From NCBI GenBank assembly GCA_017856235.1, contig JAFMFH010000011.1, forward strand, positions 1 through 37,517: a stretch of DNA of 37,517 nucleotides. The letters run 5' to 3'. Position 1 is the stretch's first letter. The number at the start of each line of letters is the position of its first letter. Of the stretch, positions 1 through 37,517 are shown piece after piece. The notes below the pieces were generated by a model. It saw only the letters and a program-made list of their open reading frames with translations, searched no databases and had not been told where the DNA came from. This DNA comes from Flavobacteriaceae bacterium (GTDB lineage Bacteria; Bacteroidota; Bacteroidia; Flavobacteriales; Flavobacteriaceae). The position numbers were made by a program, and so were the translations under genes.

Positions 1-84
1 GCCTTTGGTTCTTCTGAAGCTGGCTCTTCAGCCTTTGGTTCTTCTGAAGCTGGCTCTTCAGCCTTTGGTTCTTCTGAAGCTGGC
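1..84. repeat. 30-bp perfect tandem direct repeat inside the DUF4295 gene
   Basis: Copies lie at 1-30, 31-60 and 61-84 (the last is 24 bp) with no mismatches; the unit starts gcctttggttcttctgaagc. The array continues past the window edge. It is in frame and encodes the decapeptide PASEEPKAEE. Perfect identity at DNA level implies recent expansion by slippage or recombination. Confidence 0.95.
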
Positions 85-266
85 TTCACAGGTATAGGTT
101 GTTCTTTTTCAATTGGTTTTCCAGCAAGCCAATCATTAACTAGATCTTGAGGTAATATTTTTTCATCAAAGGAATAAGAATTAGAACCATCTTTTTTGAT
201 CATTCTAATTGCTTTAGTAAGTTTTTTCGAGCCAGTTTGTAAACTAGCAACAGCTTTTTTTGCCAT
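1..266 (-). CDS. DUF4295 family protein, C-terminus cut by window edge, with decapeptide-repeat tail
   Basis: Partial gene starting at the ATG at 264-266 and running off the left edge (88 codons visible). The N-terminus begins MAKKAVASLQ and contains IRMIKKDGSNSYSF and a DWLAGK segment, which I recognise as the small DUF4295 protein that follows rpmB-rpmG in Bacteroidota. Its function is unknown; constant placement beside L28 and L33, and usually before ftsY, suggests a link to the ribosome. Family members are usually only about 50 residues, so residues after about 58 are extra. That extra part is a tail of PASEEPKAEE repeats, Pro/Ala/Glu/Lys-rich and probably disordered. The gene follows rpmG with one base between, so it is probably co-transcribed. 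Identification rests on sequence and position; the missing end prevents a length estimate. Confidence 0.85.
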   Translation of the reverse strand, partial: MAKKAVASLQTGSKKLTKAIRMIKKDGSNSYSFDEKILPQDLVNDWLAGKPIEKEQPIPVKPASEEPKAEEPASEEPKAEEPASEEPK

Positions 267-267
267 T

Positions 268-450
268 TTATTTAATTTCTTTGTGAACAGTCATCTTCTT
301 CAAAATAGGATTGAATTTTTTAATTTCAAGTCTATCAGGAGAATTCTTTTTGTTTTTAGTAGTAACATATCTAGAGGTACCGGGCATACCAGAGTCTTTA
401 TGTTCTGTACACTCTAAAATTACCTGAACTCTATTACCTTTTTTTGCCAT
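268..450 (-). CDS. rpmG: 50S ribosomal protein L33
   Basis: A 60-residue small protein of the large ribosomal subunit, located near the E site. The N-terminus [18 protein letters not shown] and the C-terminal [11 protein letters not shown] are typical of the family. Only one cysteine is present and the paired CxxC zinc-ribbon motifs are absent, so this is the zinc-independent (C-minus) form. It sits two bases after rpmB and one base before the DUF4295 gene, a conserved Bacteroidota trio. The start is the ATG at 448-450. Confidence 0.97.
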
Positions 451-452
451 GA

Positions 453-689
453 TTACTTAATTTTTCCTTGTTTTCTTGCCTCTTTCAAGACTTCCGAAAT
501 ACCCTTTTTATTAATAGTCTTTAAAGCAGATGCAGAGATTTTAAGTGTTATCCACTTATTCTCATCTGGAATAAAGAAACGTTTCTTAATTAGATTAACA
601 TCAAACCTTCTTCTAGTTCTATTAAGAGATTTTGAAACATTATTTCCAAACATTACTTTCTTTCCAGTAATTTCGCAAGTTTTAGACAT
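453..689 (-). CDS. rpmB: 50S ribosomal protein L28
   Basis: A 78-residue large-subunit protein. The family signature is visible: [11 protein letters not shown] at the N-terminus, the [13 protein letters not shown] basic segment, and a C-terminal [11 protein letters not shown]. Length is normal for Bacteroidota. It is the first gene of the rpmB-rpmG-DUF4295 group; a candidate promoter lies just upstream (713-720). The start is the ATG at 687-689, inside a repeated ACGTCAT sequence (second copy 17 bp upstream) whose meaning I cannot tell. Confidence 0.97.
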
Positions 690-712
690 GACGTACTAAA
701 TTTTATGACGTG

Positions 713-720
713 CAAAACTA
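713..720 (-). promoter_or_regulatory. candidate -7 element of the rpmB promoter
   Basis: On the minus strand the octamer is TAGTTTTG, matching the Bacteroidota consensus TAnnTTTG. It would give a leader of about 17-20 bases before the rpmB ATG. No clear TTG -33 element is seen at the expected distance; the region there is only T-rich. Confidence 0.5.
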
Positions 721-745
721 ATATATTTAACTTTAATAAAAAAAT

Positions 746-763
746 AATTATTATATAATAATT
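746..763 (-). terminator. AT-only palindrome at the 3' end of pncC, weak terminator candidate
   Basis: An 18-bp perfect palindrome, AATTATTATATAATAATT, overlaps the pncC stop codon. In the minus direction it is followed by a run of seven T. A stem without G-C pairs would be weak, so this may only be AT-rich sequence, but its position between pncC and rpmB fits partial termination of the recR-pncC run. Confidence 0.3.
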
Positions 764-1215
764 TTGTCGTGGAACAGTTGAAATGAGATATTTTTGACTG
801 ACTTAATAAAATCTTCTCTTGATTGTTTTATATTAAATTTTTCACAGAAAATTTCATTTTCAGATGAAATAGCTATGAAGCAATCACCAACTTTTGATTT
901 TTCTCCATCAGTTGATGGTCCTGCATTACCTGTAACAGAAATAGAATAGTCAGATTTAAATTGTTTTTTTACATTCTCAGCCATAATTATTGCAACTCTT
1001 TCACTTACAGAAGAGTATTTATCAAGATCATTTTCGTCAATATTTAATAATTTTTGTTTCGAATAAGAACTATAACTAACTATTGAACCAAGAAAAACTT
1101 TAGAAGCACCTGGAATCATTGTTAAAGAAGAGGACAAGGCTCCACCTGTACAACTTTCTGCAAATGAAATTGTTTTATTTGTTTTATCTAAAAAATTAAA
1201 AATTTCATTAACCAT
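751..1215 (-). CDS. pncC: PncC-type nicotinamide-nucleotide amidohydrolase (CinA C-terminal domain only)
   Basis: About 154 residues from the ATG at 1213-1215. The CinA C-terminal domain deamidates nicotinamide mononucleotide to nicotinate mononucleotide for NAD recycling. The active-site segment FAESCTGG is near the N-terminus, followed by GASKVFLGSIVSYSSYSKQ and a TGNAGP motif (usually TGIAGP). The N-terminal MoaB-like domain of full-length CinA (about 400 residues) is absent and there is no room for it, because the upstream FAH gene ends at 1218. A GTG at 1219-1221 overlapping that stop is an alternative start. As I recall, many flavobacteria carry full-length CinA in this position beside rpmB, so this looks like a reduced version. 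Family assignment is firm; activity is inferred. Confidence 0.88.
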   Translation of the reverse strand: MVNEIFNFLDKTNKTISFAESCTGGALSSSLTMIPGASKVFLGSIVSYSSYSKQKLLNIDENDLDKYSSVSERVAIIMAENVKKQFKSDYSISVTGNAGPSTDGEKSKVGDCFIAISSENEIFCEKFNIKQSREDFIKSVKNISFQLFHDKIII

Positions 1216-1217
1216 TG

Positions 1218-1829
1218 TCACTTAATTTTTAGTGAAAACATTTTTTTAGAATTTATAAAACCTTCTAAAAAATCCCCACTAATTACTTTGGAAACTCCTG
1301 ATGGAGTTCCAGTAAAAATCAAATCACCAATCTTTAGCGTAAAATATTGAGAGACGTATGAAATAATCTCATCTATTTTCCAAAGCATATTGGAAGAATT
1401 ACCTGATTGAACAATGCTGCTATTTTTTTTGAGCTCAAAATTTATATTTGAAATATCTTCAATTTCTTCAATATTAATAAAATCCCCAACCATACAAGAG
1501 TTATCAAAAGCCTTAGATTTTTCCCAAGGATGACCTTTTTCTTTTAGTTTATTCTGTATATCTCTAGCAGTAAAATCTATTCCTAAACCAATTTGATTAT
1601 AGTACTTATTTGCGAATGATTTATCTATATATTTACCAACTTTATTAATCTTTACAACTAATTCAACTTCATGATGAATTTCATCTGAGAAAGCAGGTAA
1701 TATAAAGTTTTGATTTTTAGCTATTATTGAGGAATCTGGTTTAATAAAAACAACAGGTTCTTCTGGTCTTTCGTTAGATAATTCCTTTATATGATCGGAA
1801 TAATTTCTTCCTATGCAAATTATTTTCAC
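1218..1829 (-). CDS. Fumarylacetoacetate hydrolase (FAH)-family protein, YcgM-like acylpyruvase
   Basis: A 203-residue, probably cytoplasmic, single-domain FAH-fold protein. These enzymes hydrolyse C-C bonds or decarboxylate in 2-keto acids such as acylpyruvates and oxaloacetate, using Mg or Mn. Metal ligands are visible: HHEVEL (Glu54 and Glu56) and GIDFTARD (Asp85). The N-terminal CIGRNYSDH and the C-terminal DLIFTGTPSGV are standard family motifs, and length matches short YcgM/FAHD1-type members. It lies four bases after the exonuclease and two bases before the pncC ATG. Substrate cannot be read from the sequence; oxaloacetate decarboxylase or acylpyruvase are the likeliest options. Confidence 0.9.
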   Translation of the reverse strand: MKIICIGRNYSDHIKELSNERPEEPVVFIKPDSSIIAKNQNFILPAFSDEIHHEVELVVKINKVGKYIDKSFANKYYNQIGLGIDFTARDIQNKLKEKGHPWEKSKAFDNSCMVGDFINIEEIEDISNINFELKKNSSIVQSGNSSNMLWKIDEIISYVSQYFTLKIGDLIFTGTPSGVSKVISGDFLEGFINSKKMFSLKIK

Positions 1830-1833
1830 TTTA

Positions 1834-2601
1834 TTATGAATTTAATAAACTAAGTTTTAATTGTGTAAAAATTTTCTTTGTATACTCTGGAAAATCACCT
1901 TTCATTATCCATGAGTAATAACCTTTGTCAGTTTTAAATACCTCAACAACTTTTTGACCTGTATACTTTCCAAAAGCAAATACTGCATCGTTATCAGAAT
2001 CTATCCTAATTTTTCCAGCAAAATCTAGATTATCATTTCTCTTGGTGAACTCGCTCAGAAAATCAACATTTGGAATAAGATCTTCATATTTTTCTAGTTG
2101 AGCTTTAAAAACTTCATATGTTGCTATTGTATCATCCATTGCTGAATGAGCATTTTCTAGATCTTTTTGACAGTAAAATTTTAAAGCTGCAGTTAAATCT
2201 CTTGGCTCCTTCTTATGATATATTACTTGACTGTCAATTAATTTAATTTTTGTAAAATCAAATTCAATTTCTGCCCTAATTAACTCCTCTACAAGTATTG
2301 GGACATCAAATTTAATTGAATTAAATCCAGCTAAGTCACAGCCCTTAATAAAATCATAAATTTCCTTTGAGTAATACTTAAAGTTTGGTTCTTCCTTAAC
2401 CATTTCGTTTGTTATACCATGAACACGAGTAGCTTGGTCAGAGATTTCCATTTCGGGATTTATTCTCCAAACTTTCTGTGACTCAAATTTATCAACATCT
2501 ACTTTAAGAACTGCTATTTCAACAATTCTATCTTTACCAACTTTAGCACCAGTTGTTTCAAGATCAAAAAAACAAATTGGTCTATTTAGGATTATTTTCA
2601 T
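1834..2601 (-). CDS. DnaQ-like DEDDh 3'-5' exonuclease with a C-terminal DUF3820-type module
   Basis: 255 residues. The exonuclease fold covers about residues 5-170. Motif I is FFDLETTG (Asp13, Glu15), motif II GFNSIKFDVPIL, and motif III HSAMDDTIAT with the His and Asp of the DEDDh class. After about residue 205 there is FAFGKYTGQKV followed by GYYSWIMKGDFP, which resembles the small DUF3820 / QSregVF_b domain found at the end of such exonucleases in Bacteroidota. The role is probably DNA repair or RNA/DNA end trimming rather than replicative proofreading, since no polymerase gene is nearby. One base separates it from the upstream E2 gene, so the two are likely co-transcribed. Confidence 0.88.
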   Translation of the reverse strand: MKIILNRPICFFDLETTGAKVGKDRIVEIAVLKVDVDKFESQKVWRINPEMEISDQATRVHGITNEMVKEEPNFKYYSKEIYDFIKGCDLAGFNSIKFDVPILVEELIRAEIEFDFTKIKLIDSQVIYHKKEPRDLTAALKFYCQKDLENAHSAMDDTIATYEVFKAQLEKYEDLIPNVDFLSEFTKRNDNLDFAGKIRIDSDNDAVFAFGKYTGQKVVEVFKTDKGYYSWIMKGDFPEYTKKIFTQLKLSLLNS

Positions 2602-2602
2602 A

Positions 2603-3913
2603 TTAGATTGTTTGATTCATATCCCATTCTTCAAGATATTCAGCAACTCTTTTAACAAAACTTCCTCCTATAGATCCATTAATAATTCTATGGTCATAAG
2701 TATGTGAGAGTATAAGTTTTTTTCTAATTCCTATAAAATCTCCTTTATCAGTTTCAATTACAGATGGAAGCTTTCTTATCACACCTATAGCAATAATTCC
2801 AACTTGCGGCTGATTAATAATCGGAGTACCCATAATTGATCCAAAATTACCAACATTTGTAACAGTATATGTGCCATCTGCAATTTCTTCAGGTTTCAGA
2901 GAGTTTGACCTTGCCTTTTTCGAAAGCTCATTAACAGCTATTGCAAGTCCTTTTAGATTAAGATGATCTGCATTTTTAATAACTGGAACAATTAAATTAC
3001 CATTATTTACAGCTGTTGCCATTCCGATATTTATTGATTTTTTAATAACAATTTTATTATCAACAACTGAACTGTTTAAAATAGGAAAATCTTTTAAAGA
3101 CTTTACTACTGCGCTAATAAATATAGGAGTGAATGTAAGCTTTTGTCCTTCATTTTCTTGAAATGATGTTTTATGTTTTTCTCTCCAGTCCCATACGTTT
3201 GATACATCAACCTCAACAAATGACTGAACATGAGCAGAAATTTTTTTCGAATTTGACATATGATCGAAAATAATTTTACCCATCCTGTCTAGTTCTAAAA
3301 TCTGGTCTCCAACTTTAGATTGAGTTTGAATATAATTATCATTAGTAACTTTAGATTCTTGCCCACCTTCTAGATAATTTAAAATATCCTCTTTAGTAAC
3401 TCTACCATCTTTTCCTGATCCAGATATCTGATCTAATTCTTCTATACTTATATTTTCCTTTTTAGCAATGCTTTTTACTAACGGGGAATAGAATCTATCA
3501 CTTTTGATTATTTTTTTATCAGATTCAATCTTATTAGAATCATCAAGTAATTCAATTGAGGGTATTTCAACTTCATCAATTAAATTTACTACTTCATCAT
3601 TGAGATTTTCAATTATTGCATCTTCTTTTTTATTTGAGGAGTTATCTAATATTTCATCATCAGTATCAATTGAGTCAGTCTGTATCTCTGCAATTGTATC
3701 TCCTACCTTTACAATATCATTAACCTCAAAATTTTTCTTGATTAGCTTTCCTTTAAATTCAGATGGAACATCTGAATCTACTTTATCTGTAGCAATCTCA
3801 ACAATTGATTCGTCAACTTCAACTATATCTCCTACCTCTTTTAACCATTTAGTTATAGTAGCCTCAGCAATACTCTCTCCCATTTTTGGGAGCTTTAATA
3901 GATATTTTCCCAT
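2603..3913 (-). CDS. Dihydrolipoamide acyltransferase (E2) of a 2-oxoacid dehydrogenase complex
   Basis: 436 residues in the usual E2 order. A single lipoyl domain spans 1-80 with the lipoylated lysine in ATDKVDSD (Lys44). An acidic linker follows, then a peripheral subunit-binding domain (about 140-180, SPLVKSIAKKENI through GRVTKEDIL), a second linker, and the catalytic domain from about 205. The E2 transfers acyl groups from lipoamide to CoA; sequence and Flavobacteriia context suggest the branched-chain type, but this is not certain. The active-site motif is YDHRIING (His408), with Asn412 where families have Asp in DHRxxDG. No E1 or E3 gene is in the window. It follows recR by 34 bases. 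Confidence 0.93.
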   Translation of the reverse strand: MGKYLLKLPKMGESIAEATITKWLKEVGDIVEVDESIVEIATDKVDSDVPSEFKGKLIKKNFEVNDIVKVGDTIAEIQTDSIDTDDEILDNSSNKKEDAIIENLNDEVVNLIDEVEIPSIELLDDSNKIESDKKIIKSDRFYSPLVKSIAKKENISIEELDQISGSGKDGRVTKEDILNYLEGGQESKVTNDNYIQTQSKVGDQILELDRMGKIIFDHMSNSKKISAHVQSFVEVDVSNVWDWREKHKTSFQENEGQKLTFTPIFISAVVKSLKDFPILNSSVVDNKIVIKKSINIGMATAVNNGNLIVPVIKNADHLNLKGLAIAVNELSKKARSNSLKPEEIADGTYTVTNVGNFGSIMGTPIINQPQVGIIAIGVIRKLPSVIETDKGDFIGIRKKLILSHTYDHRIINGSIGGSFVKRVAEYLEEWDMNQTI

Positions 3914-3947
3914 TACTTAAATATTTGCAAATTTACAATATTAATGG

Positions 3948-4568
3948 TTAATGATTTGAAAGGTTACTTTCATAGGGACGTCTGTTCTGAATACTTCTTG
4001 CCAATGTAACTTCATCAGTATATTCAAGTTGGTCACCAACAGGTATTCCTCTTGCAAGAACAGATACTTTTACATCAAGGTTTTTCAAAGTTTTAAAAAT
4101 ATAAAAACATGTAGTATCTGCCTCAATAGTAGCACTTAGTGCAAAAATGACCTCAATTATATTTTTTTCAGATATCTTTTTTTCTAGAGTTGAAATGTTA
4201 AGATCTTCAGGACCTATTCCTTCAATAGGTGAAATAACACCACCAAGTACATGGTAAACTCCCTTATAAAGATTAGTATTTTCTATTGCAATTACGTCTC
4301 TAATATCTTCAACTATGCAAACTAATGATTGGTCTCTAGAACTATTTAGGCAGATATCACAAACATCTTTGTCAGATATGTTATTACACTGAGTGCAAAA
4401 TTTTATTTGAGTTTTAAAATCATAGATACTTTCTGATAGATCTCTTGAATATTCTTTTGGTTTTCTTAAAATTTCAAGAGCAATACGTAATGCTGACCTT
4501 TTTCCAATTCCAGATAATTGGGATATATTGTACACTAAATCTTCAAGAAGTTTAGAAGGAAATTCCAT
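3948..4568 (-). CDS. recR: Recombination mediator protein RecR
   Basis: 206 residues, the normal length. RecR works with RecO (and RecF) to load RecA onto SSB-coated DNA during gap repair. The N-terminal helix-hairpin-helix is visible (LSGIGKRSALRIAL), followed by the C4 zinc finger (Cys58, Cys61, Cys70, Cys73) and the Toprim domain (VCIVEDIRDV through the YHVLGGVISP motif). The C-terminal ARGIPVGDQLEYTDEVTLA is the conserved Walker-B-like region. It is the first gene of the leftward run and diverges from the symporter, only 48 bases away. A TAAATTTG -7 element sits four bases upstream of the ATG, suggesting a nearly leaderless transcript. Confidence 0.97.
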   Translation of the reverse strand: MEFPSKLLEDLVYNISQLSGIGKRSALRIALEILRKPKEYSRDLSESIYDFKTQIKFCTQCNNISDKDVCDICLNSSRDQSLVCIVEDIRDVIAIENTNLYKGVYHVLGGVISPIEGIGPEDLNISTLEKKISEKNIIEVIFALSATIEADTTCFYIFKTLKNLDVKVSVLARGIPVGDQLEYTDEVTLARSIQNRRPYESNLSNH

Positions 4569-4572
4569 TAAA

Positions 4573-4580
4573 CAAATTTA
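4573..4580 (-). promoter_or_regulatory. candidate -7 element of the recR promoter
   Basis: On the minus strand the octamer is TAAATTTG, an exact match to TAnnTTTG. It ends four bases before the recR ATG, so transcription would begin at or just before the start codon. No good -33 TTG is found at 18-21 bases upstream. Confidence 0.4.
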
Positions 4581-4599
4581 GAAATATTCATGTAAGTTC

Positions 4600-4617
4600 T
4601 TTTGTATATTTACAAAA
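4600..4617. promoter_or_regulatory. palindrome overlapping the symporter start and a TATATTTA -7-like element
   Basis: TTTTGTA and TACAAAA form a perfect 7-bp inverted repeat around TATT. The right arm ends on the A of the symporter ATG (4617). TATATTTA at 4605-4612 resembles the Bacteroidota -7 element (TAnnTTTG). This could be an operator overlapping a leaderless promoter, or a hairpin hiding the start codon. Confidence 0.35.
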
Positions 4618-6071
4618 TGTTATCTCCACAAATAATTTTAATAGCAATTATATCTTACTTTGTGGTCTTAACTGCTATTTCTTACTTTACAGGAAAAGAA
4701 GACAACAATGAAGTTTTTTTCAATGCAAAAAGAAGCTCTAACTGGGCTGTGGTTGCATTTGGCATGGTGGGAGCATCTCTTTCTGGAGTAACGTTTATAT
4801 CAGTTCCAGGATGGGTTGGTGATTCTCAATTTACTTATTTTCAAGTAGTTATTGGTTATTTAATTGGATACCTAATTGTAGCTAACCTTTTATTGCCATT
4901 ATATTACAAAATTGGACTAACATCTATATATGAATATTTACTAACAAGATTTGGTAAAAATTCTCATTATGTAGGGTCAATATCATTTCTAATTTCAAGA
5001 ATATTAGGTGCATCTTTTAGATTATTTCTAGTTGCAATTGTTCTTCAAGAATTTGTTTTTAACGATCTTGGAATTCCATTTGAAATTACTGTTATCATAT
5101 CTATTCTACTAATTTGGCTATACACAAGAAGAGGAGGTATTAAGACAATAGTTTGGACTGATACAATTCAAACCGCATTGATGATCTTGGCTGTAATACT
5201 ATCAATATATTATATAAATGATAATCTAGGTTGGACCTTTAATGATTTTTTATCATCCGAAGAGTTTAATAAATACAGTAAAATCTTTGCTACTGATAGC
5301 TTTATGGATCGTAGTTATTTCCTAAAGTCAATAATTGGCGGAGCTTTCATTACTATATGTATGACTGGATTAGATCAGGATATGATGCAAAAAAATTTGA
5401 CTTGTAGAAATATTAATGATGCAAAAAAAAATATGATTGTTTTTAGCTTTATTCTTACCGGGGTTACATTTTTATTCATTGTTTTAGGTGCATTATTATT
5501 TATTTATGCTAATAAAAACGGAGTTAGTATTCCCCTACTTGATAGCTCTCCAAGGACAGATTTATTATTTCCTGAAATTGCATTAAGATCAGGACTAGGT
5601 GAATTTTTAGGTATTGTATTTATTTTAGGGCTTATAGCTGCAGCATATAGCAGTGCAGATAGTGCTTTAACCTCATTAACCACTTCCTTTTGTGTTGATA
5701 TATTAAAAATTGATAGTTCTAAAAAATCATCTGTAAAAACCAGAAAAATGATTCATGTATTTATGAGCATACTTTTAATTTTAGTTGTTATTATTTACAG
5801 ATATGTATTAGATAAAAATGTAATTGATTCTTTATTAACAGTTGCTCAATATACTTATGGACCTCTTCTAGGTCTATTTGCTTTTGGGATATTTACTAAA
5901 TATAAAATAGATGATACAAAGGTGTTTTTTGTTGTAATTATCAATATAATTCTAGTTATAACAATTGGAAATCTTCCTAAGGAAATGCTAGGAGGATATT
6001 CTATTGGATATGAGCTTTTACCTTTTAACGGTCTTCTTAATTTCATTGGACTTTATCTAATCAGAAAATAA
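4617..6071 (+). CDS. Sodium:solute symporter family (SSS) transporter
   Basis: About 484 residues from the ATG at 4617. An in-frame TTG at 4602 would add five residues but lies inside the candidate promoter palindrome. Hydrophobic segments run through the whole protein, consistent with the 12-14 membrane helices of the SSS family (LeuT fold). Family features are the early FFNAKRSSNWAVVAFGMVGA and VTFISVPGWVG, a GGIKTIVWTDTIQTALM segment, and AAYSSADSALTSL around the sodium site. It imports a solute with sodium, but the substrate cannot be told from sequence. In flavobacteria a symporter of this type commonly diverges from recR, as here. It is distinct from the SGLT-type symporter at 31805. 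Confidence 0.92.
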   Translation: MLSPQIILIAIISYFVVLTAISYFTGKEDNNEVFFNAKRSSNWAVVAFGMVGASLSGVTFISVPGWVGDSQFTYFQVVIGYLIGYLIVANLLLPLYYKIGLTSIYEYLLTRFGKNSHYVGSISFLISRILGASFRLFLVAIVLQEFVFNDLGIPFEITVIISILLIWLYTRRGGIKTIVWTDTIQTALMILAVILSIYYINDNLGWTFNDFLSSEEFNKYSKIFATDSFMDRSYFLKSIIGGAFITICMTGLDQDMMQKNLTCRNINDAKKNMIVFSFILTGVTFLFIVLGALLFIYANKNGVSIPLLDSSPRTDLLFPEIALRSGLGEFLGIVFILGLIAAAYSSADSALTSLTTSFCVDILKIDSSKKSSVKTRKMIHVFMSILLILVVIIYRYVLDKNVIDSLLTVAQYTYGPLLGLFAFGIFTKYKIDDTKVFFVVIINIILVITIGNLPKEMLGGYSIGYELLPFNGLLNFIGLYLIRK

Positions 6072-6099
6072 TGCCAAAATGTCATAAAAAAAACATTGG
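6071..6099. promoter_or_regulatory. imperfect dyad upstream of htpG
   Basis: Left arm ATGCCAAAATGT (6071-6082) and right arm ACATTGGTAT (6093-6102, core 6093-6099) are complementary apart from a two-base insertion and one G/A difference. It lies in the 60-bp gap before htpG. It does not match the CIRCE heat-shock operator as I know it. It could be an operator or a weak hairpin at the end of the symporter transcript. Confidence 0.25.
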
Positions 6100-6131
6100 T
6101 ATTTTTTTTGATAATTATTAAATAAAAAAAA

Positions 6132-7997
6132 ATGGCAAAAGGAAAAATTAATGTTTCAGTTGAAAATATATTTCCACTTATAAAAAAGTTTCTATATAGT
6201 GATCAAGAAATATTTTTAAGAGAACTTATTTCAAATGCAACAGATGCATTAACTAAAATTCAACATTTATCAAGTATTGGAGAAGTAAAAGGCGAAATTG
6301 GTAATCTTGGTGTTGAAGTAAAAATTGACAAAAAAACAAAAAAACTTCATATTATTGACAACGGTGTAGGAATGACATTAGATGAAGTTAAAAAATACAT
6401 AAATGATGTAGCTTTTTCCGGAGCTGAAGAATTTCTCGAAAAATATAAAGAAACTTCAAAAGATACGGGTATAATCGGACATTTTGGACTTGGTTTTTAC
6501 TCCTCTTTCATGGTCTCAGATAAAGTTGAAATTATTACAAAATCCTATAAGGATGAGCCTGCTGCTCACTGGATATGTGATGGGTCACCAGAATATAGCC
6601 TTGAGAAATCTGAGAAAAAAGAAAGAGGTACAGAAATAATTTTACATATTTCTAATGATTCTAAGGATTATCTTGAGGAAAGTAAGATTTCAGAGTTACT
6701 TAATAAGTATAATAAGTTTATGCCACACCCAATTAAATTTGGTACAAAGGAAGAATCTATTCCTGGAAAAGAAGGTGAAAAAGAAGAAAAAGTAACTGTA
6801 GATAATATAATAAATAATCCTAATCCTGCATGGACTAAGCCTCCTGCAGATCTCAAAGATCAAGACTATAAACAATTTTATAGAGAGCTTTACCCTTATC
6901 AATTTGAGGAGCCATTATTTCATATTCATTTAAATGTAGATTATCCTTTTAACCTTACAGGTATTTTATATTTTCCTAAAATATCAAATGATCTTAATCT
7001 ACAAAAAGACAGAATTCAACTTTACCAAAATCAAGTATTTGTCACTGATAATGTTGAAGGTATTGTTCCCGAATTTTTAGGACTTCTGAAGGGTGTAATA
7101 GATTCTCCTGATATACCACTTAATGTATCAAGGAGCTATCTTCAGTCTGATGCATCTGTAAAAAAGATTACTAATTATATCACTAGAAAAGTTGCAGATA
7201 AATTAAACTCAATATTTAAAAATGAAAGAGATAATTTAGAAAGTAAATGGAATGATATAAAAGTTGTGATTGAATATGGTATGCTAACTGAAGATAAGTT
7301 TTATGATAAAGCCGAATCATTTAACCTTTATCCAACAGTAGATGATAAATACTTTACTTACGATGAATTAGAGAAAAAAATTAAAAAGCTTCAAACAGAT
7401 AAAGATGGAAATTTAATTATTCTTTACGCTCAAAACAAAGATGATCAGTATACTTACATTGAGTCTGCAAAAGAGAAAGGTTTTGAAGTTCTTCTTTTAG
7501 ATTCTCCCATAATTCCTCATTTAATGCAGAAACTTGAATCAAAGAAAGAAAGAATTAAATTCTCTAGAGTTGATTCTGATACTTTAGAGAACTTGATAAA
7601 GAAGGATGAGGAAGTGATTTCAAAGTTGACTGATGAAGAAAAAGAGAAATTAAAACCAATGATTGAGACTGCAGTTGAAAATGAAAAATATACTGTACAG
7701 TTAGAGGCCTTAGATAGTAATAGTATGCCTTTTATGCTTGCTCAACCTGAATTTATGAGGAGAATGAAGGAAATGCAACAAACAGGTGGGGGAGCAATGG
7801 GTAATTTTCCAGACATGTATTCATTGATTGTTAATACAAATCATGAATTAGTTAGTAAAATTTTAAATACAAGAACTGAAAAAAAGAGAAACAGTTTGAT
7901 AAAACAATCAATTGATTTAGCAAAACTTTCTCAAAATAATCTTAAAGGTAAGGATCTAACTGAATTTATTAGTAGAAGTATAGATTTAATCAAATAG
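6132..7997 (+). CDS. htpG: Molecular chaperone HtpG (Hsp90)
   Basis: 621 residues, full length. The N-terminal GHKL ATPase domain is intact: ELISNATDAL, DNGVGMT, and the glycine-rich lid GHFGLGFYSSFMVSD, then RGTEIILHI. The middle domain contains FNLTGILYFP and NVSRSYLQSD, and a C-terminal dimerisation region carries a short Gly-rich stretch (QQTGGGAMGN). It is a cytosolic, ATP-dependent homodimeric chaperone. The 60 bases upstream contain a dyad that might be regulatory. Its stop overlaps the end of the convergent nuclease gene by 12 bases, so no terminator separates them. Confidence 0.97.
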   Translation: MAKGKINVSVENIFPLIKKFLYSDQEIFLRELISNATDALTKIQHLSSIGEVKGEIGNLGVEVKIDKKTKKLHIIDNGVGMTLDEVKKYINDVAFSGAEEFLEKYKETSKDTGIIGHFGLGFYSSFMVSDKVEIITKSYKDEPAAHWICDGSPEYSLEKSEKKERGTEIILHISNDSKDYLEESKISELLNKYNKFMPHPIKFGTKEESIPGKEGEKEEKVTVDNIINNPNPAWTKPPADLKDQDYKQFYRELYPYQFEEPLFHIHLNVDYPFNLTGILYFPKISNDLNLQKDRIQLYQNQVFVTDNVEGIVPEFLGLLKGVIDSPDIPLNVSRSYLQSDASVKKITNYITRKVADKLNSIFKNERDNLESKWNDIKVVIEYGMLTEDKFYDKAESFNLYPTVDDKYFTYDELEKKIKKLQTDKDGNLIILYAQNKDDQYTYIESAKEKGFEVLLLDSPIIPHLMQKLESKKERIKFSRVDSDTLENLIKKDEEVISKLTDEEKEKLKPMIETAVENEKYTVQLEALDSNSMPFMLAQPEFMRRMKEMQQTGGGAMGNFPDMYSLIVNTNHELVSKILNTRTEKKRNSLIKQSIDLAKLSQNNLKGKDLTEFISRSIDLIK

Positions 7998-8741
7998 GTA
8001 GTTAAGAACTGAAGCTAATCTCATACCTCCTTTTAAGATTAGTTCTCTAACAATTTGAAAATTTTGATACTGATATTCATATCCTAAGTTATCATCAATT
8101 GAAACATCATTGTAAATCTTTCTTGTATAAGAATGAGTTTCATTAACCCAATCTATTAAATCATCGCGTTCAAATTCTATTTCAAGGTTTTCAGGAGTAG
8201 GTAAGTTTTTAGCAAGTTCACTATAGCTCATATTATAACCATTTATCATCTCAGAATCCCATACTCTATGTAAATTTGAATTTCTTCCAAACCATTTTAC
8301 ATAAACTCTGTTTCCACCTCTATCTTCATATCTACCAATGTGCATTGGTTGATGAAGGTCTCCTATAAAATGGATAAGTAGTTTCAAGTAAAATGATTTA
8401 TCTGAATCTGTTAATGAATCACTCTCAAGAATATCAAGGCATTTATTTATTGCAATGAAAACATCTCCTTTTTCTGAGGGAACAGCATCTTCATAGTCTT
8501 CATCTAATTCCATGTTGATAAAGTGCCAATCGTAATATTTATCGTATCTATTATCTGATCTAATATCATCTGCATACATAGATACGGTGACAATTGTTTC
8601 ACCATCTAGGATTTCATTTATTTTATTCTTTGCATTTTCAGTTAAATAAAATGACGCAACCTCAGCTAAAGCCCTGTGACCAGTGGATCCCCAATTTGTT
8701 AGTGATAATAAGCTAGCAATAAAAAAAACAAGTAATCTCAT
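7986..8741 (-). CDS. Exported S1/P1-type nuclease
   Basis: 251 residues with an N-terminal signal peptide; cleavage is expected just before Trp17. In this family the mature N-terminal Trp itself ligates zinc, and WGSTGHR (Trp17, His22) fits exactly. The other trinuclear zinc ligands are visible: an Asp in YADDIR, the His in WHFIN, the HFIGDLHQPMH block (His, Asp, His), and His/Asp in NLHRVWDSEM. The enzyme would hydrolyse single-stranded DNA or RNA, or 3'-nucleotides, outside the cytoplasm, which in a marine flavobacterium fits phosphate or nucleoside scavenging. It is transcribed alone, diverging from the DUF5916 gene, with a candidate promoter at 8765-8772. Confidence 0.92.
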   Translation of the reverse strand: MRLLVFFIASLLSLTNWGSTGHRALAEVASFYLTENAKNKINEILDGETIVTVSMYADDIRSDNRYDKYYDWHFINMELDEDYEDAVPSEKGDVFIAINKCLDILESDSLTDSDKSFYLKLLIHFIGDLHQPMHIGRYEDRGGNRVYVKWFGRNSNLHRVWDSEMINGYNMSYSELAKNLPTPENLEIEFERDDLIDWVNETHSYTRKIYNDVSIDDNLGYEYQYQNFQIVRELILKGGMRLASVLNYLFD

Positions 8742-8764
8742 AAACTATGATTAAAAAATTAGGT

Positions 8765-8772
8765 CAAATATA
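8765..8772 (-). promoter_or_regulatory. candidate -7 element of the S1/P1 nuclease promoter
   Basis: On the minus strand the octamer is TATATTTG, a full match to TAnnTTTG, about 23 bases upstream of the nuclease ATG. No TTG -33 element is clear. Confidence 0.45.
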
Positions 8773-8835
8773 ATACTCTAATTACTTTTATTTTATTAGG
8801 GTTTAAATTATTACTTAAAAGTCAGAAAAAACTAA

Positions 8836-11031
8836 TTGAGAAAAATTCTTCTATCAATATTATTTTGCATGAGTAATAGTCTTTTTGCTCAGGAGTATAC
8901 TGTTAAGTATGTAAATTCAAATATTGAAATAGATGGAATTGAATCTGAAGATGTTTGGCATAAAGCTAATATTGGTACTAATTTTTGGCAATGGAGGCCA
9001 ACTGATTCAGTCCAAGCAGTAAAACAAACTGAATTCAAAGCCGTTTATGATGATGATAATTTATATTTTTTAGTAAAATCATTTACCAAAGAAAAAAAAT
9101 TCACTGTTTATTCACTCAAAAGAGATTTTAATACAGCTAGTGCAGATTATATTCAATTAATCTTTGATACTTTTAATGATGCCACAAACGCTTTTCAATT
9201 TCAAACTAATCATCTTGGATTAAAAGGAGATGTATTAGTGTCAGGAGGGAACAGAGACTACAGAACAGATAGAAATTCTTCGTGGGATGCAATTTGGTAT
9301 GTTGAGTCTAAGTTATATGATGATTATTTTTTAACTGAAATTAAAATTCCATTTGATCAACTATATTTTATTAATGGTGCAAAAAAATGGAGATTCAATA
9401 TATATAGAAGTGATACTCAATCACTTGAACATTCTACTTGGATAAATATTCCCCAAAATCAAAGTATTGGAAATTTAGCATTTATGGGGGATTTGTATTT
9501 TGAAAAACCATTAGGAAATTCTAAAAAGCCATTCACTGTTATACCTTATTTAAATACCCTAAGTGGAAAGGATTTTCAAAATAGCTCTTCTTTAGACTAC
9601 TTTGATTATGGAGTTGACTTTAAAATTCCTATAGTAAACTCATTGAATCTTGATTTAACAATCAATCCTGATTTTTCTCAAGTGGAAGTAGATGATCAAA
9701 TAGTAAATACAACTAAGTGGGAAATTAAATTACCAGAGAAAAGACAATTTTTTACTCAAAATTCAGATTTGTTTACTGATTTTGGTACTGGACGAGACGC
9801 ACAACCGTTTTTCTCTAGGAGAATCGGAGTAGCTCAAGATAAAAATGGTAATACTATTGAAAATAAAATTTTAGCTGGTGTAAGACTTAGTGGTAAAATT
9901 AATGATGATACTAGAATAGGGTTTTTAAATGTATTAACTGATGAAGATCTAGAGAATGAAATTGCTCAAAACAATAATAGCCTATTGACATTTAGAAAAA
10001 AAGTGTTTTCAAGTTCAAATTTTTCTTTATTCTTTTTAAATAGGGAAAACACAAAAAAATATGACTTTGTAGATGATTCAAATAGATTTAATAGAGTTTT
10101 AGGGGCTGAATATAACTTAGCATCAAATAATGGGAACTGGTCTGGTAAAGCCTTTTTGCATAAATCATTTACTTCAGATAAAGAAAAAAATGAAAAAGAT
10201 TTAGCGACCGGTTTAATGATATCGAAAAATTCAAAAAAGCATTTCTTCATGTTTTATTCTGCATATGTTGGAAATGATTTTAGATCTGATCTTGGATATT
10301 ACAGAAGATATGGAATGTATAAGTTTGAGCCTAATTATAGATTTAGGATTTATCCTAAAAATCCAAAAATATTAAATATAGAATTTGGTCATTATGCAGC
10401 ATGGGTTTTTAGAACAACTCTAGATCAGAATTATGAGGGTAATATTCACTTCACTTCTATCAATATTAAATATTTAAATCAAAGCGAACTATCATTTCAA
10501 CAAAGAAAAACGAAAGATTTTTTGTATTACCCTTTTGATCCCACAAGAACCGAAAATAGCACTCCTCTTCCTGCAAATAAATATTATGACTATACTCAGT
10601 ATGTAATTTCTTATAGTTCTCCTAGCAGAAATTTATTTAATACTAGGTCTGATATTGCTTATGGCTCGTTTTATAATGGAACAGGGTTTTCAATACAGAA
10701 TAACTTAAGTTTTAGAAAACAACCCATTTTCAATGTATCACTTAGATTAAATTATGATTCTATTAAGCTACCAGACCCTTATCCTAGTAGAGATATATGG
10801 CTTATAACGCCTAAATTTGAATTTACTTTTACTAAAAAGACTTTTTGGACAACTTATATTCAGTTTTCCTCACAATCTGAGAACTTAGGAATAAATTCAA
10901 GGCTTCAATGGAGATTTGCACCATTATCTGACTTATATTTGGTATATAATGATAATTATTTTACAAAGAATTCAATAACACCTCAACTGAGGTCAATAAA
11001 CTTAAAACTAACCTATTGGATTAATATTTAA
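8836..11031 (+). CDS. DUF5916 outer-membrane protein with N-terminal CBM9-like domain
   Basis: 731 residues. The TTG at 8836 is the likely start because it gives a proper signal peptide (MRKILLSILFCMSNSLFA, cleavage before Gln19); the next ATG, at codon 12, would destroy it. Residues about 25-215 look like the carbohydrate-binding family-9-like domain of these proteins (IDGIESEDVWHKA, FKAVYDDDNLYFLV, EIKIPFDQL). The rest is the DUF5916 region, ending in alternating aromatic and polar strands (LRSINLKLTYWINI) typical of a beta-barrel that inserts in the outer membrane. Function is unknown; a surface or binding role is inferred. It is followed by a lipoprotein gene after one base. Confidence 0.85.
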   Translation: MRKILLSILFCMSNSLFAQEYTVKYVNSNIEIDGIESEDVWHKANIGTNFWQWRPTDSVQAVKQTEFKAVYDDDNLYFLVKSFTKEKKFTVYSLKRDFNTASADYIQLIFDTFNDATNAFQFQTNHLGLKGDVLVSGGNRDYRTDRNSSWDAIWYVESKLYDDYFLTEIKIPFDQLYFINGAKKWRFNIYRSDTQSLEHSTWINIPQNQSIGNLAFMGDLYFEKPLGNSKKPFTVIPYLNTLSGKDFQNSSSLDYFDYGVDFKIPIVNSLNLDLTINPDFSQVEVDDQIVNTTKWEIKLPEKRQFFTQNSDLFTDFGTGRDAQPFFSRRIGVAQDKNGNTIENKILAGVRLSGKINDDTRIGFLNVLTDEDLENEIAQNNNSLLTFRKKVFSSSNFSLFFLNRENTKKYDFVDDSNRFNRVLGAEYNLASNNGNWSGKAFLHKSFTSDKEKNEKDLATGLMISKNSKKHFFMFYSAYVGNDFRSDLGYYRRYGMYKFEPNYRFRIYPKNPKILNIEFGHYAAWVFRTTLDQNYEGNIHFTSINIKYLNQSELSFQQRKTKDFLYYPFDPTRTENSTPLPANKYYDYTQYVISYSSPSRNLFNTRSDIAYGSFYNGTGFSIQNNLSFRKQPIFNVSLRLNYDSIKLPDPYPSRDIWLITPKFEFTFTKKTFWTTYIQFSSQSENLGINSRLQWRFAPLSDLYLVYNDNYFTKNSITPQLRSINLKLTYWINI

Positions 11032-11032
11032 T

Positions 11033-11719
11033 ATGAAAAAAATATACTTTTTAGTTCTTCTAATCATTTTATCAAGCTGTGAATCAAATACAAATAAAAT
11101 GATTGTAACAGGAAATATTGATGGACTTAAAAAAGGAACAGTTTATCTTCAGCAACAACAAGATTCAACTATTATAAGTCTAGATTCAATTAATATTAAT
11201 GGTAATAGTGAGTTTACTTTAGACACTGAAATAAACGAACCTGATTTATATTATTTATATCTAGATAAGTATGATGGTGATTCACTTAATGATATTATAA
11301 CTTTTTTTGGAAATAGTGGCAAAATTAATATAAATACTAGGCTTCAAACATTTGATTCCAGTTATGAAATATCAGGCTCTAAAAACAGTGAGTTATTAGG
11401 TGAATATTTATCTATTATAAGAAAGTATAATCTTCAAAATTTAGATTTATTAGAAATATTTTATCAAGCTCAAATTGATAATAATGAAAAAATTATTGAT
11501 TCAGTTAACCAACAATTAGAGAACTTAATTAAAAGAAAATATTTATACTCTTTAAATTTTTCTATCACAAATTCTGAGTACGAAATATCACCTTATATAG
11601 CTGTAAGTCAGATACCTGATGCTAATCGGGAATTACTTTTAAAGCTATATGATACTTTACCTGAAAAAATAAAAAATTCTAAATACGGTAAGATTCTACA
11701 AACATTAACACTAGATTAA
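11033..11719 (+). CDS. DUF4369-containing lipoprotein without a thioredoxin domain
   Basis: 228 residues with a lipoprotein signal peptide ending in LSSC (Cys16). Residues about 24-125 resemble DUF4369 (VTGNIDGLKKGTVYLQ, then ININGNSEFTLD), the domain usually found ahead of a TlpA/AhpC-type thioredoxin in Bacteroidota. Here no CxxC motif or thioredoxin fold follows; the C-terminal half is helical and ends at residue 228. It is coupled to the DUF5916 gene by a one-base gap, so the two may act together at the cell envelope. The stop overlaps the convergent queD by four bases. Function is unknown. Confidence 0.8.
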   Translation: MKKIYFLVLLIILSSCESNTNKMIVTGNIDGLKKGTVYLQQQQDSTIISLDSININGNSEFTLDTEINEPDLYYLYLDKYDGDSLNDIITFFGNSGKININTRLQTFDSSYEISGSKNSELLGEYLSIIRKYNLQNLDLLEIFYQAQIDNNEKIIDSVNQQLENLIKRKYLYSLNFSITNSEYEISPYIAVSQIPDANRELLLKLYDTLPEKIKNSKYGKILQTLTLD

Positions 11720-12123
11720 CCACTATACTCTACAAAATTTCTTGGAGTCTCATATAAAGTAATTTTTAACTTATAAGAGTCATCAAAATATTTGATTAAT
11801 CTATTATAGATCAAAACAGCTATGTTTTCAGCAGATGGATTTAAATTTCTAAAATCATCAATATCTAGGTTTAGATTTTTATGATCTAAATAATCTTCAA
11901 CCTCTGATTTTATAATACCTTTTAGCTTTCCAAGATCATAAACATAGCCAGTTTCATTATCAATTTCCCCTGTCAGACTCACAATTAACTCATAATTATG
12001 ACCATGAAAGTTTTTATTAGCACATTTTCCAAAAACTTCATCATTTTTTTTGTCTGTCCAATCAGGTCTATATAATTTATGAGCTGCATTAAAATGAGCT
12101 TTTCTACTTACTGTAACTTTCAT
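11716..12123 (-). CDS. queD: 6-carboxy-5,6,7,8-tetrahydropterin synthase (QueD/PTPS family)
   Basis: 135 residues. Converts 7,8-dihydroneopterin triphosphate to 6-carboxytetrahydropterin, the second step toward queuosine and other 7-deazaguanines. Zinc ligands are visible as His15 (FNAAHKLY) and His40/His42 (FHGHNYE); the catalytic Cys34 is in FGKCANKN. A DYLDHKNLN segment and the terminal Glu in LYETPRN complete the active site. Length is standard. The ATG overlaps the idi stop by four bases (ATGA), implying translational coupling. Other queuosine genes are not in the window. Confidence 0.95.
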   Translation of the reverse strand: MKVTVSRKAHFNAAHKLYRPDWTDKKNDEVFGKCANKNFHGHNYELIVSLTGEIDNETGYVYDLGKLKGIIKSEVEDYLDHKNLNLDIDDFRNLNPSAENIAVLIYNRLIKYFDDSYKLKITLYETPRNFVEYSG

Positions 12124-12638
12124 TTCTTTAAATAATTATAAAAATAGTCAAAAGCTATTTTAAACCATACAGTGTATTGATCTGGATTATTATCAATATC
12201 ATTTTTAAGTGTTTCCATATCAATCCATTTGAAGTCATCTGCTTCATCAGTATTTAAAATTGGATCATGATTATAAACTCCATAGAAAACATGATCAAAT
12301 TCATTCTCAATTAAGTTATTATCTAATTCTGCTCTGTAAATAAAATCAAAAACTTTTCTAAGACTTGTTTTTATTCCCATTTCTTCATAAAGTCTACGAT
12401 TCGCAGCCTCAATTGTGTCTTCTCCATCTCTTGGATGGCTACAACATGTGTTTGTCCAAAGTCCACCTGAATGATACTTAGAGGATGCTCTCTTTTGAAG
12501 CAGAAGCTTGTAGTCTGAATTAAAAATGAATACAGAGAAGGCTCTATGAAGTAGTCCTTTTTGATGTGCATCAAGCTTTGGCATTAATCCAACTTGATTA
12601 TCTTTTTCATCAACAAGAATTACATTTTCTTTTGACAT
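12120..12638 (-). CDS. idi: Isopentenyl-diphosphate delta-isomerase, type I
   Basis: 172 residues of the Nudix-fold type I enzyme that interconverts isopentenyl and dimethylallyl diphosphate for isoprenoid synthesis. The active-site motif is WTNTCCSHP (catalytic Cys66, metal ligand His68), followed by the Nudix-like helix EAANRRLYEEMG carrying acidic metal ligands. The N-terminal VDEKDNQVG and HRAFSVFIF are family-typical. It lies nine bases downstream of rpoC and overlaps queD by four bases, so it may be served by read-through from rpoBC. Confidence 0.96.
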   Translation of the reverse strand: MSKENVILVDEKDNQVGLMPKLDAHQKGLLHRAFSVFIFNSDYKLLLQKRASSKYHSGGLWTNTCCSHPRDGEDTIEAANRRLYEEMGIKTSLRKVFDFIYRAELDNNLIENEFDHVFYGVYNHDPILNTDEADDFKWIDMETLKNDIDNNPDQYTVWFKIAFDYFYNYLKK

Positions 12639-12647
12639 AAAGTCAAA

Positions 12648-15600
12648 TTAATAATTTAACTCTTCTTCTTTATTAATAAGTAGACTATTATACTCATCTT
12701 TAGGCCCTACAATAATATCTTCATATTTTCTCATTCCAGTACCAGCTGGAATTTTATGACCTACTATAACATTTTCTTTAAGACCTTCAAGTGTATCATT
12801 TTTAGCATTAACAGCAGCTTCATTTAAGACTTTAGTTGTTTCTTGGAAAGATGCTGCAGATATAAATGATTTGGTCTGAAGCGATGCTCTAGTTATACCC
12901 TGAAGTTGAGTTGAAGCGGTAGCAGGTTTTGCATCTCTAGCTTTAACAAGATTTTTATCATCTCTTTTAAGTATTGAGTTTTCATCACGAAGTTTTCTAG
13001 CAGATACAAGTTGTCCAACCTTTAGGTTTTCACTTTCTCCAGCATCCTCAATAACTTTCATTCCATATAACTTGTCATTTTGAGATATAAATTCATCCTT
13101 ATAAGCTAATTGATCTTCAAGAAATAATGTATCACCTGGATCAATAATCTTAACTTTTCTCATCATTTGTCTAACAACCACCTCAAAATGTTTATCATTA
13201 ATTTTAACACCCTGAAGTCTATATACTTCTTGAACTTCATTTACAAGGTATTGCTGAACTGCAGATGGACCTTTAATATTAAGTATATCATTAGGTGTAA
13301 TTGAACCATCTGAAAGAGGCATACCAGCTTTTATAAAGTCATTTTCTTGAACAAGAATCTGATTAGAAAGCTTAACCAAATACTTTTTAATATCACCAAA
13401 TTTCGATTCAACAATTATTTCCCTGTTACCTCTTTTAATTTTACCAAATGAAACAACACCATCAATTTCAGAAACTACGGCTGGATTTGAAGGATTTCTT
13501 GCTTCAAATAGCTCTGTTACTCTCGGAAGACCACCAGTAATATCACCAGATTTAGCTGATTTTCTTGGTATTTTAACTAGAATTTTTCCTTTATCAATAG
13601 AATCATTTTCATTAACCATAATGTGAGCTCCAACTGGTAGATTATATGATCTTAGTGTAACACCTTTTTTGTCTTGAATCAAAAGTGTTGGGATAAGTTT
13701 TTTATCTCTGGAGTCAGTTATAACCTTTTCTTTGAATCCAGTTTGTTCATCTATTTCAACTTGATATGTTTTACCAACTTCAATGTTTTCATAGACAATC
13801 TTACCGGCAAATTCAGATACAATTACACCATTAAATGGATCCCATTGACATATAACATCACCTTTAGAAATTTTTTGACCGTTCTTAATATTTAAAAAGG
13901 AACCATAGGGAATATTGTTTGTACTTAAGACATTGTTAGTTTTTGAGTCAAGAATTTTGATCTCAGTTGTTCGAGAAATAACAATATTAGAAGCTTTACC
14001 AGAGCTATCTTTAGACTTCACCAATTTTAAATCTTCAATTTCAGCAGTTCCATCAAACTTAGATATTAATGAACTCTCTTCAGAGATATTACCAGCAACT
14101 CCCCCAACATGGAAAGTTCTTAAAGTTAATTGTGTTCCAGGCTCACCTATAGATTGAGCTGCAACAACTCCAACTGCTTCACCAATTTGAACAGACTTAC
14201 CAGTAGCAAGATTTCTACCATAGCAGCTTACACAAATCCCCTTCTTGGTTTCACAAGTTAATGGAGATCTTACTTCAACAGAAGTGATTAATGTATTTTC
14301 AATTTTAGCTACAGCCTTTTCATCAATTAACTTTCCTCCTTCTAAAATAACATCATTTGAAGATGGATCTACAATATCATTAAGAGCAATTCTTCCAAGT
14401 ATTCTCTCACCTAATGTTTCAACAACTTCCTCATTTTTCTTTAATGCAGTTACTTCAATACCTCTAAGTGTACCACAGTTAAATTCATATACAATTACGT
14501 CTTGTGAGACATCAACTAGCCTCCTTGTTAGATAACCAGCATCAGCAGTTTTAAGTGCTGTATCGGCAAGACCTTTTCTTGCTCCATGAGTAGAAATGAA
14601 ATATTCTAAGATAGAAAGTCCTTCTTTAAAGTTAGATAATATAGGGTTTTCTATAATTTCACCTCCACCTACATTAGATTTTTTTGGCTTTGCCATTAAT
14701 CCTCTCATTCCTGTGAGTTGTCTAATTTGTTCTTTAGAACCTCTAGCACCGGAGTCAAGCATCATGTATACAGAATTAAATCCTTGTTGATCCTCACTTA
14801 TCTGCTTCATAGCAAGTTCTGTTAAAGTTGCATTTGCTGAAGTCCAAACATCAATTACTTGATTATATCTTTCGTTATTAGTAATTAGACCCATATTATA
14901 ATTACTTATAATACCTTGTACCTGTTTATTTGCATCATCTATAAGATTTTGCTTTTGTTCAGGAATTATTATATCACCTAAACTAAAAGAAAGTCCACCT
15001 TTGAAAGCAAATGTATATCCGAGATCTTTAATTTTATCAAGAAAATCTGCAGTCTCAGGCACACTAGTAGTGTGGAGAATTTTTCCAATAATTTCTCTTA
15101 AGTTCTTTTTAGTAAGAACTTCATTAAAAAATCCAGCTTTTTCTGGTACTACCTCATTAAAAAATATTCTTCCCGGTGTGGTTTCTATTATCTCATAAGA
15201 ATTCTCTAAATCAGAAGTTTTAACTCTACATTTAATAATTGCATTCAAGTCAACTTTTTTCTCATTGTATGCCATACTAACCTCTTCAGCTGAATAAAAT
15301 GTGGAACCTTCACCTTTTAGTTTAAGAGCCTCAGATGACTTTCTTGACTTTGTCATATAATAGAGACCTAAAACCATATCCTGTGAAGGAACAGTAATAG
15401 GAGAGCCATTAGCTGGGTTTAGAATATTGTGTGATCCTAGCATTAATAATTGTGCCTCTAGAATAGCTTCGGGCCCAAGAGGAAGGTGAACTGCCATTTG
15501 ATCACCATCGAAGTCAGCATTAAAAGCAGTACATGTTAAAGGGTGAAGCTGGATAGCTTTTCCTTCAATTAATTTTGGCTGGAATGCTTGTATACCAAGT

Positions 15601-16943
15601 CTATGTAAAGTTGGTGCTCTATTAAGTAAAACAGGGTGACCCTTAAGAACATTCTCAAGAATATCCCAAACCACAGGTTCCCTTCTATCTATTATTTTTT
15701 TCGCAGACTTAACTGTTTTAACGATACCCCTTTCAATAAGTTTTCTTATTATGAAAGGCTTATAAAGCTCTGCAGCCATATCTTTAGGAAGACCACATTC
15801 ATAAAGTTTTAATTCAGGTCCAACAACAATAACTGATCTTGCAGAATAGTCTACTCTTTTACCTAATAAGTTTTGTCTAAATCTTCCTTGTTTTCCTTTC
15901 AAAGAATCTGAAAGAGACTTTAATGGTCTATTTGATTCTGTTTTAACAGCAGATGACTTTCTAGTATTATCAAATAATGAATCAACTGATTCTTGAAGCA
16001 TTCTTTTTTCATTTCTTAGAATAACTTCCGGAGCTTTAATTTCGACTAATCTTTTTAATCTGTTATTTCTAATAATTACTCTTCTGTATAAATCATTTAA
16101 GTCTGAAGTAGCAAATCTTCCACCGTCAAGAGGAACCAAAGGTCTCAACTCTGGAGGAATTACAGGTATAACCTTAACAACCATCCACTCAGGTAAATTT
16201 TCTTTTCTTTCATTCCCATCCTTAAAAGATTCAACTACTTGTAATCTTTTTAAAGCTTCAGTTTTTCTTTGTTTAGAAGTCTCATTATTAGCCTTGTGCC
16301 TCAACTCATATGATAGCTCCTCTAAATCAATTCTTGAAAGTAACTCAATTAAACACTCTGCACCCATTTTTGCAATAAACTTTCTTTCATCTGAGTCTTC
16401 AAGAAACTGATTATCTGCAGGGAGTGTCTCCATTATTGCTAGATACTCCTCCTCGGTTAAAAAGTCCATCTTATTTAAAGGGTCACCTTCTGCATTTTTG
16501 GCCTCACCTTCTTGAATTACTACATATCTTTCGTAGTAAATTATCATATCAAGTTTTTTTGAAGGAAGACCAAGAAGATAACCAATCTTATTAGGCAGAG
16601 ACTTAAAGTACCATATATGAGCTACGGGAACTACCAAATTGATATGTCCAACTCTATCTCTTCTTACTTTTTTTTCAGTCACTTCAACACCACATCTATC
16701 ACAAACAATACCTTTATATCTGATCCTTTTATATTTTCCACAGGCACATTCATAATCTTTAACAGGTCCAAAAATTCTTTCACAGAATAAACCATCTCTC
16801 TCAGGTTTATGTGTTCTATAATTAATAGTTTCTGGTTTGAGAACCTCACCTCTAGAGTTACCTAATATAACTTCAGGCGACGCTAGACCAATAGATATAG
16901 TATTAAATCTTTTTTGAGTAATTAATTCGTTGTTTTTTGACAT
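12648..16943 (-). CDS. rpoC: DNA-directed RNA polymerase subunit beta'
   Basis: 1431 residues, the usual size in Bacteroidota. Forms the catalytic cleft with beta. The N-terminal zinc ribbon is intact (CACGKY...CDRCGVEV), the catalytic magnesium loop is [14 protein letters not shown], and the second zinc site is around [14 protein letters not shown]. The bridge-helix/trigger-loop part contains [16 protein letters not shown]. The C-terminus carries the [22 protein letters not shown] element. It follows rpoB by 14 bases and is followed nine bases later by idi. Confidence 0.99.
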
Positions 16944-16957
16944 TTTATAACCTTTAT

Positions 16958-19900
16958 TTATTTTTCTTCTAATCTAATATCCAGTCCAAGACCTTTTAAT
17001 TCATGCATTAATACGTTAAATGATTCTGGAAGACCAGCTTCAGGGAGATTCTCACCTTTAACAATAGATTCGTATGTTTTTGCTCTTCCTATAACGTCAT
17101 CAGATTTTACAGTAAGTATTTCTTGTAGAGCACTAGAAGCACCATAAGCCTCAAGAGCCCATACCTCCATCTCACCAAATCTTTGACCTCCAAATTGAGC
17201 TTTACCTCCTAATGGTTGTTGAGTTATTAAACTATATGGTCCAATTGATCTAGAGTGCATTTTATCATCAACCATATGACCAAGTTTTAACATGTATATT
17301 ACACCCACAGTTGCAGGTTGATCAAATTTTTCACCAGTACCTCCATCATAAAGGTATGTATGACCAAATCTTGGAACACCAGCCTCATCAGTAAGCTCAT
17401 TAATTTCATCTAATGTAGCTCCATCAAAAATTGGTGTACAGAATTTTCTACCAAGGTTTTTTCCAGCCCACCCTAATACAGTTTCATAAATTTGACCAAT
17501 ATTCATTCTAGATGGCACACCTAATGGATTTAGAACAATATCAACAGGCGTTCCATCTTCTAAAAATGGCATATCCTCTTGTCTAACAATTCTTGCAACA
17601 ATTCCTTTGTTACCATGCCTACCTGCCATTTTATCTCCTACTTTTAATTTCCTTTTCTTAGCAATATATACTTTGGCTAGCTTTTTAATTCCTGAAGGAA
17701 GTTCATCACCTACACTGATAGTAAACTTTTCTCTTCTTAAATTACCTTGAATATCATTTTCCTTAATTCTATAATTATGAAGAAGAGATGAAATAAGGTT
17801 GTTAGTATCATCAGAAGTAGTCCATGCTCCTTTGGTTAAATGAGTATAGTCTTCAATATTTGATAACATTTTAGTGGTGTATTTCTTTCCTTTAGAAAGA
17901 ACTTCTTCACCTAAATCATTATATACGCCTTGACATGTCTTTCCATTCACTATTAATGAAAGTTTTTCTACTAGTTTTAGTCTATGATCGTCTAAAATCT
18001 TTTCATATTTAGTTTCTAATAACTCAAGATCAACTTTATCTTGAGATCGTCTCCTTTTGTCTTTAAATGATCTAATAAATAATTTTTTATCAATTACAAT
18101 TCCATTTAATGATGGCGGTGCTTTTAGAGATGCATCTTTAACATCACCTGCCTTATCACCAAAAATTGCTCTAAGAAGTTTTTCTTCTGGTGTTGGATCA
18201 GATTCACCTTTTGGAGTAATTTTTCCAATTAAGATATCTCCAGGTTTAACATAAGCACCGACTCTAATCATTCCATTTTCATCTAATTCCTTAGTTGCTT
18301 CTTCACTAACATTTGGAATATCATCTGTAAGTTCTTCAGTTCCTAGCTTTGTATCTCTTACATCTAAAGCATATTCGTCAATATGGATTGAAGTAAATAC
18401 ATCATCTCTAACTACTTTTTCAGAAATTACGATTGCATCCTCAAAGTTGTATCCTTTCCAAGGCATAAATGCAACCTTAAGATTTCTACCTAAAGCTAAT
18501 TCTCCATCTTGAGTAGCATATCCTTCACATAAAACCTGACCTTTTGAAACTTGATCACCTTTGATAACAATAGGTTTTAAGTTTATACATGTTCCTTGGT
18601 TAGTTTTTTGAAACTTTATAAGATCATATACTTTAATATCTTCATCAAAGCTTATTAATTTTTCTTCTTTAGTTAAATTGTATTTAATGACTATTTTTTT
18701 TGAATCTACATAATCAACAACACCATCTCTTTCAGCATTTAGAAGTACTCTTGAATCAGATGCAACAGATTTCTCCAAACCTGTTCCTACTATAGGAGAC
18801 TCTGGTCTTAAAAGTGGAACAGCTTGACGCATCATATTGGAGCCCATCAAAGCTCGGTTTGCATCATCATGCTCAAGAAAAGGGATTAAAGATGCAGATA
18901 TTGAAGCAATTTGATTTGGCGCAACATCAGTGTAATTAATCTGATCTGGAGTTACTACTGGAAAATCTGCTTGATCTCTAGCAATTACTCTATCTGAAGT
19001 AATTTTACCAGATTTGTCATAATCAATGTTTGATTGTGCAATAAGTTTCCCCTCTTCTTCCTCTGCAGAAAGATATTTCACTTTATTTAAATCAATTTTA
19101 CCATCATTAACCTCTCTATAAGGTGTTTCTATAAACCCAAGATTATTTACTCTTGCATAAACTGATAGAGATGAAATAAGACCAATATTTGGACCCTCAG
19201 GTGTTTCTATAGGACACAATCTTCCATAATGTGTGTAATGAACATCTCTAACCTCAAATCCTGCTCTTTCTCTAGAAAGACCACCTGGACCAAGTGCAGA
19301 AAGACGTCTCTTGTGAGTCAACTCAGCAAGTGGATTAGTTTGATCCATAAATTGAGATAGTTGATTAGTACCAAAAAATGTATTAATTACTGAGGATAAT
19401 GTCTTGGCATTAATCAAATCAATCGGAGTAAAAACCTCATTATCTCTGACATTCATTCTCTCTCTAATAGTTCTCGCCATCCTAGCTAAACCAACCCCAA
19501 ATTGAGATGATAGTTGTTCACCAACAGTTCTAACTCTTCTATTAGATAAGTGATCAATATCATCAATTTCAGCTTTTGAGTTGATTAGCTCAATAAGATA
19601 TTTAATAATTGTAGTAATATCATGACGTGTCAATGTTCTTTCTTCCATATCCACATCTATATTGAGCTTTTTATTCATTCTATATCTACCAACTTCTCCG
19701 AGATTATATCTTTGATCAGAAAAGAATAGCTTATCAATAATTCCTCTAGCTGTCTCTTCATCTGGTGGTTCAGCATTTCTTAGTTGTCTATAAATATATT
19801 CAACAGCCTCTTTTTCAGTATTTGTTTGATCTTTTTGAAGAGTATTGTAAATTATAGCATAATCAGAGTTTTGAGAATCCTCTTTATGGATAAGGATAGT

Positions 19901-20767
19901 TTTTACATCAGCGTCTAAAATTTGCTCTACGTGCTCTTGCTCAATAACAGTATCTCTATCTAAAATAATTTCGTTTCTCTCAATTGATATTACTTCACCA
20001 GTATCTTCATCTACAAAGTCTTCATGCCATGTTCTAAGTACTCTTGCAGCTAGTTTTCTATTCAAAGCCTTCTTTAAACCAGATTTAGAAACTTTTATTT
20101 CTTCTGCAAGATCAAATATTTCAAGGATTTCTTTATCTCCTTGATAACCAATAGCTCTAAATAAGGTTGTAACAGGTAACTTTTTTTTCCTGTCTATGTA
20201 TGCGTACATTACATTATTGATATCTGTAGCAAATTCAATCCATGAACCTTTAAAAGGAATAACTCTGGCAGAATACAATTTGGTTCCATTAGCATGAAAA
20301 GATTGTCCAAAAAATACTCCTGGAGATCTATGAAGTTGAGATACAACTACCCTTTCTGCACCATTAATAATAAATGTTCCACTTGGTGTCATATATGGAA
20401 TAGAACCAAGAAAAACATCTTGAACGATAGTTTCAAAATCTTCATGTTCAGCATCAGTACAGTAAAGTTTTAACCTAGCTTTAAGTGGAACAGAATAACT
20501 AAGACCTCTTTGAATGCATTCATGCATAGAGTATCTTGGAGGATCTATGAAATAGTCAAGAAACTCTAATACAAACTGATTTCTTGCGTCAGTAATGGGA
20601 AAGTTTTCTTTAAATGTGTTAAATAAACCTTCTTCTATCCTTTCGTCTGACTTAGTCTCGAGTTGAAAAAAATCTTGAAATGATTTTACTTGAATATCTA
20701 AAAAATCGGTTTCAATATTTGCATTTTTTGAATTTGAAAAATTTGTTCTCAGTTTATTATTAGTCAT
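16958..20767 (-). CDS. rpoB: DNA-directed RNA polymerase subunit beta
   Basis: 1269 residues. Conserved features include [16 protein letters not shown], the rifampicin-pocket region ([17 protein letters not shown], then [14 protein letters not shown]), [13 protein letters not shown], and the C-terminal [18 protein letters not shown]. The rifampicin-pocket residues look like the sensitive consensus (SQFMDQ, THKRRLS). It sits 75 bases after rplL; that gap holds a hairpin (20796-20822) that may set the ratio of polymerase to ribosomal protein. Start is the ATG at 20765-20767. Confidence 0.99.
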
Positions 20768-20795
20768 TAGTTTAGAGTTTAGTTAAAACAAGCAT

Positions 20796-20822
20796 AGGCC
20801 TTTAGAATTTATCTAAAAGCCT
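20796..20822 (-). promoter_or_regulatory. hairpin in the rplL-rpoB intergenic region
   Basis: AGGC, one C/A mismatch, then TTTAGA pairs with TCTAAA and GCCT around an ATTTA loop: ten base pairs with one mismatch. There is no T-run after it, so it is not a simple terminator. In E. coli this same junction carries an attenuator and an RNase III site; a comparable role here is inference. Confidence 0.5.
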
Positions 20823-20842
20823 AAAAATGAGGTTATTTTAAT

Positions 20843-21223
20843 TTACTTAAGTTCAACCTCGGCTCCAGCTTCTTCAAGTGATTTCTTTAGTCCTTCAGCA
20901 TCATCTTTAGATACTGCTTCTTTAATTGAGCTTGGAGTGTTGTCAACAAGATCTTTAGCTTCTTTTAGCCCAAGACCTGTTAACTCCTTAACCAATTTAA
21001 CTACTGCAAGTTTTGAACCACCAGCTGATTTTAACACAACATCAAATTCTGATTTTGTATCACCTGAATCATCCCCACCAGCAGCAGGACCTGATGCTAC
21101 CGCTACTGCTGCTGCTGCTGCAGGTTCGATACCATATTCATCTTTAAGAATATCAGCAAGTTCGTTAACTTCCTTAACTGTTAAACCGACTAACTGTTCT
21201 GCGACTTTTTTTAGATCTGCCAT
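20843..21223 (-). CDS. rplL: 50S ribosomal protein L7/L12
   Basis: 126 residues. N-terminal dimerisation segment ([26 protein letters not shown]), an Ala/Gly-rich hinge (about 34-52) and the globular C-terminal domain ([24 protein letters not shown] through [15 protein letters not shown]) that recruits translation factors. It lies 35 bases after rplJ. Confidence 0.98.
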
Positions 21224-21258
21224 TATTAGAGTTTTAAATTATTAATTATACTTAACTT

Positions 21259-21897
21259 TTATTTAGAGTCATCATTAGATTCGTCCTCAGAGGTTTGTTC
21301 CTCTGATTTATTTTCTTCTGCTGAAAGCTCCTGTGCTTTTTCAGCCTCTATTGGAGACTCCTGTGCTTTTTCAGCCTCTATTGGATTTTCACTTAATGTT
21401 TTTACAATACCAGCAATTTTTCCACTACTTGACTTAAGAGCTGAAATAATATTTTTAGCTGGTGACTGAAGAAGAGCAATAATATCACCTATAACTTCTT
21501 CTTTAGATTTAAGGTTGAATAGCGCTTCAATTTGATCATCACCAATGTAAATCGCCTCATCAACAAATGCACCTTTTAATATAGGCTTTTCACTGCCTTT
21601 TCTAAAATTCTTGATAACCTTAGCTGGGCTATTTCCAGATTCTGACAACATTATAGTTGTATTACCTTTAAGCAACTCCTTTAATTCTCCAAAATCAGTT
21701 TCTGATTCAGACATTGCTCTTTCTAAGAAGGTATTCTTAACAACAGAAAGCTTTATGTTAGACTTAAAGCACTCTCTTCTAAGTTTAGAGGTCTGCACGG
21801 CATCAAGTCCAGCAATATCAGTTAAGTAAACTGATTTGTAATCATTTAACTGGCTCTTAAGCTCTTCAACAACTTTAACTTTTTCTTCTTTATTCAT
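21259..21897 (-). CDS. rplJ: 50S ribosomal protein L10 with acidic repeat-containing C-terminal extension
   Basis: 212 residues. The L10 body spans about 1-172 (MNKEEKVKVVEELKSQL, then LRRECFKSNIKLSVVKNTFLERA) and anchors L7/L12 dimers in the ribosomal stalk. L10 is usually about 165-175 residues; here about 40 more follow, starting with two copies of a decapeptide-period segment (PIEAEKAQE) and ending in EDESNDDSK. The tail is Glu/Asp/Ser-rich and probably disordered. It is translated two bases after rplA. Confidence 0.96.
   Translation of the reverse strand: MNKEEKVKVVEELKSQLNDYKSVYLTDIAGLDAVQTSKLRRECFKSNIKLSVVKNTFLERAMSESETDFGELKELLKGNTTIMLSESGNSPAKVIKNFRKGSEKPILKGAFVDEAIYIGDDQIEALFNLKSKEEVIGDIIALLQSPAKNIISALKSSSGKIAGIVKTLSENPIEAEKAQESPIEAEKAQELSAEENKSEEQTSEDESNDDSK
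21328..21385. repeat. 30-bp-period direct repeat in the tail of rplJ
   Basis: The 28-bp unit starting ctcctgtgctttttcagcct is found at 21328-21355 and 21358-21385 with no mismatch, giving a period of exactly 30 bp. It is in frame and duplicates ten residues of the L10 tail. Confidence 0.95.
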
Positions 21898-21899
21898 TA

Positions 21900-22589
21900 T
21901 TATTCAAATTTAGAATCAATAGCAATCCCTGGACTCATTGTGCTTGACATTGAAATACTTTTAATATATGTCCCTTTAGCAGATGATGGTTTAAGTTTAA
22001 CAATCGTCTTTATTAACTCGTTTGCATTATCTTTTATTTTATCAGAAGTAAAAGAGACCTTACCAATAGATGCGTGAACTATACCAGTTTTGTCAACTTT
22101 AAAGTCAATCTTACCACCTTTTATGTCAGAGATAGCCTTAGCTATATCCATTGTAACAGTTCCAGTCTTAGGGTTAGGCATAAGTCCTCTTGGACCTAAA
22201 ACTTTTCCTAGAGGTCCTAGTTTACCCATAACACTTGGCATAGTTACAATTACATCAACATCAACCCATCCATTCTTAATTTTTTCAATGTAGTCATCAA
22301 GACCAACCAAATCAGCTCCAGCTTTAATAGCTTCATCTTCTTTATCTGGAGTAACTAAGGCTAATAATTTTAATGATTTACCTGTACCATGAGGAAGAGA
22401 TACAACTCCTCTAACCATTTCATTAGCTTTTCTCGGATCAACGCCAAGTCTAATTGCTAGATCAACTGAAGAGTCAAATTTAGTAGTTGTAATTTCTTTA
22501 ACTATAGAAGATGCCTCTTCTAAGCTATATGACTTTTCTAAATCTACCTTTTCAATTGAAATTTTTCTATTTTTTGTAATCTTTGACAT
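21900..22589 (-). CDS. rplA: 50S ribosomal protein L1
   Basis: 229 residues, normal length. L1 forms the mobile L1 stalk near the E site and often represses its own operon. Recognised by [51 protein letters not shown] and the C-terminal [22 protein letters not shown]. Three bases after rplK and two before rplJ. Confidence 0.98.
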
Positions 22590-22592
22590 AAT

Positions 22593-23036
22593 CTATTCTG
22601 TTGGAGGTTCACCACCATTAACTTTAATACCCATTGATCTAGCTGTCCCTGCAACCATTTTCATAGCTGAGTTAACTGTAAATGCATTCAGATCTACCAT
22701 TTTATCCTCAGCGATTTTTTTTATTTGGTCCCAAGATACTGTAGCAATTTTTTCTCTATTTGGTTCCCCAGATCCTTTTTTAACTTTCGATGCTTCAAGA
22801 AGCTGAACAGCAGCAGGAGGAGTTTTAATAACAAATTCAAAACTCTTGTCTTTGTATACACTAACTACAACAGGAAGAATCTTACCAGGTTTGTCTTGAC
22901 TTCTAGAGTTAAATTGCTGACAAAAATCCATAATATTAACACCAGCGGCACCTAATGCAGGTCCGACAGGTGGAGAAGGGTTTGCTGCACCTCCTTTAAT
23001 TTGTAATTTTAAAACTTTAAATACTTCCTTTGCCAT
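22593..23036 (-). CDS. rplK: 50S ribosomal protein L11
   Basis: 147 residues. Binds the GTPase-associated centre of 23S rRNA. Motifs: [33 protein letters not shown] at the N-terminus (the factor-binding Pro-rich part) and the C-terminal RNA-binding segment [15 protein letters not shown]. Two bases after nusG. Confidence 0.98.
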
Positions 23037-23038
23037 AT

Positions 23039-23590
23039 TTATATTTTTTCAACTTGCATGTAACTTAATTCGAGAGGAGTCTTCCTTCCAAAAATCTTAA
23101 CCATAACCTCTAACTTTCTTTTTTCTTCATTTACAACATCAATTGAACCGGTAAAACCATTAAATGGTCCATCTATAACTTTTACAGTTTCACCAACAGT
23201 AAAAGGAATGTTTATTTGTTCTCCTGAAATTGCTAATTCATCTACTTTACCTAACATTCTTAAAACTTCTGAATGTCTCAAAGGAATAGGTTCACCACCT
23301 TTGGTCTCTCCAAGAAATCCCAATACATTAGTTACTGATTTAATTACATGTAATATCTCACCTGATATATCAGCCTTCATCATTATGTAACCAGGAAAAT
23401 ATGTTCTTTCTTTTGAAACTTTTTTTCCTTTTCTAATTTGGATAACTTTTTCAGTAGGGACTATCATCTCATCAATTTGATTATCCAAGCCAACCCTTGT
23501 AACTTCAGTTAATATATAGTCTTTAATTTTAACCTCTTGTCCAGTTACAGCTCTAATTACATACCACTTTTTTTCAGCAACTTCCACCAT
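23039..23590 (-). CDS. nusG: Transcription termination/antitermination factor NusG
   Basis: 183 residues. The NGN domain that contacts the RNA polymerase clamp is at about 8-125 ([22 protein letters not shown]). The KOW domain is at about 130-183 ([19 protein letters not shown]). Immediately follows secE with no gap. Confidence 0.97.
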
Positions 23591-23785
23591 TTATCCTATT
23601 AGATTAAAGTATAATTTTACTACTCTTGATAATATTGAATCAGCACCCCAAATAGCTAAAGAGAAAATTACTGAAAAAACTATTACCAAAGCAGATAGGT
23701 TCAACAACTCTGAACGGGGAGTCCATTTGACATTATCCCTCAGTTCTGTTACAGATTCACTAATAAAGTTTATAATCGACTTCAT
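23591..23785 (-). CDS. secE: Preprotein translocase subunit SecE
   Basis: 64 residues with one membrane helix (about 28-50, LSALVIVFSVIFSLAIWGAD) preceded by the amphipathic helix with ELRDNVKWTPRSEL, the hallmark of SecE. Part of the SecYEG channel. Ten bases after tRNA-Trp, so it is probably released from a tRNA-mRNA co-transcript by RNase P/Z cleavage. Confidence 0.95.
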   Translation of the reverse strand: MKSIINFISESVTELRDNVKWTPRSELLNLSALVIVFSVIFSLAIWGADSILSRVVKLYFNLIG

Positions 23786-23795
23786 ATTATTTGTG

Positions 23796-23868
23796 CACGG
23801 GTTGAGAGACTCGAACTCCCGACACCTGGTTTTGGAGACCAGTGCTCTACCAACTGAGCTAAACCCGT
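23796..23868 (-). tRNA. tRNA-Trp (CCA anticodon)
   Basis: Acceptor ACGGGTT/AACCCGT, D-arm TAGCTCAGTTGGTAGAGCA, anticodon stem CTGGT/ACCAG with loop CTCCAAA (anticodon CCA), and the T-arm GGGAGTTCGAGTCTCTC. Discriminator is G; the 3' CCA is not encoded. Its place between tuf and secE is a conserved bacterial arrangement. Confidence 0.97.
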
Positions 23869-23885
23869 TTATATTTTACACAAGA

Positions 23886-23910
23886 GGTGTCATACAAAAA
23901 GCAAGACACC
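23886..23910 (-). other. hairpin between tuf and tRNA-Trp
   Basis: GGTGTC (23886-23891) and GACACC (23905-23910) form a 6-bp stem with a 13-base loop. On the minus strand a short T-rich stretch lies in the loop, with none after the stem. It may be a processing site or a partial terminator downstream of tuf. Confidence 0.35.
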
Positions 23911-23936
23911 CTTAGAGTTAATTAAACTTTGTTTTA

Positions 23937-25124
23937 TTAGTCTAAAAGTTCAGTCACCTGACCTGCACCGACGGTTCTTCCACCTTCACGGATAGCAAAT
24001 CTTAGTCCAACATTTAGAGCAATAGGTGAAATTAACTCAACCTCAATAGTTAAGTTGTCACCTGGCATCACCATCTCTACACCATTAGGAAGCACAATAT
24101 TACCTGTAACATCAGTAGTTCTTACATAGAACTGAGGGCGATAATTGTTGTGGAATGGAGTATGACGACCACCTTCTTCTTTTTTCAAGATATACACCTC
24201 AGCCTTAAACTTTGCGTGAGGAGTAACAGATCCTGGTTTACAAATAACCATACCTCTTGAAATATCAGTTTTTTCAATACCTCTTAATAGAATTCCTGCA
24301 TTATCACCAGCTTCACCCTTATCAAGAATTTTTCTAAACATCTCGATACCAGTTATGGTTGATTTAAGCTTTTCAGCTCCCATACCAATAATATCTACTT
24401 CATCACCAGTGTTAGCAATACCAGATTCAATTCTACCAGTAGCAACTGTTCCTCTACCAGTAATAGAGAATACATCTTCAATAGGCATCAAAAAGTCTTT
24501 ATCTATATCTCTTTTAGGAAGTTCAATCCAGCTATCAACAGATTCCATCAATTTCATTACGCTATCAGCCCATTTTTGATCTCCATTAAGAGCTCCAAGA
24601 GCAGAACCAAGAACTACAGGTGTATTATCTCCATCGTAATCGTAAAATGATAATAGATCTCTTACTTCCATTTCAACTAATTCAAGAAGTTCTTCATCAT
24701 CTACCATATCTGCCTTATTTAAAAAAGCAACAATTCTTGGAACACCTACTTGTCTTCCTAATAAAATGTGCTCCCTTGTTTGAGGCATAGGACCATCAGT
24801 TGCAGCAACAACTAAAATTGCACCATCCATTTGAGCAGCACCAGTAACCATGTTTTTTACATAATCAGCGTGGCCTGGACAATCTACGTGAGCGTAGTGA
24901 CGGTTAGCTGTTTGATATTCAACATGAGATGTGTTAATTGTAATACCACGTTCTTTTTCCTCAGGTGCATTATCAATTGAGTCAAAACTTCTAGCTTCTG
25001 ACAAACCAGCGTCAGCTAAAACCTTTGTAATTGCCGCAGTAAGAGTCGTTTTTCCGTGATCAACGTGACCGATAGTACCAATGTTTAGGTGGGGTTTCGA
25101 TCTATCAAAATTTTCTTTAGCCAT
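23937..25124 (-). CDS. tuf: Elongation factor Tu
   Basis: 395 residues, the standard length. Delivers aminoacyl-tRNA to the ribosome. GTPase motifs: G1 [12 protein letters not shown]3 [10 protein letters not shown]4 NKAD, G5 region GSALGAL; domain 2 contains [13 protein letters not shown]-terminus [17 protein letters not shown]. It begins the leftward transcription/translation block. A promoter-like TAAATTTG lies about 35 bases upstream. Confidence 0.99.
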
Positions 25125-25158
25125 AACAGTATATTTTTTCTTTGTTTTTTACGAGGTG

Positions 25159-25166
25159 CAAATTTA
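25159..25166 (-). promoter_or_regulatory. candidate -7 element of the tuf promoter
   Basis: On the minus strand the octamer is TAAATTTG, an exact match to TAnnTTTG, with TTAG (TTTG-like) 18 bases upstream. Predicted start near 25152-25155, leader about 30 bases. Confidence 0.55.
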
Positions 25167-25254
25167 TAATATTTTTCTTATATACTAACCTATTTAACGT
25201 TTTTTTTTATATGTATGAAAATTTCTTTGTTATCTTTAAATATAAATCAATAAA

Positions 25255-25626
25255 ATGTTAACAAAAATAAGTAAAGCTTTATCGGCTATTGTTGGTTTAA
25301 CAGTAATTAATGTTTGGCTATTTAGATCTGGAAAATCCACCTCATATAGGGGTGGGAACGCAAGTAACTTAATGGAAGAATTTGAAGTTTACGGGCTTGG
25401 TGATTTTTTCTTGACAATTGGCATTATAAAAGTATCTTTAGCAGTACTTTTATTGTTGAGTATATATTTCAATAAACTTAAATTAATATCCTCTCTTGGA
25501 ATTGCAATTATGATGTTAGTTGCAGTTTATATGCATTTTAAAGTTGGAGATGAGCTTATCAAATCTATGCCAGCATCTGTTATGCTTGTAAGTTGTTTAA
25601 TTATTGCTTACTCAACAAAAAAATAA
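25255..25626 (+). CDS. DoxX-like small membrane protein
   Basis: 123 residues with about four hydrophobic segments (roughly 8-22, 52-72, 77-97 and 103-120) and the pattern of DoxX-type proteins: a Phe/Gly-rich loop (MEEFEVYGLGDFFLTIG) followed by IIKVSLAVLLLLSIY. Some DoxX proteins act with redox partners, but the biochemical function of this one is unknown. It opens a rightward run, six bases ahead of a DCC-type protein, a partnership that fits redox work at the membrane. It diverges from tuf across a 130-bp gap; TATCTTTA about 20 bases upstream resembles a -7 element. Confidence 0.7.
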   Translation: MLTKISKALSAIVGLTVINVWLFRSGKSTSYRGGNASNLMEEFEVYGLGDFFLTIGIIKVSLAVLLLLSIYFNKLKLISSLGIAIMMLVAVYMHFKVGDELIKSMPASVMLVSCLIIAYSTKK

Positions 25627-25631
25627 ACCCA

Positions 25632-25946
25632 GTGTCTGAGAAAGTGAATGTTTACTATGACAAAAACTGTCGTTTATGTAATATTGCTGTTAATATTGCA
25701 AAAAAAAATGATAAGGATGATTGCTTAGTATTCATTTCTAATGAAAATATTGATATTAAGGACACTGTAATAGTTGAAGAAGGAGATGTCCGTTTCGAAA
25801 AATCAGAAGCTGTTGGTATCCTTTTAAAGAAGATTAACTTTAAATTTACTTACTTAATTGTTAATATATTTCCAAAATTTTTTAGAAATCTTGTCTATGA
25901 TTTTATTGCTAGATATAGATATAATATATTTGGAAAAATCAAATAA
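25632..25946 (+). CDS. DCC (DUF393)-family thiol-disulfide oxidoreductase-like protein
   Basis: About 104 residues from a GTG at 25632 (another in-frame GTG is at 25644; a TTG at 25593 would overlap the DoxX gene). The N-terminus VNVYYDKNCRLCNIAV keeps the DxxCxxC layout of DCC proteins, with CRLC as the redox pair. The middle EGDVRFEKSEAVGILLKK and the end IFPKFFRNLVYDFIARYRYNIFG match the usual DUF393 pattern. Predicted to be a small thioredoxin-like protein, but activity in this family is poorly established. Located between two small membrane-protein genes, consistent with a membrane-linked redox unit. Confidence 0.8.
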   Translation: MSEKVNVYYDKNCRLCNIAVNIAKKNDKDDCLVFISNENIDIKDTVIVEEGDVRFEKSEAVGILLKKINFKFTYLIVNIFPKFFRNLVYDFIARYRYNIFGKIK

Positions 25947-25948
25947 AT

Positions 25949-26290
25949 ATGAAAGCTTCAAAAGCAAACTTAATCAATTCTTTTAGCCTAATTATATTCG
26001 GAGTATGGGGATATATTGATAGCACATCTATTACTGCACTTATACCTGCTATGATTGGTGGACCTCTTTTAGTTTGTACTAGTGGAATTGAAAAAGGCAA
26101 TAAGGTTGTTTCTCACCTAGCTGTATTTGCTACACTAGTAATCCTTGTAGCACTAATTGGTATGAGACTTCCTAAATCACTTGATCAAGGAGGTGTGGGT
26201 TTATTTAGAGTAATTGCTATGATTTCAACTTCTTTACTTGCAATGATTGCATTTGTAAGAAGTTTCATAAAAAACAGAAAGTCAAAATAA
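25949..26290 (+). CDS. Small multi-pass membrane protein of unknown function
   Basis: 113 residues with four hydrophobic stretches (about 9-24, 27-45, 57-75 and 86-105) and a basic C-terminus. The Gly-rich segments (FGVWGYIDSTSITALIPAMIGGPLL) faintly recall TMEM14-like proteins, but I would not name it. Two bases after the DCC gene, so almost certainly in the same transcript. Confidence 0.7.
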   Translation: MKASKANLINSFSLIIFGVWGYIDSTSITALIPAMIGGPLLVCTSGIEKGNKVVSHLAVFATLVILVALIGMRLPKSLDQGGVGLFRVIAMISTSLLAMIAFVRSFIKNRKSK

Positions 26291-26313
26291 TTGATTTTTT
26301 GTAACTTATAGTT

Positions 26314-26469
26314 ATGAAAAAAATCAATAAACCATACCTTCAGAGGAAAATAAATAGACTAAATAAAAAAATTCATAGAGCAGAATCTCAAGACGAACAA
26401 AATAAAGTTTGGTGGAGAAAAATTAAGCTGAATAAATTGAAGGATAAACTTAATCATACATATCAATGA
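26314..26469 (+). CDS. Small very basic protein (51 aa), translationally coupled to the subtilase
   Basis: An ORF of 51 codons from the ATG at 26314 to a TGA at 26467 whose last four bases (ATGA) are shared with the start of the subtilase gene. The product begins MKKINKPYLQRKINRLNK and continues with RAESQDEQNKVWWRKIKL, ending KLKDKLNHTYQ: about 17 Lys/Arg, helical, with coiled-coil-like spacing. It weakly resembles short DUF465/YdcH-type proteins, but I cannot assign it. The coupling and the match to the operon direction argue that it is real. Confidence 0.55.
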   Translation: MKKINKPYLQRKINRLNKKIHRAESQDEQNKVWWRKIKLNKLKDKLNHTYQ

Positions 26470-28049
26470 TTAACAAAACAATTTTAATCACATTCTCAAT
26501 AATATTTGTTTCATGTAACGCTATCAAGCTTGATTATGATTATTTAACCTCACCAAATCAAGAAATCAAAACCTCATTTAGCGAAAATGATATAAGAAAT
26601 TGGTACAATCTTGATCTTAAGAAGGATTCAATTCCAGGAATGAGTGTAGATAGAGCTTACAATGAACTTTTAGTTGGACTAAAACCTAAAAAAGTTATTG
26701 TAGCTGTCATTGATGCTGGAATAGATATTAATCATGAAGATCTAGAAAATCTTATATGGATTAACAAAGGAGAGATTCCAGGTAATAATATTGATGATGA
26801 TAAAAATGGATATGTTGACGATGTAAATGGTTGGAATTTTATTGGTGATTCCTATAACGAGACACTTGAGATGACAAGAATTATTAGAGATAATTTAAAG
26901 AATAACAGAAGGTATGAAAAAGCTAAAGAGACCATAGATCTTAAACAAGAAGAGATTAAAAATAATTTAGGTTTTTACAATCGTCTTGTTGAAGAATTTA
27001 TTAAGGCCAAAGAAGATATACAAAACTTTCTTGGAAAAAATTCTTTCACAAAAAAAGATTTAAATAATATTAAAACAAACGACAGTATTGTATTAATCTC
27101 TAAAGAAAGGATAGAGTATTTTAACTCTATTAATATTGATTTAGATTATTTAAAAGAAGGGGTTGAATATTTTTCAGATCAATCTAAATACCATTACAAT
27201 GTAAATTTTAATGGAAGATCAATAGTAGGAGATGACATATATAATATTGATGATACAAATTATGGTAATTCAAATGTATCTCATTCTAAAAAATCAGAGG
27301 ATCATGGTACTCATGTAGCAGGAATTATTGCTGGTCTTAGAAATAATAACTTTGGTAATAATGGTATTAATAATAATTTAGAAATTATGTCCTTAAGGGC
27401 TGTGCCAAATGGAGATGAGTATGATAAGGATATTGCCTTAGCTATAAGATATGCTGTAGATAATGGGGCAAGAATAATAAATATGAGTTTTGGGAAATCA
27501 TTTTCTAGTAATCCTGAATGGGTGATTGATGCAATAAAGTACGCTGCAGATAAAAATGTTTTAATTGTTCATGCTGCAGGAAATGACTCTGAGGATCTTG
27601 ATGTTTTAGAGAATGAAAATTACCCAAATGATCAATATTTTGGAAAGAGTGAATATACTGATAACTTTATAAGTGTTGGTGCAAGTACTATAAACTTCAA
27701 TAAGGATCTTGTAGCTAGCTTTTCAAATTATGGATATCAAAATGTTGATATTTTTGCACCTGGTTATGATATTTACTCTCTAACTCCTGAAAATGAGTAT
27801 GAGTACTTAAGTGGTACATCAATGGCCTCACCTGCAGTTTCAGGTGTTGCTTCGCTAATTTTATCTTACTTTCCATATATATCAGCAGCAAAATTAAAGG
27901 AAATCATTCTTGAAAGTGGAATAGAGGTTAGTATAAATGTAGATCATGCAGATAAAGAAAATATTCCATTTAAAAGCATTTCAAAAACCGGCAAAATTGT
28001 AAATGCCTACAATGCTATTATTGCAGCATCAAAAAGTAAAAGAAAATAA
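26466..28049 (+). CDS. S8 family (subtilisin-like) serine protease, lipoprotein
   Basis: 527 residues. The signal sequence ends in FVSC (Cys17), so the protein is probably lipid-anchored in the envelope. The catalytic triad is complete: Asp83 in AVIDAGID, His280 in DHGTHVAG, Ser452 in LSGTSMASPA; the oxyanion Asn is in HAAGND. The Asp-His spacing (about 197 residues) is far more than subtilisin's (about 32) because of an inserted region that begins with a calcium-loop-like NIDDDKNGYVDDVNGWNF and continues with about 130 mostly helical, Lys/Glu-rich residues. Long insertions of this kind occur in flavobacterial S8 lipoproteins. Ends two bases before the convergent rlmN stop. Confidence 0.93.
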   Translation: MINKTILITFSIIFVSCNAIKLDYDYLTSPNQEIKTSFSENDIRNWYNLDLKKDSIPGMSVDRAYNELLVGLKPKKVIVAVIDAGIDINHEDLENLIWINKGEIPGNNIDDDKNGYVDDVNGWNFIGDSYNETLEMTRIIRDNLKNNRRYEKAKETIDLKQEEIKNNLGFYNRLVEEFIKAKEDIQNFLGKNSFTKKDLNNIKTNDSIVLISKERIEYFNSINIDLDYLKEGVEYFSDQSKYHYNVNFNGRSIVGDDIYNIDDTNYGNSNVSHSKKSEDHGTHVAGIIAGLRNNNFGNNGINNNLEIMSLRAVPNGDEYDKDIALAIRYAVDNGARIINMSFGKSFSSNPEWVIDAIKYAADKNVLIVHAAGNDSEDLDVLENENYPNDQYFGKSEYTDNFISVGASTINFNKDLVASFSNYGYQNVDIFAPGYDIYSLTPENEYEYLSGTSMASPAVSGVASLILSYFPYISAAKLKEIILESGIEVSINVDHADKENIPFKSISKTGKIVNAYNAIIAASKSKRK

Positions 28050-28051
28050 AT

Positions 28052-29083
28052 TTATTTATTTGCCAATTGACCACATGCAGCATCAATATCTTTTCCCCTT
28101 GATCTTCTAATAGTAACTGTAATTTTATTTTTTTCTAAAGCTCTTCTATATTTCTCAATGATATTATCACTTGCAGATACAAAATCTTCATCACCTATTG
28201 AATTGTACTCAATTAAATTTACTTTTGACATAATAGATTTACAATACTTTACTAAGGCGTCAATATGCTCAATATTATCATTAATTCCTTTCCATACAAT
28301 ATATTCGAATGTAATTTTTCTCTTAGTTTTTGTATACCAATAATTAAGTGACTCCTTTATGTCGTTTAGAGGAAATTTAGATGAAAATGGCATAATATTA
28401 TTCCTAGTTTCTTCAATTGCTGAGTGAAGAGATAATGCAAGGTTTACCTTAAGGTTTTCATTAGCTAGTTTTTTAATCATCTTAGGTATACCTGATGTTG
28501 AAACAACAATTCTTTTTTGGGAAATATTTAATCCTTTATCAGAGGAAATTTTTTCAATAGATTTAACAAGATTATTATAGTTCATTAATGGTTCGCCCAT
28601 TCCCATAAATACAATATTTGAAAGTGGGCGGTTAAAATATTGTAGACTTTGATTATTAATAGTGACAACTTGATCATAGATCTCATCAGGATTTAAATTT
28701 CTCATTCTCTTAAGTTTTGATGTTGCACAGAACTTACAGTCAAGACTACATCCAACTTGAGAAGATATACAGGCAGTAGTTCTATCATCAGTTGGAATTA
28801 AAACTGATTCAACCATATAATCATCAAATAATTTAACTGCGTTTTTAATTGTTCCGTCTGAGCTCTTTTGAATCTTATCAACTTCAATATGGTTGATTAC
28901 AAAATTTTCATCAAGCATAAGCCTTAAGTCTTTTGAAATATTTGTCATATTATCAAATGTATATGAGGACTTCTTCCATATCCATTCATAAACTTGTTTA
29001 CCTCTGTAACTGTCAAAACCTTTTTTTACAAAGAATTCACAGAGCTTATCTTCACTAAGACTTCTAATATCAATTTTCATCAT
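28052..29083 (-). CDS. rlmN: Dual-specificity 23S rRNA/tRNA methyltransferase RlmN
   Basis: 343 residues. A radical-SAM enzyme that makes 2-methyladenosine at A2503 of 23S rRNA and A37 of some tRNAs. The iron-sulfur motif is CSLDCKFC, just after CISSQVG. The conserved VFMGMGEPLMNY and the C-terminal methyl-carrying Cys in AACGQL are present. N-terminal substrate-binding part: FDSYRGKQVYEWIWKK. Two Met codons in a row open the frame. It overlaps the upstream GNAT gene by 14 bases, so the two are co-transcribed. Confidence 0.97.
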   Translation of the reverse strand: MMKIDIRSLSEDKLCEFFVKKGFDSYRGKQVYEWIWKKSSYTFDNMTNISKDLRLMLDENFVINHIEVDKIQKSSDGTIKNAVKLFDDYMVESVLIPTDDRTTACISSQVGCSLDCKFCATSKLKRMRNLNPDEIYDQVVTINNQSLQYFNRPLSNIVFMGMGEPLMNYNNLVKSIEKISSDKGLNISQKRIVVSTSGIPKMIKKLANENLKVNLALSLHSAIEETRNNIMPFSSKFPLNDIKESLNYWYTKTKRKITFEYIVWKGINDNIEHIDALVKYCKSIMSKVNLIEYNSIGDEDFVSASDNIIEKYRRALEKNKITVTIRRSRGKDIDAACGQLANK

Positions 29084-29630
29084 TCCAATTCCATAAAATT
29101 ATGTTCCAGTTACTTTCCCCCCAATAAAAATTATCAATAATTTGGAATCCAATTTTTAAATGAGCACTAAGTGACCTTTTATTTCTTTCATCAATATCAG
29201 TAATTAAATAATGATATTTTTCAGAATATTCTTTTTTATAAAATTTATATATTTCTTTCACAACTCCCATACCTCTATACTCTTTTTTAATACATAACTG
29301 ACCTACAAGAGCATAGTTAATATTTTTTAATTTTTTTGTGTTGAAAGTTATTGTACTTAACCTGTCAATTAAATCATCAAAAAGTTTATTTAGACCATAT
29401 ACAGTTTTATCAATTACAATTGCATATCCTACAATTTTATCATTATCCCGAGCAACAATAGACTTTTGAATTTTATTTACATCTTTAAGTAAATCAATAC
29501 CATAATCAAGAGTTAAAAATCCATATTCTAATCTATCTTCTTCTGATAGATTATTTTTTAAATTATTTTGATTTAATTCTCTTATTTGCAATAAATCATT
29601 ATAACTTTCTACTTTACCTATATTAATCAT
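29070..29630 (-). CDS. GNAT-family N-acetyltransferase
   Basis: 186 residues. Acetyl-CoA binding motif A is visible as VGQLCIKKEYRGMGVVKEIY (R/Q-x-x-G-x-G/A type, here RGMGVV), with the preceding beta-strand and the later NKRSLSAHLKIGFQ characteristic of the family. Substrate unknown. Overlaps rlmN by 14 bases and diverges from the SDR gene across 29 bases. Confidence 0.85.
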   Translation of the reverse strand: MINIGKVESYNDLLQIRELNQNNLKNNLSEEDRLEYGFLTLDYGIDLLKDVNKIQKSIVARDNDKIVGYAIVIDKTVYGLNKLFDDLIDRLSTITFNTKKLKNINYALVGQLCIKKEYRGMGVVKEIYKFYKKEYSEKYHYLITDIDERNKRSLSAHLKIGFQIIDNFYWGESNWNIILWNWNDEN

Positions 29631-29659
29631 TTTTATATTTTATCTAAATTTATTTAATT

Positions 29660-30457
29660 ATGGAAAATAAGTTCGCATTAATTACTGGAGCAAGTTCGGG
29701 GATTGGATTAGAAATATCAAAAGTTCTTGCTAAAAAAGGACATAATTTGATTTTAATTGCAAGATCAAAACAGAAATTAGAAGAAGTTTGTGAAGAATTA
29801 TCTAATAACCATAATATAAAATGTGATTATTTTTCCTCTGATTTAACATTGATTGATTCACCTGATAAAATTTATGACTTTACAAGTCAAAAAAAATATG
29901 ATGTAGATATACTAGTTAATAATGCAGGATATGCATTATCAAACGCTTTTCATAAAAATACAATGGAAGATGAAGAGAAATGTCTTAGAGTTTTAGGCAC
30001 TTCTGTTATTGCACTCACAAAAAAATATATAAATGATATGATCTCAGATGGGGGTGGTAAGATTATGATTGTCTCATCAGTAGCTGCATTTGCGCCTGCT
30101 TCATCTCTTCAATCTCTTTACGGACCTGTTAAAACTTTCATGAATAGATTTAGTGAATCACTAAGTTTTTACAATAAATATGGAATTACTTCAACTGCCG
30201 TTTGCCCAGGATATACAGTAACAAATTTTCATACGGCAAGTGGTGTTCAAGCAGAGATGGACAGCGTTCCTAATTTTCTTAAAAAAAGTGCAAAAAGGAT
30301 TGCAGAAGAAGGAGTAGATGCAATGATGAAGGGTAAAAAAGTGTGTGTTCCAACAAAAACATGGAAAATAATTGTATTCTTATTAAAAATTATACCTCAT
30401 TCTGTTTTTAGATTGGTAAGTGGGTTACTAGCACCTGGAAGATATAACGAGGTTTAA
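29660..30457 (+). CDS. Short-chain dehydrogenase/reductase, canonical active site
   Basis: 265 residues. NAD(P)-binding TGASSGIG (9-16), NNAG, and the catalytic Ser (VSSVAAF) with Tyr-x-x-x-Lys (YGPVK) are all present, so an active classical-type SDR (DltE/COG0300-like) is likely. Substrate unknown. Monocistronic in appearance. Its stop overlaps that of the convergent SDR at 30454 by four bases. Confidence 0.92.
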   Translation: MENKFALITGASSGIGLEISKVLAKKGHNLILIARSKQKLEEVCEELSNNHNIKCDYFSSDLTLIDSPDKIYDFTSQKKYDVDILVNNAGYALSNAFHKNTMEDEEKCLRVLGTSVIALTKKYINDMISDGGGKIMIVSSVAAFAPASSLQSLYGPVKTFMNRFSESLSFYNKYGITSTAVCPGYTVTNFHTASGVQAEMDSVPNFLKKSAKRIAEEGVDAMMKGKKVCVPTKTWKIIVFLLKIIPHSVFRLVSGLLAPGRYNEV

Positions 30458-31239
30458 TAAGATTTTAAAAGCCCCCCATCAATTGGGATTGAAGTCCCAT
30501 TAATATATGCCGCTTTATCTGAGCTAAGGAAAGAAACAAGATATCCGTATTCATCAATCTTTCCTAATCTGTTGACTGGAACTAAAGATTTCATTTTTTC
30601 TAAAACCTCATCCTCAGATATATTTAAAGATTTTGATTTCTCTTTGTTCAACTCTTTAATTCTTTCAGTATCAAAGTAACCTGTTAAAATAGAATTAATG
30701 GTGATTCCATCTTTACCAATATCAACTGATAGACTTTTAGCCCAAGCTACTAAGGCAGATCTAATACTATTTGATAAAACAAGATAATTAAGAGGTTCCT
30801 TTACTGAAACTGATGTAACATTTATAATTCTACCCCATTTATTTTTTTGCATTTGAGGAACAACTAATGATGTAGTATAAACAACACATTTAAATAACAA
30901 ATCAAAAGCCTCTTGATATGATTCAATATCTTTAGATAATGAATTACCTGCAGGAGGTCCTTGAGTATTATTCACTAAAATATCAATACTATTAGTTGAT
31001 AGATAATTTTTTATGATAGATTTAAATTTTTCAAAATTTGAAAAATCAACTAATAAATATTTATGATCTTGATAATTGTTTTTAGGAAGTTCATCAATAA
31101 TTTCTTCAAGCTTAATTTTATCTCTTGCCATTAAACAAACGCTTGCACCAGATTCTGCAAGCTGTCTAGCAATTCCAAGGCCAATTCCCTTGCTACTTCC
31201 ACCTACTAGCGCTTTTTTTCCACTTAAATCTATTATCAT
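30454..31239 (-). CDS. SDR-family oxidoreductase-like protein with altered catalytic motif
   Basis: 261 residues. The cofactor motif GGSSKGIG (13-20) and the C-terminal VSFLSSDKAAYINGTSIPIDGG are those of 3-oxoacyl-ACP-reductase-like SDRs. The region that normally holds Tyr-x-x-x-Lys reads LVLSNSIRSALVAWAKSL: at the expected register there is SNSIR, with no Tyr/Lys pair. The NNAG motif is NNTQG. A group of BKR-like SDRs with such a degenerate tetrad exists, so this may be family-typical rather than decay. Four-base ATGA overlap with the upstream cupin shows coupling. Reaction not predictable. Confidence 0.85.
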   Translation of the reverse strand: MIIDLSGKKALVGGSSKGIGLGIARQLAESGASVCLMARDKIKLEEIIDELPKNNYQDHKYLLVDFSNFEKFKSIIKNYLSTNSIDILVNNTQGPPAGNSLSKDIESYQEAFDLLFKCVVYTTSLVVPQMQKNKWGRIINVTSVSVKEPLNYLVLSNSIRSALVAWAKSLSVDIGKDGITINSILTGYFDTERIKELNKEKSKSLNISEDEVLEKMKSLVPVNRLGKIDEYGYLVSFLSSDKAAYINGTSIPIDGGLLKSY

Positions 31240-31547
31240 TTTAAATCATCTCTTTTTGGACTAAAAACGTCCATTAATATACAATCTGATATTGCTCTTC
31301 CAGAATGAGGGACGTTAGATGGAATCAAAAATGTTGACCCTTTTTTACAAATGTTTTTTTTTCCTTGAATTGTGAATTCGAACTCGCCTTCAATAACATG
31401 CATTAATTGTTCGTTTACATGATTATGTTCATGTAAACTTGCACCTTTTTCTATTTCCCAATAAACCCACGTAAAATGAGAGCCATGAATTATTCTAGCT
31501 TTAAACCCAGGAATTACTTCAACTGATCTAATTTGTTTTATATCCAT
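31236..31547 (-). CDS. Single-domain cupin protein
   Basis: 103 residues. Cupin motif 1 is GASLHEHNHVNEQLMHVIEG: the His pair (His41, His43) is kept and Gln47 stands where Glu usually is (an accepted variant, HxHxxEQ). Motif 2 is IPSNVPHSG. Cupins of this size bind a metal and act as isomerases, oxygenases or sensors. It is translated into the SDR by a four-base overlap (ATGA), so the two probably serve one pathway, possibly a small-molecule catabolic or modification step. Confidence 0.88.
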   Translation of the reverse strand: MDIKQIRSVEVIPGFKARIIHGSHFTWVYWEIEKGASLHEHNHVNEQLMHVIEGEFEFTIQGKKNICKKGSTFLIPSNVPHSGRAISDCILMDVFSPKRDDLK

Positions 31548-31597
31548 TTTTTATTATTATTTCAATTTACAAAGTTTATTTCTAAAAAATACCCAGC

Positions 31598-31723
31598 ATG
31601 AAAAACAATAGCATCATAACCAAAATTATAATTATGAAGCTGAGCAATATCCTCTTAGCAATCTTAATAGCTATACTATTTTTACCTCTTTCTCTAATAA
31701 TCTTTTATCGTATTATTTTTTAA
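31598..31723 (+). CDS. Possible 41-aa single-span membrane peptide
   Basis: An ATG-to-TAA ORF of 41 codons in the 257-bp gap before the SGLT-type symporter gene. The product begins MKNNSIITKIII and has one long hydrophobic span (about 18-36, ILLAILIAILFLPLSLIIF) ending in YRIIF. An internal ATG (codon 13) gives a 29-residue version. The rest of the gap (31548-31597 and 31724-31804) is AT-rich, with only the promoters of the cupin and symporter genes expected. Ile/Leu codons are also what AT-rich noncoding DNA would give, so this is tentative. Confidence 0.3.
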   Translation: MKNNSIITKIIIMKLSNILLAILIAILFLPLSLIIFYRIIF

Positions 31724-31804
31724 ATTAAACAAAAATTCTAATTTTATAAACATCAAAAAAGAATCAATATCTCTTTTTAATAAACATTACTTAAAAATTA
31801 ATTT

Positions 31805-33493
31805 ATGAGCGGAAGTTTTGAATTAATAGACTATTTAATTTTTGGTCTATATGCTGTTACAATTTTATCTATAGGATTATGGGTATCAAGGGATAAAAAG
31901 GGTAAACAAAAAAATGCAGAAGATTATTTTTTAGCTAGTAAGTCATTACCATGGTGGGCAGTAGGTGCTTCTTTGATTGCAGCAAATATATCTGCCGAGC
32001 AATTTATTGGAATGTCTGGATCAGGTTTTGCTCTAGGATTAGCAATAGCTTCTTATGAATGGATGGCTGCAATCACACTGCTAGTTGTTGGAAAATATTT
32101 TCTTCCAATTTTTATTGAAAAAGGGCTTTATACTATACCTGAGTTTATTGAAAAAAGATTCAGCACTAATTTAAAAACTATACTTGCTGTATTTTGGATA
32201 GCACTTTTTGTATTTGTTAATCTTACAACAGTTTTATTTTTAGGAGGTAAAGCATTAGACACTATTGTAGGTGTTGGTGATGGCTCAATTATTTTAAATA
32301 GTATAATTGGATTAAGTTTATTTGCACTTGCATATTCTCTTTGGGGAGGACTTGCTTCAGTAGCTTGGACAGATGTAATTCAGGTGGTAATCTTAATTTT
32401 TGGTGGACTTTTAATGACCTATTTTGCACTAGCCAATGTAACAGATTCAGGAGGAGTTATTGATGGATTAAAGTATGTATTTGAAAAAGCACCTGAAAGA
32501 TTTTCAATGATATTATCAAAAGGTGAAATAATAACTCCTAACGGTAGAGATGCATGGTTTGACCTTCCAGGCATTGCAGTTTTAATTGGTGGTATGTGGG
32601 TTGCCAATCTTTATTACTGGGGGTTTAACCAATATATTATTCAAAGAACTTTGGCAGCAAAGAGTTTAGCAGAAGGTCAAAAAGGTATTGCTTTTGCTGC
32701 ATTTTTAAAGTTGATTATTCCTGTAATTGTTGTTCTACCTGGGATTATTGCTTATGTAATGAATTTAGATAATACAGGTATGCTTACCGCAGCCTCAGTT
32801 GATCCAGGTTTTATATATTCAGATGGCAGCTTTGCAAATGACAACGCAGCTCCATGGTTAATTAAGAATTTTATTCCTGCTGGAGTTAAAGGTTTAATTC
32901 TTGCAGCTTTAGCTGCGGCTATTGTATCATCTTTAGCTTCAATGCTTAATTCAACTTCAACTATCTTCACAATGGATATATATAAATCTCATTTTAATAA
33001 AAACGCATCTGACGCTAAGATGGTATCTGTTGGTAGAATAACTGTTGTTGTTGCTTTAATAATTGCAATATTAATTGCACCTCAACTAGAAGGTTTAGGT
33101 CAAGTATTTATTTTTATTCAAGAATATACAGGGGTTGTTAGTCCTGGAATTTTAGCAGTATTTTTAATGGGGTTATTCTACAAAAAAGCAACTAATAACG
33201 CTGCAATTTGGGGGGCAATGTTATCGATCCCTATTGCAATGTATTTTAAGGTTGCTCCAAAAGGATGGAGTGATGCATCTATTTTTATAGATCTTCCATT
33301 TATGCATCAAATGGGGTATACTTGTATTGCTACACTTGGTGTTATTGCAATAATCAGTTATTTAGAGGGTAATAATGATGATCCCAAAGGAATAAATCTT
33401 ACAAAAAAATTATTCTCAACTGATAGCAATTTCAACATTGCAGCATTTGGAATTTTACTTATAACAGCCTTCTTATACGCAATGTTTTGGTAA
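31805..33493 (+). CDS. SGLT-type sodium/sugar symporter (SSS family)
   Basis: 562 residues with about 14 hydrophobic segments. The N-terminal half closely matches the Vibrio sodium/galactose transporter family: NAEDYFLASKSLPWWAVGASLIAANISAEQFIGMSGSGF, then LYTIPEFIEKRF. Imports a sugar with sodium at the inner membrane. It converges on a TonB-dependent receptor gene, so the pair may handle one substrate: receptor outside, symporter inside. The exact sugar is not readable. A strong terminator follows (33519-33547). Confidence 0.9.
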   Translation: MSGSFELIDYLIFGLYAVTILSIGLWVSRDKKGKQKNAEDYFLASKSLPWWAVGASLIAANISAEQFIGMSGSGFALGLAIASYEWMAAITLLVVGKYFLPIFIEKGLYTIPEFIEKRFSTNLKTILAVFWIALFVFVNLTTVLFLGGKALDTIVGVGDGSIILNSIIGLSLFALAYSLWGGLASVAWTDVIQVVILIFGGLLMTYFALANVTDSGGVIDGLKYVFEKAPERFSMILSKGEIITPNGRDAWFDLPGIAVLIGGMWVANLYYWGFNQYIIQRTLAAKSLAEGQKGIAFAAFLKLIIPVIVVLPGIIAYVMNLDNTGMLTAASVDPGFIYSDGSFANDNAAPWLIKNFIPAGVKGLILAALAAAIVSSLASMLNSTSTIFTMDIYKSHFNKNASDAKMVSVGRITVVVALIIAILIAPQLEGLGQVFIFIQEYTGVVSPGILAVFLMGLFYKKATNNAAIWGAMLSIPIAMYFKVAPKGWSDASIFIDLPFMHQMGYTCIATLGVIAIISYLEGNNDDPKGINLTKKLFSTDSNFNIAAFGILLITAFLYAMFW

Positions 33494-33518
33494 AATAAGA
33501 TTAAGTTTGAAAGAAATA

Positions 33519-33552
33519 TAACCCCCCATAAATTGATGGGGGGGTTAAAATT
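33519..33552. terminator. bidirectional Rho-independent terminator
   Basis: Left arm TAACCCCCCAT (33519-33529) pairs with ATGGGGGGGTTA (33536-33547) around a six-base loop, with one extra G bulged (six C against seven G). AAAATTTTT follows on the plus strand and an AT-rich stretch on the minus side, so it can end both the symporter and the receptor transcript. It is the most GC-rich hairpin I see in the window. Confidence 0.85.
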
Positions 33553-33553
33553 T

Positions 33554-36244
33554 TTAAAGATTTAGTCTTAAGGAAGTAAAGAAATATGCACCATCAGACC
33601 CAATCTGAACTGCATCACTTAATCCTCCTTGATCTGTCCAACCATCAAACTGAGGAGTTGGATATGTATTAAGAATGTTAGTACCACCAAGAATTAAATC
33701 TAAACTAGGTGATAAATCATACTTAAAACTAAAATCAAGTGAGCCAACAGCTTCGTAAACATCTGTTGCAGTATCAATTGAAGCTGTTGATGGATCATCA
33801 ACCCATTGAAAGTCCTGAAGTATAACTTCACTAAACTGAGTCCATACAACATTAAAACTTAATTTCTCTTTTGAGTAATTTAAATTATATGAAAACTTAC
33901 TATCTGGAGCAGCGGTTTCAAGATATGCCTGAGAGAAAGGACCAAAAAATGTTAATTCATCTAGATTACCAGAATTTATTGATTGAATTTCTGTATCATT
34001 TATATTACCAGCAATACTTGCTCTTACAGAACCTCCATTAGAAAGCTGTTGAATATAATTAAAAACTACATCAAGACCTGTTGTTCTAGTATCTACACCG
34101 TTAGCAAAAAACTGAGCTGCATCAGCACCAACATTAAGGCTAGTTGCATCAAAAATATCTGTTAGAATTATTCTATCGTCAACTGAAATGCTGTAAGCAT
34201 CAATAGTTGCACTAAATCCACCATTATTGTATGTTAATCCAGCAGAAAAGTTGTTTGCAGTTTCTTCACGTAATGATTCTATTCCAAAAGATTTAGCTAC
34301 AGTACTTGTATTTGCAGCAAGAAGAGTTCTTTCAGATCTTCCAGCTATAATATTGTTAAAAATTAAATTATAGTGAATTTGAGTAAGTGAAGGAGCTCTA
34401 AACCCGTTAGATATTGATGAACGAACAGCTAAGTTATCATTTAATTCTATCCTTGTTGCTATTTTAAAGTTAAGTGTGTTACCAAAATCACTATAATCTT
34501 CATAACGTAAAGCGGCAGAGATTAAGAAACTATCACTTGCATTCAATTCAAAGTCTCCATAAAAACCTATATTAGTTCTTGAACGATTGACTTCATTTTC
34601 TGGAGTATATCCTGGAAAACCTTGTGAACCTCCAGGAGGTTGATTTCCATATGTATCAATGAAAGGACTTTGAAGAGAAGGATTAGAAATTGCTATTCCA
34701 TTAACATCATAAATAGCATAAGAGGCTTCTTCACCAGCAAAAATTATAAAGTTTTCAGATCTAAATTCTGTACCAAATGCAATGTTTAGTCCAGATGCAA
34801 CATCATCAAAATATTTTGAGAAATCAAGTGATGTTACTTTCATCTGCAGTGAATGTCCACCTGCATCAAAATCTGTTGGTGAAGCATCACCTAATGATGC
34901 ATTATTTGAACCTTGAATGTAATAATGAAAATTATTTGATCCATAAGTATTACTAAAGTCAGCAATCCAACCGTTATTTAATTCGGATAAAACACCAACG
35001 GTTAAGTCATTGTCAATAATTTTAGATGTAATATGTGGTGAAAAACCATTTGGATAAAGAGATGCTACTGATCTTGAATCTCCATCTTCTCCAGGAGCTC
35101 CTCTTGTAAATGCATAGGCATCAGTATTTCTATCAGATCTTCCACCAAACAAATAAATGTTTGTATTGTCAGATAAAGGAACTGATGAATTAACTACAAA
35201 TTGAAATTGATCTACTGCAGCGGTTCCGTAACCTTTTCTCCAATCGAAGCTTGGACGTAAAGTTCTATCCTTTGTAAGTAGTTCAGAAGTTATATTAACG
35301 AAACCTCCATTTTCTCCTAGGGAAGTTCCATAGTTTAAATCAACTTTAACTGTATTACCATCATAGCTTTTATCTTGACCATCTATACGATTCTTACCTT
35401 CAATATTGAATAAATCTGGCTCCCAACCATCTTGTGTATCATAAAATTGTTGAGCATAGTCTCCACCTACCGCTGTACTGTATGCTCCATAAGTTAATCC
35501 AGCACTCAGACCGTCAGAGTCATCTTTAAGAACAATATTAACAACACCAGCTATTGCATCTGAACCATACTGAGCAGAAGCACCATCTCTTAAAACTTCA
35601 ACTCTTTTTATTGCTGAAGTTGGGATAGCATTTAAATCTGTTCCCGAGTTTCCACGCCCTTTTGTACCAAAAACGTTTACTAATGAAGACTGATGTCTTC
35701 TTTTACCATTAACTAGAACTAGAGTTTGATCTGGCCCTAAACCTCTTAACGAAGCAGGATCAATATGATCAGCTCCATCAGAACCAGATTGCTTTGTAGC
35801 ATTAAAAGATGGAACAGAGTACTGAAATAAGTCATTAAAGTTAGATCTACCTGTTGTTATAGATAATTCGGATACGTCAACTATATCAACGGGTGCAGGT
35901 GATTCTAAAACTGATCTATTATAATTTCTGGAACCAACTAAAAGAACTTCTTGAAGTTCAATACCGGGATTTAAAACAATATTTAATACATCATTGGAAT
36001 CAACAAGTATTAATTCTGATTCAAAACCAATAAAATCAATTTTTAGAGTTTGTCCACTAGCAACATTAATTGAGAAATTTCCATCAATGTCAGTTGTAAC
36101 TCCAGTGGAAGTTCCAATAATCTGAATTGTAGCGCCAGTTAAAGGAATACCATTATTATCAGTAACAGATCCTGAGATACTGTTTTGAGAATAAATTGGT
36201 TGTATAATCATCACTAAAAGGATGATACTAAATAATTTTTTCAT
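33554..36244 (-). CDS. TonB-dependent receptor with N-terminal carboxypeptidase-like domain
   Basis: 896 residues. Signal peptide (MKKLFSIILLVMIIQPIYS), then a CarboxypepD_reg-like domain (about 22-95, ISGSVTDNNGIPLTGATIQI), the plug (about 110-240, SVPSFNATKQ, LRGLGPDQTLVLVNGKRRH, IKRVEVLRDGASAQYGSDAIAGVVNIVLK), and a long beta-barrel ending in a Phe/Leu strand (YFFTSLRLNL). Takes up large or scarce nutrients across the outer membrane using TonB energy. No SusD-like gene is adjacent, so it is not a standard PUL pair. It converges on the sugar symporter. Related receptors are often annotated vitamin B12/iron-type, so substrate stays open. Confidence 0.94.
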   Translation of the reverse strand: MKKLFSIILLVMIIQPIYSQNSISGSVTDNNGIPLTGATIQIIGTSTGVTTDIDGNFSINVASGQTLKIDFIGFESELILVDSNDVLNIVLNPGIELQEVLLVGSRNYNRSVLESPAPVDIVDVSELSITTGRSNFNDLFQYSVPSFNATKQSGSDGADHIDPASLRGLGPDQTLVLVNGKRRHQSSLVNVFGTKGRGNSGTDLNAIPTSAIKRVEVLRDGASAQYGSDAIAGVVNIVLKDDSDGLSAGLTYGAYSTAVGGDYAQQFYDTQDGWEPDLFNIEGKNRIDGQDKSYDGNTVKVDLNYGTSLGENGGFVNITSELLTKDRTLRPSFDWRKGYGTAAVDQFQFVVNSSVPLSDNTNIYLFGGRSDRNTDAYAFTRGAPGEDGDSRSVASLYPNGFSPHITSKIIDNDLTVGVLSELNNGWIADFSNTYGSNNFHYYIQGSNNASLGDASPTDFDAGGHSLQMKVTSLDFSKYFDDVASGLNIAFGTEFRSENFIIFAGEEASYAIYDVNGIAISNPSLQSPFIDTYGNQPPGGSQGFPGYTPENEVNRSRTNIGFYGDFELNASDSFLISAALRYEDYSDFGNTLNFKIATRIELNDNLAVRSSISNGFRAPSLTQIHYNLIFNNIIAGRSERTLLAANTSTVAKSFGIESLREETANNFSAGLTYNNGGFSATIDAYSISVDDRIILTDIFDATSLNVGADAAQFFANGVDTRTTGLDVVFNYIQQLSNGGSVRASIAGNINDTEIQSINSGNLDELTFFGPFSQAYLETAAPDSKFSYNLNYSKEKLSFNVVWTQFSEVILQDFQWVDDPSTASIDTATDVYEAVGSLDFSFKYDLSPSLDLILGGTNILNTYPTPQFDGWTDQGGLSDAVQIGSDGAYFFTSLRLNL

Positions 36245-36544
36245 GATTAATTTGTTTGTAATTTTTTTATATTATAAAAGTATTCAACTCAATTAATAAA
36301 GGTTCTTAACAAGAAATAAACAATTGAACTTGATACAAACTATTTTGAATTTGATAAATTTCCTATCCTTTTTTTAGGAATTTATTACTTTAATTAAGGA
36401 AAAAAGATAATTTGATAATTTCTAAAATTATATATTATTAAAATCTAAAAGCTTAGGTTCAAATTTAGAGGCTAACTCAAATTCTATTTGAGCATAACTA
36501 TTTATAATAATATCACCCTTATTTAGAAAAATTCAAGCTATTTA
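36245..36544. other. 300-bp intergenic region upstream of the TonB receptor
   Basis: No ORF of note. It holds the receptor promoter region (TACTTTTA, a TAnnTTTG-like octamer on the minus strand about 40 bases before the ATG), an inverted repeat AAATTTCCTA / TAGGAATTT (36356-36365 and 36375-36383), a second perfect dyad CTCAAAT-TCT-ATTTGAG (36476-36492), and one copy of a 17-bp repeat (36521-36537). Either dyad could be an operator for the receptor or the end of the channel transcript; neither has a strong T-tract. Confidence 0.5.
36521..36537. repeat. 17-bp direct repeat, copy 1 (downstream of the K+ channel gene)
   Basis: ATTTAGAAAAATTCAAG, identical to 37260-37276; the two copies flank the channel gene. 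Confidence 0.95.
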
Positions 36545-37252
36545 TTACTCTATTTCTCTTGCTTTTGATAAAGAGCTTGCTACAAGACCAGCAGGAACAG
36601 TTACTATTCCTAAGCCAAGAATTAATATAAAAAAAGTAAAGATTTTACCTCCAACAGTTATAGGATATACATCTCCATATCCAACTGTAGTTAGAGTTAC
36701 TATAGTCCACCACATACTGTGAAAAACTGATTGAAATTTATCAGGTTGAGCTTCGTTTTCAAAGAAATATATACCAGCTGAAACAACAAATATTAAGATA
36801 AATGTTACAATCAAGAATAGCATTACCTCTTCTTTTACTTCTTTAGCAGCAATACCTAATCTTCTAATTGCCTTATTATATCTTACAAGCTTAAGAACTC
36901 TAAATATTCTAAAGATTCTGAAAACTCTTAAAAATCTCAAATCTACAAATGATGATAAGAAATAAGGCGCAATTGCTAGGAAATCAATAATTCCATAAAA
37001 GCTAAAAATATATTTAAAAGGATTCTTTGCAACAAAAACTCTTAAGAAGTATTCAACAAGAAAAACATAAATACAGAATGTTTCAAATGATTTTAAAAGT
37101 ATTATTGACCAATCAGACAGATTAGGAAGAGTTTCAATAGAAAATGCTAATAGAGAAGAAAATATTAAAACTTGAATAAAAAAGTCGAATACTTTACCTT
37201 TTTGAGTGGTATTATCTTCAACAATACTCCAGAGATATTTCTTTATATTCAT
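36545..37252 (-). CDS. Voltage-gated-type potassium channel (ion transporter family)
   Basis: 235 residues with six hydrophobic segments. S4 is a clear charged helix (RFLRVFRIFRIFRVLKLVRYNK, arginines every third residue), and the pore carries TTVGYGDVYP, the potassium selectivity filter. The C-terminus is short with no RCK/CNB domain. It is a small Kv-like channel, likely tetrameric, controlling potassium permeability of the inner membrane. Promoter-like TTG-N18-TAAATTAG lies just upstream (37257-37285). Flanked by the 17-bp direct repeats. Confidence 0.93.
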   Translation of the reverse strand: MNIKKYLWSIVEDNTTQKGKVFDFFIQVLIFSSLLAFSIETLPNLSDWSIILLKSFETFCIYVFLVEYFLRVFVAKNPFKYIFSFYGIIDFLAIAPYFLSSFVDLRFLRVFRIFRIFRVLKLVRYNKAIRRLGIAAKEVKEEVMLFLIVTFILIFVVSAGIYFFENEAQPDKFQSVFHSMWWTIVTLTTVGYGDVYPITVGGKIFTFFILILGLGIVTVPAGLVASSLSKAREIE

Positions 37253-37256
37253 TATC

Positions 37257-37285
37257 CTAATTTAGAAAAATTCAAGTTTTTTCAA
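37257..37285 (-). promoter_or_regulatory. candidate promoter of the potassium-channel gene
   Basis: On the minus strand TTG (37283-37285), an 18-base spacer, then TAAATTAG (37257-37264; consensus TAnnTTTG, one mismatch). It ends four bases before the ATG, so the message would be almost leaderless. Confidence 0.4.
37260..37276. repeat. 17-bp direct repeat, copy 2 (upstream of the K+ channel gene)
   Basis: ATTTAGAAAAATTCAAG, identical to 36521-36537, 739 bp apart. Confidence 0.95.
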
Positions 37286-37296
37286 GTTAATAAAGC

Positions 37297-37338
37297 AAAA
37301 AAAAAGAGCAAAAGTTCAACTATTGTTCAACTTGCTCT
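37297..37338 (-). terminator. Rho-independent terminator after tRNA-Thr
   Basis: On the minus strand AGAGCAA...TTGCTCT forms the base of a stem (with further pairing GTT/AAC, a two-base bulge and one mismatch, loop AATA), followed by nine T. It ends the tRNA transcript before the channel gene. Confidence 0.8.
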
Positions 37339-37379
37339 ATGTGTTTACATCTATTAAAAATTGGAAGCCTTGCTATAAC

Positions 37380-37454
37380 TGGAGCCAATACCGAGATTTG
37401 AACTCGGGACCTTTTCCTTACCAAGGAAACGCTCTACCCCTGAGCTATATCGGC
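37380..37454 (-). tRNA. tRNA-Thr (GGT anticodon)
   Basis: Acceptor GCCGATA/TATTGGC (one G-T pair), D-arm TAGCTCAGGGGTAGAGCG, anticodon stem TTTCC/GGAAA with loop TTGGTAA (anticodon GGT), and T-arm CCCGAGTTCGAATCTCGG. Discriminator T, with CCA encoded at 37380-37382. Confidence 0.96.
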
Positions 37455-37463
37455 AAAAAGTAG

Positions 37464-37517
37464 AGCGGGAGACGAGGGTCGAACTCGCGACATTCAGCTT
37501 GGAAGGCTGACGCTCTA
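37464..37517 (-). tRNA. tRNA-Gly (TCC anticodon), 5' end cut by window edge
   Basis: The 3' part is visible: anticodon stem TCAGC/GCTGA with loop CTTCCAA (anticodon TCC), T-arm GCGAGTTCGACCCTCGT, and acceptor CTCCCGC with discriminator T; CCA is not encoded. It lies nine bases upstream of tRNA-Thr. Confidence 0.93.

Follow-up and report, generated by a model that had tools for sequence, protein, structure and literature searches.

Repeat-built C-terminal tails on ribosomal proteins bL38 and uL10 in a genus of Flavobacteriaceae with no detected signal recognition particle GTPases

Introduction

PDB entry 7JIL is the ribosome of Flavobacterium johnsoniae, in agreement with PMC10618245. That paper identifies the DUF4295 family as the large-subunit ribosomal protein bL38 and places bL38 of the Borrelia ribosome next to helix 95 of the 23S rRNA, which holds the sarcin-ricin loop, and to H97, uL6 and uL14 (PMC10618245). 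Here, a bL38 gene is described at the edge of a 37,517-nucleotide stretch of Flavobacteriaceae DNA, referred to throughout as the window.

Nearly all cells rely on the signal recognition particle (SRP) for targeting of membrane proteins. Described exceptions are: the Parcubacteria, with ffh and ffs undetected in every genome studied (PMC4508563); Streptococcus mutans, which is viable without SRP (PMC8546722); and Escherichia coli, for which suppressor strains are viable without SRP (PMC7844537) and loss is survived via suppressors that slow translation (PMC7844537, PMC8299109).

According to PMC9122927, the NS5 marine group comprises four GTDB genera, MED-G11 among them, and the genus of the window is likely to be MED-G11, within the NS5 group of Flavobacteriaceae. 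In the open-licence literature, no paper on bL38 tails or on SRP loss in this genus was recognised.

Results

The features of the window are as follows.

1-85, minus strand: perfect 30-bp tandem array of PASEEPKAEE units, cut by the contig end (TRF; codon test; sole site of the unit in the assembly)
84-122, minus strand: linker GKPIEKEQPIPVK, from core to array (translations; GKPI/GKPL start common to the genus and L071)
123-266, minus strand: folded bL38 core, codons 1-48, common to all relatives (alignment; AlphaFold2)
3-266, minus strand: bL38 gene (DUF4295, PF14128), 3' end off the contig (Pfam E 1.3e-14; PDB 7JIL chain 4 E 1.2e-9)
268-450, minus strand: rpmG (bL33), immediately upstream of bL38 (Pfam)
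453-689, minus strand: rpmB (bL28) (Pfam)
21259-21897, minus strand: rplJ (uL10); past VKTL, an acidic C-terminal tail of 44 residues (PF00466 match in the genome of the window; PDB uL10; genus tails)
21328-21385, minus strand: perfect 30-bp repeat in the uL10 tail, 1.9 copies, PIEAEKAQES, the second such array of the window (TRF; codons)

Residues 2-47 of the protein encoded at the window's edge match DUF4295 (54.2 bits against a cut-off of 27), and residues 1-48 match chain 4 of 7JIL, ribosomal protein L38. The gene follows rpmB and rpmG (268-689), as it does in G530, a genome of another genus. AlphaFold2 predicts a core of three strands and one helix, with pLDDT values of 72-89 over blocks 1-50; for tail residues 57-86 the values fall below 50 and no secondary structure is predicted. 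Judged by its sequence, the gene is bL38, a known large-subunit ribosomal protein. The initial annotation had assigned no known function to DUF4295, a view made outdated by chain 4 of 7JIL and by PMC10618245. Its statement that these proteins are normally about 50 residues long is upheld: 137 of 140 genomes drawn from the family match, 135 of these have open frames of 50-64 residues, and only the genome of the window (G000) and G490 exceed 64. An end near residue 50, typical of bL38, is not seen in the genus proteins. As the core matches bL38 despite this long C-terminus, the gene is called a tailed variant of bL38.

Beyond the usual stop, the bL38 frame runs through a short GKPI linker into units of about ten residues rich in Glu, Ala, Pro and Lys. 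In the window, TRF finds 2.83 copies of the 30-bp unit at a 100% match with 0 indels, and the frame gives 88 residues up to the contig edge, with the C-terminus PASEEPKAEE PASEEPKAEE PASEEPK. The 30-mer unit has this sole site in the assembly, with 2 full copies when up to 3 mismatches are allowed. In the array, 17 of 17 codons are the same as the codon ten positions before, for which the chance is about 10^-5.4 under the codon usage of the window. TRF and the position of the contig agree with the initial annotation of a perfect PASEEPKAEE array of at least 2.8 copies, with zero mismatches, that runs off the window; the start and repeat given there are retained, and the end, given as 84, is one base less than the 85 of TRF.

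Since base 1 of the window is base 1 of contig C12, the array leaves the assembly (58 contigs, 1.22 Mb, 92% complete) at this point, and its copy number here is a lower bound. Contigs of G001, G010, G019 and G022 likewise break in or just short of the bL38 array, and contigs of G012, G020 and G022 break at the uL10 tail. Copy numbers taken from drafts at these arrays are therefore lower bounds. The tail is fully assembled within contigs in 16 congeners, in one of them within a 1.11-Mb contig.

The bL38 gene was located in 55 of 60 relatives: 21 of the 25 congeners and 34 of the 35 relatives from beyond the genus, the latter with open frames spanning 50-59 residues. All 18 congeners with sequence extending beyond the core carry a tail. 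Sixteen of these tails are complete, at 41-91 residues past codon 48 (the G007 tail ends in a frameshift), and two (G000, G001) are interrupted within the array by the end of the contig; three further genes are cut before the tail (G010, G019, G022). The 80 named loci divide into 59 complete proteins of at most 50 residues, 18 long ones and 3 that are cut. A class-wide survey matched 365 of 395 genomes, the longest open frames among about 150 matches listed being 77 and 73 residues. Outside the genus, similar linkers lead into a tail at L071, built from another unit of 11 residues, and into one in G490 that has no repeats. Net charge ranges from -2 to -20 in all 18 long named loci, including L071 and the frameshifted L095; the tail at L062 carries only -2. 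The bL38 tail is genus-wide and not private to this genome.

A similar peptide array is found in the genus on uL10, about 21.5 kb from bL38. The uL10 gene was located in 19 of 25 congeners, and a tail is present in all 16 with a frame past the core (197-245 residues in total; the frame of G017 is shifted at its end). Outside the genus, uL10 matches were obtained in 27 of 30 and 12 of 14 genomes. Most of these open frames have 170-188 residues; the exceptions have 204, 196, 143 and 105, the last with internal stop codons.

A tandem-peptide scan of 1225 open reading frames of G017 returned 11 matches, one of them a run of N. Arrays lie on bS16, bL38, bL31, bL21 and bL25, and uL10, split by a stretch border, is the sixth. 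Ribosomal proteins thus make up 6 of the 11 array cases (p about 2e-6 if, as assumed here, 55 of the 1225 frames are ribosomal). Of these, the array on bL25 (GAE) is acidic and that on bL21 (APAAKK) is basic; each is read in a shifted frame. Frameshifts lie in or just past the arrays of uL10 (L144), bL21 (L287:12483-12962) and bL25 (L269:571-1281) of this genome and are probably sequencing indels. The bL31 protein (L315:14929-15417) has 162 residues with a VEETPV array, as compared to 84 residues in 7JIL. A long APADE pentapeptide array is present on bS16 (L268:12879-13682; L228; L227). Contigs of G003 break within the bS16 array, and the other end lies before rimM, recognised by eye. An S16-Flavobacteria leader RNA (RF03138) occupies L268:12841-12875, immediately 5' of rpsP.

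Arrays also occur on non-ribosomal proteins. A protein of 258-287 residues (L223:748-1608 in G020; L312:1615-2391 in G017) has arrays of EEPVVEEVKQ or EEKPVKEATV and ends in a basic C-terminus; its only match, to FtsA_C, is below threshold. The N-terminal part of Rho of G017 (L311:3119-4609) contains an array of the 11-residue unit KKPVEVKSETD. A restriction of the tails to the factor-binding side of the 50S subunit was considered and rejected: a motif search in five genomes gave only bL38 and uL10, and 25 genomes with a wider scan added others, including non-ribosomal proteins.

The arrays differ between species in both unit and copy number. The unit is PASEEPKAEE, PAKEEPKAEE or the nine-residue PAAEVKAEE, and the 16 complete bL38 tails, from one genome per species, span the 41-91 residues given above. 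Among motif-picked units, identity within an array exceeds that between species: 0.969 versus 0.865 for bL38, and 0.930 versus 0.771 for uL10. Between species, pS of whole bL38 tails is 0.403, as compared to 0.411 in the core. With pS equal in the two parts, the tail must be of roughly the same age as the genus. The initial annotation had read the perfect array as a recent expansion. This holds for the copies within a species, which are recently homogenised, and fails for the tail itself, which at about the age of the genus is no recent private invention. Its counter-scenario, the same tail fixed in relatives with diverged codons, is half borne out: the tail is in 18 of 18 congeners, yet the copies within a species are young.

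For whole tails, with the two frameshifted ones (bL38 of G007, uL10 of G017) omitted, pN/pS is 0.34 in bL38 and 0.26 in uL10, with cores at 0.15 and 0.145, it being understood that codon alignment of repeats can depress pN. Values from motif-filtered units are biased against replacements, and whole-tail values are relied on instead. At these values the peptide is held, less strongly than the cores at approximately 0.15. In G004, PAAEEAKAEE is found in both bL38 and uL10, with differing codons. Unit exchange between bL38 and uL10 of one genome was considered and set aside, as identities of 0.824 within the same genome and 0.796 between genomes differ too little. Taken in aggregate, units are homogenised within species and replaced between species, and conservation is stronger at the peptide level than at the codon level. 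This is read here as repeat turnover combined with selection on the peptide, weaker than that on the core.

The neighbourhood of bL38 also differs between the genus and its relatives. In outside relatives, ftsY is the next gene after bL38 in 13 of 14 loci read (L081 ends too early), and Pfam confirmed FtsY in all 8 of those loci checked. FtsY with acidic N-terminal EP repeats is present in SRP-keeping relatives (L225:1050-2582 of G490, L092, L099). In most genus loci read (L054-L072), a convergent sortilin-like gene lies at the ftsY site, confirmed by Pfam in both of the 2 checked.

FtsY was not found in the genome of the window with TIGR00064, and PF00448, which detects both Ffh and FtsY, found neither in any of the 25 genus genomes. 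Weak SRP54 matches in G021 (25 bits) and G020 (18 bits) were read by eye as ParA and DnaX. With the same model, 14 of 14 controls match, as do 26 of the 27 relatives outside the genus, whose best scores are 244-264 bits; G473 and G586 have identical coordinates and are apparently one genome entered twice. Incompleteness alone would give absence in 25 of 25 genomes with a probability of about 10^-17, the genomes being treated as independent. A phmmer search with FtsY of L233, L237 and L244 against the 1225 frames of G017 gave a best E of 0.006.

Rfam detected no SRP RNA in 1.12 of 1.23 Mb (91%) of G017, a search of one genome without a positive control in a relative; over the same 91% it recovered rRNAs, tmRNA, RNase P, 6S-Flavo and 30 tRNAs. 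Searching for the SRP RNA core by regular expression gave only unrelated sites, 16S rRNA included (by eye and Rfam). The genus has almost certainly lost Ffh and FtsY, and, going by the searched part of G017, the SRP RNA may be gone as well. G530 (95% complete) is also without SRP54-type GTPases, and no ftsY lies between its 50-residue bL38 and a RimO-like gene (L263, C7:28000-32500).

Discussion

The favoured reading, which stands at an even chance, is that the tails are disordered, charged segments maintained by repeat turnover and by selection on the peptide, and that they would function as a charged coat or a built-in chaperone. Copying of units within the array, by slippage or unequal exchange, would alter tail length, and selection may retain an acidic, disordered peptide and leave length free. 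The weakest step is the next, in which the tail would form an unstructured, mostly negative brush on the ribosome exterior. On free, basic bL38, the tail could serve as an intrinsic chaperone that prevents wrong contacts with RNA; once the 50S subunit is finished, it could give the surface near the factor-binding side a charged coat. Four observations count against this reading: the bL21 array is basic, so acidity is not general; similar arrays are found on a few non-ribosomal proteins; pN/pS in the tail is roughly double the core value; and the net charge at L062 is no more than -2.

The strongest alternative is neutral slippage, in which ribosomal C-termini tolerate additions, and slippage-prone, low-complexity sequence lengthens and shortens without function. 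This is possible, if somewhat doubtful. It accounts readily for a length that varies freely from 41 to 91 residues, for a unit that itself shifts (PASEEPKAEE, PAKEEPKAEE, PAAEVKAEE), for the existence of both acidic and basic arrays, and for the different 11-residue unit of L071 on the same linker. It sits less well with whole-tail pN/pS of 0.26-0.34, with bL38 tails that are all negative, with the absence of a tailless protein among the 18 congeners extending beyond the core, and with G004, where bL38 and uL10 encode the same peptide from different codons.

A second alternative connects the tails to the missing SRP. With SRP discarded genus-wide, the ribosome would have been reworked so that its charged repeat tails (bL38 and uL10; in one genome also bL31, bL25, bL21 and bS16) share the job of SRP and compensate for its loss, either by tethering ribosomes close to the membrane or, at the factor-binding side, by a slowing of elongation. 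Ffh and FtsY are absent in 25 of 25 genus genomes, with ftsY missing exactly after bL38, and the E. coli suppressors of SRP loss slow translation (PMC7844537, PMC8299109). Against a strict link, L071 and G490 have a bL38 tail and keep SRP, G530 lacks SRP yet has a 50-residue bL38, and YidC of G017 is without a long basic tail. The link is the speculative part of this account and improbable; present evidence does not support a causal connection of the tail with the loss of SRP.

Two related candidates were also rejected. In one, YidC would offer the acidic tail a basic counterpart; the G017 protein (597 aa, PF02096 E 6e-54), whose C-terminus reads ...NKKKPVKVGGFRARLQKALEEAEKQKKSRGK, lacks a long basic extension. 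In the other, the tail would be what remains of the acidic domain of FtsY. In L071 and G490, the bL38 tail is found with SRP GTPases and with ftsY adjacent; because bL38 tails coexist with intact FtsY, the tail is not such a remnant.

An assembly artefact, which the initial annotation itself had raised, or a collapsed repeat of one draft genome is hardly credible: contig C12 starts within the array, and congener contigs end in or before the bL38 array (four) or at the uL10 tail (three), but such breaks are expected wherever a repeat exceeds the assembly word, and the artefact is refuted as to the tail's existence because the tail is complete inside contigs of 16 congeners.

Ribosomal proteins are generally seen as slow-changing, yet six in one genome carry tandem-array C-terminal tails. 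The bL38 and uL10 tails, genus-wide and differing by species, form a natural series for probing charged, disordered tails on ribosomes. The absence of Ffh and FtsY from 25 of 25 genomes of an ocean genus, beside near relatives that retain both, offers a clean comparison for SRP-free membrane protein insertion, and this result may matter more than the tails.

Comparison with known systems

The acidic N-terminal domain of FtsY (G490, L092, L099) resembles the bL38 tail in being acidic, of low complexity and, in relatives, encoded by the adjacent gene; it differs in belonging to another gene and in having another unit. The Parcubacteria, with ffh and ffs undetected in the genomes studied (PMC4508563), are a known case of natural SRP loss. 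They are a reduced and reportedly symbiotic phylum, whereas the present genus is oceanic, belongs to the Flavobacteriaceae and has SRP-keeping near relatives.

The closest structural counterpart is 7JIL. Its chain 4, F. johnsoniae bL38, shares the core and the gene order after rpmB and rpmG; it has 50 residues and no tail, whereas the genus proteins extend 41-91 residues further past residue 48. The bL31 of 7JIL (84 residues) is likewise without a tail. In contrast, bS16, bL21 and bL25 of 7JIL (188, 147 and 203 residues) have Ala/Glu/Lys-rich, low-complexity C-terminal tails behind a folded core, as here, although these are shorter and without perfect tandem arrays in the aligned parts. As these three proteins are already tailed in 7JIL, the tails of this genus vary a known theme.
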